Positions 1 to 64,000 of a stretch of DNA of 64,000 nucleotides are shown in pieces. Under the pieces are notes generated by a model that was not told where the DNA came from, searched no databases, and saw only the letters and a program-made list of their open reading frames with translations. Numbering within the stretch: the stretch's first letter is position 1; each line of letters starts with the position of its first letter. The translations under genes were made by a program, and so were the position numbers. This DNA comes from Panopea generosa (taxonomy: Eukaryota > Mollusca > Bivalvia > Adapedonta > Hiatellidae), in contig CM055899.1 of NCBI GenBank assembly GCA_029582155.1, positions 71,787,719 through 71,851,718 of the forward strand, given 5' to 3'.

Positions 1-133
1 TATATGACGTAAATCATATAATCAAATGTCTTAAAACGACAGTTGTAAAATCTATTATTACAAAATAAGTTAAAATAAGTATTCAATGTGTTTATTATGC
101 AAGAAAAATTCATCCATTGCTTTTTCTCGGTTC

Positions 134-207
134 AGATAGAACATTCCGTCCCTCGGGATAACTGTTTTCACGAAACCAGTTATCCCTCGGGGCGGAATTT
201 TCTATCT
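134..207. repeat. Near-perfect 31-bp palindrome with 12-nt loop
   Basis: Arm 134-164 (AGATAGAACATTCCGTCCCT...) is complementary to 177-207 with only a few mismatches, around the loop 165-176. Weaker pairing continues outward. The arms are GC-rich in an AT-rich region. It could be a foldback MITE or a structured RNA hairpin; only one copy is seen in this window. Confidence 0.75.
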
Positions 208-1236
208 AAACATCAAACCCATGCAAGATTCTTATATTCGCATATGCGTTGTGATCATGATACAAAGTTTGATATATCAATATGATAAAAATAAAAATAA
301 AATATCAATTTGCATATTTTATCAATTTTACTCATATACAATAGAAGCTCCATGGCTTGAGCCCCACGAGACTGGGGCAACATAGTTTGAGTTAATGGTT
401 GTTCATCATACCATACCTGTACATGTATATACAGATAAGTGGTTCGAGCGATATAACGTGCTACAACCATCCGTTTCGAGCCTTCTTCCTATCTCGATTC
501 TTGATTTTTTAAAAAATGTTGATGAGTGTCTAAATAATGAAGTATCATAGAGTAAGTAATACTTTGATAGCTTCATGTGGCTTTATTTACATATTAAAAG
601 GAAAAGACACACTTAGATATGTTTTCATGTACACGGCTACTTCCATGACATTTTCATTATTAGAAAGGTGTAGCCCGTGTGGTTCTTGCTAAGATAAGAA
701 TCACTGTCAATCTCTGCAAAGTGGTAGGTTTCCCCTGAATGGTGTCATGTTCATTTTATCATTTTTGTCCTATTCATTATTGTAGTTAAGTGACCAACCC
801 CTGTGTTGTTCAAAGGAGCCTTATGAGTGATGGCAAGAATACACTGTGGTTCATGCGTGTAGTAAGAAAAGACAGTATGAGTAATACGATATAATTTGCT
901 GAAACTCTGCAGTTATGCAGGTATCAATGTTCTAGGTTCATTCTGCATATTATTTGTTGGCACGATTTTTTTTACTCTCTACGTCAATTTGTTGTTTTAG
1001 TACAGTGAACTAGGACACCATTCATTCATTCATTCATTCGAAAGATGTACTGATTTTTTTAAAATAAGTAAACGTTGATTTCATCATTAGCGTGTGCCCC
1101 TTTAATGGTGATAAATATTTCATTACAGGCTATTATGAAGATAATTATTAAAAACATATCATTCATGCAGCGTGCTATGTGCGATTATCTTCTATCCTAT
1201 AAATTGTAAATCGCCCATCAATGTGAACAAACTCAC
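208..1236. other. No gene seen; short (ATTC)n tract
   Basis: AT-rich sequence with no supported exon on either strand. A short ATTC microsatellite lies near 1018-1040. Confidence 0.6.
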
Positions 1237-1425
1237 CTGAGCGTACAAAACCTTCTTGCGTCCGTGATGCACTCCTTTCACAAACGTTTGATTCGCAACA
1301 TTCCCTCCAATAACACTTGGTAACGATGACAACCGCGTTAAGTTTGATTCCGATCGTCCCCCAGATACTAACGATGCAAAACAAAAAATGAACTTAACGT
1401 AAAATGCTCGTCTTCCAGACATCAT
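1237..1425 (-). CDS. Probable first coding exon of a gene running off the left edge
   Basis: ATG at 1425 opens 63 codons ending at a strong donor (CTCAG|gtgagt, phase 0). The protein begins MMSGRRAFYVKFIFCFASLV, a good signal peptide, followed by a polar stretch with NLT and NQT sequons. Base composition is raised relative to the flanks. The product is unrecognised. An alternative is an internal exon starting at an acceptor near 1372 (catcgttag). The remainder would lie left of position 1. Confidence 0.45.
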
Positions 1426-2820
1426 TATAATAAAACAATACTGACTACTATATTGACTTGGACAAATTTGTCTGCGAGTCTGTCAGTCTTGTTCAAAAGG
1501 GGTATTTATATATTGAGGCGTTGTTACGAGGGTCGTCTACAATATTCATATGTACAGATACGTGTGTCTTCTTCAAAGCTTCTGATGACTCGAAGGCTGA
1601 GGGCCGTCTACAAAGTACTCCTCTATATACCTACGACGTCTATACAATATATTACATAACTCGATGGTTGTATACATTTTGTTTTGTGTATTTGGTCTTA
1701 TCGTTGTTGGACTCTCGGCATCAAAAACCCAATTTTATGCAGCCTTTCAATGCACCGGAACGATATTATGACAGCACATGTTATGTCGTTTCTCTCTTTT
1801 TCTTACCTCCTACTATAATTATTCTCCTCTCTTTTTATTTATCTATTCATTTCTTTGATTGTTGGTTTATTTCCTATTGAATGTTATAATTGTCATCTTG
1901 ATTCTAATGTAATTTGTATATTGAAAGGGGAGGACCGTAACTTATGTTGCTAGAACTGTTTAAACCATTATTAATGCAATATATGTATGATCAGTGTTAA
2001 TTTGTTAGTAGGATAAACAGCGAGTACCTAACGAGATAAATGTTACTTTAGATGAAACATACGTAGACTTTTATAATGTTTTCAACATTTAATAGACCAT
2101 ATCAGTAAAAAGGATATTGTCATAAAAAGTAATATTACCTCTATGCAATTGCAAAATTTGGTATCTAACTTGAATAAGGTAATGATGGAACAACACAAGA
2201 TAAAAAATATGTTTGAACACATCTCGTATAAGTATATGAAAAACATCTACATTTTAAAGTAAATACTACTTAAATGCGAGTTCATATGACGTCTACAGAT
2301 TTAAAAATTGTTCGTTGTTTATATTCTTCCACTCACTTCCGGTTTTCCGCTAACAATGTCGCTGGTTTTCGTGACCGCAAAAATTAAACAAAAATTAAAC
2401 AAAAACAAAAGCAAAACCTTGTCGGTTTTGGTAATTATGCGGTCCTCGTAGGTAGGATTGTATATCTTAATATGCAAGTTCATTCTGTTTATGTTTGTAG
2501 TATTCACTCTATATATTTTGAGAGCTGAATTGTCGATGTACACATAGTCTAGACCGTCTGCGACACTTGCTTTTCTAAAAGATAAATGCCTTGAAAGGTT
2601 TGACCGGGTATAAAAAGGAAACGGTATTTGATTAAAGTTTTAGAATACCTTGGAGATTTTCTTATATTTAATAGATAATCGGTTATTCAATTCAATGCAA
2701 TTCAAACTAATTGTATTCAAACACAAAATATCAATATATATAATACAATAAAATTAATAAATGAGGTAACACAATATCAAGATCAGTGATTCAATAATAA
2801 GTCTTTTCTTTATTAAGGCT
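1426..2820. other. No gene seen
   Basis: A plus-strand open frame (1458-1880, 140 codons) lies here. It lacks splice context, homology and coding-like composition in its second half, and I do not support it as a gene. The rest is AT-rich. Confidence 0.5.
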
Positions 2821-2977
2821 TATTGTTTAAAAATTGTCATGTTTATTTCGGGACTAAAATCACACCTGTTGCGTTAATGTGTGAATCGTACGACAAAGTG
2901 AATCTCACACAGTAAATTGTACATCAACACCACCAGAGGTGAATTATTTTGGTAAAATCGCTAATCTTTACTTTAAA
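2821..2977. repeat. Dispersed direct repeat, copy 1
   Basis: About 157 bp shared in the same orientation with 4632-4788, including gggactaaaatcacac, gtgaatctcacacagtaa and ttattttggtaaaatcgcta. Divergence is moderate and no terminal inverted repeats were seen. It abuts the putative exon at 2972-3124. Confidence 0.8.
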
Positions 2978-3124
2978 AACATCATATAAAACCAAAAGGT
3001 ATTCATGACGAGAACAAGAAGGAACAAGTGCGTCGGCGAACAATGTGGCGAGTAAAACGAAAGAGATGAAGCAGACAATAGCGGTGGAGGAGACGTATGT
3101 CCAGGCAGCACCCGTAGAATTCAT
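2972..3124 (-). CDS. Possible first coding exon with a signal-peptide-like start
   Basis: From ATG at 3124, 51 codons run to a possible donor (AAA|gtaaag, phase 0). The start is MNSTGAAWTYVSSTAIVC, followed by a hydrophobic run ending LATLFADALVPSC, which looks like a signal peptide. This stretch is clearly more GC- and C-rich than its surroundings, as coding exons here are. I recognise no family, and no next exon could be tied to it. Confidence 0.35.
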
Positions 3125-3544
3125 TCGGCTTCTGTTGACTGAAGTATAGTCAGGTCATCTATTGGACACGTAGCAGAATGTTATAGAAACCACGATGGCT
3201 TCTCCTACTCATTATCATAATGATTATATTATTAATTGCAGAACAGAGACAGATGGGCCCTGTCAACTGTTTGTGAACAAAAATGATTTGATGGAGTCTA
3301 AAACTTATGCAAATAAGAGGATTTATAGTTTTAGAGAATGAATATACGCGTTTATGATATTTGTACACACTTATTTGGTTCAGTTTCAAGAGAGTGTGAC
3401 AGAAATTGTCAAGTACATGTCTGTAATAAGTGAAGCAGAATTCCGCCTACCGCATATGGCATGGAATATGTATGACAGGCAATTCCAGAATCGTTTTGCT
3501 GTAAGTCCCCAATCTTGGGGGAAGCCCATACCCGATCATGGTTA

Positions 3545-4045
3545 CGAATTATAACTGGATCATATGGGGGACTGGACACACAGGTTAGCAAAACAAGAAG
3601 AACGGTTGGCAATTATGACTTGGTCAAATTGGGGACTTGCTATACAGGGTAGTTATACAAGAAGAAAGGTTGGCAATTATGAATGGGTCAAATGGGGAAC
3701 TGGCTATACAGGGTAGTTATAAAAAAAAGAAAGGTTGGCAATTATGACTGGGTAAATTGGGGGACTGGCTATACAGGGTAGTTATAAAAAAAGAAAGGTT
3801 GGCAATTATGACTTAGTCAAATGGGGAGCTGGCTATACAGGGTAGTTGTACAAGAAGAAAGGATGGAAATTATGAATGGGTCAAATGGGGAACTGGCTAT
3901 ACAGGGTAGTTATAGAAAAAAAAAGGTTGGCAATTATGACTGGGTAAATTGGGGGACTTGCTATACAGGGCAGTTATACAAGAAATGTTGGCAATTATGA
4001 CTAGATCAAATGGGAGAATGGCCATTTAGGGCAGTTGTACAAGAA
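3545..4045. repeat. Minisatellite, 64-bp unit, about 8 copies
   Basis: The unit contains ggttggcaattatgac, gggtcaaatgggg and ctatacagggtagtta. Successive ggcaattatga positions (3608, 3672, 3737, 3801, 3865, 3929, 3990) are 61-65 bp apart. Confidence 0.92.
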
Positions 4046-4631
4046 GAAAGAGATAAGTAAGTATTAATGTGATATAGCTCTGTGTTACTTGGATATATAT
4101 GCAATTGCTACCGTGATAGATAAGTATTAATGTGAAACAACAATTGTTGCAGGTTAATGAACAACAGAGTTGCACTCGGCCCTAGGTAAAGTACTGCTCG
4201 AACCCATTCTGGGATTTTCCTGTCATCTAAGTGATGACATGCCATTTTCGTTATGATATGGAAGTGTGGAGTTCTACTGAGATATATTAATATAATATAA
4301 ATTATGATTATTATTAAATTATCAATTGATTGTATTCAGTGTTGTTTTATTGATTTAAGTTTGAATGTTCAGTGTCAATTTATGCCATAGTGCTATCAGA
4401 CGATCATTTAGCCAGCATTCAAGCACACCCATCTCTATAAGTTACTGGTAGCTTGTCCATTTGAATCATCGGTGAGAGACGATTGACAGCGAGACGCAGT
4501 TTCACGAACAAGTTATAACTGAGACTGTGGTTGACCAGGATTTGAACAAATGGTCCAGGGATCGCGACATGCGACTGACTATGCTAACTGGCAGGTCATA
4601 TTGATTTGAGTCATCTTGAAATAATTAGGAC

Positions 4632-4788
4632 TATTGTTTAAAAATAGTCTCGTTTCTTTTGGGACTAAAATCACACTCGTTGCGTAAATGTTTGAATCTT
4701 ACCGTATAGTGAATCTCACACAGTAAATTGTATATCGACACCGCCAGAGGTTAATTATTTTGGTAAAATCGCTAATCTTCACTTTGAA
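4632..4788. repeat. Dispersed direct repeat, copy 2
   Basis: Second copy of the element at 2821-2977, same orientation, with flanking sequence unlike copy 1. The similarity ends at the same place, next to the position corresponding to the possible donor in copy 1. Confidence 0.8.
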
Positions 4789-7142
4789 ATTAGCTTTCGA
4801 AGCTATACAATAAAAAAAAACTCCCAACATCCTAGATAAGGACGGTTGTGTTATTAATATGTTTAAAGTATAAATAAGATACAGTGGTGGACAGCCTATT
4901 TATTGAACAAATAAGACTAATAGAAGAACAAGGTAAGTAACTTCTTGAATGATGGATCTTATGAGTTGTTGTTTCTGTGATAGTATTCTCTTGCTGTGAT
5001 TTAGTATATTTGCAAAGGTGCTAAACTGATGGGATAAAGATACTGATTTGCCATAACATTCACAAAGGATATGCAGCATCAAAGAAAAGAGTAAAGACAC
5101 TAATATGTTTAACTAGAACGACATTGGATGCAAGTGGAGATATACGAAGTTGCCATGCACTTTTATTGTTTTCTACTTTGGCATTTGATACAAAGACAGT
5201 TAACGTTAAATAGAGAGGAACAACAACAGTTGAAGAACTATGTAGTCATGTAAGCACAACTGTAAACAGAAAAATATGCTTAGAAAACATTCGCATTATA
5301 AAATTGCACTTTAAGATGAAGGACGATATAAAAAGCAACAACACATCGATTTGTTTTATTTTGTTTACATATTTCAATAATTGATAATGGGCAATCACAA
5401 TCGTAACATTTTATGTACGTAAGGTTTCGTCCCGTATGTGACAAACTGAAGAACGGGTTAACATTGAATATGTTTCATATTCCCGTCCCCGCACTAAATC
5501 GTAACACAAAACAAAGTAAGTTAAAGTGTTTATCAAAATATTTTGTTGAATGAAATAAATGTATTTAAATAAAATTCGTTATTCTTTTTTTCATCTTACA
5601 TGTTAGCATTAAACAACACGAAGTACACAAGTCTTAAACAAAGATTAAACCAATGATTGCGTTTAATAACTTAATTAACAAGCATAATATTTAATGTAAC
5701 ACTGACCTTGCCTAACACACTTAGTGGACACAATAGTACAATGTTAATTTAACCTGCATTTACACAAACCAGTCATATATGATATCATAACAATATATTT
5801 GCAACACAACGTAGACATAGAGCTTAAACATTTAGCCCTTGAATAGTCTAAACCCGAAATATACTGTAACACATAATTTAAGAAATCACTGTTTTCAAAA
5901 CTCGTACTTTTCATTCGATCTTTACAAAACTTACAGAATAGTTAATAATATAAGCATGCTATCTCAAACAAGTAACTGAATTTGAAATGAATAAAAATTT
6001 GTGGGTTTTTTTAAATAAAAAATGGGTAATTGTAATTAAATGATCAAACGGTGGACTATTAAGCACTTTAGTATCCGAGTTTTTTACTGAATCTTAACCA
6101 GCATTACACAATACATTACACAATTGGATCGTACATATGAAATGAATTGCATTTTATCATATTGTGTACGCTATGTCACTGACACGTGTCATAATTATGA
6201 TCTTAACTAAAGGTACAACATAGCTAAATAACTAAAAACTACAAGATCTGGGATGAGTTTCTGATATGGCAACATCCATGTCTTAGCAATGGTCTAAATA
6301 TCGTTATTTTGAATTATATGCGGTTTAGCACCAGATATACAGTCAAACCTGTCGTAATCAGCCAGTCAACGGAAGGAGCGAAAGTTACCTTTTAATACAG
6401 GTTATTACTTAATACAGGGTAATTTACACTGAACGTAAAGAATTCGGGAATAGCAATTGTGGCTGCTTAAGAAAGAAGCTGCTCAATAGAGATGACCACT
6501 TACATAAGTTTGACTGTATACTGATAATAATATATCAAACGGATTTTTAAACTGGCCAAATACAATTACCTTTTCCTTGGATCGTCAAAGATTTCACTAT
6601 TTCAAAGTTTGTCTAGCATTGTACCAGTTTTTATTTCTTATTAGCGGGATATTCATCAAATGTACACAATAGTTATATAATAATGATTATGTCTCAATCA
6701 TTCGAATAATCTACACCTGAGTAATCGTCCTTGACATTTATAAAAAATGCACTTTTTGAACTTATGTACATAAATGATCCACATTTTTCTTTAAATCTTC
6801 ACACAATCTGAGCAGTTGATAAATAACAACACGATCTCTTGAATTAACTCAATACAAAACCAAAACACAACACAATTGTAATTATATTTCACTTAATCCT
6901 AATGTTTGAGTCAAAATTGATATCAACATTCAAATAAGTGTGTTCACCTTAGTATGTTTTTCTTTTGAATCTTAGTACATTTTCTATAGTTGTTGTGGAA
7001 ATACGAAGTGTGTTAAAAACATATGGACTTTTGTAATATTTTTCACCTTTAATATAGCACAAGAATAAAAAATTAATTGCCATAAAAAGTAATATTTCCT
7101 CTATGCAATTATCAAATTGTGTATCTATATGAATATGGCTAC
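4789..7142. other. Intergenic, no gene seen
   Basis: AT-rich sequence on the 3' side of the receptor gene. A 66-codon minus-strand frame at 4900-5100 has a possible acceptor but no recognisable product and is not called. Confidence 0.5.
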
Positions 7143-7473
7143 GTAGCAATAGCGCTGGGAAATATGCATAGTGTGGTTACCCGGAGCAGTTCGATGACGT
7201 TAAGGACGTCAAATTTTGCATAACGTTTTACCGGTCAATTCACATCTTACTAAAGTACCCACAGGGCTCCTGGGATGCACTTTATACATGCCTTTTCACC
7301 CATTTATCATAAACATCTCTATATCACTCTTCCTTGAATTGTACAATGATAAAGAGAGTATGAAACTGATTTAGATTTGACCGGCTAAACAATGTGCAGA
7401 CATTTGAAGTCGTTGACGTCCTCAGACTGCTCGGGGTAGCCATTGCATGCGTATTATTTAGTGCTGTTGCTGC
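7143..7473. mobile_element. MITE-like foldback element with long terminal inverted repeats
   Basis: The left arm (7143 to about 7250; ...ggttacccggagcag, gacgttaaggacgtcaaa, ttttaccggtcaa) is the diverged reverse complement of the right arm (about 7370-7473). The arms are about 100 bp, the centre about 120 bp, and there is no coding capacity. It is a non-autonomous DNA transposon; superfamily unknown. Confidence 0.75.
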
Positions 7474-8242
7474 ATAACAGTATTTAATATCAATATGAAA
7501 CTTGGTAATTGCAAAGAAGAAATATTACTATTAATAGCAATATATGTTTTATTATTTTGCTATATTAAATGTTGAAAATATTACAAAAGTCCTCAGTCAA
7601 GTCTGCAAAGCAAGCTAAATAATAGGATAATTTAGTATTTTAATTATCACAAATGTCTTTACTTGCCTTAACATACCCAAAAGTAATATAATTAGATATA
7701 ATTTTATATAAACATGATGATAGGATTAAAACTGTCTGAGATATGACCTTTGTATTATTAAATGATATTTCATTGGCACGGTCACATATAAGCAGAACAA
7801 ATATGGCACTGTTGTTGGCAATTTTAAATCATAAAACATTAGAAAACAAATTTTCCATCTTACATCTCTATGAAAATTCTAAGAAAAAACGCTGTGATTA
7901 GATACATATTTATCAGTGGATCTGGTAAGGCAGATAAATATGAATTATATCACTACCAAAGCATTTAGAAGATTTCAAACTTATTTCGGTTTTACACAGT
8001 TTACAAGATAAAGCTGAAAGTACAAAACCAGTTGTAGTGTTGCCTTATAAATTAGAACATAATACTATGTGTCCATTGATTGTTAAATTGTTGTTACATA
8101 TTTCTTGTTAGACACTTACAACAATAATCTCTTTAGAGTGTCGTTATCAATTTCTTAACTAACTTGTGTTTATTAAATCACCATTTGCCCAATTAATGTA
8201 TTATAAATGAAAAATACGACACCAGGTGAAAAGTTGAACAAA
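7474..8242. other. 3' flank of the receptor gene, nothing recognised
   Basis: AT-rich sequence beyond the inferred poly(A) signal. A splice-like acceptor near 8030 on the minus strand leads only to a short frame. Confidence 0.5.
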
Positions 8243-8248
8243 TTTATT
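8243..8248 (-). terminator. Poly(A) signal AATAAA for the receptor gene
   Basis: TTTATT on the plus strand reads AATAAA in transcript sense, 120 bp past the stop codon, a normal distance for a short 3' UTR. Other AT-rich matches lie nearby (for example 8732-8737, only about 12 bp past the alternative stop at 8750), so the choice is an inference. Confidence 0.5.
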
Positions 8249-8367
8249 TACGCATCTAATCTCGCAATCTCCACTATATAATATAATTGTATATAATTAT
8301 ACTTCACGTGTCCAAATTTAAGCATGTAATACTATGTTATTTACATTCCATTTTATCGAAAGTCATT

Positions 8368-8490
8368 TTAGACTTCAGTTTTTGTCAGTAACTTTCTAAC
8401 AAGGCACCCGATCTCATATACATCTTTCTGCTTTTCTGATTGATTAGTACAAACTATGGGCTTCCGTTCTATCTGGACATGGCTGAATGT
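8368..8490 (-). CDS. Exon 37: terminal coding exon, kinase-like tail end
   Basis: Acceptor attgtag; phase 0 in, 41 codons including TAA at 8368-8370. It encodes [15 protein letters not shown] and then [15 protein letters not shown], which closely resembles kinase helix F (DVysfGcll..ll). The frame ends shortly after. The match to exon 36 in phase and fold order supports it as the true 3' coding exon. Confidence 0.75.
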   Translation of the reverse strand, partial: TFSHVQIERKPIVCTNQSEKQKDVYEIGCLVRKLLTKTEV

Positions 8491-11400
8491 CTACAATGAG
8501 GTAGCTTATTGTTAGAACAATATAATTTACACAATGTTTCATTTTACATATTGGTGCTATGATTGACTAGAAAGCAAATGTATATATTGCTTTTTTTATT
8601 ATTTGTCTTACAAATATTTATAATAACGCCAAACCGAAACACTTCATTATATACCAATCATTAGTTTTATATAAAATAACTTAGATGTAATGACGGTTTA
8701 TCATAAAATACAAAATTCACATTAAACGATAATTTATTATCCAAGTAATTTAATTAAGCATTATTATATTAAATACCTCTCCATCCTGATGAAAACATAG
8801 TGTGACCATTTCCATTTGTATACTCTGACCAAATACCATCTCACATTTATGGAGGCAACTCACACATCGCAGTAGTTGCAGGGTTATCTGCGTAAGCTGC
8901 ATCGTGGATAGTTTATTCTCTCTCACGTAAGCTTCAGCAGATATTTTTATTTCGGCGTTGTCCTCAGTAGAGCGGATGTAAGGACTACGCCACAGCTTAA
9001 GAAAGTGTTGCACCAAACCTAAATTTCAAAACATAATGATTTTGAATGTACTTCAATTGACTGGAATAAACCGTTATGTTATCTTACTCTATTCAGCTTA
9101 CTCTGTATGTTGACATTACCAGACTTCTCCAGATAAGTTACCTCTCCCAGCTCAGACTGCAAACGTCATGTTAGAATGTTTTCCCGTTACTTGCGGAAGG
9201 ACGGTCGTTCTACATATATTCATTCTTATGTCATCTTGCACCTACAAATCTAAATATGGTATGATTATATATACAATGACGTATTGCTTTCCTAGGTATT
9301 GGCGAAATTCAAAATACAAGATATCACTTTTTGTCATTTCTTTATATTGTTTATATTTTAAAAACACGCATATGAAACTACTTGCTAAACTCTTTTTCCT
9401 TTAATATCTGTATAGCGTTTACAAACATGCTGTTTTATTTGTTACATTTACTTAATTTCAAGTTTAACAGGTGGTAAGAAAATAATTCAACGAGATGTTA
9501 TGTTACCTTGACTAGCGTTTGTATCCGAGATCCTTGACTGCTCCGCTGTATCGGGGACAAACCTCTGCATGAAATGGAAGTAAGAATCAATACCGTAAAA
9601 ACATAATTCTCATGACAGTTTAATATTCGTTTTATTTGTGATGACGAATGTGTTGACGATACCGCATTCAAAACACGTTTTTATAGCTTTCTCCTGATTT
9701 CCATTTGCGTGTTTGAATGTTTGGCTACCATGTATATTGTGAGTACAATATTGTTTAAACTAAACTAACTTCACTTCCCTCCACCCAATACCAACTTCAA
9801 ACCAAAGCAACCATTTTGACCACATTAACTAAATATACAATTAATAATGTGTAAAGCAATAGCATGTTGTCGTTTCAGATAATTTTAATAGCATAATTTG
9901 TATTTATTAAACACAAAACAACATCAAAGTCTGCATAATACCAGTCATTTTATATATAGTTATTTATCCTACAAATATTTCAATATATTTTGTGTAACCT
10001 ACTTACACGTTTATTTGATATAGCTGATGCTGTGTACAAAAGTGGATTAATGGCCGAGTTGATGGGCAATACCAGCACGGCTGTCCAAGCGTAAACATCT
10101 CCAGATATCACATGACCGGTCATTGCCATCATACCTGTTAACAAAGTAAATCTCAATCAACTTAGTGAATAGCCTACGGCGTATTAACACACTATGGGTT
10201 ATATGACACAAACAAGAAGGGATAATCCATCAAGGCTCATTCTCTTTTTTCAAAAACCCCAATTAACATATATATTAAGATCAAAGTACATCAACACATG
10301 TATGTATAGATTGAATCTAGAAAATCGAATGGCAAAGTTTCAACAACATCAAACCCTTCTATGCTTGCCATTCCTGATTTGGTATCGCGGAACAATACAC
10401 TGGTGATCAATGATTGATATTTTAACGAAGTAATAAACATGACAAAAATGAGGAATTGAACATGGGATTAATTTACGAGAAATCCTTATCCTCTGAATAG
10501 ATCAACAGTGATTAAATTAACACAAAAAATATTTCATATGTTAAATGGCTTAATGTTGCAAATGTTTGATTAGCATGGTAGGTGCATTGTTATCAAAAGC
10601 ATGTTTATTATAATCCAGTTTGTTAACGTAAACATTCGAGTTTACTGATCCCCAATTAGATTTTACCAATCCGATGACCATTTGGTGGACATACCATCTT
10701 TCATGTATTTGACCAAACATCAATCCTATTAAACTTATTTGCTGACCTCTCCGTTTGAAATCCACATGTGTGAAGCGCGTAGTCCAGTGGTAGAGTATTT
10801 AATCCAAGATCGGAGAGCCGTTGGTACGATCCTCATTCCACGGCTATTTGTGGTGTCCTTGAGTAAGACACATTTTCTGCATATGCTTAATACTGGTTCT
10901 ACCCAGGAATACTTCGAGCGTGATTTCTATCAGTTGTAATAATTTGTTACACAATCGAAGTAAATTAAGTCTTTTTAAAGAAATAATCTTCTTTCATTAA
11001 TTTCATTTTTTTAAATATATTTTGGCATACTGAATATATACATAACCACTAAAAGACGATTGCTATAGTTTTTTTTCTATTGATAAAATTGTATGACACT
11101 TCCCAGTATTTAAGTTCAATGTATGTTCATGCAATATCAGAAATAAAAAAACATATGTTACCGTACAGATTTTTTGGTATTACCTCCTCATAAACATACC
11201 AGTCCTTGACATGTAGATTTAACAAGCAATCCAAAAACAGTATTTAAAATTGTTTTCATATAGTATATAATTAAAACTAATACACATATGCATGCATATA
11301 ATTGACGGTACAAGAGCGAAACGAACACTAAACGTATCTGTAAATATAGCAAATATTATATACTATCAAACTTTAATTTTAAAATCATGAAAAGGGAAAC

Positions 11401-14400
11401 AAAGAAAACATGTCCTTACCCATCACACCAATAGGAAACCAACATAAGAAGTCGGTGGTGACGACCAGTAGGAGGTTTCGGGCTATGTTTAAATCGTTCC
11501 TTCTCAGTGAGGAATTCTTCATCTTTCGTGAATTGGATCTGATTTCGCTATACAACAAGTACTGGCCAACAGCAATTAGAACAAAGGTTACAAAGTTTAA
11601 ACCAATGAAAATCATCACTGAATAAACCCAACCCGGTGGACGATCACGTGTAAGAGGAAGAGCAAGGCAGACGCCAGATTTTGAATAAAACTTATTCTGG
11701 AAGTACCCACTGTAAACAATGGGTATGAATGCAATGACTATGACGAATCCCCATGTCATCAATGACGCAACTAATGCCGACCTTGTACCGAAGCGTACTT
11801 GTCCAAATGGGTATTTTATTACGAGGAGTCTATCAATAGTTATTAGACAGAGGAACGTCACACTGGCTTCAGACGATATTGTTGACAGAATACCCGCCAT
11901 ATTACACCAGTGGCTATTTCTCCAGTATTCATCCATCCAAATGTACCTATAAGAAACGGAAATGTAAGACATTTATCTTCATGACATATTATGAAACAAA
12001 TTTACATGAATGATATTTGATAAATATGAGAAAACTTATGCAAATAGAAGTTTAAAGCTACAAGAAGGAAGAAAGAAGTTGAAATTCAGAATGTATGATA
12101 TATAAGTAAGAACTAGATAGCTAGAAAACAAGAAATTAGACGACGTTTAAAGCGAGAAATTAAGATTTAAAAGTAAGACGCAGGACGTTTGAAATAAGAT
12201 TGAAGAAGTAAGAAAATATGATGTAGAATTCAGAAATCTCTTCCCGGTTTTTGTTAAATTATGATTATGGAGCTGCTCTTGAATATGTTATCTAAATGAC
12301 GTTTACTTATTTTAATAATCGTTTATGTGCGTAATTCAAAAGCCATTATTATCTAAAATGAAGCACTGACTATTTCCACTTATTGTATAAATACAATAAT
12401 TACCACACAGAGACTATTAGTGTTATCATATTATATGTAAGAAAACATAGAAGTCCTACTTTAAGATGAAGGTCGTACCTGTTTCGAAATATAAGGTCAG
12501 CAATAGCTATTGTAATCAGGTAAATTCCCATTAAGAAATCTGCTACAGCCAGGTTTGTCACAAAGATTCCATATCCTAGTTTAAGTCTTTTCTTGTCAAA
12601 TTTCAGTCTATATACTAGAGACAAGATGTTTCCAAGAACAGCTGCTATCCCGATTACCCACAGAAGTGCTTGTAAGTTTGGATTTCTCATAAGATCTTCA
12701 CATGATGAGAATTCATCTTTGTGAGGAAGGCAGTCATTTTCATCAACGTTTGCTGGTCTTATACAACAGAATTTATATGCTGGAGTTACCATGTTCTTCA
12801 CTGAAACAACATCTGTGAACATGTTGTTGCTGAACGATTTTATGCTGTTGAATCGAAAATCTATCGTTTCCACCTGTACACCCCTAAATGAATAATCATC
12901 AATGACCGAAATACTGTTGTTTGATAAGTCTAAATAAACAAGGCTGCCCATGCCAGTGAAAGTGTCAGCTACTATTCTCGTGAGCTGTGTACCAGTTATT
13001 GACAGTTGCTGTAAATCCGTTAATCCTTCGAAGGCTCCAGCTTCAATGGAATGTAGTTGGTAATTACCAAACAAAACCAACGTTATGAGAAATGTCAGGG
13101 ATTTAAATGCCTTGCTCTGAATGCGTTTAATTAAATTATAGCTTAAGTCTAAAATACGTAAATTACTGGTTTTTACAAATAAAACACTTGAAATCGCCCC
13201 CAGTTGGCAATTTGAAAGATTTAATTTATAAAGAAAATATAAGTTGTCTTCAAAATTCATAGAACCTGCAGACAGGTCTGGATTAATGCTTAAATCTAAT
13301 AACCTGGTCGAACGCGGAATGCCTGTTAAATCTGATATTTGAAACTGAGAATCCATGCATCTGATCACAAAGCCCCTACAGGTGCATTTTTGAGGACATG
13401 AAAAGTCACAGAGGTATTCATCGTCACCATGGAAACATTGTTTTAATCCATCACAAACTTGATTTAGAGGAAGACACACCTTAGTTGCTCTACATCGATA
13501 CTGCATATAGCATACACTTTCATTGTGATCTGAAAAATGTAATAATACAAAAACATTATGAAAAAAAAAACGTGACAAAAGTGTGCAACAGAAACATTGA
13601 AAGAAGTTCGGAAATCTATGAAAAAATCAATGTGAACGTTCCAATCATAGACTTACAAGTAATATTATATGCTTTCCAAACGAATACCATTGACGCATTA
13701 GATAGTATTATAAAAAAGACATATGTGAATGTTTATATCTATAACATATGTTCAAACTCATTATATAACGTTCTTATACGTTCAAATTTATTTATTATCA
13801 ATAAGTACACTTATCTTTCTTACTTTCACATATTTCAGGAAATAATGTCGATCCAATGTTGCCAATGTCATCTAGGTTCCTTATTCTGATATACTTTATA
13901 AACGAACTGTCATTTGTTTCGACTCTTTTATTAGTGTTGGGATCAATGGTCATGTGGTACATTATTACACTCTTCTCACCCATTGGTTGGTTTGGTGGCC
14001 CAAGTATATTCCCTATTGCCTCAGAATCCTGACTGTGCTGTATATGGATGATGCCTAGATTTGACATCAAGCTATTGTGACTTTTAATTAAATAATTAAC
14101 TAGTTTGTTTTTATTTATTCGATATGTTTCTTTCTTTTGAAAAGCTTGATGTTTTAAATCAATTACTCGATGTGTTACGAAAACCTCCGAAGGTGATGCA
14201 TGAACAATCTTTGTAGAATTCGGATCAACTGCACTGGACCTTAACTCTACAACACGCACTACTCCTGCAGGCGAATACAGCTGTCTGGCCAGTTTGTATA
14301 CATTACCACTCAGCTTCTCTGTTGACGTGTCGGCTGGATAGATTATAATTTTCTCAGTTTCAGTCTCTTTGCACCCTTAAGTATAAATTAAAATGTAAGT

Positions 14401-17400
14401 GATTAGTTTGCCACTGCATCCATATGTACATAGAACCAAATGCATTTATAATTGAACATTAAGTTGAAAACATAACGTTTTAGTTACAGGCAGTGTTTGT
14501 TAAGAGAAAAGCGAAATTTGTCGTTTAGTGTGACTGTTCAAACAAATAGTTTATCAAAAACGACTGCTGAATACAGTCTGAGTATGTGTAATAACAAATA
14601 TGTGAATATAGATAAAGTTTAAATTGCTTTTTATGCTTATTGACTGTATAAAACAACATGTAAAAAAAATAAAAGCGTAAATATTAATATGTATAAATAG
14701 ATTGGCTATTTATACTAATTTACTATTGGAATTCCGGTTTTAAAGCTGGTAAATCAAGAACGGTAACTCTGAAGTTCACTTCCGTATCTTTTGGTTACCA
14801 GATTCTCTATACTGGTATCAATTGCAGAAATAAAGGGTACCACACTTGATCGAGTTAGTTCTTTGAACGTAGTAGAATTGCCCAATGTATATATTATGTA
14901 TATATCGTTGAATTCATAAGTTTTCTGCACAATTATCATTTTGAAGATGTTTTTTTTAGATTCAATGGGAGCTTTGTATTAACTAAACATAGAGACGTAC
15001 AGCAATTAATTTCGTCTTCTCCACCGGTACAGTGATTGTGACCATCACACACGAAACGATAAGGTATACAGAAACTGCTTGGACATTTTAGATATCCGCT
15101 CATGTTTGAACAATTGTGTTGCTCTGAAAATTAAAATGACATTTACATTCTGAATATATCTAACTTCCTGTGTGGAAGGTATCATCCCGTTACTGTTTTA
15201 CATCGTTTTAACGTAAAATGAAAATACATATTTAACACTAAATTGTGCAGCTGCTCGCTTTACATTATTGTTATAATAAACACATTTTCAATATTGCATA
15301 CAATTATTTATCCGTTGTTTACATTATAAGTATGCGTTTTTCATTCCGCTCAAAATCAGAAATTCACGCCGCACCACAGGAGAATATAACGTCCAAATAT
15401 TGTATATTTCTACATGGACCAAGGGATACTGTTCATATATATACAGTTACTTATACTATATTGCCAAATACAGCTAATACTTACATTACGTATTATACGC
15501 GCTGGAAACATTTAAAATGCGAGTAAGGCAAAAGATTGTCAGCTGTTTTTACAAAAACAATGCATGAAAAAGAGTATACGAGAGTGTTTATACAAAGTAG
15601 GTGTATTTATATTATTTATTACTCTCATACATACATATATAATAGTATATATATTTCTAATTGTCAAATAAATGGGCCACTATAATATTGTTAAAATGGC
15701 TAAAGAAAAGTTATACATATTGCTGCCATAACACATAACGTTTAGATACAAGGATGTGCTACTTGCTACATTATAGAAATTAATCTCTTCAAACCGAGAA
15801 TATAACGTTCAAATATAAATCTATTGATCTTCCTACAAGGGACATTTATGTTCAAAAAGAACAAGTACAATAACTTGCTTTCAACTGACAGTCTGTTATG
15901 ATATTGCTGCAAGGGGACTGTGTACGTTCAAATAGTAATATAAAACAACAATAACAACAACAACAACAACCATTAGTATATATTGATACCAAGAAGCAGA
16001 GCTATAGATGCAACTGAGGATCATTAAGCTCAAATACAAAGTTGTGTATGTACATATAGCTACCATTGAACATAACGCTGCGCTCAAATACAAAGATGTG
16101 TATGTACATGTAGCTACCATGGAATATAACGCGGCGCTCAAATACAAAGTTGTATATGTACATGTAGCTACCATGGAACATAGCGCGGCGCTCAAATACA
16201 AATTTGTGTATGTACATGTAGCTACCATGGAACATAACGTGGCGCTCAAATACAAATTTGTACATGTACATGTAGCTATCATGGAACATAACGCGGCGTT
16301 TAAATACAGAGTTGCTACTAGGGATCTGTATGTTCAAAAATTGACATATGCTAGTAGGATCGTAAATGGTCTGCGTAGAAATATCAAGATATGAGATGTA
16401 ACAAGGGTTACTTCGTTGTGTTTGCATGTATATTTAGATATCTTGCTGCCAGGGGACGTTCCAATTGAATACAGAATTAGTAATCCTGATACCAATGAAC
16501 ATTACGCGGTGAGGAAATGTAGATATATGTATCCTTCCTACATGGGATATCATCTTGCAAGCATACAATACCACTTGCAAATGAAGAGATAGCAGTTAAA
16601 ACTATAGGTGTCTGTGTTTAAATATCTTTATTTGGATGTTACCAGCGAACCGTAAGTTCAAATATAAGAAACACAATGTTCAAATACAGAGTAAAATATC
16701 TTGTAACCAGGTAACAATATGTACAAATACAGAGTTAGGTGTAGTGTTACACGTGACCAGTATGCAGCGTTCAAAAACATTTTAAGGGATCATACTACAA
16801 ATGTACTTAACGTATAAATACATAGTTAGGTAATATGTGTGAACAGTTTGTTCAAATACAGACATAAGCATCGTATAACCAGTGACCCGACATGTCCTAT
16901 TACACGTTTTAATGAAGACTTCACTCAACGTTACATTGTAACCATTCGATTCTGTTAACAATTTTTTAAGATAAATATGGCATTTTGAATGCGCCTACAA
17001 ATTAGTATATAATTAGACAGACGGCTCAAGCTTACAATATGCCAACATTTTAGAGTTGGATGGATTGTATTGTCCGTTGTCATTATCAACACATGACATA
17101 TTCTTAAACAATACATATGTACCTAATATCTCTAAATTGGATGGTAGACATAATCAAGACTGAAACTGTCCGATATTTGCTATACAAAGTGTTTGAGAAA
17201 TGTAAACAACATATACCAATGCACTTACCACAACCCTCTAAATACGTAAGCGACTTACATCCATCAATTTTCCCAGACCTATCCAAATCATGAAAACAGC
17301 GTTTCCTCTCAGGTATAGTCTTCTGCTCTCGTTCACAAGCCATTGTTCTTTCTGTTGGAATTTCATATTCTAAAATATTCATAATAAAATGAATGTTATA

Positions 17401-20400
17401 TAAATAAAAAAAATTATTTTATTAAAAGTATTAATACTATCTAAAAATATCTCAGCCGCGATGAGTTGATTACGTCATAGTGAAAGAAGAAGGCGACAGA
17501 CGCGTATAAAAGGTGTAATTGGAATGGAATTCCGGTATCAAGTACAAATTGATTCCTCGTACATTGGCAAGAAATATGATTTCTGGTGTATATAATAAAT
17601 ATATATAATTATGTGCTTATTTTAATCTGAACACGCAGAAACAATCGTGTTAATTTTGTTTGTTTGACTATTTTATGTCATCAAGGGCTAAGAGACGACC
17701 AAACTACTCTTTCCCGGGCTCCAGTATTCGAGTACATTGAGTACCAGTTTTTTCTTTTAAACAAACAATATTCATTTCATGTTAAAGACAAATTCAACAG
17801 AAAACAATGTGAATGAGAGATGCTATATTATGGTTACTGCATATTTATTTTATGCGCATGATAATAAACACTCAAGACACATCAATGGAGAGTATGGTCT
17901 TACGTTAGATATATTTTATACCAAACATTTTGAAATGGGGTTGGCCACATTTCTTTCAACTTAAATTCGGCATTCCACCTAACTTACCTTACTTACCTTT
18001 CTTACATATAATGGACTCAAAACTAAATCGCGTATTGCCATATGTTGGCAATGTATTGAGAATAAAGTTGTTTTCATTGAAGTAGCATGTACCGTTAACC
18101 AACAGTTTTACGCCAGTCACTTCATTTGTGTAATATTGGCAGGTCACATTTGTTCTAAAAATAGAAAAAATATATAGAAATACTTTAAAGTTGTGTTAAT
18201 GATAAAAACAATGAATGCATCTCTCAGTCTAGTTTATACTAAAATATTTTGATTCGATGGAGAAGGAAACTAGGAGGTTATATGAACCGCACTCGATACG
18301 TTGAATATGAATATGTCAGAGACTCGTGCACGAATATAAGTAACTTCAGGTCCTTGTTGTAGTTTCTGGTGGCACATTTAATGTTTCCAAATACTACAAA
18401 CATAACACCTATAAATGACATAATTTATTATTTTAAAAAGAAAGAGCTTGTTTATAAGTTTATAAGTTGAGATTTTAAACAAATAAAGTTGTATACACAC
18501 ACTTTTGTTGAAATGTTCTAATTTATGAATAAATAGCTTAACACGTGATGTTTTTTTGTTATCTAGTATGTAAAATATCGAATATTTCAATGACACATGG
18601 ACAAAATTCCACATGATAAAACAAAACAGTGACATCAATAATGGTTATAGTATTGATAATGTCTTTATTTAGAGATGACATTTTTAATGGAGTTTAACGC
18701 TATTTTAAACACATTTCAGGTCATATATGGCATATCCAGTTTTACTGGTAGGGGAAGACCTCAGACTGAGTAGAACAACCGTCCTTCGCAAGAATATGGA
18801 AACTTCCTCAAATAAAGTTTTTGCGGCGAGCGGGACTCGAACCTACGAGGAAAGTGATCTTGAGACGACGCCTTAGACCACTCGGCCACGGAGAACGCCT
18901 AGAGAAGGTAAAGTTATATAAATCAGCGAGACCCTCTGAACAACACATCAAATAAACAATTATATTCTCTACAATATCTTTTACGTTATATACACATACA
19001 AACGATTGTAAGAACGAAATGAACAATTATGTTTTACGTTATAGACACATGCAAACGACTGTGAGAATGAAATGGACAATTATGTTTTACGTTATAGACA
19101 AATACAAACGACTGAAAGAATGAAATGATCAATTATGTTTTACGTTATGTATATAGACAAGTGATTGTAAGAATGAAATGAACAATCATGTTTTACGTTA
19201 TAGATATGTACAAACGATGGTAAGAATGAAATGAACAATTATGTTTTACATAATTGATATAAATAAAATATTGAAAGAATGAAATGAACAATATGTTTTA
19301 CGTTAAAGCATTTACAAACGATTGTAAGAAAGGAATGAACAATTATGCTTTACATTATAGACATATTCAAACGCGAGTAAGAATGAAATGATGATCAATT
19401 ATATTTTATGTTATAGACAATACAAATGCTAATTCCTATTGATTACAAAATGCTGATAATTTTCATCTGATATTAAATCGAGTGCAGAAATTGAAATATT
19501 GCACTGCTACTTTGACATGATTTACAACTATCTTTAAAACATATTTTAAAGGCTTAAAAAAGACCGATTTATTTACTTTCACACATTTTTACACACAGTT
19601 TATATGTACATATTTTCGAATGCTGTCACTGTGTTAAATGTTTTTAAATTTCCTCCGACATAGAATAACAGAAAATAAAACAATTCGGTTAAATGTTTGA
19701 AACCTCCGGACTTTTTTTATTATTGAAACTTACGTCCCAAAATCATATAAGTCTGCAATCGCAGTGTAACCGAGACATTCACTAAAGCTTATTCCCTCAT
19801 ATGCTCCGTCATGTTGTGCTACTTCCATCATATCAGGTGTACAAGTCACCGACACCTATATATGACATAGGTTCGTGTTAGAAAACAATATAATGGTATT
19901 AAGTATAACACATCCTTAAATAATGTTATGCATAGATCCGTTCAGGTACTGAACAGCTAACCATTATTGACGAAGATATTTCAAAAATGCAAAAGTGACG
20001 GGTTAGCTGTACCACTTAGTATATTAACGTAGCATAAACGACGAATCAAAACAAACAAGATAATAAACATTCAATTGAGAATATAGTGTGTCTTTATTAT
20101 AAAAATGTTATCTTAATATACAGAACGGAACATCTAACATTTATGTACCTGACGTTTTAAGCATTTTCTGAAAAAGTATCAAAGCAATTTCTTTGAAATT
20201 TGGAAATGTATAAGAAAGAACATTATGGCTATGTAAAAATACATGCTTGTATGTTAATGCCGTATATAAATTTTAAAAGCGCCACTCCATATTTTGGTGA
20301 AGATATTGGAAATACAGAAGTGGCGGGTTAGCTGTTTCGTTCAGTATATCAAAAATGTTTCTTAATTTAGCATTTGACACAAATACACACCTATTTGAAA

Positions 20401-23400
20401 GAGAACGTTATCATTTGCAATACAGAATTTTATATCATTTATCATAAAAACACATGTCACTTTATAGTCAATGTAACATGTGTTCATGAATTTCATAAAT
20501 TCCGGTCATTTTAAACGACGTAGACTAAATCAACAGGGAGATGTTGATCTAATTAAGATGTTGAATAATTTTGTTAAATATTTTTATTTCTAGTTTTGCT
20601 TCTTGTCTCATGATTCGTTAATTTCAAACCAAACACAATGAATTTTATTTTTGGAAAAATGTATAAATACATTATCAAACTATCTTTTTATATAATATAG
20701 AAGTTTTAAACTTCAGTAGTGTTGAACTTACTGTCAAGCTACACTATCTTATATGGCGAGACAAGCTGTTAAGACAACATGCTTGAACAGCATATGTTTC
20801 AGAACGTGTTTATTTTAAACCTAAAATAATGGGCATGAAGCAATGCACAGCTCTAGCACTAAAGCTATACTCATATGTTCTAATTCAAAGGATTCCCAAA
20901 GTATATAACTGAAAAGATTCTTTGTCGCAATAAACTCTCCTTCAGCGCAATTAAGCTTCTTCGAGATTTCAAACATACTTTGGCACAGACATGTTCATGC
21001 AGATTCTATACAACTATAGCGCCGCTATATACCATCATTATTGATATAGGAGAAAACAGATTTTGTCGACATAGTTCACATGATATACATAGTAAGAGCT
21101 GTGTCACATGAAATCTCTGAAAAATATCTGTTACTTTGATTAAAACAGCACACCTTGATACAGAGTGTCATGGGAAATTAATAACAAACGAAATTCAGAA
21201 AAAAAATAACGAGAACATGCTTGGTTAAACGGACAACGGGAATCGATGTCACTGGTGTTCGCACATTAAATCACACTTTGTACACCCGAAGTTATAACCA
21301 TATGCGGAAACTAATGTTCGGGTTGTCTTATCTAATGGGAAATATTCAATAAATTATAAACAGTGTTCTTAAGGTACATTCAAAATGGTGTTGTATTGAA
21401 TACTGACATAATCAAGGGGACGCGTATTACCTTTCGTCAGACTCGAAAGCATGTAAACTATAACTTACGTACAACAATACTGTATAACTAATAAATCAGG
21501 TGATCAAATACTGGAATATTTATTGATGTTTGCCTGCTATGGAATAAACATTTATAATATCTATACAAAAATGGTTGCTTCTTTTGAGCGAAGATACCAT
21601 ATCTCTCTTAGTCCTATGTTTAAGACAGCGTGCATGTAGTTCATATGTAAAGTAAAATAGTTTATGTAATATGAGTAGCTGTGTTCTGGTCTGTCCGGAA
21701 AAAGATTACAAAATAGCGACCCGCATTTTAATACTTTATCTACAGGGTCCCTTACAAAGGATAATAGACTGTTGTAACCAGTCAGTTTCCAAATTCTAAA
21801 CCATATTTTCGAGGAAGCTTGATGATGCATTTTTTCAACTCGTCAATTTTATTTTTACCCACCACCACCCTAATTCCTCATTAACTCCGTTTTAGTTTAA
21901 TTCCATTCTAGTTTTAGTTTATACATACAGGTCAGGACATATTATATATCTTGTTTATTATGGTCATTGTTTTGTATCTGGCGGTTGTGTAAGTATATAT
22001 ATGCTTTGATGTAACCATATGTATTGGTAATTTATATGTCTTTTCCGGAATTATATAATAAATTATCCTGTTTTTCCCCCAAAAATGCTCATTTTGAATT
22101 ATTTGGTGTTTCGTTGTTTTAATCTTAACCATACAAGAGTCTTCAGTTCAATTGCATTTTGCTTTTCATTTTATTATTGCTGTGTTGTTATTTGTTTCAA
22201 AATATTTAAAGTCACGTGTAAAAAAATCTTAAGCATCAAAAATTAAAATGTATCTATCGAACGATTACAAAAATTAAGTTTGTGAATATGCGCGTGTTGA
22301 TGCGAATAAGTATATGTATATCTGCGCGTCGTTTACTTTAATCATCTATAATGTGTAAGAAAGAAAATGAATGTATGCCATTTCCTTATTTCTGTCATAT
22401 ATTTATGTACATATTTGTTTATTTGTATATGTTGACCTCAATGAATTCTACCAAGTAATGTACCCTCTGTAATCAGTGTATGCACTTACTTACCAATTTA
22501 CTCACTAACTCACTAGTTCACTCACTCACTCACTCACTCACTCACTCACTCACTCACTCACTCACTTACTCAATTACTCACTCACTCACTCACTCACTCA
22601 CTCACCAATTCACTCAATTACTTATTTACTCAACAATTGTCACGATCATTTTAACACAAATACTAACCAGATAAAACATGACTGTGTATTATTACAAACA
22701 ACAACGGAATGAAAACAAAACGTACAAACCTTGTGTATACAACGTTGAATCTTCAGGAAATGCCGTGGTATAACTATTGTATAAAGAGCGGTAAACCAGG
22801 CGTCGTCAGATATAATTGTGCTGTTTATAAACGTCACTACCTGAACCTTGTTATCGTCGGCGCTAACTTCAAACTGGCATTCAACTTCACCTATATCTGG
22901 CAATTTTAGATGATAAATATAATAAAATATAAATATAATGTCTTACCAGAATGCATTGAAATCGCAAGTTTCTGCTTAAACATGCCTCGCCTGTATTACC
23001 GATACTGTTATTTTAATCTTTGCAGCAAAACAAAACTGCACATTTCAAACCAATATTATAATTATATAATGAATATATCTATATTCCTTAATTTTTGTTG
23101 ACCAAATACTAAATTGCGTCACGCGATAAAGTCACTCATTGGCCCGTATCGGGTTATGCTGAAACATTGACGAATACAACGAATGCCGACCTGTGTATTA
23201 ACGAATTTTTCATAAATAGGATAAACTACAAGGACGGAATAAGACATTATCTTCGAATTGGACCTTCCTCTTTGTGATTCAATCAACTGTGATGCATCTT
23301 TAAGTCTCGTGTCAGTGGCCTTGGGATACTACACAACGTACACTAGCTATTTATATGGAAGGATGGACCATATAACAATACAATAAATGCACAACCATAA

Positions 23401-26400
23401 TAGAACAACGTTTAAAAGCAGCGAATTTATGCATTCTAATTACTTACAGAGAATACAGTTGTATTTATTAACAATCAGCAGAAGAATTCAATGGTATATC
23501 GCCAAAACATCCTTGTAAATAAAGCAATGTTGTGTATTGTGTAAACTCTGTCAGACAGACTCTTTGTAGTCTTTGTATTTACATCTTTGACTATAATTCA
23601 AATTTAATACTGATTTGATTTTTTACGCCAATATGCAAAACCTGTATACAACAAAATAACAATTTAGATATATATATATAAATTAATCATCTTGCTACAA
23701 TAACAACTGTAAACCGTTAAACAAGTAAAAAATGTCATGATGTAGTGTTTTGTCTTAAATTACCTAAGAGGTAGATTCCGTTATTTTTGTATCCTGCCTC
23801 AAACCATTCTTGGCATGTTGAATATATCGTCTGCTCGCATGACATTTCATCTAATCCATTGCTGCAGTCTTCGCTCTTGTCACATACTTCTGATAACGCT
23901 ATACACGTGAGATCATTACACGAGAATGCCACCGTTTCATTACAGGAGACTATTAATAATGATATGAAAAATATCAAAACTGTTAGTTAAGTGAAATATG
24001 ATTTAGTAACATGTATATTTTAGACGTATTTGATCCAAATTATGACTTGAGTGACTTGCATAAATTATATAAACAAACATTGAGACAAATAAAAAAGTAG
24101 TATCAGATTGCCCTACAATATGAATGTTTAATCCACACGTGAAATACAAATACACTGTTTGGTACAGTGAGTAACTGAGGTATCAGATATATCGTCTTAC
24201 AATGTGTAAATGTAATTATATGTAAAGGTATTTTATATGATGATTAATATTGACAAAATAATTTAAATGAACAAAATACCGTTGCATACGTATACTAAAA
24301 CGTACAATACGAGGGACATTCAATATATTCTGTCAATGGTCTTCAGATATTTAAGATTTCCACAGGAACGTGATTTTTATCAGGACATCCCCACAACCCC
24401 CACATCCCCCCTCCCCGCACAGATACACACGTTTAGAGTCTTGCTGTCCACGACCTAAATGTCGCATAGTGTTTACCGCAGGGGCTTAAATCAGGGGAAT
24501 ACGGGGGTGTTCAACCTTAATAACTTTTTCTTACTCTAAGAAAGATTGTACACTTTCACTTCTGTGGGCAGAAACATTGTCATGTATAAGCTGTATGCCT
24601 TCTAAGCCTTTACTTGGGCGTTTATTTTGATAAAAAAAAATGAAAGATTTGAGTTCTTTATATTTATAAAACTCTACCCTCTTTGCAAGGTATTTGTACA
24701 ACAGGACCACTAGAATTGAAGGAAATGGTATATAAGACATTCTTGGCGCTTTTTGTCCTCTTTGCTTTGACCGGCCTAGCCTGATTTTTCTTGGTCAGGT
24801 GTCAGCAAGTGGGGATCCATCTAGCACAAAGCTTCTTTTATTTCAACCAGTTAGTCAGAATACGATGTACGGTGCCTTCTGAAATGCCTAGACTATAAGC
24901 TATCTGGGAAACAATATACTGTCCATCTTCTTCTACCAAAGCTGTAACAGCACGAATGTTTTCCTTTGTTGTTGCAACAACAGGCCTACATGGGCAGTTA
25001 TCTTCATGCAGGCCATGCTGACCGCCCCCACCCCCCCCCCCCCCCCCCTTAGATTTTTTAACTAAACGAAAATCTGCTCTGACGATAACTGCAAAGAGAC
25101 TCGGTCTTTAAGCTCTTATATCATTTTTTTTCTTCAGGTATCATTATTGCATTGAAATATTGCCACTGTACATGAGTGTGCATAATTCAACACTGAATAT
25201 CTTGGTCAATTATAATCGGATTAAATTTAAAATTCGCAGGTGTATTGAATAAACATTCCCAAACAAATATTTTTACAACTGCACGGTTTTTTCATGTTTT
25301 TACACGACATTGTTTCTACGGAAGGCCATTAGTGAATTTGTTGAATGCCTCTCATAGTTTGAAAATTTGCCTCTGATATTCGCCTGACGTTTCTTTATTA
25401 TTTCGAGTATCGCTATTTAAATTTATACATGACATTAACAGGCAGTTATGTATGTTTCAATACCTTAAACGTTCCTACTTATTCATGTCAAAGTTTCAAG
25501 GAAATTGTTTTGAGACTTTTTGGGAAAATACATTAAATGAGCGGTACATAAAATATCAGGTGGCGAGTAAGCTGTTCCGTATATTTACATATTCCGCGCT
25601 TGTTCAAATCAATGCCCACGAAATACTACTGTTACAGCAATTATTTTAATTATATTTTGTTGTAACATTCATTTCCATATAAAGATCTCGAAATTAAGTT
25701 TATACCGTTATACTTTTCCATTTATACTTAAGAGTATTTATCATTAAATGTTTTTGACATTGTTAAGATGACATTGATGTAAGATATAATTATAGAACAA
25801 CATACCACAGTTTACTTCGTCACTTGCATCTAAACAGTCAGCAACAGCATCGCATCTTAAATAAAATGGGATACACTGCCTGTTTGCACATTGAAACTGG
25901 CTCTCATTGCATGCTGGGTAGACTGGAAATGAATATTTTTACAGTTATTTATTATACATTTATTAGGCTTAAAATTAAATTGAGTTCGCGGCGTTCTTAT
26001 CAGACTGACAAAAAAAATGTAAACTTAAACTATGAAGTATCGGCTTTCGTTTTAGCTTTTGTCTTATATGGTACCTGGTTTCTCGTTGAAAGCGCCCCGT
26101 GGCGGTAAGTATTTTACGGACGATATTTGCCGTTTCTCCCTTATTAAAAAAGTCAATTTCTATCCCAAAAAAATATATTTTATTTCCTTAGTAGTACAAG
26201 TGTACACATGTTTGATAATTTATGCTAGATGTAAACAAAATCCGATAGGAACACCGCAAACTATCTTAAGACTTGTTTCGCAGTAGGAAACAGTTCAATA
26301 TCTAATTGACGTTCGTCATAGACATAATGAATAACATGTATATGTCATGTTTCATAATTATTAGTTATTTTAAAATACCATCGCGTTTATTACTAACAAT

Positions 26401-29400
26401 ATGAACAATATTGGTTGACTCGGAGATGACTAAGTCTTCTTTACTCAATAGCTTAATGTATGTCTAAGTGAAGCGAGTGTTCGAATCAAATAAATCAAAA
26501 GTATTTGAATACAACGTCCCAGTTTTTCCTTATATAACACAAATGTCAGGGACACAAATGATAAAAACTAAAATAAACAAAAATAAACTTATAATAACGT
26601 ACGGCAGTACTCATCTGAACCGTCCAGGCAATCAGGTATGTAGTTACATACATCGCTCATATGGATATAGCTTCCGTCATTACACGTATACCATTCATCT
26701 TGAAATATAACAATTGAATGTTCAGATACTATTAAAATTGTACATTTAGTGATATTCCGCTTATAAACACAATTATTAAACTTATACATTATGATAATAA
26801 TAATAATAATAATAATAATGATATTTTGGCGTTTTAATAAGACAAAAACAGTAAAATATTTTAACTCTTTACTCCATATGCATTTTAACTGGACTCTTCC
26901 AAACTCAAAAGCCACACATAGTCAATTTCCATAATACATTTTACCTATTTATTCTGATAGAGCAGAAAACACTGCAGAAACCTGTTCTAATTGCTCGTTA
27001 CGAGCAATCAAAACTGTTTCTGCACTGTTTTCAAAAGCCTCCTATATTAGAGGTGTTCAATGGTGTCCATATGAAGTAAAGGGTTAATACATTATTCATC
27101 CAAAAGTTCTAGTGAATACGTGATGCTTAATAAGTGAACAGCTGTTCATCATGCTGATAATATCATTACTTTGCTAGATATGATTTTGAAATTAATCATC
27201 AAACCAAATATATAACACAATTAAACGCATCAAGTCTGCAAAACATTATATATCATTATTCTATACCATTAAATGTAGAGCCAATCGCCTACTCTAGATG
27301 TTACCACATGACCGTACAATATGTAAAAGTATGTACTGGATCAATAAAATATTTCATATTGAACAGTTAAACATTCAAGATGGCGATTAAGATAGAACTA
27401 AATTAATTTTAAAAAAATAATGTAGTGTAAAAACGACAAAATGTTCCGCATGACAATCGAGACGTATCACAACTTATTTATCTAAAATGAGCTTGATTTT
27501 TCTTTACTCTTTTGATAAATTCGTTCAAAATGAGGTATAGAATAAAAAAAATCATTTTACATTGTTTTATCACCTTCCGGAATTCAATTCAAATACCATG
27601 ATTTATTCATAACATTGTTACTAAGAAATGTACAATGCATAAATATAACTGACGCATGTATGAAAAAACTGTGTTGCTAACAGTTAACGTTAAGCCGTAA
27701 CACGTGAATGTGTATTACACTAGATATATGATACAACTTAACTCATGATTTGCATTTTGTGATCCTAGCATGTACATCATCAATATAAAACAATAAATCA
27801 TGAATTTAGACACGATGATACAGATACAGCCAAATCATGTAAAAATCATCCAAAATACTTTATTTTCTATAAATGTATGCACGTAAATCAATGGGCACAA
27901 CCGCATTTATTTAACTCTTCAGTTTAAAAACTATCAATACATCTAACCTTCATCTATATCAGTACAGTGAATCTCGTCCGACCTATCGAAACAGTCCGGT
28001 ATTCCATCACAAAGGGCGATTCGACTTATCCAGTCTCCACTTGCACAGTGATAAAATCTCCAATTTTCGGTGGTCATATGCGGAAGAGTTTGTGTTTTAT
28101 TTCGTAAATTGTCTGTAAATAATTATAGTTTTAATAAATGAATAGTACCTGCAATATGAAATAGAAATACATTTTGTTAACGATGCTTATAGTTACTCAA
28201 TGGTAAATAGTCAATTTAATAAAATTTAAACTTTTAGGTCGTACTCTCACATTTTATATTGGATCTTCAACATTTGATAATGTGTTGACCCACTCTAACA
28301 ACCACATTTCTAAAAAACTACACTATTTGCAATATTTTTTTTTTTATAACTTGACCATGTATTGATGCACATTTGAAGACTTTTTTTACAATTGTTAAGG
28401 TGTCACTGCACTGTCCGTAAAGAAATCAACCAGATATTATGTATTTTTATGTAAAGATACATTTCTGCTATGAACAATACTTCCATGTGGATTGGTTTAC
28501 CGTGGAAATCCTATACTGACCTTATTTTGTATAGAAGAAAGAACAACATGTAACTGTGTAATAAGACCTATAGGGATGATATGGGACAAATTCTTCAACT
28601 GCTAAAATTGGATAAGTAATGTTTTAGATTTGGCTTTTGAATTACCATAAACAGTTGCTTAAAAATTTACCTTATGTGCCATCTATAACATAGATATTAC
28701 ATTGACTATGGAGCAGGAATACATGTTAACTGTAAACTTATGTAATCTAATATCTCGCAAAATATATGTAACTAGCCATATCATACAATACGAGAAATGG
28801 GGCCAAACTAACAAATATCAGACAAATCATGTTTGAAACTGTGTCAAAACAATTATTTAAACTAAAATCAGATAATACATGTTTTAGAAAAGGTCTAAAC
28901 TACTTAAATCCGATAAGACATGTTTAATATAGAATTAACCTTGACAAAGCAGACAAACCATTTACGGGATTAAACTTATCTAGTCAAATCAGATAATACA
29001 TGATTGAGAATCGGACTAACCGAGCCAAATCAGACAAACCACTTGTGGGAATACGCCTGAACTAGCCAAATAATGCATGTTTGAGAATAGGCCATTCAAT
29101 TATTTAAATGAAAATAATACCTAGACTGATGATCGAATTTAAATGTTTATGAGTGACATTATTTATTGAATGAATATAGCTACCAATAGCATGAACAGCA
29201 CAGTTTTACCATTATTAGACAAGGTGCAGGTTCTTCAAATAAAACGCAATTAACAATTATGAAAACTTTCCATCATATACTCTTGCTTGAGGCAATGTCC
29301 AGATAAGCGACGAACGACCGTCGCGTCCTTTTTGCTTAATATTCTTACTTTCAGTTCAATCTCATGATGCCACGAGTATAGAAAATTCATTAAAATATCT

Positions 29401-32400
29401 CAACTGTTAAAAACAAATATAAACATTTATTTAGTATTACAATTCATTAAGTCGTTACGAGCAGCCTCTGGAGGTATTTCTGTTGTTGATGTTTCACAGA
29501 TGTAGTACGCAGCTGATCCAATTCCCGTGGTGGAGCATCCTTCTGATTCCCAAGTATTTTCTTTATTTCGTAGGTCAAGTCTCAACCGTGTACACCGTCT
29601 TCCTTGAACATCAGCTGGCTCTAGGTGATTCCTTTTGCAACAAAATATGTTTGTTATTTATATGGATTAAAATAAAATAAAAAATTTCTGTTGCTGTGGC
29701 AAACGTTATGCCGATATGTGAAGAGCGAATGATATTTAATTTCTGTTAGTTAAATTGAATAACTTTAAGCTAACATGTTCAATTTGTAAAGTTCATTTCA
29801 TTGACTGTTAACATAACACTATCGCCTCTTTATGTGCGATATGTATATTATCATGATAACACTCAACATGAAATTCCACAACAACCATCATAATTATCAC
29901 ATGTTTATCTCCTATCGTACCTTATCTTTATGTGCGATATGTATATTATAATGATCACACTCAACATGAAGTTCCACCACAGCCATCATAATTGTCACAT
30001 GGTAATCTCTTATCGTACCTTATCTTTATGTGCGGTATGTATATTATAATGATCACACTCACCATGAAATTCCACGACAGCCATCATAATTATCACATGG
30101 TAATCTCCTATCGTACCTTATCTTTATGTGCGATATGTATATTATAATGGTCACACTCAACATGAAATTCCACAACAGCTATCATAATTATCACATGGTA
30201 ATCTCTTATCGTACCTTATCTTTATGTGCGATATGTATATTATAATGATCACACTCAACATGAAATTCCACGACAGCCATCATAATTATCACATGGTAAT
30301 CTCCTATCATACCTTATCTTTATGTGCGATATGTTTATTATAATTGTTACACTCAACATGAAATTCTACAATAGTCATCATAATTATCACATGGTAATCT
30401 CTTATCGTACCTTATCTTTATGTGCGGTATGTATATTATAATGGTCACACTCAACATGAAATTCCACGACAGCCATCATAATTATCACATGTTTATCTCC
30501 TATCGTACCTTATCTTTATGTGCGATATGTATATTATAATGATCACACTCAACATGAAATTCCACAACAGCCATCATAGTTATCACATGGTAATCTCTTA
30601 TCGTACATTATCTTTATGTGCGATATGTATATTATAATGATCACACTCAACATGAAATTCCACGACAGCCATCATAGTTATCACATTGTAATCTCCTATC
30701 GTACCTTATCTTTATGTGCGATATGTATATTATAATGGTCACACTCAACATGAAATTCCACAACAGCCATCATAGTTATCACATGTTTATCTCCTATCGT
30801 ACCTTATCTTTATGTGCGATATGTATATTATAATGGTCACACTCAACATGAAATTCCACGACAGCCATCATAATTATCACATGATTATCTCCTATCGTAC
30901 CTTATCTTTATGTGCGATATGTATATTATAATGGACACACTCAACATGAAATTCCACAAAAGCCATCATAATTATCACATGGTAATCTCCTATCGCACTT
31001 TATCTTTATGTGCGATATGTATTTTATAATGGTCACACTCAACATGAAATTCCACGACAGCCATCATAATTATCACATGATTATCTCCTATCGCACTTTA
31101 TCTTTATGTGCGATATGTATTTTATAATGGTCACACTCAACATGAAATTCCAAAACAACCATCATAATTATCACATGGTAATCTCCTTCATTTCAATAAC
31201 ACAATATATAAAAAGCGTACGTAAACTACAATGATTTATAAGAAAAAATAATTAATCAATACATATTTGAAACATAGATTTACCATGCGGTGAACGTAAG
31301 AGGACTTCCGTCATTCCACATTTCTCTCAATATCCCATCAGTGTCAATGTACCGGCTAAGACCTTGAACCACAAAATGTGCATAAACTATAGATATAGCA
31401 ATTGATTTGAAGCATTTTATGATATTGGGGCTTAAATATGAGTGCATGTGTTATATAAAGTTAGCCGCCAATGCTGCAGGATGTGGGTTCGATTCTATGC
31501 TCGAGGCGATGGTCTTCCAAATACCAACATACAGCACAGGTTCTGTACTGGAAATAGATTCGAGAGCTTACTTTGCAAACGAGTTCAAATAAGTTATTAC
31601 AACTAAATGAAACACATAAAAACACATGTCTAAACAACCGCCATTATAGTCTAGATGACGCAAAAAACAGTATGTGTTTTATATAGGATATCACGGTGGA
31701 TATACCAGTGAACAAGTCATAAACATTGTGCGTCTAATCGAAATACTGATTTTTATGTTTTTGAATACCGGTAAAGCATTACGTTAACAATTTACACATT
31801 ATGTGAGTTGTGAAAAGTGTGCTGTTTATAACAGACTTATATATCAGAATGTTCATATATTTCCATCGTTATTACTTTTATATACTATAAACTGTTCATC
31901 GGACATGCATATCTTCCAACAAGGGGATAATAGCTTCAACGTGTAATGAAGAGGAATAAACCTATGTATTTCTGATGTTGCATGATGTTTAGTGTCGCTT
32001 TCAACATTTCTACTTGCGACAGGTTTCTAAACACTGACACAATTGAATAGTATGTCTCAGACACATGGTATGCTACCTCACCAAGTAACATTATGTGGAC
32101 ATCAGACATATAACTTTCATCTAAATGCTGAGCGGCAAGCCAGGAATCTTCTAGTACTATTTTTAAAGTGTTTGGTATGAGCCGGTCGGGATCAAACCTA
32201 AGAAATTCCGCAGACGAGGCGGACACTCTACCACTAGACAACCGTTGCGGTTTATGTATTTCTGGGTGAAATTCATTAGTTTGCAGATGTTTAAAGCAAA
32301 CAATACCTGAAAAATTGGCCATCATTACCAAATGTGGAAAATAGCATCATAATATAAAAACATTTTAAATTCAATGAAATAATCTATTCTAACGTAACAA

Positions 32401-35400
32401 TTATTAATTGTTTGAAAATGGATACAATTTAATAGATGCAATAAAATGATAAATACAATTAAATTTTTAATTTACTTGCCAGTAAATCAACTCCATTCAT
32501 TCCAGCAAAAATACGATAAATATCACACGGTATAAGCATACATGTTTACCTATGTGTACATATAAATCCGGGTCAATATTTGGAATTTGGAAGTAAGCAA
32601 AGTATTCCTCTGGAAATGCTTTCAATTTATATTTTACAAAGTTGTCTATTAATATTCTAAGGAAACGCAGCTCATATCTTGAGTGTATAGTAACAAGATG
32701 CATATCACGTGATTCACAATCCTTCCTGGATGCTTCCCAGCTGGTATCCGTCTTGAACGATGATGCGTATATGAAATAACATTGTTGTAGTTTCTCAGAA
32801 CACGCTGAAACGGTAAGCAGTGAATATTGATCTGTTCTAACAAAGATATAATATAAATTACAAAAGTTATAATTATAAATCTTTATATTTAGACTAAAAA
32901 GAGTAATATATTTAATAACTAGCCTCCTTTATATGTGTGTGACAAAATATATATTTACGTGGCCTTTATTATCGGTGTCAGCAAGTAAAAGGTTATTCGT
33001 ATTGTATATACAACATAAGAGAAAGTAGTGCATTCAATTTCTGTTTTATTGAACTTATCACTAGACATATAGCGTTATTTTATATTATTCATTTATGGTA
33101 TTTATAATAAGTCATTTTGACGTTTAGTTCATAACAAATTGTTAAGTTTTAATGATTTTAGAAAATTTAAACGGGTTTAAGTTTGTAACAACTGCTATTT
33201 GAAGTCTGAAAATAATTTGTTTCATGCTTAGCTGAGAATATTCACGTTTATTGATTCCTTACATGTAGTACATGGCAAATATTTGGCTATATATTATAAG
33301 GTGAGATGATATTCTGGGTCAGTTTTGCAATATAGCACCATGTCAAGGATACGCCATAACAAGTTGTAGTCAGCGTTTGAACGGTACCACTACATGCGGT
33401 ATATTAGTAAGTTCTTATTATATTATGTTTTTCTATAGCTTATTAATGTTTGATGGCGAAATTTCTGCAGAATCGGATGTAAATTATTTTTGTATAGGCA
33501 CAAATTATCAATTTCTATTCATAGCCGAGGTATTGAGAGTTGTTTTATTATAGGATTAAATTATTTTTTTCTGTTTTTTATGCATGTGTAAAGGAAGTCG
33601 AATCACGCACAAATCAAATAAAGTCCGACTTTATGTTCTGAACTTCAACTACATGTACATGTTTTTATTTCATTTTTCCTGTCGAATAAATTGGTCTGTG
33701 TAAATGTTTGTCCACGTTCGGTAAACCAATGGTACAATTGTTCAATGGTACACTATACATCTCAAATCGGAACATTTTATGACCTACTTCATTGTTTCTC
33801 AAACAACTTATGGTCTGATTGTGACGCCCGGTTAAATCGCTGAACCAAAGATATCTTTAAAACAATAAACCGAAGAAAACAGCTAGGACTAGATCTAACA
33901 TTTGTTTTTGTTGTATTTTATTATTAAAATAAGCGTTGAACCGTTGTGCACGTCATTTAAGTTCATATGTTGTTAAACCGACCATTAAAATGTCGATTCT
34001 TCTTTGTTTACGCGAGAAACGTAAAAGTAGTCCGGCTCCAGGGTTTTATCGAAAAATAAAGTCTTTAAAAATTGACGTTGTCCAATGAAAATGCTTTAAA
34101 TACATATATATGATAATGAGATTGGAATAATTAGCGCGTAGGTCGAGGAATCTAGAAGCATATTTTTATGTTGTATATATTGTATGGTTGATAGTGTAAT
34201 GAACTTTTAGATAAATGGAGAGCATTTTAGAGATATATGATATATAGAATTCATTTGAAATCTGTCATTGTTTAATTTTTATAAATTTTGGTACTATGTT
34301 AAGTCGAAAGCAAATGTTGTAATACACATAATTAAAGTACTGTTTATAGAGAAGTATTTTCTACCACGAGACTGATAGAAGGTAATAAATGAATGTACTG
34401 TTATTACGTACTGATAAAACTACCATGGAACTGATTGATGGAAAGGAATAAATGTACTGTTATTACATATTGATAAAACTACCATGGAACTGATAGATGA
34501 AAAGGAATAAATGTATTGTTATTACATATTGATAAAACAACCATGGAACTGATAGATGGTAAAGCATAAATGTATTGTTATCACATGTTGATAAAATTAC
34601 CATTGAACTAGTAGATGGTAAGGAATAATTGTATTGCTATTACATAATGATAAACTTACCATGGAACTGATATTTGGTAAGGAATAAATGAATTGTTATT
34701 ACATATTGATAAAACTACCATGGAACTGATATATGGTAAGGAATAAATGTATTGTTATTGCATATTAGGTACTAGTAACTGGTAAATCTGACTATATATA
34801 TATAGCCGTTTCTGTGTATGTGTTACGAGGGTCCACAACAGTAACAACGATCCAGGAGTCATCCGGTGGTACTACCGTCATATGAACGAGTTACCCATAT
34901 ACTAGTTATATGGACGACTTTACGATTCCGACGTCATAGTGCAGGGGCGCGATTCACTGTCGACACAAGGGACGACTGGACATATATCTACGAATACACT
35001 TGTAGTGTTAACAATAGTTTAAACTTCGTGAGAACATTAATAAACAGATGTTTTTGGTTGTTGAGTAAAATTATTGTATTTCTCTATAGTGTATGAATGT
35101 ATTTTCGTAATTTTATTTAAGCGAAAATAAAATTGTAAATTTTGATTTGAGTATATATATATTATATTATACCTTAATTAGTCGACCCTTTGGCGTTTTG
35201 TCATAATGTGACGTAATGATTTTAATAAAAAGAAAAACTCATTCAATCGGAATTCATTTTGATGTTTACCTTATTTTACAGAAAATGATGTATGTAATCG
35301 ATACGATTACTCTTTACTCCATGTGCATTTTAACCAGACCCTTCCAAACTCAAAAGCCACAGGTAGTCAATTTCAATAGTCATGAATAGATACATTTTAC

Positions 35401-38400
35401 CTATTTATTCTGATAGAGCAGGAAACAGTGTAGAACCTGTTCTGATTGCTCGAGCAACCAGAACTGGTTCTAATCTGTTTTCAAAAGCCTTCTATATTAG
35501 AGGTGTTCAAAGGTGTCCATATGAAGTAAAGGGTTAAAGCTAGTACTGGTTTTGTCAGTATAGCTTAAAATAACTTTTATAATAAAAAAAATCAAAACTT
35601 AAATTACCTTCTTGGTATTCGAACTTAGCGCCACTTCCGGTTGAAACAACAGCTGTATGCAATAATAATGTATTAGAACAATTCAGTATGCAATATTAGT
35701 GTATGCTTTTGCAATGTTATTATGCAATATGAGAAAGAGAAGTATGATATTTTAATCAAATATGATACAAAAAATTGAATTTTTTCACGGATTGACTGAA
35801 TGTTATTAAATGATTTAAAATAAGTAAACAATATATTATTTTAATTTACCACGGTTTAATACGACAAATAAGGTTAAATCATGTTTCGTTGTTTATGGAT
35901 AGATGATTCGATGGATGAATGGACAGTGGATGGACAGTCGATGTATAGATGGATGGATGAATGGTTGAATAGATGATAAAACATTATATGTTTAAGTTAC
36001 TAAGAAATATCGAATATTGTATATCATGAACAGACTAAATAAAAAACGAGTCTGCTTTTTTATTCTGTTGCGTTACGTGTTTCCTAGAGATCTATTTTAT
36101 ACAAATTTTTGCAACAAGCTATTATGCAAATAAGACATATACAGTATACATCAATACTTGAACGTTGTATTTGGTAATGAAATAAAATAACCAGAAATTG
36201 TATAATATTAACGCAATTTAAAATAAAGTATATTAATGTAATGTTTAGCATATAGTGTGACTGTGATATTCCCCGTTATTGCTGATAATAGAATTAGACA
36301 TGACCTGTGGAATAACGTCAATGGTTTGTTCTATCCTATCTCGACATTAAACGTTCAGGAAATCCCGGACATTATCAGTTAAAATGGAAACAGACAAAAA
36401 GCAATTGAAGAAGTTTGTGTCAAATCAATAAAGTTTATATCATCATATCGCATTTCCTTTTAACAAAATAATAACATAAAATGAAAGGATGCTATCGAAA
36501 CTTTCTTCAGTTGCTCCCATATGTAACTTCAATTTAATAGGAATCTAAAGCAGGTTATAAGTACATCTGTGGTAAACCTCATGGACAGACTTAGACAGTA
36601 AGAGAGATAAATATTACAGAAAATAGTGGTTATCATGAAAAATTAGTATTTGGACTATTTACTCTCTAAAGGTCTACGAAATTAATTATGGAACAATAAT
36701 TTTAAAACAATGTACATACTGGTTATATTTGGAGTAGTTTCTAGAACCAGTTCATCCTTCAATGAAAATTTGTATGATGCCCGAAATCCTTCAAAGAAAT
36801 TATTATGCTGTTGTGTATATTCCAAAATTATATGGTTGTATGTTGAATGGTATCTGCGCAAAGGCCTCTTATTATTGCAAGGTTGCATAACTCCTTTACC
36901 GTCTCTGAATAAATCGCCAATTTGTAGCTGTGATCCTTTTACATGAAATGTAATAACGTAAATATATATAACAGTTATTATGTTATAGATAAGCCAGCAT
37001 GGCAATAATTGTACCTGAACAAAACACAAACATGAACCTTCTGTCTTTATTCATTCGTTAATATTTTTAGTATAAACTTAATTAAAATTAATCCCCTTTT
37101 GTTTCGAGTGAATAAAACATAAGAAACAATACCCTATATATCCAGCAAAAGAATAACTATTGAATCAATCACCGCACAATTACTTGTCTTAATGCATATC
37201 TTACAATCATCACAAACACCATCAAACTTTGTATCCGCCAAGACAAATGTTACAATTCATATTTTACCTTCTACACATACACCTTCAAAATTTGTATCCG
37301 TCAATATAATTTAAAAAATGCATAATTTTATCTTATCTTATCACAAACACCGTGAAACTTTGTATCCGCAAAGACAATTGTTACAATGTATATCTTACCT
37401 TCACCACACATACCGTCAAACTTTGTATCCGCCAAGACAATTGTTACAATGTATATCTTACCTTCACCACTCATACCATCAAACTGTCTTTGTATCCGCC
37501 AAGACAATTGTTACAATGCATATCTTACCTTCGACACACAACCCGTCAAACTTTGTATCAGCCAAGACAATTGTTACATTGTATATCTTACCTTCACCAC
37601 TCATACCGTCAAACTTTGTATCCGCAAAGACAATTGTTACAATGCATATCTTACCTCACCACACACACCGTCAAACTTTGTATCCACCAAGACAATTGTT
37701 ACAATACTTATCTTACCTTCACCACACAAACCGTCAAACTTTGTATCCACCAAGACAATTGTTACAATGCATATCTTATCTTCATCACACGTACCGTCAA
37801 ACTTTGTATCAGCCAAGACAATTGTTACATTGTATATCTTACCTTCACCATTCATACCGTCAAACTTCGTATCCGCCAAGACAATTGTTACAATGCATAT
37901 CTTACCTTCACCACACAAGCCGTCAAACTTTGTATCAGCCAAGACAATTGTTACATTGTATATCTTACCTTCACCACTCATACCGTCAAACTTTGTATCC
38001 GCAAAGACAATTGTTACAATGCATATCTTACCTCACCACACACACCGTCAAACTTTGTATCCACCAAGACAATTGTTACAATACTTATCTTACCTTCACC
38101 ACACAAACCGTCAAACTTTGTATCCACCAAGACAATTGTTACAATGCATATCTTATCTTCATCACACGTACCGTCAAACTTTGTATCAGCCAAGACAATT
38201 GTTACATTGTATATCTTACCTTCACCACTCAAACCGTCAAGATTTGTATCCACCAAGACAATTGTTACATTGTATATATTACCTTCACCACACATACCGT
38301 CAAACTTTGTATCCACCAAGACAATTGTTACATTGTATATCTTACCTTCACCACACATACCGTCAAACTTTGTATCCACCAAGACAATTGTTACATTGTA

Positions 38401-41400
38401 TATCTTACCTTCACCACAAACACCGTCAAACGTTGTATCAACCAAGACAATTGTTACAATGCATATCTTACCTTCACAACACATACCGTCAAACTTTGTA
38501 TCCACCAAGACAATTGTTACATTGTATATCTTACTTTCACCACTCATACCGTCAAACTTTGTATCCGCCAAGACAATTGTTACATTGTATATCTTACTTT
38601 CACCACACAAGCCGTCAAACTTTGTATCCGCCAAGACAACTGTTACATTGCATATCTTACCTTCACCACTCATACCGTCAAACTTTGTATCCGCCAAGAC
38701 AATTGTTACATTGTATATCTTACCTTCACCACACAAGCCGTCAAACTTTGTATCAGCCAAGACAATTGTAACAATGCATATCTTACCTTCACCACAAACA
38801 CCGTCAAACTTTGTATCCACCAAGACCATTGTTACATTGTATATCTTACCTTCAACACTCATACCGTCAAACTTTGTATCCGACAAAACAATTGTTACAA
38901 TGCATATCTTACCTTCACCACAAACACCGTCAAACTTTGTATCCGCCAAGACAATTGTTACATTGTATATCTTACCTTCACCACGCACACCGTCAAACTT
39001 TGTATCAGCCAAGACAATTGTTACATTGTATATCTTACCTTCACCACACACACCGTCAAACTTTGCATCCGCCAAAACAATTGTTACAATGCATATCTTA
39101 CCTCTATCACACACACTGTCAAACTTTGTATCCGCCAAGACAATTGTTACAATGCATATCTTAGCTTCATCTCACACACCGTCAAACTTTGTATCAGCCG
39201 AGACATTTGTTACAATGCATATCTTACCTTTACCACTCATACCGTCAAACTTTGTATCTGCCGAGATATTTGTTACAATGCATATCTTACCTTCACCACT
39301 CACACAGTCAAACTTTGTATCTGCCGAGATAATTGTTACAATGCATATTTCATCACACACAGCATCATAATCTATAACTAAAACACAATTGTAACAATAC
39401 GTTTCTTTCAAAATTCCTAACATCAAACTCCATAACCGCAAACACAACTGGACTGTATCACTCATTTACCGTCAAACTATTGTTACAAAAACTATCTTAC
39501 CTTTTACCCTACTGATAACCACCTTAACATTTGTACCAATTGAAATCATCTTGTCGTACTAGGTCTCACTTAAGAATTACCTCCCTTACAAGAGTTTCTA
39601 ACGTCCAAGAAATTAGAGATGTGTAAAGCGGTTGGGCAATGTTTTCGTTAAAAATGCATAAAATGTCATATTTCTTCGTGCATATGGGAACATTGGAACA
39701 TTTTCATGATTTTCGCCAAGTTTGGATGACATTGGGAACTGTTCGATGAAGTTATAACAGTTTAAATATGTGTAGTGATACACTGCAACAAATGGGCGGA
39801 ATTGTCAAAATTGAAGGGGTGCCATCAAACCATCAGAATTGTGAAAAAGCAGCCTGGTCAACACCATGTTTTTTTCTGTATAATTGTACCAACAGAGGAC
39901 TAACTTTTGGAACAAGGACTTTTTAGAACCATCAGTAATGCATCAAGTGTTTTAGAAGTGCATGTCTATTTCTACAGTACAAAATTATTTATTGTTCTAG
40001 ACGTATCATATACAAAGTCAAACACCATAACCATAAGCAAATTTAACATTAAAACTATAACGTAACCTAACACAATGTCCTACTCAACACTGATCAAACC
40101 AATTGTAACAATGTACACATACATGAAACCTTTGTCACAATATACAGCAAATTTTGTAACCGCCAACACAAGTGTAACAATATTATTTAATAATGAATAC
40201 CATTACGCCAATACAACATTAAATTCGATAACTAACGACTCAGTTATAACTACACAATGCATATGTTCCATTCATCACACTTAACAGCACTATAATGCAA
40301 TTGTATCTGTATTACAAACATCATCGAACTCAACAATCGCCACTATAATTCTATGAGTACAATGCATATCTCTCGTTTGTCACACTGAATACTAAACATC
40401 CTAATTGCAACACTGAATATCGTGTTGTAAGTGCGATGTGCATATTATAATAGTCACTCTCAACATAACATTCCATAAATATGCATTAAATTTCATAATC
40501 GCCAACACACATATATAACAATGCAAGTCTTACAATTTTAACATTCAACATCTAATTTCATAACTGCCAAATATAATTGTATCAATGGTATCTTACCTAT
40601 TCACATACACCATCACTCCATATACACCAAAGTTTTCAAATATATAAGTTACCTTTTTCACACGAAATATCGAACTCCGTAATCGTCAACACAATTGGTA
40701 GGGTATCATATCCCTCTATTATCCACAATTGAATATTTTCTCTAGCTGAATCGTCCGCCATCAGATTTCCGGCATGGTAAAATGAATTCGAAGCCAAAGT
40801 CATCATTGGCATATCACAGATAGCTTTATCGCCGTAGAACGAAAAGCAATTTGGAATCACTGCAATGGGAGAAGTCGTAGTCTTTTATTGAATGTTGGAC
40901 AGAATCATAAAACTTTTTTTCAGACTTGAAACATAGAAAATATAAATATCGATTCAATCTTGATGAATATTTCATATTTACACATATGCCATTTTGGAGT
41001 GCCTGGTATATAAGTGGCAAACATGTATTGATTATCAATGCATGTAGAAAAAATCTTGTTCCATTTTTTTAAAAAATGAAGATGCCGGATAAATGATTTA
41101 TTTACACTGTAGTCTATTAAGTTTCTGCAGACTTACATTCAATGGGTTCAATAAATTATTGAATTAATTATAGAAGTAAATTATCACACATAAAAAAACC
41201 AAATCAAATGTAATGTAATTTTAATGGTGTGATAATATAAACAAAGTGAAACGCGGGTCATTACTCCAGATATAAAGTAGGAAGCTAAGGAACTATATGA
41301 TTTGTATGAATTCCATGAACATTACTTGGATAATAACAAGTGGTGACGGTTACGTAAATTTGAGAATTTCTGGATTACATAGTTCACGTGCTTTGAAAGA

Positions 41401-44400
41401 ACGCATATTACAAATAAACCAAAAACTTCTAGACATCCTTTTTGGAAAGTGATTAATACTGCTCTTGTAACATTTCACTATCGCCATGGTTTCATTTTTA
41501 TAGTGTCCATCTATGAGGTAATGCAAGTATAAATATCAGAGTAACATCTAATTTCGTTAAACATTTATTGCTTATGAACCATAATGTATGAATGACTTAA
41601 TATATACACAAGGTTAATAAAACTGATGTTGAACATAAAAATAAAGGAAGCTGTCTTAATAGATTTTCAAATGACTGACTAATATCATACTCAAACCTTA
41701 AAGGTTTCTTGTTCCTAAACAGTTATGTGATAATAACAATTCTAGTTATACTGCCTGTTCATTCATCAATGTTAGAAAATATTCAGAGTGTATTCACATT
41801 ACATAATGTACCTGTTTTTGCCACAATTATTCTGAATCCGTATCCTGTAACGGTCCGTTTCCTATTTATAATGCAGGTAGAAAAGGTAAGGAGTATCTCT
41901 TTCGTTTCTATAGAAAACGTCATCATGGCGCCATTGAATCGATTATCTAGCGCGATCCATTTATTTCCACTATATTTTGAAAACCACGTGATAAAAAGTG
42001 TGTCAATACAACCACCTGTGTCGTCACTTCCGGTGTCTGTAGGCTTTAAATGAAGTAGAATGAATATGTTAATTATTTCAACACTGCAGACGTTTATATG
42101 ATCAATGACGTTATTTAACAAGCCACACGTGATCTCAGTGGATGATGTTATTTCATAGACTCAATATATTTATTCATGCTTACGTTTGTCTTTTTTAAAT
42201 ATTACAAGACTCTACTCTTTAGCCTCGATAATCAAACTGTCATGCATCTTATTCCATCTCATTTGTTAAAACAGATAGCATTTAAGAATGGGTAGCTTTA
42301 AAAGTGTTCGTCAATTAAATCGTATCCCTACATCCGTAAGTAATGGAGATATTGACTCTACAATTGATATTCCTTTTGTAGATTTGTTTTTGTCGCTTTT
42401 ATATCGTATTGACACTATATCTTTATTTGTACTAGTAATTAAATTGCAATTATCATTTGATACAAATGGAATAAATAGAATAAATCGAATACAGTTTGTT
42501 TAAAAATGACTTGATTGTCACTAGAAATTTCGTCTTCTTGAAAGTTGTCAAATACTTAAAGGGGTAGAGACATTTATCATTTCAAAAATTAAATATCTTA
42601 TCATTGCATATAAGTAATAATTGTTGTGATACTAAATAAAGATTTTTCATTTCTATTTATATTTTGTGCTAAGGTAAGCTATTAGTAAATACCTCATACA
42701 CGTGTAAAGACAAGTTAGACAGAATTAACTTGATAAACTCGCCCTCCTTAAAATGAATGTGCCAATCATATACGAGCTCTAGGTCGTAGTGGAATGGATA
42801 ACCTAGATTTGTAATGATTCCTACGTCATCAACATCTACCACAGTATATGACGAATCAACAGGATTGCTGAATTCTCCCAAAAATGGAATAGGATCAGCT
42901 GTTTCTATAATTATAACATTTACAACATTTAATTTGATATAAGCTGTTTAAAACATTCTGACAATTATACATTAATGCAAGCAAGTCTACATCAATCGGA
43001 AGAGTATTAAAAAACGAATAAAATTAAGCAGATGAATTATAGATAATCATAAATAATAATACACCATTTTAAACAACTGATATACATCATTATATTATTG
43101 ATAACCCTTGTAATATGCTCTATTAATTTCTTATATAATGTCATTGAAAAGTCTATATGCTAAAGCAACCTTAAAAGTCAGTTAAAGTTTTTAGACATAT
43201 GTTCATAGAAAAAGTCGACCTCTTTGGATATTAAAATAATAGCTAAAAGTTATAATTAGACATCATTTTATATGATTAAGTTAACTAGTTCAATTGATAT
43301 TAAACCTATATAGAATTATAATTAGATATGCGTTCATGTGCTAAAGTCGACCACTTCCGTTATTTACTTGATATTTAAAAGGTAATAATATGTCCTTCAA
43401 TGAAATAGGGTAGTTATTAATATAATAATATACACCACTAAATGATTCATGATTTAGAACACCTCCTTTTTTGTAATATATACATTTGTATAATTATATA
43501 TTTATAAAAAGTAGTACTGCTACATGTAATTATATATGGCACTGTGTGTCTCATGAGTGACTACACGTATTTCATTTAGAACTTGACAGATAAAATATTT
43601 TGTCTCACTTAAGGCCTTTGAATTATTGTTAAAGTACATTTTTCGTCTTCTTTTTATTATATGTAAAATGTTATATAAATATACATTGAGTATTGAGTCC
43701 GTTCTTGATTAATTCAATGAGTGAAATATAAACGGGCATGAATTTGTACTTTGGAACATTCATTGGTACTTATATCACCATAATATCTTCTCAAATGACT
43801 AATTTCAGTTTCCAAGGTTAGACGACTACTTTCTGTAAAGTGACCCTTAATTCGTTTTTTATTTGTATGACTCGGCAACAGTGTTTTATCATTTCATTCG
43901 TAGTATTAAATCATGCTGCACTGGTCCTTACTCATTTATGTCAGTTACATTATTATGAGCAAGTAAACATCACTGGATGAGTTAGTCTTTCTTAAACTGC
44001 CAAAAATTAATTCCATTACCCGTGGTTGTTAATAAAATAACTACTCACTTTTTCGACACACAAGCGTAGTCAATGTCACAAGTTCGGCTTCGTTGATCAG
44101 TTTTTGGTAATTGTAAGTATTGCTTGGTTTATAGATAAGACAAAATGTGTCCAGTTTGTGCTGAAATGAGCTACATTCATTGCGCATGTTTACACAGGCT
44201 GCCATGCAATCGCTCCATGTGCTGTTAGTTTCATTGAATAGGGGAATAGGATCATAGACAGACACAAATGTCCGAGACACATTCACTGGATAGGTCGTCG
44301 TGTCGTTGTCACAAGACATCGAGGGAAATACTGCAATAGAGGGTAAGCTCCATTAATATTGACTGTTTTAATATGAGTTTACATACAAAAAGTGAAATAA

Positions 44401-47400
44401 GGTTGATCGGACTGCTAGATCGTGTTGACCACATCATCATTACTATTATAACTCTGCACAATTATATGGCCAAAAGTTCAATGATAATAAGTTCGATAAT
44501 AGTTGAGCGCGTAGTCCGGTAGTAGAGCCCCGAATTCACGATTGGAGGGTTGCACGTTCGGTCCTCCGCCACGGCTATGTGTATTGTCCTTGAGAAAGAC
44601 ACTTTTTCTAAGACTTTGTTTCCCGTAAAATAATTAAGTTTAAAAAAAAGTTCAATAGAATCCATCACACAAAATAAAAAGGTCTTCTCAGTATGGTTGG
44701 AGAGAAATCAATGTCGGTCAGTTTTTCGCTAAAGAAAATAAGCATATAAAAGTTGGTTTTCTAATGCCGATTGCATAACATACATGGAACTAGATAATAT
44801 ATAATAATAAACTAGATAAAATATATTATCTATTAAATGTAAAACAAATATTCTAGTTAGATTATCAATGTATTAATTATCAAAATAGTTATATCATTAC
44901 TTTGAATGCTCAGATTGCACATTAAGTTTGATTTTGTCCTACAAGACAACAATAAAAACAAATTCGCCGATCATAGAAAAGCCGGTGCATCATACGATAT
45001 CAACTGTTTAATGTACAAAAGTTACTCAAAAACTTTAAGATAATGACTGAAACAGAAACAAGACCAGGACTTAATCATATAACATTTAGTATTGAATCAG
45101 ATTCTGATACATCTGAAAAAAGGGACGTTCAGACAAAGATAAAAGATAACTTTTTCAAATACTCCAAGACTTTTAAAGACATTTTTACATGCAAGTTTAA
45201 TTGTAGAACTTTGAAGTTACCAAACTTCGTCTTTGCTTATAAGTTTACAACTCCGAAACCAGATACATAGTTAAGTGGACCTTCAACATGTTTAACAATA
45301 CATTTAACTTGTGTAAATAAAAAGCTATCATGATATACATTGATGGAAACTGTAGCTGACTGGTGACTTTAACGTTGTATTCCTTACGACGTGATAAAAA
45401 TGAATACACTATAACCGTAATAGTATTATACTTAAATAACAATATATGTTCATTTAAATATAATTTTGGGAGATATTTAACAATAAATGTAAAAACAACA
45501 TATAACGCGTTAGTTCAGGGGTAGAGCATCTGGCCCAGAGGTCGTTGATTCTATCTTTCTCCACAGCAAGACACTTTTTCTGTGTATGTTAAGTACTAGC
45601 TCTATTTAGCAAGACTTCGAGCGTGATTTCTTTAACAAGCGAAGTAAAATAAATCAATTTAAACTATCATAAGTTACCCGATTTTTTGCAGCCAATGAGT
45701 TCTACTTTTAGACAGCTCGTATTAAGAAGAGGTTCGGGATGTATGCGCACGTATCTCGCCAGGAACGGTTTCCTGAAGATGAATTGCTGCGGTTCTTCAT
45801 ACTGCCGTGATAGGTCAAGCCAGTACTAGAAAGAGTATTGATAAGGTAATAAAATAACTAGGCAACAGTTAGTGACACCGATACAAATGGACAGTTTTAC
45901 ATTCTATGAATGAAAATCGTAACTGCAACCATATTTAGTATAAGCCTATAGACCAAATAAAGCTATGCGATGTGGCACTTGTGATGGCATTCCAGAGATA
46001 TTTACAATTATATAAATATCAATGCTAACTTTGTTAAGATTAACGAGATCAAATTTTACAGAAAATGAGAAAAAGACTACACGGAATTTATGTTTAAGAA
46101 GCAGTTATAATCAATCTAACCATACTCATACTTATAACAAAAATACGTGTTTTTGTTGCTTTTCGATGAACGATTGATTCATTGATTTTGCTGGGGGTTT
46201 TTTACTATTAATTTAATCATACAATGTACTACGAATAATCACAGCATTCAGTTTTTTTTAATACGATTCCTTTAAAATACCTGTCTAGAAGTTTCATGAA
46301 ACGAATCAAAATGTGTTCCATACGTCAATTGGAATGATCGACATCCCATTGGAACAACTTCTGGAGCAAACATATTGTTACGTCTAATGTTACCCTGCTT
46401 TCTCCAGTTATACACAGTCACCCCTTCCACAGTAGTTGGAACTAAGAGATCTATCTGAAATATTTTGTAAGAGAGCATAAACAGTATTCGTATGATTTAC
46501 ATTCATTGCAAGTTTTTAAATGATGTAAATATTCAGCAATTGGTTTACTATTCTATTCTATATAATGTTGTAGAAGTTATAACTTTCATTATCATGTAAA
46601 AAGAGGAAAAGAAAAACAAAACTTCTGTATATTTCATTTCTGTTTCATGCTAAGTGTAAAGCTTTATAATTGTAAATCATATTCTCGATAACACTTCATA
46701 ATTATATCGATATTTTTATTTTTTATTTACTTTTTATTGTAAACGCGTACCATCTTCTCATTACTCGCATCACAAATATACAAATACATATAGTTTAACA
46801 ACATCAAAGTAAACATAACGTGAATCATCTCAGCTTAATTTACAAAGACAGAGTAACGTATGAAAAAGAAATAATACATTCGGTGATAATTGTTTTTAAT
46901 AAACAATACGTACTCTGGAAATATTCAGTACCATTAAAATGACATTGCAAGAACATATGTGTTTCAAAAACAATAAGTCTGTATCAAGATAAATATTCAA
47001 ACATCAGCAATTAAAAATTGAAAATAAGCATACTTTATTTACAATTTATACAAGGCACATGGACACAACTATATTTAAATTATAACATCGCTCATGCAAT
47101 TGGAAATTATAAGCTTTATATAAATGGATACATGAATAAACACCAGCCATATATATATTTGCAAAGCATGCGACGGTAAATATATATCATAAGCAAAAAT
47201 ACCTGGAGAAATGCTTCCGTATCTGAAGGATCTGCACACCACCCAGCATGGAATAAACGAGCCTGTTCAGGGGGATAACCTGGTTGCCAGGACGACGTTG
47301 TTATTTGAAAACCATCTATCATATTACCTGCCATCCCTAGACCTCTGTTGCAAACCATCTGCACAACTGTATTTGGTCAACAGAAGGGTATATCGACCGC

Positions 47401-50400
47401 ATTTATATGCATACGACAGATCATGGTAAAATAATTTCTATGAAAAACAAATTAGTATTCGTTTCATTTGTTTTCTTAAAAATGTAATTTAATGTTCGCA
47501 ATGTACTAAAATACCGTGCCGTTATTATACCTGGTTACGTAACACTGCACGAATAAAAATGATATTTCCTTTCATTAAAATGTTCGCCTTGTCGTTCTCT
47601 TCTCTTAGAGGTTACAAATGTTACTGCAAGCTAATAGTAATATATGTAAATCTACCATTGGTCGCTATACAGAAGCAACACCCTCCTAGAACACATTCTG
47701 AAAATATTCTAGACAAAATGTCACTGATGCAGACGAAATAATCAGATCCGATAATCTATATTGCAAAGAAAGAATCCATTTTAATGGAATAAAGGAGAAT
47801 AAATATTTCTCATTTATTTCCTATACGATACTTTCAATTATTATTTAACATGTATATAATGAAAAAAAATCCAATTTATATCTTTGTATCACACATTCAT
47901 TTTAAAATAATGCAATATGCTTGCCTGGAAACAGTTAAAGGTTGCATCCAGTTTTATATATTGCTATTACAATATATATATATATATATGTGGAATGACC
48001 AATTTTAATGTCTTGACTACCAATCCATTTGTTTACTTATATGCTAGATCCGCAGTGGAACTTACCCAACATCTTTTTGGGAATATATCATGCAAGAAAA
48101 CTAAATACAGTTATGTATAGAAAATATATCTCTCATTGATCGATTCACCTAATTTAGCTTCAAACTGTATTAACAACTTAATAAGAAGGATTTTTCTTTT
48201 CATTTGTTTTGGTGATTTTTTTCAGACCATTCACCTACTTGTCACATGAAGTCCAAGAAAGGGATGTGATCAGTGTCATCTATAATTAGCAGTTCACAAC
48301 TTATAACACACTTGCATGTGTGTATTTCACTTTTAATTTCGAGTACCAGCCTAAGAAACTAATACACATCGGTCGAAGTGAAAGTAACCTAACTCCAATA
48401 CAAATATGAACAAAACAAAGTATTTTATAGTTTTGATTAACCATATATTTTATAAGATATATAACATTTGCACAATAATTCTTGTCATATCGTTATTTGG
48501 TTCCCATTAGTTCTGATGTAAGTGTTTTGTGACTTAAACAATTAGTGGTTTGGAACATATTGCCTTAATATAAGATAATTATCGTATGTACATTTTTAAT
48601 GGAATCCAAAATTAAACTTACCTGGATCGTGTGATGAAGGACACGTTATTATCGTTATGTTTAGCATTTGTACCAGGCTTGCACTTGAGTTGATATTATT
48701 TGCAACAAATGATATGTATCTGCCGTTCTCTAACCTGTAATAAACATTTTAAAATGTCAGATTACTTGGTGATTATATACATTGTTATGAATTACACATA
48801 AATAATACACATGTGTAGCTGTTGACCGTATTTAGACATTTTTTTGCCGAAAATGAGTCTAAATTTAAACCATGTAGGGTTTTTTTAAATTTATTTTTTA
48901 CATAGCGCAACAAAATAATACAACTACTATTTTTCAGCATTAGGAAGAAGTAACACTGTTTATAGTCTACAAACAAATGTGTAATAGAATGAGAACCAAC
49001 TGACCAACCAGCGTGCTCGTATGCCATTGCTGTGCAACAGTCCTGAGCGGAATATCTAGGGTCGCTCCTACAGTCTCAGTAAAAAATATGAATGAAATAG
49101 TGGTTGCAGTTTAATTCAATTTCGTCACATTCAAAATAAATATTATCAATTAGTTTGATAGATTTGTTATGTAAATTTAAGTAGGAATGGATCACGTACA
49201 TCAATATGGCATAAAACGCTTTAGTTTAATAATTCTATACAATGGATACACTGACAAAATGATTTTATTTTCTTGCTGCATTTTGATTACGTCTAACATT
49301 GATCATAATGTAAAATCGGATAAATATCGATACACCAACGTTGTACCTATAACACCAATCACGCTTGAAGTCGTTTTTGCTAGAACCAATGCTAAGCATA
49401 TGCGGATAAAATGCCTTGTTTAAGGACACTACACATAGCTGCGCCGGAGGATTGAACCCATGATCCTGATCAGCTGTCATAATGAAATCACGTCACTCGT
49501 TGAAACGTCATGAAAGGAACGAACTGCTGACCACCCAATTATGGGTCTGATGCTCTACCACTGGACCACGCGCTCCAAAACATATGTATTCTCGTGTATA
49601 CCTAGTTATAGTTTATGACGAGATGTGCCCCTGTCAATGTGCTTCCTATTTAAATTGTAATATATAAACACGAAAAAAAAAAAAAAAAACAAACCTCGAA
49701 TAAAAAAAAAATGATTTTCTGAAAATAATGAACAATGAAAACATTCTGTATTCGATAACTTCTAACCTGAACGTACTAGAGGTTAGGAGTTCAATAACAC
49801 CAATTAAGTTTGTTAAACATGGCAATATAACTGGAAAAAATAAAGATAATATGGTACCTTAAAAAGTGTATAAAAGTGCCATAATCCGACGAGTAAATGT
49901 TGTAGCGGACTACCTGAGCACCGTTGTTAAGGAAGCTCCATTTGCTGTCACTAATGTACACATCAAATAAAGTACCACCTGCTGAAACATGAATCATAAC
50001 TTAAAATGTATGTAGATTGTGGTTTAAATTGTTTGTATTAAGCTGATTTTCAAATTTAAAACTGGATACGTTATAGAACCAAATTATACAAAAAGAGCAT
50101 TATATTCCCAAACATGTAGAGCGTTTATCACTATTTAGAAACATGATGTTGACATAAAACAATTATATTTACATATTAAAGAACATGGCCAAGCTGTTTT
50201 ATATTTACAGACAACGATTATGTAATTCTGTGGTAGTATTTACTGTTCAGATACGCTCTGACCTAATCAAGCTAGCCTATTCTAAATACTAAATACTAGC
50301 CCATCCGTCAAATGATTGCTTAGCATCTAGATAGACTACGTAAACTTTGATTATATATTACTTGATAGATAAAATACACCATATCAGGAAAGTTGACGTC

Positions 50401-53400
50401 ATTATGCATCCTAGTCCACCTTCAAACTTAAGTAAGTTGACATAATGTATTTGCACCCTTCAGTAATACAAATAAACAACCGATTTACATTTAAAAGAAA
50501 AGATGCGCATGACCGTGGGTTAAACACACACTTGATATATATACACCACGATATTTACAGTGGTGCATTAGCAGTTGTACATTAATCTGGTTTTAATCCC
50601 AACAACAAAGAACCGCTTTGGTCGCTCGTGCATGAGTACGCTAAAGCCCTCTACAGCATATTCTATGATACTATCTTCATTAGTCTATCGAACTTTAGAA
50701 TTGATTTCCCTGACACGGTTATTTGGCAATAACTGCCGTTGGGGAAAACTCTACAAATTATTTTTAAGAATCAAAGACAAAGATAATCTTGTAGAAATTA
50801 TTGTATTCGGTACAATAGAACGCGGCATTCTACTGTTGAAATAAGAAGCTCTTGGCCTCCATACTAATGCCGTTAGGTAGTTTCGGTCTTATCTATCAGA
50901 CCGGCACGAATGATTGATGTTTCTGAATACTTCCTTCACATGCTAGTATCACCTGTGGTGCTCAGGGAGCAATACTGGGTCCACGTCTATTTTTAATACA
51001 CGCAGATAATATGTATTTATTTTGATGACTTTTGGTGGCATCTTAATCTTAAAAATCGAGGGTATTCTTTTCAATGAACTTGAATCTGTAAAATAATGGT
51101 ATACAGCAGACTATTCCTTACCTTGGGGAGATAAAATTTATTATGTTTGGGTCAAACATAGTTTAAGACCTCATCACAATATGAATATGTCCCGTAATAG
51201 TAAAGCTATTTAAACAACAAGTAATATTAAGAAGCTTGGTGCAACACTAGTTCAAAGTCAATTGTGATTTGATCTGATGGCGAGATCAGTCATTAAGAAG
51301 GCTTATGCCAGGTTAATGGTTTTATATAGAAAATGCGAATTCTTGACACTGCATACAAAGACGTTCTTAGTAATTTCACTCATTCTGTGTCACTTTGACT
51401 AAGTTTTGGTACTCAGGTTTGTCTCAAATTAGAAAAATAGGATTCAACCTACTCAGAATAAGATCATTCGGTTTGTTATGGAATTGAACAATAACTCTCA
51501 AATATTGGACCTGACGATCTCAAATATCTAGTTATCTGTTGAAAAAAACTTCAAAAATGATTTTTCATTCTATATGATTAAATCAGAAACTGTTCACGAT
51601 TACATGGGTGAGCATTTTTGTTCAGCCTGTTCAATGTATGATCGCTGTGCGAAGTTTCGAGTAACTGTCTGTCCTTTTATGTGTTCCTGATCTAGTTTTA
51701 CATTTAGTAATAATGGGTGTTACTCCTTGCCAAAAGTCAAAGGAATTTGGTAAAACGACATTTGCCTGTTTGGGTTTTACCTTTTGGAATGAGTTGCCAT
51801 AACACATTTAACACCAGTACTAATGGTGTTTACGTTCTGATAAACATATAATTCTTATATTATGATACATTAAGCATTTACAGTTTTCAGATTAAGGCGA
51901 ACAATAACTCAAGCCTTCAGATTGTAATATTTTGAATCAATACATAATTATGAAAAATTATCAATGTTTTGAAAAATTACTGCAAATATAAAGCGGCACA
52001 TGCTCCCTGAGAATATTTAGAGTACAATCATGAATAAAAAAAGTTATGGCAAAAGTATACGAACTTTCTGATTCCCCATCGTATTTGCCTTTATAGTTAC
52101 TTGTACTGCACATGTTCTGATTAAAGTAGACGTGTTCACAGAAAGAAATTTGCCGAGAAAACCATGTTTACCATCAGTTGAAGCATCCAAAAATAACATC
52201 CCTATTTCAAACGTAGACTGCAAATCAAACAAGATCCATGGAAGCGCCATCCAATCTAAATCAACACAAAAAAACAACAAATATCCTTTCAGTGATGCAC
52301 ATATACAATAACTTAAATTCTTAAATTGCTTATTTTTTGTATAGTGGGGGATTATTTAACACTAGCAACTATAAATCTATATATATTTCAAGTCGGTTAT
52401 TATAAAGATTCATCACGTTTTTTAAACATATAGGAAGAGATGCGGTCAATAAAGTGGACGCAAACATACATTAGAAAGATATAAATATGTTATCACCATT
52501 GAAACAAGTCATTCGATTAGAACAAAAATAGTATGTGCATGTCCTCATGTCGAGTTGCGGACAAATGAAAAAGGCCACGTTGCCAACATTGTTTTTCGCT
52601 TTCGACAAAGCATTTTTAACAATCTAACATTAAAAGTCTTACAACTAATCTGGCTGTATCAGGCTATTAAAATGTACTTATCCAACGTTTAAGCCAACGT
52701 TATCCGGTAACGGCTACATGGCATTTTGATATAAAATATAAAATATTATATTATAAGTTTTTCCTCGTGTTGCGAACGAATTATGCTTTCTTTCTCGGAG
52801 AATACACATGTCTGTATAAATAGGTCACACATAGATTAGTTATAATATTTAGACTCGACACAATTTAGTGTCAATCACTTTTACAGGCAAACGTAAAAGG
52901 TTCAGTCAGTGTTCGACAGTCAAATTGGACAGGTTCAAACGTTGTTTCACGTGCAGACTGGAAGGGTTTAGCATGTACTTTACAAGCAAATGGTTCGGTC
53001 AGTGTTAAATAGACAGGTTGGAAGAGATTAACCTGTATTATGCAGGGTCAGTCAATGAATTGCGATAGGTTAACAAGACTTCGAGAGACAACTGGAGGCG
53101 GTTCAATGAGTAAAGGGCTGACCAATGGCAAATGTTTATCAAGTGTTTTACAGTTAAAAAGACAATATTCAGCCGGTGTGAGACAAACTAATGGGGAAGG
53201 ACAATTGAATGGCAAAGATTCAAACGGTGTTGGACAGACAGACCGAAAGGGTTCAATCGGTGTTTTACAGGTAATATGAGGCGGTTCAGCCAGATTAAAA
53301 TGGGCAAATAAAGCAGATTACACCCGTGGTGGACAGAGAAATGAAGGAAATTCCGCTAGTACTGGACAAACTAATGGGAAAGTTCAACCATCGCTTAATA

Positions 53401-56400
53401 GACATATGGGAAATGTTAAACCCGTGATGAACATACAAATGAAGGTATAACCTTTGTTACACAAACACGTGTAGGTGGCTCAGCCAGTGTTGGACAATCG
53501 AATTAGAAAGTTCAGTAGGTGTTTGACCGACAGGTTGATAAATATTTTCAGACAAATACAGAATGTTCAACCATTGAAATTCGGGAAGATTAACCAGTTT
53601 TAAAGAGACAATTGAAGACGGTTCATCCAGTGTAAAACGGACACATTGGTGGTAGGTGTTTACAAAGTGTTTGACAGATAAAAGAAATATATTGAGCCGG
53701 CGTGAGACGCACTTATTGGGAAGGATAGTTGAAAGGGAAAGGATTCCCTAGTGTTGGACAGACAAATTGGAAAAGACAGTGTCCTTGTGGTTGGATATTA
53801 AATTAAAGTGCCGTATATATCTTTGTAACTATAACTTTGTATGTGACATACAAATAACATATAGTATAAAATTCTAATAAATGTATTTATTGATATCAAA
53901 ACTGTTTGTATACCTTCGTAAAATTCTGGAAAGTTTATAAGCACGTCAAGAATACTCTTGCATTCCGATAAGTCTAAAACCACTGAAACAAAACATAACA
54001 TGTTGAGAAGGACTGACACAAATATCTAGCCACGAAATAAAGTTAAAAAGCTTACATCTAGATTGTTTTCTAACGCATGTGGTCTAAATCAAGTATTTAT
54101 ATACGGACGACGTTTTTGATAATATTCTTCTTTTGTTTGGCATTGAGTTAACATTGATATAGTAGCGCACCTAGCTGCGAAGCCACGAGTTGGCATTACA
54201 ATAAAGACATTACATACCCATTAATAGATTTAATAGATGAAGCTCACCCAACAGAGTGAACTCTACGAACTGGCATTCACATTTGCAGAAGACTTCCCCT
54301 GTCGTTTTGGGAAAGCTAGATATGACCTCAAACCATTTCTCCATCAAGCAATAAAATACAAGAAATGTGCCTACCTTAATTATGATAAACTAATTATAGA
54401 GAACGAAACTTATGTATTTGACACGAATTTAAATGACATTGTCAAAGTTAATAAATATGACGTTGGCCAAGGTCTATATACATAATGTGCAGGTTCTTGG
54501 AAAGATTTATCTAATATCCAAATTATTATTTGGAATGTACAAGGTCTGTTTAAATATGAATGTAATGCTGACTTTTTGTATTTTTTAAAGCAATATGGTA
54601 TATATGCACTTAATGAACATGGACAAAGCATAATGACGAATTTAATGAGTTTCTCGTTGGTTATCATTGTTTTAACTATGTTAGAAAAAGGACGTCATCT
54701 AAAGGTCGTCATTCGGGTGGTGTAACAGTTTTTGTTAAATCAAATTTAATTGAATCGGGGTTCATAGAACGCGTGTTTGATAAAATAGTTGATTGAGTAT
54801 TTATACGTATAAACTGTAGCACAATGATTTTTTTCAAAGAAATATAATCAAGTGTTATACTTATGTATCTCCAGAAGGTTCCTCTATATATCATGTAAAT
54901 GAAGAGTTGAATTGTGTTAATTGTTTTGAAGAAAAACTATCAAAAGTTATAAGTGTATTTCCAAATGATGATTTAATTCTGGCTGGTGATTTCAATTCAA
55001 GATGTGGGTCACTTCAAGACACTATAGAAGATGATGATGTTTATTTCATCTTTCAAGATGAAAATGTTTTATATGAAAATGATAGTTTTTATTGTAAAAG
55101 AAACTCTAAAGATAGTATATGTAATACATTTAGACATTCACTTATTGAATTATGTAAATCATATGTAATTCAGTTTCTGAACGGTCGATTGCACAATGAT
55201 AAAGTTATATTATAATTATATTTGCACAGCAAATGATGGCCTTAGCTTAGTTGACTATTTAATTGCATCCTCAGATTTATTTCCACATATCTCATGCTTT
55301 GAGATTGGTGAAAGGACGGACTCCGATCATTTCCCATTCCATTTTTCTTTTACTAAATCATATGCTTATTCTGACATTACGGAATATGATAACAATACCT
55401 TACCGAGACTTGAGAGGTTTAAATGGGAAACTGTAAAACAGGACGAATTTGTTAACAGGCTACGTTCTTCCTTTGTTGAAATAAAAGATACTATTTTAAA
55501 AACCACACCTCATAACATAGAACAAGCTGTCCATCACATTGTTACATTATATCATAATGCTGCTGATTCCATGAAAATCAAATCAAATAGTTGCTTAACA
55601 AATAAAAGATTAACGCAGCCATGTTGGTGGGACAATGAATGCGAACAGTTAAAATTGAATAAAAACAGAGCTTTAAGAAATTTTAGGTTAAATGGTGATA
55701 CTCCAAATTATGAAATATTCAAAGCCATTAGAAACAAATTCAAACAAACTTGCAAACGGAAACAACTTGAGATGCAGAACAAAAATAAACAAGAACTTAT
55801 AAACTCAAGAAAAAACAAATCTTTATTTTGGAAAACTGTCAAAAGAATCAGATTTAAACAGACACATTACGATAGTAACATGTCATCATCAGCGTGGTAT
55901 AACCACTTTAAAAATAATTACATTGAACAAAATCTATTACCTGAACATGATACAATATATGATATATTTAACAATCCCATTTCTGCTGCTGAACTTGAGA
56001 AAAGTGTAAGCAGCTTGAAATTAGGTAAAAAGTACAGGTTCTAGTTACTTATTATTGGAGATGATAAAATATATATTCATAGATAAAGCACCCATTCTTC
56101 TTCAATCATAAAATACAATTTTGGAAACTAGTTGTTTTCCCTCTGTCTGGGGGCAAAGCATCTTATGTTCTTTTCATCAATCCGGATCTTTAAACGAGCC
56201 GAACAATTACCGTGGAATTTCACATATAGATATTAACAGGAATGATGTTCAATAGGCTTACATACTGGGCTGAAATGCATAACAAAATAGATGAAGCGCA
56301 GTCGGAATTCAAGAAAGACTACTCTCTTATAGACAATTTATTTACACTACATGCAATTATTCAAAAAAATATTAAAGTAAAAAAGGCGGACGGTTTTATT

Positions 56401-59400
56401 GCCTATTTGTAGGTTTTTCCAAAGCTTTTGACAAGATAGACCATATTGAGGTTTTTAATAGTCTGATTAGGAAAGGAGTAGGAGGAAAATATTTGAAACT
56501 ACTTTCAGCAATGTATAATTGCCTTTATTCGTGCGTACGTACAGATAGAACTAACTATACACAGTTTTTTTAAATGTAGTTTTGGTTGTCGACAAAGCTG
56601 TAAATTAAGTACGATCATGTTTAATCTATATATAAATGATTTAATTGATGAATTAAAACAAAGCTGTACTCATGGAATTCATGTAACTGATGAGGTTGAT
56701 GATATATTTGCTCTTCTGTATGCAGATGATTTGGCCAAAGTGCTGACACAGTTAAACAACTGCAAATGCAAATCAATGTTATTTCAATTTTTTGTAATCG
56801 AACTTGTATGTCTGTTAATCTAAAGAAAACAAAGATTATTGTTTTTAGAAATGGTGGCTATCTCAGAGGTAATGAAATATGAACATTCAATGGGAATAAA
56901 ATTGAAAAACTGTTTCTCGTTATAAATATATGGGTCTCATTATGACACCAAAACTGATTTGGTCAAAAGCTAAAGAAACACTAGCAGTACAAAGTAAAAA
57001 AGTATTATTTCTATTTCTAAACTTCAGCGAAATGTTGGAACTTTTGAGGACCAGGAGCTGTTTAAACTTTTTGATACGATGGTTTTACCAATTCTTACGT
57101 ATGGATCAGAAATTTGGGAGTATGAATATTCTAAAGATATAAAAAAATCATATGCTTATGCTTATAGATATATCGTTTCATGCTTTCTCTTTAGGTGAAT
57201 GCGGAAGATAGCCGTTCTATGTTAATTAGTATTGTAAATGTATAAAATATTGGTTAAGGCTTACCCATATGCATCATAATAGAAACACATAACAATGTTA
57301 TATTATGTCAAGAAAACTTGATATTGTTGGTAGAATGACTTGGGCTACACATGTTAAATCCTTACTTTTTAGATATGGTTTTGGTTTTGCCTGAATTTCA
57401 GATTATGCTTAAAATCAAAATTTGTTTTTTGCATTATTCAAACAACGTGTTATTGACTGTGGTGTACAAGATTGGCAGTCGGATATTTCTCAGTCACACT
57501 AACATGTCAATTATGAAAACTTTAAATCTCTTTTAAATGTTGAAACATATCTTACTTTATCAATACATCTAAAGTTTAAAATTGCTTTTGCAAAATTTAG
57601 ATGCTCATCTCACAAATTATATGTAGAAACTGGAAGACACAATAATGTTGCTTACTAAGATAGAATTTGTATACTTTGTGCAGCTTGAGAAGTTGAAGAT
57701 AAATACCATGTATGCAGGGAATGTACATATTATGAAGATTTACGCAGTGAATACCTTTTCAATATTTTGAATGTTACTAACATAAATTTAAATTCATTTT
57801 ACAGATTAATGAGTATAACAAATGAACACAAATTAAAAACACTAGGTAAATTTATTTTTGAAGTATTTAATAAAAGAAATTTATTTTTTCAATCATTTAA
57901 CGTGTAAACAAATGCAAATCATTTTTTGTCTATATATTGATATACGTTTTATATTTGTAACACTGTTGTCACTTTTCACTATATATGATATAAATGTTAT
58001 TATGTATTATGGGCCGGAGGCTTAGATTGCTTAATACAACATTTGTCATTGTCATTGTCAATTAAGTTTAGTTTATATATATATATATATATATATAAAT
58101 AACGGTAGAGAATTTAATTCTAAACAACTATCTGTCTGTCAGTCGGTTAGTCGGTCGGTCGGTCGGACGGCCATCGAATTATAATCAATATAATTACTTT
58201 ATATCTATCTTAATATTACCTCCATGAAATTCCGTTCGAGACAAATATGTGATGTGTCTGTCTGTAAAATAAAACGCAATAAATTTGAATTAAGAACATT
58301 TGCAACTGATAAATATATACACGAATAGTTCAGCCAAGAAAGAATGATAAATTGGCCTAAAAATATCAAAGTTGAAGAGGTAACGTAGTCTCGTTATATT
58401 TTTAAAAACAAAACCGATCATCATTATGACTTTCTTTCAGCAATACGATATATAATGAAGCGAAATGTCAAAATATTAATTGTAATAAGTGTAACATCAA
58501 TGTCCATCCATCATAAAGAGGATTTTATAAGAGTGCCTGATTACCTTTGAATTGATTAAACGGGTTTGAATAAGATAATTTGTTGGACCCTAGCTAAGCA
58601 TATAACCAGTTTTGTCAATGAGTTTATATAAACTACTAACAGTTGAGCAGGAATGAAAGATTCTTTTTTACAACAAAACTTAAAAAACGGTACATCTATT
58701 ATTTATATGCAGGTCCTTTCTATAAGAAATATGGAAACTTACTTTTCGAAGATTCTAAAAATAACATTATATATATTAGTTTTTTTTCAGTCATTTTATG
58801 ACATGACGAATCAAAATTACGTCATTTTACAAAATCGTCGTCATTTCGATGGTCCGACAAGACATATCGATAAAAGTATTTTTTATTATGAAAAGGTCAC
58901 GTTAATATAACTATGTTAGTTTTAAGTGAATCCTGCCAGAAACATACCTTTCATTTATTTTGTATTATTTAGGGAACACCGAATCATGAGAACTGATTTT
59001 TATAATCCTAAAAATGTTCATTATTAATATCGTTTGAGTTCATATTACTGTACAATCGAAAACAAAACATAACTTGATATATATCTGAAAGGTATATTTA
59101 TAAGAAGCAACATCTAGGTTTTCCCAATATTCCACTTATTTGAATAGCAAAATTTCAAATACAATTTCCATGTACATGTATAAATATTTTGATTATGATA
59201 AAAATGTTCGACAACACCTGACGTGTTTGATTATTTACATATTACATGACAACATTTTACATTTTTACTTATTTGGAGTGTACATACAGTGTTCTAATAC
59301 AATTTATCTGTATAAAATTTCTTAGTGTAATAACAATGTTCCACGACAATCCTCGTGAATAACTATGTTATAGTGTAATAGCAATGTTTCAAGACAATCC

Positions 59401-62400
59401 TAATGTATAATAATTTTATAATGTATAAAAATTTGGAGTGTAAAATAAATGTTCCACGACAATCCTAATGTATAATAATTTATAGTGTATACAAATTTGG
59501 AGTGTAATAGCAATGTTCCACAACAATCTTAATGTATAATAATTTTATAGTGTTTACAAATTTGGAGTGTAATAGCAATGTTCCACAACAATCTTAATGT
59601 ATAATAATTGTATAGTGTTTACAAATTTGGAGTGTAATAGCAATGTTTCACGATAAGTTACATGTTTAATTATTTGGAGTGGCGTTATACAATGTAGCTA
59701 TGTTCTATGACAATTTACTTGTGTGATTATTTTGAGTGTAATAGCACTGTTTCACAACAACTGACATATATGTTTATACTACTTTGGAGTGTAATAACAA
59801 TGTTTATGACATATTCTGTCTATATATTTATTCGGATTGTGATAGCAATGTTTCACGACAATTTCATGTGTATTTATTTTGGGTGTAACAGAAATGTTCC
59901 ACGACAATTCTAATGTATAATAATTTTATAGTGTATACTAATTTGGAGTGTAATAGCAATGCTTCACGACAATTTACATGTGCATTTTTTTAGTGCAATA
60001 AAAATATTACAACAACTAATATATATGTATATACTATTTTGGATTATAATAAGTAATGTTGCACGACAAATTACAAGTGTAACTATTTTGAGTGTAATAA
60101 CAATATTTCACAACAACTAAAATAATATTATATGTACATATGTATATACTTATTTGAATAGTAATAGCAATTAGCAACGACAAATTACATGTGTGATTAT
60201 TTTGAGGGGCGTTATAGCTAAATTACATATGTAGTTATTTAGAGAGGCATACTAGCTTACTTACATATATATTTATTTGGAGTGTAGTAACAATGTCTTA
60301 TAACAATGTTATTCCTGGATATGTGTGTTTCATCAGATTTCATAGCAATCATAAGTGTTTCCTGTTTAGTGGTAAAATCTTCAAACAGTGTACAACCACC
60401 ATCGTCGTCCTGGAAATTCAACCAAAAATATATTATGTAAATATCGATTCATAAGTATTATTGATATACATTTTATTGTTATTCCTCACTTGAAATTAAA
60501 TAATGGTTGAATCCTCATGGGCGAGCATAATATATTTAATATTATTCCATCGAAAATTATACACCACTGCGACTGCACTGTTACTCGCTCGAGTGTGTGG
60601 GTAGATGGGTGGGGGCGGCTATCAGTATTCAAACGGTCACACGTATTCCAGAATGAAAATGGCGTATAGTGCAAAAATTTAACACTATATAAAGGTGTAA
60701 TATTATCATATATTATAATTACTGTCAATATTTTGTTCGCTATAGAAGAAGTAAATATCTCATTCTCTTGAGAGTGGCAGTAATATAGTTAACACTCCGA
60801 AAAAAATATGTCAACCTCGTTGTTGTATTCGTTGACAGTTCTTTACTCAGATGGCAATATTACGGTCACATTCATTTAGGAGAGCATTTGTATTCGTTGA
60901 CAGTTCTTTACTCAGATGGCAATATTACGGTCACATTCATGTAGGAGAACATTTGTATTCGTTTCCATGTTTGGTTTATAATACAACAAATATGGCGCAC
61001 AAATATAAAGTATGAATGTTCAAAACCAAGATTAAAAACATGTTTTCTGCAATAATAACATGAAAATCGCTGTGATATAAATTCGAGGTATAAACTTGTT
61101 TTGATATAAATTCGAGGAACAAACTTGTTCCGATATAAATTCGAGGTACAAACACATACTAGGTAGTTAATGGTTTCATTATGTTCGTCCCAATGATATT
61201 GCCATACCAAATGATTGGTGATTTAGCCTTTTTTCAAACTTATTTATTTTACTTCAATCGTTAAACAAGTTATTACAACTTATGCAAATCACACTCGAAT
61301 TCTTCTTGTGTAGAACCAGTACTAAGTGTAAGCGGAATAAGCATCTTGCTCTAGGACACCACACAAAGCCGTTGGGGAGGATCGAACCCACGACCCTCCG
61401 ATATTGGAATCAATAATCTAACACTGGACCACACGCTGCACATAAACTTACACATTAACTTACCTTCAATACCATGAAAGGTGTATTCCACATTGACGCA
61501 TAGAGCTTATAAGAGTCATTGTTGTAGATTCGTCGGCAACTTCGTAACTGGAGGATGGCTACAAGTACGATAAATTCGTTTAACATGTTACGCATTTGGT
61601 GATAGAGAGAAGATGGATACAATCGGAATTGTCAAAAAAAAACATTGTTTACATTCATAGCATAAATAACTAAAAATATTGTTAGTATTATGAAATGTTA
61701 TTATTTTGAGTGTGCAATGGACAGAAAGAACAATTATTCGACTGAGAGAGATTATGTGTTTATACGTTTTATAAGATGTACATACCACTTCCATCAGGTT
61801 CAAAATCGATAGTCATGGCGGGAATATCTCCGTCTGTGTTCCAAACTAGGACTGGTGGTAAGTGGTGAGTGAGATTATGTTCTTTGAATTCTGGAATATA
61901 CATACATTGTTACAAGTATTATTCAGGTAATAGTACATTAACCATCGCTGTGTAATTCACTATTACCATTTCTGACATCAATCGAATAGTGTACTAAAAC
62001 CCGCCACTTAGGTTGCTTGAATTATTCCTAAATACTAAAATCTTAACAGACAATATACATATATCTCCATACAGTTTGGTAAGTTGTTCTGAATTTACTT
62101 AGCGACAAAGGGGCATTCTATTTAAAAGCGTTGAATATTGTGTTTGAACACTTGTATATGCTTATGAATAAATTAACCTTGAAAAAGGATTTATTTCTAA
62201 ATGTCAACAATGTATAAACCTTATATTCATAACTAGCATATATCTTTTATGAATATATTTAAAACTACGCTTTATTATATTGATCTCTGTCACTGTGTGT
62301 TTTTGGTTGACTCTTTTTGTTTTGTCAAACAATTTACATGTAATGTAAATTAAACATGCGTATCTCTTTTTGAAATGCGAATCTCTAGGGATCTGTAGTT

Positions 62401-63442
62401 ATTATTTTTAGATTTATGATTATGTGGTTTTGTTCAATAGAATTTAACACAAATTTCACATCAGGACATACTATATATACAATATTCAGTTGTATTGGTA
62501 AAGAAAGACATCAAAATGAAACGAATCTTAGTAGAACAATCGTTCTTCCTCAAATAATAAGTAAACGTGTTTACATAAAGCTTTTGAACCGAACTGGGTT
62601 CGAACCTACGACCTCAGGGATGTGAGGTAAATAGTAACTATATGACAGCGCCTTGGACCACTTTGCCATCGAGAACCTTCTATAATTATGTAATAATCTC
62701 TAAATGTTTTAATGTCATTTATATTATGCCAATATAATTCGTGTTCTATGATGTATCAATATAACTATATAAACAAATATTTACACTCGTACTTATTACT
62801 TTTTATTCATTTTCTGTGACAAAATTCTCTTTGTGACCTTGATACCTATGTGACCCAGATAACGCTGCGACATAGATACTTGTACCTATGTGACCAGTAT
62901 ACCTCTATGATCAGATACCTATGTGACCCAGATATCTAACTCTTTCCTCGAGTCATGGGCTTAATTGAATAGCCATAACGAAATCACATGGTGTTATGCG
63001 TGTTATATGATATAAATAGGCGCTTATATATCGAAACTAAACCTAGGGTAGAAAGCCGTACATCCTTTACCTATCGGACATCCTTCGCTAGATCCATATA
63101 TTTCGTATATCCCATCTGGCCAGCTGTGTATCAAGTTTGCAGAATGATCTTTACTTTTGTAACAGAAATTAAGCTGAAAAACAAAGGTACCAAACGGTCC
63201 CAAAGTCACTGGGTTGATTGTGCTATTGATAATAATATCAATGAATGTTTCTGCTTCTGTATCATTCAAGTAATCAGCCATGTCATTGTACATCGCGGAA
63301 TGTGAGACAAGAATATCCAACGGGCGAGTTGTTGTGACGTTGATGAAGCCGGATGTCCAACCTTGGGATTTTGTCTCGGGACATCCGTCCACTGGCGTCG
63401 GAATGGCGTAAGGACCCGGTGGCCATAAACTTTGTTGAAGTT
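8368..63442 (-). CDS. Giant multidomain LRR-containing rhodopsin-family GPCR (GRL101/relaxin-receptor-like), 37 exons, 5' partial
   Basis: One minus-strand gene assembled from 37 exons, each bounded by AG and GT and joined in consistent phase to about 2,466 codons ending in TAA at 8368-8370. Ectodomain order: ApeC, discoidin-like, F5/8C, PAN, CUB, CUB, C-type lectin, LDLa x4, fibrinogen-like, LDLa x2, unknown module, LDLa, LRRs, then seven membrane helices and a kinase-like tail. The 7TM part carries LAVADFLMG in TM2, TIDRL after TM3, [12 protein letters not shown] in TM6 and [11 protein letters not shown] in TM7, as in relaxin-type LRR receptors; LDLa plus LRR recalls snail GRL101. It is expected at the plasma membrane, coupling extracellular binding to G proteins; the ligand is unknown. 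Most junctions are phase 1, so phase agreement alone cannot exclude two adjacent genes, but I saw no internal stop, signal peptide or poly(A) site. The first exons lie beyond 64000. Weakest boundaries: exons 4-7 and the end of exon 26. Confidence 0.85.
8777..9018 (-). CDS. Exon 36: kinase-like cytoplasmic tail, first part
   Basis: This exon is 242 bp, phase 1 in and 0 out, with acceptor aatttag and donor gtattt. [20 protein letters not shown] resembles kinase helix E (Q.l.al.ylH). A short strand-turn region ending CFHQDGE follows, where an active kinase would have HRD and DFG; both are absent. If unspliced, the frame would stop at 8750, giving a shorter tail, but the next exon continues it convincingly. 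Confidence 0.78.
9507..9564 (-). CDS. Exon 35: proximal cytoplasmic tail
   Basis: This exon is 58 bp, phase 0 in and 1 out, with acceptor catgcag and donor gtaaca. It encodes [19 protein letters not shown], rich in Ser/Thr and possible phosphorylation sites. The alternative frame from the upstream donor hits a stop. Confidence 0.82.
10007..10134 (-). CDS. Exon 34: TM7
   Basis: This exon is 128 bp, phase 1 in and 0 out, with acceptor ttaacag. [20 protein letters not shown] carries the NPxxY motif as NPLLY. Two overlapping donors (gtgtaagt) exist; the inner gtaagt is required because the next exon is open only in that frame. Confidence 0.93.
10774..10970 (+). mobile_element. tRNA-derived SINE (family A)
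   Basis: Pol III box A-like agtccagtggtagag and box B-like ggtacgatcctc are followed by ggtgtccttgagtaagacac, a SINE body repeated elsewhere in the window, and a terminal gaagtaaattaa-type end. It lies in the intron between exons 34 and 33. Confidence 0.75.
11420..11946 (-). CDS. Exon 33: TM3 to TM6
   Basis: This exon is 527 bp, phase 2 in and 1 out, with acceptor ttcttatag and donor gtaagg. TM3 ends in [17 protein letters not shown], so the DRY/ERW position reads DRL. TM4 is [21 protein letters not shown]5 runs [19 protein letters not shown], and TM6 has [19 protein letters not shown] with the D-F-x-C-W-x-P switch of LRR receptors. The TM3 disulfide cysteine is in HWCNMAG. Confidence 0.95.
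12479..13529 (-). CDS. Exon 32: LDLa, LRR array, hinge and TM1-TM2
   Basis: This exon is 1,051 bp, phase 1 in and 2 out, with acceptor tttttcag and donor gtacga. It encodes an LDLa ([22 protein letters not shown]), an LRR N-cap (CPQKCTCRG), about seven leucine-rich repeats such as [15 protein letters not shown] and [15 protein letters not shown], and a cysteine hinge (CCIRPANV...[10 protein letters not shown]) typical of LRR-GPCRs. TM1 follows ([19 protein letters not shown]), then TM2 with [13 protein letters not shown]. The conserved N1.50 and D2.50 are present. In contrast to the short modular exons upstream, LRR and TM regions share a single exon. Confidence 0.95.
13824..14375 (-). CDS. 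Exon 31: unrecognised 183-residue extracellular module
   Basis: This exon is 552 bp, phase 1 to 1, with acceptor acttaag and donor gtaaga. It starts [20 protein letters not shown] and ends TLFPEICE. It has only two cysteines, several sequons (NST, NDS) and no membrane segment. The open frame runs the full exon and both splice sites are good, so it is coding, but I recognise no domain. Its place between LDLa modules, just before the LRR exon, suggests a self-folding spacer. Confidence 0.85.
15001..15123 (-). CDS. Exon 30: LDL-receptor class A module
   Basis: This exon is 123 bp, phase 1 to 1, with acceptor ttttcag and donor gtacgt. It encodes [20 protein letters not shown] and [12 protein letters not shown]. 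The six-cysteine LDLa fold is kept, but two calcium-site Asp residues are replaced (His, Gly). Confidence 0.9.
15740..16900. repeat. Minisatellite, 54-bp unit core with degenerate flanks
   Basis: The core at 16027-16320 has five to six copies exactly 54 bp apart (cgctcaaatacaaa at 16081, 16135, 16189, 16243, 16297). Diverged copies with gttcaaatacaga continue on both sides. Since 54 is divisible by 3, the array produces open frames on both strands that are not genes. Intron between exons 30 and 29. Confidence 0.9.
17229..17369 (-). CDS. Exon 29: atypical LDLa-like module
   Basis: This exon is 141 bp, phase 1 to 1, with acceptor atattttag and donor gtaagt. It encodes [20 protein letters not shown] and [18 protein letters not shown]. 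The C....tip...rC..D.d.sG...GC.s...l..C pattern is a cysteine module that often precedes LDLa repeats in invertebrate receptors. It lacks the SDE calcium motif. Confidence 0.75.
17997..18154 (-). CDS. Exon 28: end of the fibrinogen-related module
   Basis: This exon is 158 bp, phase 2 in and 1 out, with acceptor tatttttag. It encodes [28 protein letters not shown] and [10 protein letters not shown]. Two overlapping good donors (gtaagtaag then gtaagt) follow; only the first keeps the frame open. Confidence 0.78.
18725..18910 (-). mobile_element. tRNA-derived SINE (family B, Leu/Ser-tRNA-like head)
   Basis: On the minus strand the head reads ccgtggccgagtggtctaag (box A) and gtaggttcgagtcccgctcg (box B), like a class II tRNA. 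The acceptor stem does not pair, and a body continues with the agtagaacaaccgt motif shared with 62515-62690. It is a SINE head, not a functional tRNA. Confidence 0.75.
18957..19432. repeat. Minisatellite, 53-bp unit, about 9 copies
   Basis: The unit contains gttttacgttatagaca and gaatgaaatgaacaatta; copies at 19031, 19084, 19137, 19190, 19243, 19295 are 52-53 bp apart. Intron between exons 28 and 27. Confidence 0.9.
19734..19855 (-). CDS. Exon 27: fibrinogen-related module, continued
   Basis: This exon is 122 bp, phase 0 in and 2 out, with acceptor atatatag and donor gtaagt. It encodes [20 protein letters not shown] and [19 protein letters not shown]. Only this frame is open; the two cysteines pair plausibly with those in exons 26 and 28. 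Confidence 0.75.
19856..22499. other. Intron 26-27, nothing recognised
   Basis: AT-rich intron. A 89-codon minus-strand frame (21561-21830) has somewhat coding-like composition but no domain and no phase-compatible splice sites; it could be an old retroelement fragment. Confidence 0.45.
22500..22625. repeat. (ACTC)n microsatellite
   Basis: Tandem cactcactcact with short interruptions over about 125 bp; it yields a plus-strand frame of repeated THSL that is not a gene. Confidence 0.97.
22730..22896 (-). CDS. Exon 26: fibrinogen-related module, continued
   Basis: Acceptor ttgccag; phase 1 in. It encodes [19 protein letters not shown], matching the (F/Y).VyCdm step after the exon 25 start, then a hydrophobic run ending IQRCIHK before donor gtttgt (phase 0, 167 bp). 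A shorter form ending at CAG|gtagtg is also phase 0. I prefer the longer form because it retains a cysteine. Confidence 0.65.
23764..23949 (-). CDS. Exon 25: LDLa module 4 plus start of a fibrinogen-related module
   Basis: This exon is 186 bp, phase 1 to 1, with acceptor ttaatag and donor gtaatt. [16 protein letters not shown] is an LDLa with one calcium Asp replaced by Asn. It is followed by [19 protein letters not shown], a pattern seen at the start of fibrinogen-like and collagen-type modules (C.ew.daGy..sGvY.i). Confidence 0.88.
24308..25048 (-). mobile_element. Truncated, decayed mariner transposon
   Basis: On the minus strand the 5' part encodes a helix-turn-helix region like mariner transposases ([18 protein letters not shown], then CARWIP) and the 3' part [13 protein letters not shown], the second catalytic Asp region. 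In-frame stops interrupt it. One terminal repeat is visible at 24308-24332 (tacgagggacattcaata), matching mariner ends; the other end is replaced by a poly-C tract (25025-25048). Intron between exons 25 and 24. Confidence 0.85.
25806..25922 (-). CDS. Exon 24: LDL-receptor class A module 3
   Basis: This exon is 117 bp, phase 1 to 1, with acceptor atttccag and donor gtatgt. It encodes [20 protein letters not shown] and then [15 protein letters not shown], a textbook six-cysteine LDLa with intact calcium residues. Confidence 0.93.
26603..26698 (-). CDS. Exon 23: LDL-receptor class A module 2
   Basis: This exon is 96 bp, phase 1 to 1, with acceptor atttcaag and donor gtacgt. It encodes [20 protein letters not shown] and [11 protein letters not shown]. 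The calcium pattern is nearly complete, with Asn in place of the first Asp. Confidence 0.9.
26861..27087. mobile_element. piggyBac-like MITE, copy 1
   Basis: Flanked by TTAA (26861-26864 and 27084-27087), with about 20-bp terminal inverted repeats (TTAACTCTTTACTCCATATG and TTAACCCTTTACTTCATATG). An internal palindrome lies around ttgctcgttacgagcaat. No coding capacity. About 85% similar to 35307-35537. Intron between exons 23 and 22. Confidence 0.85.
27948..28112 (-). CDS. Exon 22: LDL-receptor class A module 1
   Basis: This exon is 165 bp, phase 1 to 1, with acceptor tttacag and donor gttaga. [20 protein letters not shown] followed by [10 protein letters not shown] is an LDLa module with the full Ca-coordinating pattern CD...DC.D.SDE. 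Confidence 0.9.
28113..29458. other. Intron 21-22, nothing recognised
   Basis: AT-rich. Short loosely repeated phrases (aatcagataatacatg, caaatcagacaaacca) at 28810-29080 suggest an eroded tandem repeat. Confidence 0.5.
29459..29631 (-). CDS. Exon 21: C-type lectin domain, C part
   Basis: This exon is 173 bp, phase 2 in and 1 out, with acceptor tgcaaaag and donor gtaacg. It gives [13 protein letters not shown], then TWESEGCS and AAYYICE, the last two CTLD cysteines. The calcium/sugar motifs are altered: EPA replaces EPN and WES replaces WND. Classical Ca-dependent sugar binding is therefore doubtful. Confidence 0.88.
29828..31190. repeat. Minisatellite, 98-bp unit, 14 copies
   Basis: Copies begin ctttatgtgcgatatgta at 29828, 29926, 30024 and so on to 31102; 1,274 bp is exactly 13 x 98, so there is almost no indel drift. 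Copies differ by a few substitutions. The array fills the intron between CTLD exons 20 and 21. A diverged single copy lies at about 40430-40500. Confidence 0.97.
31284..31362 (-). CDS. Exon 20: C-type lectin domain, middle
   Basis: This exon is 79 bp, phase 1 in and 2 out, with acceptor ggttcaag and donor gtaaat. It encodes [20 protein letters not shown], the W.DGSp...yt.W segment of a CTLD; the final W codon is split across the junction. The following intron is largely the 98-bp array. Confidence 0.9.
31460..31590 (+). mobile_element. tRNA-derived SINE-like fragment
   Basis: Box B-like gtgggttcgattctatgctc with downstream cagcacaggttctgtactgg, resembling a SINE body. Box A is weak. Intron between exons 20 and 19. 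Confidence 0.45.
32040..32255 (-). mobile_element. tRNA-derived SINE
   Basis: On the minus strand: ggttgtctagtggtagagtg (box A), then aggtttgatcccgaccgg (box B) at tRNA-like spacing, followed by a body through about 32040. The 131-codon open frame across it is incidental. Confidence 0.7.
32550..32804 (-). CDS. Exon 19: C-type lectin domain, N part
   Basis: This exon is 255 bp, phase 1 to 1, with acceptor ccgtttcag and donor gtaaac. [20 protein letters not shown] followed by SRYELRFL is the CTLD signature of helices 1-2 (W..A...C...g.hLv.i.s..E). An additional N-terminal disulfide pair (CSEKLQQC) marks the long-form CTLD. Confidence 0.9.
32805..34334. other. Intron 18-19, nothing recognised
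   Basis: AT-rich, without exons, SINE boxes or inverted repeats that I could see. Confidence 0.5.
34335..34770. repeat. Minisatellite, 59-bp unit, about 7 copies
   Basis: The unit includes aaactaccatggaactgat and ggaataaatgtattgtta; accatgg at 34422, 34481, 34540, 34599 and 34658 are 59 bp apart. Confidence 0.93.
34780..35100. other. GC-richer block, possible mobile-element fragment
   Basis: A locally GC-richer stretch begins near tgttacgagggtcc, a phrase also present at 1524-1536, and ends in a TA-rich tail with aataaa-like sequence. It may be a solo terminal repeat or other element; unclassified. Confidence 0.3.
35307..35537. mobile_element. piggyBac-like MITE, copy 2
   Basis: Same element and orientation as 26861-27087. 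The left flank is TTAC instead of TTAA, the right flank TTAA (35534-35537). The internal palindrome is diverged (ttgctcgagcaaccag). Intron between exons 19 and 18. Confidence 0.83.
35608..35652 (-). CDS. Exon 18: 45-bp linker exon
   Basis: Acceptor gcatacag and donor gtaatt enclose 45 bp, phase 1 to 1, encoding [15 protein letters not shown]. This looks like a flexible linker between the CUB and C-type lectin domains. The support is splice sites plus phase. Confidence 0.6.
35900..35975. repeat. Short GATG-rich simple repeat
   Basis: Irregular gatggatgaatgg/gatggacagt units over about 75 bp. Confidence 0.7.
36720..36935 (-). CDS. Exon 17: second CUB domain, C half
   Basis: This exon is 216 bp, phase 1 to 1, with acceptor gtaaaag and donor gtatgt. 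[12 protein letters not shown] and [18 protein letters not shown], then [11 protein letters not shown], are the middle and closing strands of a CUB domain (...l.i.f.......GF.a.Y). The preceding intron, 3.7 kb, contains the 63-bp array. Confidence 0.88.
37195..39480. repeat. Minisatellite, 63-bp unit, about 33 copies, derived from the end of CUB exon 16
   Basis: The unit on the plus strand reads accgtcaaactttgtatcc, gccaagacaattgttacaa and cttaccttcacca. The period is 63 bp with rare indels; a 6-unit block is duplicated about 377 bp apart (37621 and 37998). In transcript sense each unit ends GTGAAG|gtaag, a consensus donor, and about 34 of 50 bases match the last 45 bp of exon 16 plus its donor, in the same frame. 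Because 63 is divisible by 3, long open frames cross it on both strands; these are not genes. Degenerate units extend to about 40640. Confidence 0.95.
40430..40500. repeat. Solitary diverged copy of the 98-bp unit
   Basis: gtgcgatgtgcatattataa followed by cactctcaacataacattcc matches the 98-bp unit of 29828-31190 at most positions. It sits beside exon 16 among degenerate 63-bp units. Confidence 0.7.
40653..40859 (-). CDS. Exon 16: second CUB domain, N half
   Basis: This exon is 207 bp, phase 1 to 1, with acceptor cattgcag and donor gtaact. [14 protein letters not shown] opens the module, and [17 protein letters not shown] is the CUB beta-strand leading to the third cysteine. The last 45 bp and the donor are the apparent source of the 63-bp array in the following intron: array units translate to a related IVL..TKFD...C..G in the same frame. 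Confidence 0.85.
41812..42043 (-). CDS. Exon 15: first CUB domain, C half
   Basis: This exon is 232 bp, phase 0 in and 1 out, with acceptor tttaaag and donor gtacat. [11 protein letters not shown] stands where CUB domains have C.D.LeV.d[21 protein letters not shown] then matches the l.F.Sd.....GF strand. Confidence 0.85.
42693..42904 (-). CDS. Exon 14: first CUB domain, N half
   Basis: This exon is 212 bp, phase 1 in and 0 out, with acceptor aattatag and donor gtattt. [20 protein letters not shown] corresponds to the CUB start (G.i.sP.yP..y.....C.W), followed by [14 protein letters not shown]. The usual first two cysteines are missing, so this CUB is divergent. Confidence 0.85.
42905..44048. 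other. Intron 13-14, nothing recognised
   Basis: AT-rich; no splice-bounded exon, inverted repeat or tRNA box seen. Confidence 0.5.
44049..44330 (-). CDS. Exon 13: PAN/apple domain
   Basis: This exon is 282 bp, phase 1 to 1, with acceptor attgcag and donor gtgagt. Cysteine spacing in [17 protein letters not shown], then DTFCLIYK and a final LVCRK, fits a PAN/apple fold, a protein- or sugar-binding module. Three NxT/S sequons are present. The whole domain lies in a single exon. Confidence 0.75.
44505..44655 (+). mobile_element. tRNA-derived SINE (family A)
   Basis: gcgcgtagtccggtagtaga, then acgttcggtcctccgccacgg and ttgtccttgagaaagacac, ending in an A-rich tail. Same family and orientation as 10774-10970. 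Intron between exons 13 and 12. Confidence 0.75.
45505..45663 (+). mobile_element. tRNA-derived SINE (family A)
   Basis: acgcgttagttcaggggtag, a shortened box B area, then agcaagacactttttctg and acttcgagcgtgatttct, the body shared with 10774-10970; it ends gcgaagtaaaataaat. It lies immediately downstream of exon 12 in its intron. Confidence 0.75.
45678..45825 (-). CDS. Exon 12: F5/8 type C domain, C-terminal third
   Basis: This exon is 148 bp, phase 0 in and 1 out, with acceptor ctttctag and donor gtaact. [12 protein letters not shown] and CLKVELIGC are the canonical end of F5/8C (aRYvRi.P......lrvELiGC), which closes the disulfide begun in exon 10. Confidence 0.92.
46281..46454 (-). CDS. 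Exon 11: F5/8 type C domain, middle third
   Basis: This exon is 174 bp, phase 0 to 0, with acceptor atatttcag and donor gtattt. It begins [20 protein letters not shown], equal to the D-L-G...V.GV..QG segment of F5/8C, and ends [17 protein letters not shown], the Y.v.yS.dg.....E region. Confidence 0.9.
46455..47202. other. Intron 10-11, nothing recognised
   Basis: AT-rich with no identifiable element. Confidence 0.5.
47203..47366 (-). CDS. Exon 10: F5/8 type C (discoidin) domain, N-terminal third
   Basis: This exon is 164 bp, phase 1 in and 0 out, with acceptor aaatacag and donor gtattt. [17 protein letters not shown] followed by TTSS is the classical F5/8C opening (C..pLGm..g.I.d.qItaSS), and [14 protein letters not shown] matches the following loop. 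These domains bind phospholipid, glycan or matrix ligands. Confidence 0.9.
48622..48734 (-). CDS. Exon 9: discoidin-like module, C-terminal part
   Basis: This exon is 113 bp, phase 2 in and 1 out, with acceptor ttattacag and donor gtaagt. [13 protein letters not shown] corresponds to the GRY(I/L)R strand near the end of F5/8C domains, and ITIITC supplies the closing cysteine. It contains the NSS and NIT glycosylation sequons. Confidence 0.75.
49355..49580 (-). mobile_element. tRNA-derived SINE (family A), with extra sequence between boxes
   Basis: On the minus strand: gcgcgtggtccagtggtaga, later catgggttcaatcctccg and tgtccttaaacaaggcat, with the family A body after. The A-to-B spacing is about 50 bp longer than in other copies, suggesting an internal insertion or variant. 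Intron between exons 9 and 8. Confidence 0.7.
49858..49981 (-). CDS. Exon 8: discoidin/fucolectin-like module, middle
   Basis: This exon is 124 bp, phase 1 in and 2 out, with acceptor tgtttcag and donor gtacca. It encodes [16 protein letters not shown] and [13 protein letters not shown], a beta-rich pattern like the central part of F5/8C and fucolectin domains. Confidence 0.75.
50590..51830 (+). pseudogene. Decayed non-LTR retrotransposon reverse-transcriptase fragment
   Basis: Forward translation with frame changes shows a piece corresponding to the RT segment between the palm motifs ([17 protein letters not shown]) and later fragments including YMGEHF near the C-terminal end. Stops and frameshifts are frequent. 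It resembles Jockey/CR1-type LINEs. Antisense to the host gene, intron between exons 8 and 7. Confidence 0.65.
52061..52255 (-). CDS. Exon 7: divergent F5/8 type C / fucolectin-like module, N half
   Basis: Acceptor gttgatttag. It encodes [18 protein letters not shown], the W...WI.FDL core of discoidin domains, then [16 protein letters not shown] and RTCAVQV. The 3' end is uncertain. Donor gtatac at 52060 gives phase 1 and fits exon 8; an earlier gtaact after GCAGTACAA would be phase 0 and would not fit. Frame continuity supports the longer form. Confidence 0.65.
52890..53790. repeat. Degenerate minisatellite, about 33-bp unit
   Basis: Repeated ggttca(g/a)...gtgtt..acag.ca..ttgga phrases every 30-36 bp, well drifted. 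A plus-strand frame at 53040-53279 is a product of the repeat. Intron between exons 7 and 6. Confidence 0.75.
53914..53982 (-). CDS. Exon 6: start of the first discoidin-like module
   Basis: This exon is 69 bp, phase 1 to 1, with acceptor tttgtttcag and donor gtatac. It encodes [20 protein letters not shown]. It precedes the W..PWI.FDL exon and probably supplies the N-terminal strand and first cysteine of that module. A LINE lies in the upstream intron. Confidence 0.6.
54230..58063 (+). mobile_element. Decayed LINE (non-LTR retrotransposon), antisense in intron 5-6
   Basis: Pieces in different frames show an endonuclease domain (IIWNVQGLF near 54520, [12 protein letters not shown] near 54975, [11 protein letters not shown] near 55320) and a reverse transcriptase ([13 protein letters not shown] near 56420, [13 protein letters not shown] at 56617, LLYADDLA near 56711 with the catalytic YADD kept), then C-terminal fragments. 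Frameshifts and stops separate them, so it is inactive. The 3' end is a short (TTGTCA)n tail at about 58040-58063. The organisation suits a CR1/L2/Crack-like clade; exact clade unresolved. Confidence 0.88.
58075..58175. repeat. (TA)n and (GTCG)n simple repeats
   Basis: A TA run at 58075-58097, followed by ctgtctgtcagtcgg and gtcggtcggtcgg near 58132-58170. Confidence 0.9.
58220..58261 (-). CDS. Exon 5: 42-bp linker exon
   Basis: A strong acceptor (ttttattttacag) and donor gtaata enclose 42 bp, phase 1 to 1, encoding [14 protein letters not shown]. It has no domain signature. It rests only on splice sites and phase fit, so it is tentative. Confidence 0.45.
59310..60300. repeat. Minisatellite, about 65-bp unit, degenerate
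   Basis: The unit contains ttggagtgtaatagcaatg, ttccacgacaatc and taatgtataataatttta; ggagtg at 59435, 59499, 59564, 59629 are 64-65 bp apart. Copies erode toward both ends. It adjoins exon 4. Confidence 0.88.
60265..60409 (-). CDS. Exon 4: end of the ApeC domain
   Basis: Acceptor atttccag; phase 0 in. It begins [12 protein letters not shown], which supplies the last ApeC cysteine, then runs to CYYTPNKYI before donor gtaagt (phase 1 out, 145 bp). The frame meets TAA a few bases past the donor, so a terminal exon is the alternative. The next exon matches in phase, which favours splicing. The 3' boundary is uncertain. Confidence 0.6.
60823..60960. repeat. 65-bp tandem duplication
   Basis: ttgtattcgttgacagttc begins at 60823, 60888 and (partial) 60953; the two full units are nearly identical. 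Confidence 0.92.
61074..61155. repeat. 29-bp tandem triplication
   Basis: gatataaattcgagg recurs at 61074, 61103 and 61132, followed by (t/a)acaaacttgttt-type sequence. Confidence 0.92.
61235..61440 (-). mobile_element. tRNA-derived SINE (family A)
   Basis: On the minus strand: gcgtgtggtccagtgttaga, gggtcgtgggttcgatcctc and gtgtcctagagcaagatg, then the family A body. Adjacent to the 3' side of exon 3. Confidence 0.78.
61464..61558 (-). CDS. Exon 3: ApeC domain, later part
   Basis: This exon is 95 bp, phase 1 in and phase 0 out, with acceptor cttgtag and donor gtaagt. It encodes [11 protein letters not shown] and then [11 protein letters not shown]. The cysteine and the PF-hydrophobic run match the region before the last ApeC cysteine. 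Confidence 0.7.
61786..61890 (-). CDS. Exon 2: ApeC domain, middle part
   Basis: This exon is 105 bp, phase 1 to 1, with acceptor ttccag and donor gtatgt. It continues CPI|EFKEH and contains [20 protein letters not shown], in the place where ApeC domains have a W-D-T-D segment and then a PDG turn. An in-frame match to the preceding exon supports it. Confidence 0.75.
62515..62690 (-). mobile_element. tRNA-derived SINE (family B)
   Basis: On the minus strand: gatggcaaagtggtccaagg, later gtcgtaggttcgaacccagt, and a body with agaacgattgttctac shared with 18725-18910. Intron between exons 2 and 1. Confidence 0.72.
62825..62945. repeat. Short imperfect tandem repeat
   Basis: Repeated gatacctatgtgaccca and variants over about 120 bp with irregular 25-30 bp spacing. 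Confidence 0.75.
63071..63442 (-). CDS. Exon 1 as seen: ApeC (apextrin C-terminal) domain, first part
   Basis: The acceptor ttcttcag and donor gtaaag give 372 bp, phase 1 to phase 1. It opens with [17 protein letters not shown], typical of the ApeC domain start, and later has FCYK followed by [10 protein letters not shown] and GCPI, the second ApeC hallmark. ApeC domains occur in secreted immune and matrix proteins of marine invertebrates and can bind bacterial wall components. Several NxT/S sites fit an extracellular location. No start codon or signal peptide is used here: the exon joins an earlier one outside the window. Confidence 0.8.
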
Positions 63443-64000
63443 CTGAAGAATATGACTTGATTATAATGAGAAACACATTTTTATTGGAATCCAATATCAA
63501 AATCGGAACCTAATTCAAAAATATCTTTATTCGGTCGTCATCTGAGTAGTGCACGCTATCTCTCAACCAACCTATATGGAATTGTTTTGCCAAACAATCT
63601 TTACGAGACTATTCTCCAGCCCAAATCTTACGGGATTTTTGTGAATTATTTAATGTTGTAAGATGTTAGACGACATGTTGCGATGTTAACAATGATTTGG
63701 ATTCTTAGGATTTTTACTAGGAACATGTGTCGATAGAGATTGGTAAAACGTGGTGGCCCAATGGTCACTTGCTTTTATATGTTCTCACGAATAACAACTA
63801 TTAAACGTTATGAAAATCAGACGTTTTATTGAATAAGATCAAAACTAATTTTTTGTTGTGAATCAGCGGTACTTAGATATGAATTAAAACAATCAAACCA
63901 ACCTAATAAAAACTATATATATGATGGACAGTTTAATTACAAAGATATTTGTGAAGACTTTGTTTTTATTTGTAAAAAGGCAATACTGCCATCAGTTATT
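63443..64000. other. Intron upstream of the first visible exon, nothing recognised
   Basis: No start codon with signal peptide, promoter or further exon seen; the gene continues to the right of the window. Confidence 0.5.

Follow-up and report, generated by a model that had tools for sequence, protein, structure and literature searches.

The intron between exons 16 and 17 of a receptor-like gene of the bivalve Panopea generosa carries an array of 63-bp tandem repeats, and the comparisons presented here strongly support the origin of this array from the end of exon 16 together with its 5' splice site. We consider it very probable that the array is a neutral minisatellite of an exon boundary, of the type named 'mirage', which would have arisen before four sister genes split, given rise to a bridge of decayed copies and to a daughter array, and filled the intron with decoy donors that splicing passes over. 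The DNA analysed, hereafter the window, is a stretch of 64,000 nucleotides (C6:71787719-71851718) of a 1.47-Gb genome assembled in 39 contigs. The exons on its minus strand have the appearance of CUB, PAN, C-type-lectin, LDLa, leucine-rich and 7TM sequences, and this architecture suggests that the gene encodes a GRL101-like receptor of a mollusc. The CUB-, LDLa-, lectin- and PAN-like pieces scanned against Pfam all remained below cutoff (exons 14 and 15, CUB, E 0.084; LDLa, 8.8e-5; lectin, 0.0025; PAN, 0.011). Exons 16 and 17 joined gave a weak CUB match (E 0.0024, 18.6 bits for a cutoff of 21.4). The features discussed below are collected in Table 1.

Table 1. Position of the gene features and repeats in the window, and of the close copies of the gene elsewhere on C6.
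Feature	Position	Strand	Remarks
Exon 16, CUB-like first half, 207 nt, phase 1 end, repeat source	40653..40859	-	Open frame and splice signals
True exon-16 donor AAAAG|GTAACT	40651..40652	-	U1 duplex -6.5 kcal/mol
In-frame TGA, 5 codons into exon-16 read-through	40636..40638	-	By eye; same codon in the four close copies
Bridge, decayed exon-end copies between exon 16 and homogeneous array	39349..40650	-	
63-bp array, 34 units: about 47 exon-derived bases, then GTAAGATATGCATT-type intron bases	37191..39339	-	
Exon 17, CUB-like second half	36721..36935	-	Ends by eye; array sits between exons 16 and 17
C-type-lectin-like exon piece, upstream (gene's direction) of 98-bp array	31283..31366	-	Presumed identity, from a motif
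Second intronic array, 98-bp unit, 13.9 copies	29827..31187	-	Homologous to bridge copy 40377-40478
Close copy A	the window	-	
Close copy B	C6:10846557	-	Array about 10801966 to 10814295; exon 17 10801495-10801283
Close copy C	C6:11013149	-	Array 10974515-10981494; exon 17 at 10974260
Close copy D	C6:50730387	+	Array 50731931-50737405; exon 17 at 50737658

In the window the array comprises 34 units (34.1 copies according to TRF), 30 of which are 63 bp long, two 62 bp, one 67 bp and one 68 bp. A sequence-only reading of this DNA had given about 33 copies, which holds as to dozens of units and falls short of the true count. A block of four units is duplicated unchanged (37578-37828 and 37955-38205). 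When aligned on the donor, the unit consensus matches exon 16 without any gap at 30 of 45 exon columns, and at 34 of 50 columns once five intron bases are included, the very figure put forward in that reading. This register is the best of all 63; the next best register reaches 18 columns and the best antisense register 17, which confirms that the units lie in the orientation of exon 16. Comparison with shuffled controls, proposed at the same time as a check, gave a clear answer: local alignment of the unit to the exon plus 10 intron bases scored 21, a value equalled by none of 20,000 dinucleotide-shuffled units (maximum 19), while alignment to the exon alone scored 16 and was equalled by 7 of 20,000. 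Another control, on a 300-base stretch, used two kinds of shuffle and yielded 0 of 5,000 with either. Outside the array, the top seven of 816 segments, scanned on both strands, all belong to the bridge or to the exon, on the minus strand. A chance resemblance of the unit to exon 16 is rejected in view of the shuffles, the donor register and the exon-only profiles described below.

In order to determine whether relatives of the gene carry the same array, as the sequence-only reading had suggested checking, we turned to paralogs in the same genome. When the genome was searched with exon 16, 10 places reached E≤1, and eight of these, the window's own among them, had values below 1e-4. Three genes, B, C and D, are close copies of the window gene A, their proteins being 75-80% identical to that of A, and in all four the 63-bp array is found behind exon 16, before exon 17, in sense orientation. 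TRF found 178.6 copies in B (portion from 10803000 up), 110.2 in C and 57.7 + 28.8 in D. This corresponds to 34, at least 179, 110 and about 86 units in A to D, the figure for B being a lower bound. A separate search of the genome with the array had matches in A, C and D among those listed, and its counts are lower bounds. The homogeneous array starts 1.3 kb from exon 16 in A and D; in B and C the distance is about 32 kb and the array adjoins exon 17. The intron measures 3.7 kb in the window and about 39 and 45 kb in two of the four genes. In two distant paralogs the corresponding intron, 290 bp long in E (C6:24490085) and 374 bp in F (C6:65366895), lacks unit copies, and no unit copies were found within 1.5 kb on either side of the exon-16 match in the paralogs on C8 and C16. 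All six pairwise comparisons of exon 16 among the four close genes give a dN higher than dS, so that purifying selection is not demonstrable from these pairs and the case for the genes being intact and used comes from their open frames alone. The frame of exon 17 is broken in copy C.

We searched 231 kb around A to D with a profile of the exon-16 ends of all six paralogs A to F (54 exon and 10 intron bases), which contains no letter of the array. At E≤0.01 it recognized 163 places: the four exons, 156 sites in the 63-bp arrays, one site immediately beyond the edge of the array of copy C (C6:10981559-10981594) and two sites in the bridge of the window (39419-39452 and 40128-40174, E about 0.01), with none antisense. 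These two bridge sites, together with weaker ones elsewhere, bear out the earlier view that degenerate units link the exon to the array. At E≤10 the total rose to 420, made up of the four exons, 367 array sites, the site at the array edge of copy C, 21 bridge sites, 24 sites in the 98-bp arrays and three antisense matches. A profile restricted to E and F, whose genes are free of the array, still found 16 places at E≤0.01 (four exons, 11 sites in the arrays of B to D, one bridge site); its best window unit was weak (E 0.04), with stronger ones in B to D. The A-D profile found 61 at the same threshold, namely four exons, 56 array sites and one site elsewhere. On reversed sequence (224 kb), the A-F, E-F and A-D profiles gave 8, 4 and 10 matches, with best E values of 1.5, 2.2 and 0.4. 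Units within one array are not independent, so the numbers of profile matches overstate the evidence; the best match of a single unit is moderate (copy B, E 2.3e-6; window, E 9.5e-5).

The bridge is common to A to D, which are 84.5-96.2% identical over its first 850 columns. This indicates that copying began before the four genes split. Ten positions of exon 16 distinguish E and F, which agree, from the in-group. Six decayed copies in the four-gene bridge consensus provide 41 diagnostic cells, of which 28 hold the base of E and F, 7 that of the in-group and 6 another one; these cells are not independent and their polarity is drawn from two outgroups. At the position that reads GAT-GTT or GAT-ATT, the E/F base occurs in 8 of 8 cases. 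The 98-bp unit behaves similarly (8 cells: 6 with the E/F base, 1 in-group, 1 other). The 63-bp unit is evenly divided (3 E/F, 3 in-group and 2 other among 8 cells) and so does not decide between an older and a newer source. The simplest reading of these patterns is that the bridge copies retain older exon bases. Mean identity between units, calculated on 34, 69, 110 and 85 units in A to D (298 in total, copy B being represented by the 4.4 kb at the upper end of its array), is 0.82-0.88 within arrays and 0.84-0.86 between arrays, and any two of the four consensus units are separated by 0 to 2 differences in 63 positions. As the within- and between-array values are about equal and the consensuses almost the same, a single array probably predates the split of A to D and has mostly drifted since.

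These data suggest the following course. A piece of about 63 bp that straddled the boundary, with roughly 47 bases from the end of exon 16 and 16 from the start of the intron, would have been copied in head-to-tail fashion into that intron, the first duplication preceding the split of the four sister genes. The earliest copies would then have decayed into the bridge, while amplification of one lineage of units presumably produced the homogeneous 63-bp array. The 98-bp array of a downstream intron may in turn descend from one of the decayed copies. Copy number would rise or fall by slippage or unequal exchange. The sequence-only reading had proposed slippage seeded within the exon: an origin from the exon end plus donor stands, but slippage is one route among several, and unequal exchange fits equally well. 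The decoy donors would be passed over, leaving the units to drift as neutral intron sequence, and the true exon 16 would still be chosen because its donor is the only one with an acceptor and an exon body ahead of it, as expected under exon definition.

The same reading stated that every unit ends in GAAG|gtaag. Only 21 of the 34 window units do so, although AGGTAAG is kept in 25 and GT in 30, and the creation of dozens of decoy donors is upheld. Of the 298 units, 238 have an intact GT, 216 an intact AGGT and 167 an intact AGGTAAG. The donor consensus is MAG|GTRAGT, and by eye the unit donor and the true donor each fit 8 of its 9 positions. U1 pairing separates them: the consensus unit donor pairs at -9.5 kcal/mol and the true donor of A to E at -6.5 kcal/mol (that of F at -10.9), in agreement with the claim that the unit donor is the better one. 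Such decoys might be functional, holding U1 along the intron and thereby delaying splicing or protecting the pre-mRNA against premature cleavage, with the array being kept for that role. This is consistent with the 204 of 298 units that out-pair their own gene's true donor and with the retention of the array in all four close paralogs, two of which have the very long introns given above. However, conservation among the units makes it unlikely. The nine donor columns, with a value of 0.931 over the 298 units, come 24th among 63 circular windows and thus do not exceed the other columns in conservation. The +1 G, at 0.83, and the +5 G, at 0.84, stand fourth and fifth from the bottom among 19 G columns (ranks by eye), and little more than half of the units preserve the full AGGTAAG. 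The consequences put forward in the sequence-only reading, namely altered splicing, delayed removal of the intron or binding of U1, find no support in this conservation. Column conservation across units gives no sign of selection on the decoy donors, and we find it most likely, by inference and by analogy with known cases, that splicing ignores them. A bolder variant, in which the AG|GT copies, most of them stronger for U1, form a working splice ladder that tunes the joining of exons 16 and 17, so that array length, which varies at least fivefold among the four sister genes, sets the level of full-length receptor, appears very unlikely.

We also considered whether the units act as dual-specific AG|GT sites, with frame-keeping pieces of 63 nt sometimes spliced in or out, as such ladders are documented for human polyubiquitin UBC (PMC10809524). 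The two systems are alike in having AGGT in most units and a unit length that is a multiple of three (63 = 3 x 21). In contrast to the coding units of UBC, those of the exon-16 array are intronic, decayed and located behind a stop codon. An open frame of 385 amino acids crosses the window array, and it exists because the 63-bp unit is stop-free. Read-through of exon 16 meets a TGA after five codons in the four copies, so that use of a decoy as the exon-16 donor would by itself truncate the protein. Moreover, no clear pyrimidine tract is visible by eye ahead of the AG, 47 of the 298 units contain in-frame stops, and conservation is flat over codon positions 1 to 3 (0.909, 0.902 and 0.924). We therefore regard dual-specific splicing as highly improbable. 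A coding array is rejected because of this lack of codon-position constraint and of the stops; four Pfam matches of the array peptide, each below its own cutoff, were judged spurious.

The genome-wide distribution of the repeat was analysed with an 18-base core, allowing at most one mismatch. The whole 1.47-Gb genome contains 295 matches (61 forward, 234 reverse), against one for the reversed pattern used as a control. By counting in the corresponding sequences, 294 of them (60 + 234) were located in the four introns of A to D, on the strand of the gene, and a dispersed satellite is rejected because of this confinement. The insertion of an unrelated satellite or transposon whose likeness to the exon is fortuitous, which the distance of the homogeneous array from exon 16 might have favoured, is the least probable reading of all, given that the core is nearly absent elsewhere, that the match falls exactly in the donor register on the coding strand, that outgroup exons alone find the array and that decayed copies join it to the exon.

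The preferred reading, a neutral exon-boundary minisatellite, has its closest counterpart in the mirages of amphioxus, tandem repeats over exon-intron boundaries in the genes for Adh3, troponin C, the globins BflGb6 and BflGb9, and PGBD5 (PMC3087553, PMC3902484). According to these papers, both 5' and 3' boundaries are involved, and RT-PCR and Adh3 data suggest that splicing is undisturbed. As in the mirages described there, the exon-16 unit spans the exon-intron boundary in the same orientation and lies in the intron next to its source exon, many but not all units keep AG/GT (more than two thirds retain AGGT), and turnover within the cluster goes with differences in copy number among the paralogs. 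The globin mirages described are small, two BflGb6 haplotypes having 6 and 3 units and BflGb9 a single duplicate (PMC3087553, PMC3902484), whereas the exon-16 arrays have 34 to at least 179 units. Further differences from the mirages described there are the four paralogous genes sharing one array origin, the daughter array in a second intron and the decayed copies, which often retain older bases of the exon. The exon-16 array has the anatomy of a mirage, and is unusually large, old and common to paralogs. Judged by titles and the beginnings of abstracts, the open-licence literature holds no direct precedent beyond the two amphioxus papers. Intron gain provides a more distant parallel: the Rogers model, named in PMC3087553, involves tandem duplication of AGGT-bearing exon pieces, and potato RdRp is reported as a case of intron gain (PMC4974935). 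The present case likewise starts with a tandem duplication carrying a splice signal, but here an existing intron grew and no new intron position is seen.

Our observations suggest that mirages are not peculiar to amphioxus. They also point to a way in which an intron may grow, through repeated copying of the end of the preceding exon, the copies being a partial record of older exon bases. With dozens to hundreds of decoys behind a weak true donor, these introns constitute a natural test of donor choice by the splicing machinery.

Eight tandem arrays of the window were followed up by self-comparison, a one-sequence search that could overlook weak links, and only the 63- and 98-bp arrays trace to sequence derived from exon 16. 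The 98-bp array, located in the intron behind the lectin-like exon, matches the bridge at 40377-40478 with an E value of 3.6e-6, and the outgroup-exon (E-F) profile matches it weakly, at E 0.07 and up. Searched against the genome, this array is found in A, C and D, and a fourth match, C6:10795190-10796066, lies some 5 kb beyond exon 17 of B. Stretches of 45-48 bp in the bridges of copies B to D matched as well, with 89-92% identity. Since the 98-bp unit resembles the bridges of several copies, the array in this other intron seems to have been seeded by a decayed copy of exon 16, which is the presumed direction of descent.

The intron array with a 98-bp unit has a counterpart in each of the four close paralogs (copy A, the gene in the window, and copies B-D elsewhere on C6). 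This unit, which lies in a different intron from the main 63-bp array, is homologous to a decayed exon-16 copy, one of the degenerate units that bridge exon 16 and that main array. A profile built from the exon-16 ends of the two distant paralogs E and F, which lack the 63-bp array, also matches very weakly (E 2.2-9.5) in the lectin-like exon preceding the 98-bp array, at window 31312-31349. These matches fall at corresponding positions in copies A, C and D, and are probably due to chance.

Within the 63-bp array, a run of four units is present twice in identical form (window 37578-37828 and 37955-38205). This unchanged duplication is the trace of a recent unequal exchange or slippage.

Other tandem arrays were also found. 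At a score of at least 200, TRF did not report the 58-bp array in copies A and D. The 59-, 53- and 54-bp arrays, for which no link to an exon was seen, have counterparts in copy C.

Tandem arrays other than the 63-bp array
Unit	Location	Coordinates
98 bp	intron; genome: four places, one per close paralog	window 29827-31187
58 bp	intron 16, copies B and C	C6:10824161-10829313 and 10991840-10995614
59 bp		window 34371-34766
53 bp		window 18971-19426
54 bp		window 16028-16314

Over the few sites of exon 16, dN exceeded dS in all six pairs of copies A-D (0.140 versus 0.076 for A-B), a hint that selection on this receptor family is diversifying or relaxed. In copy C, exon 17 (C6:10974044-10974260) has a disrupted reading frame, reflecting either a pseudogene or an assembly error.
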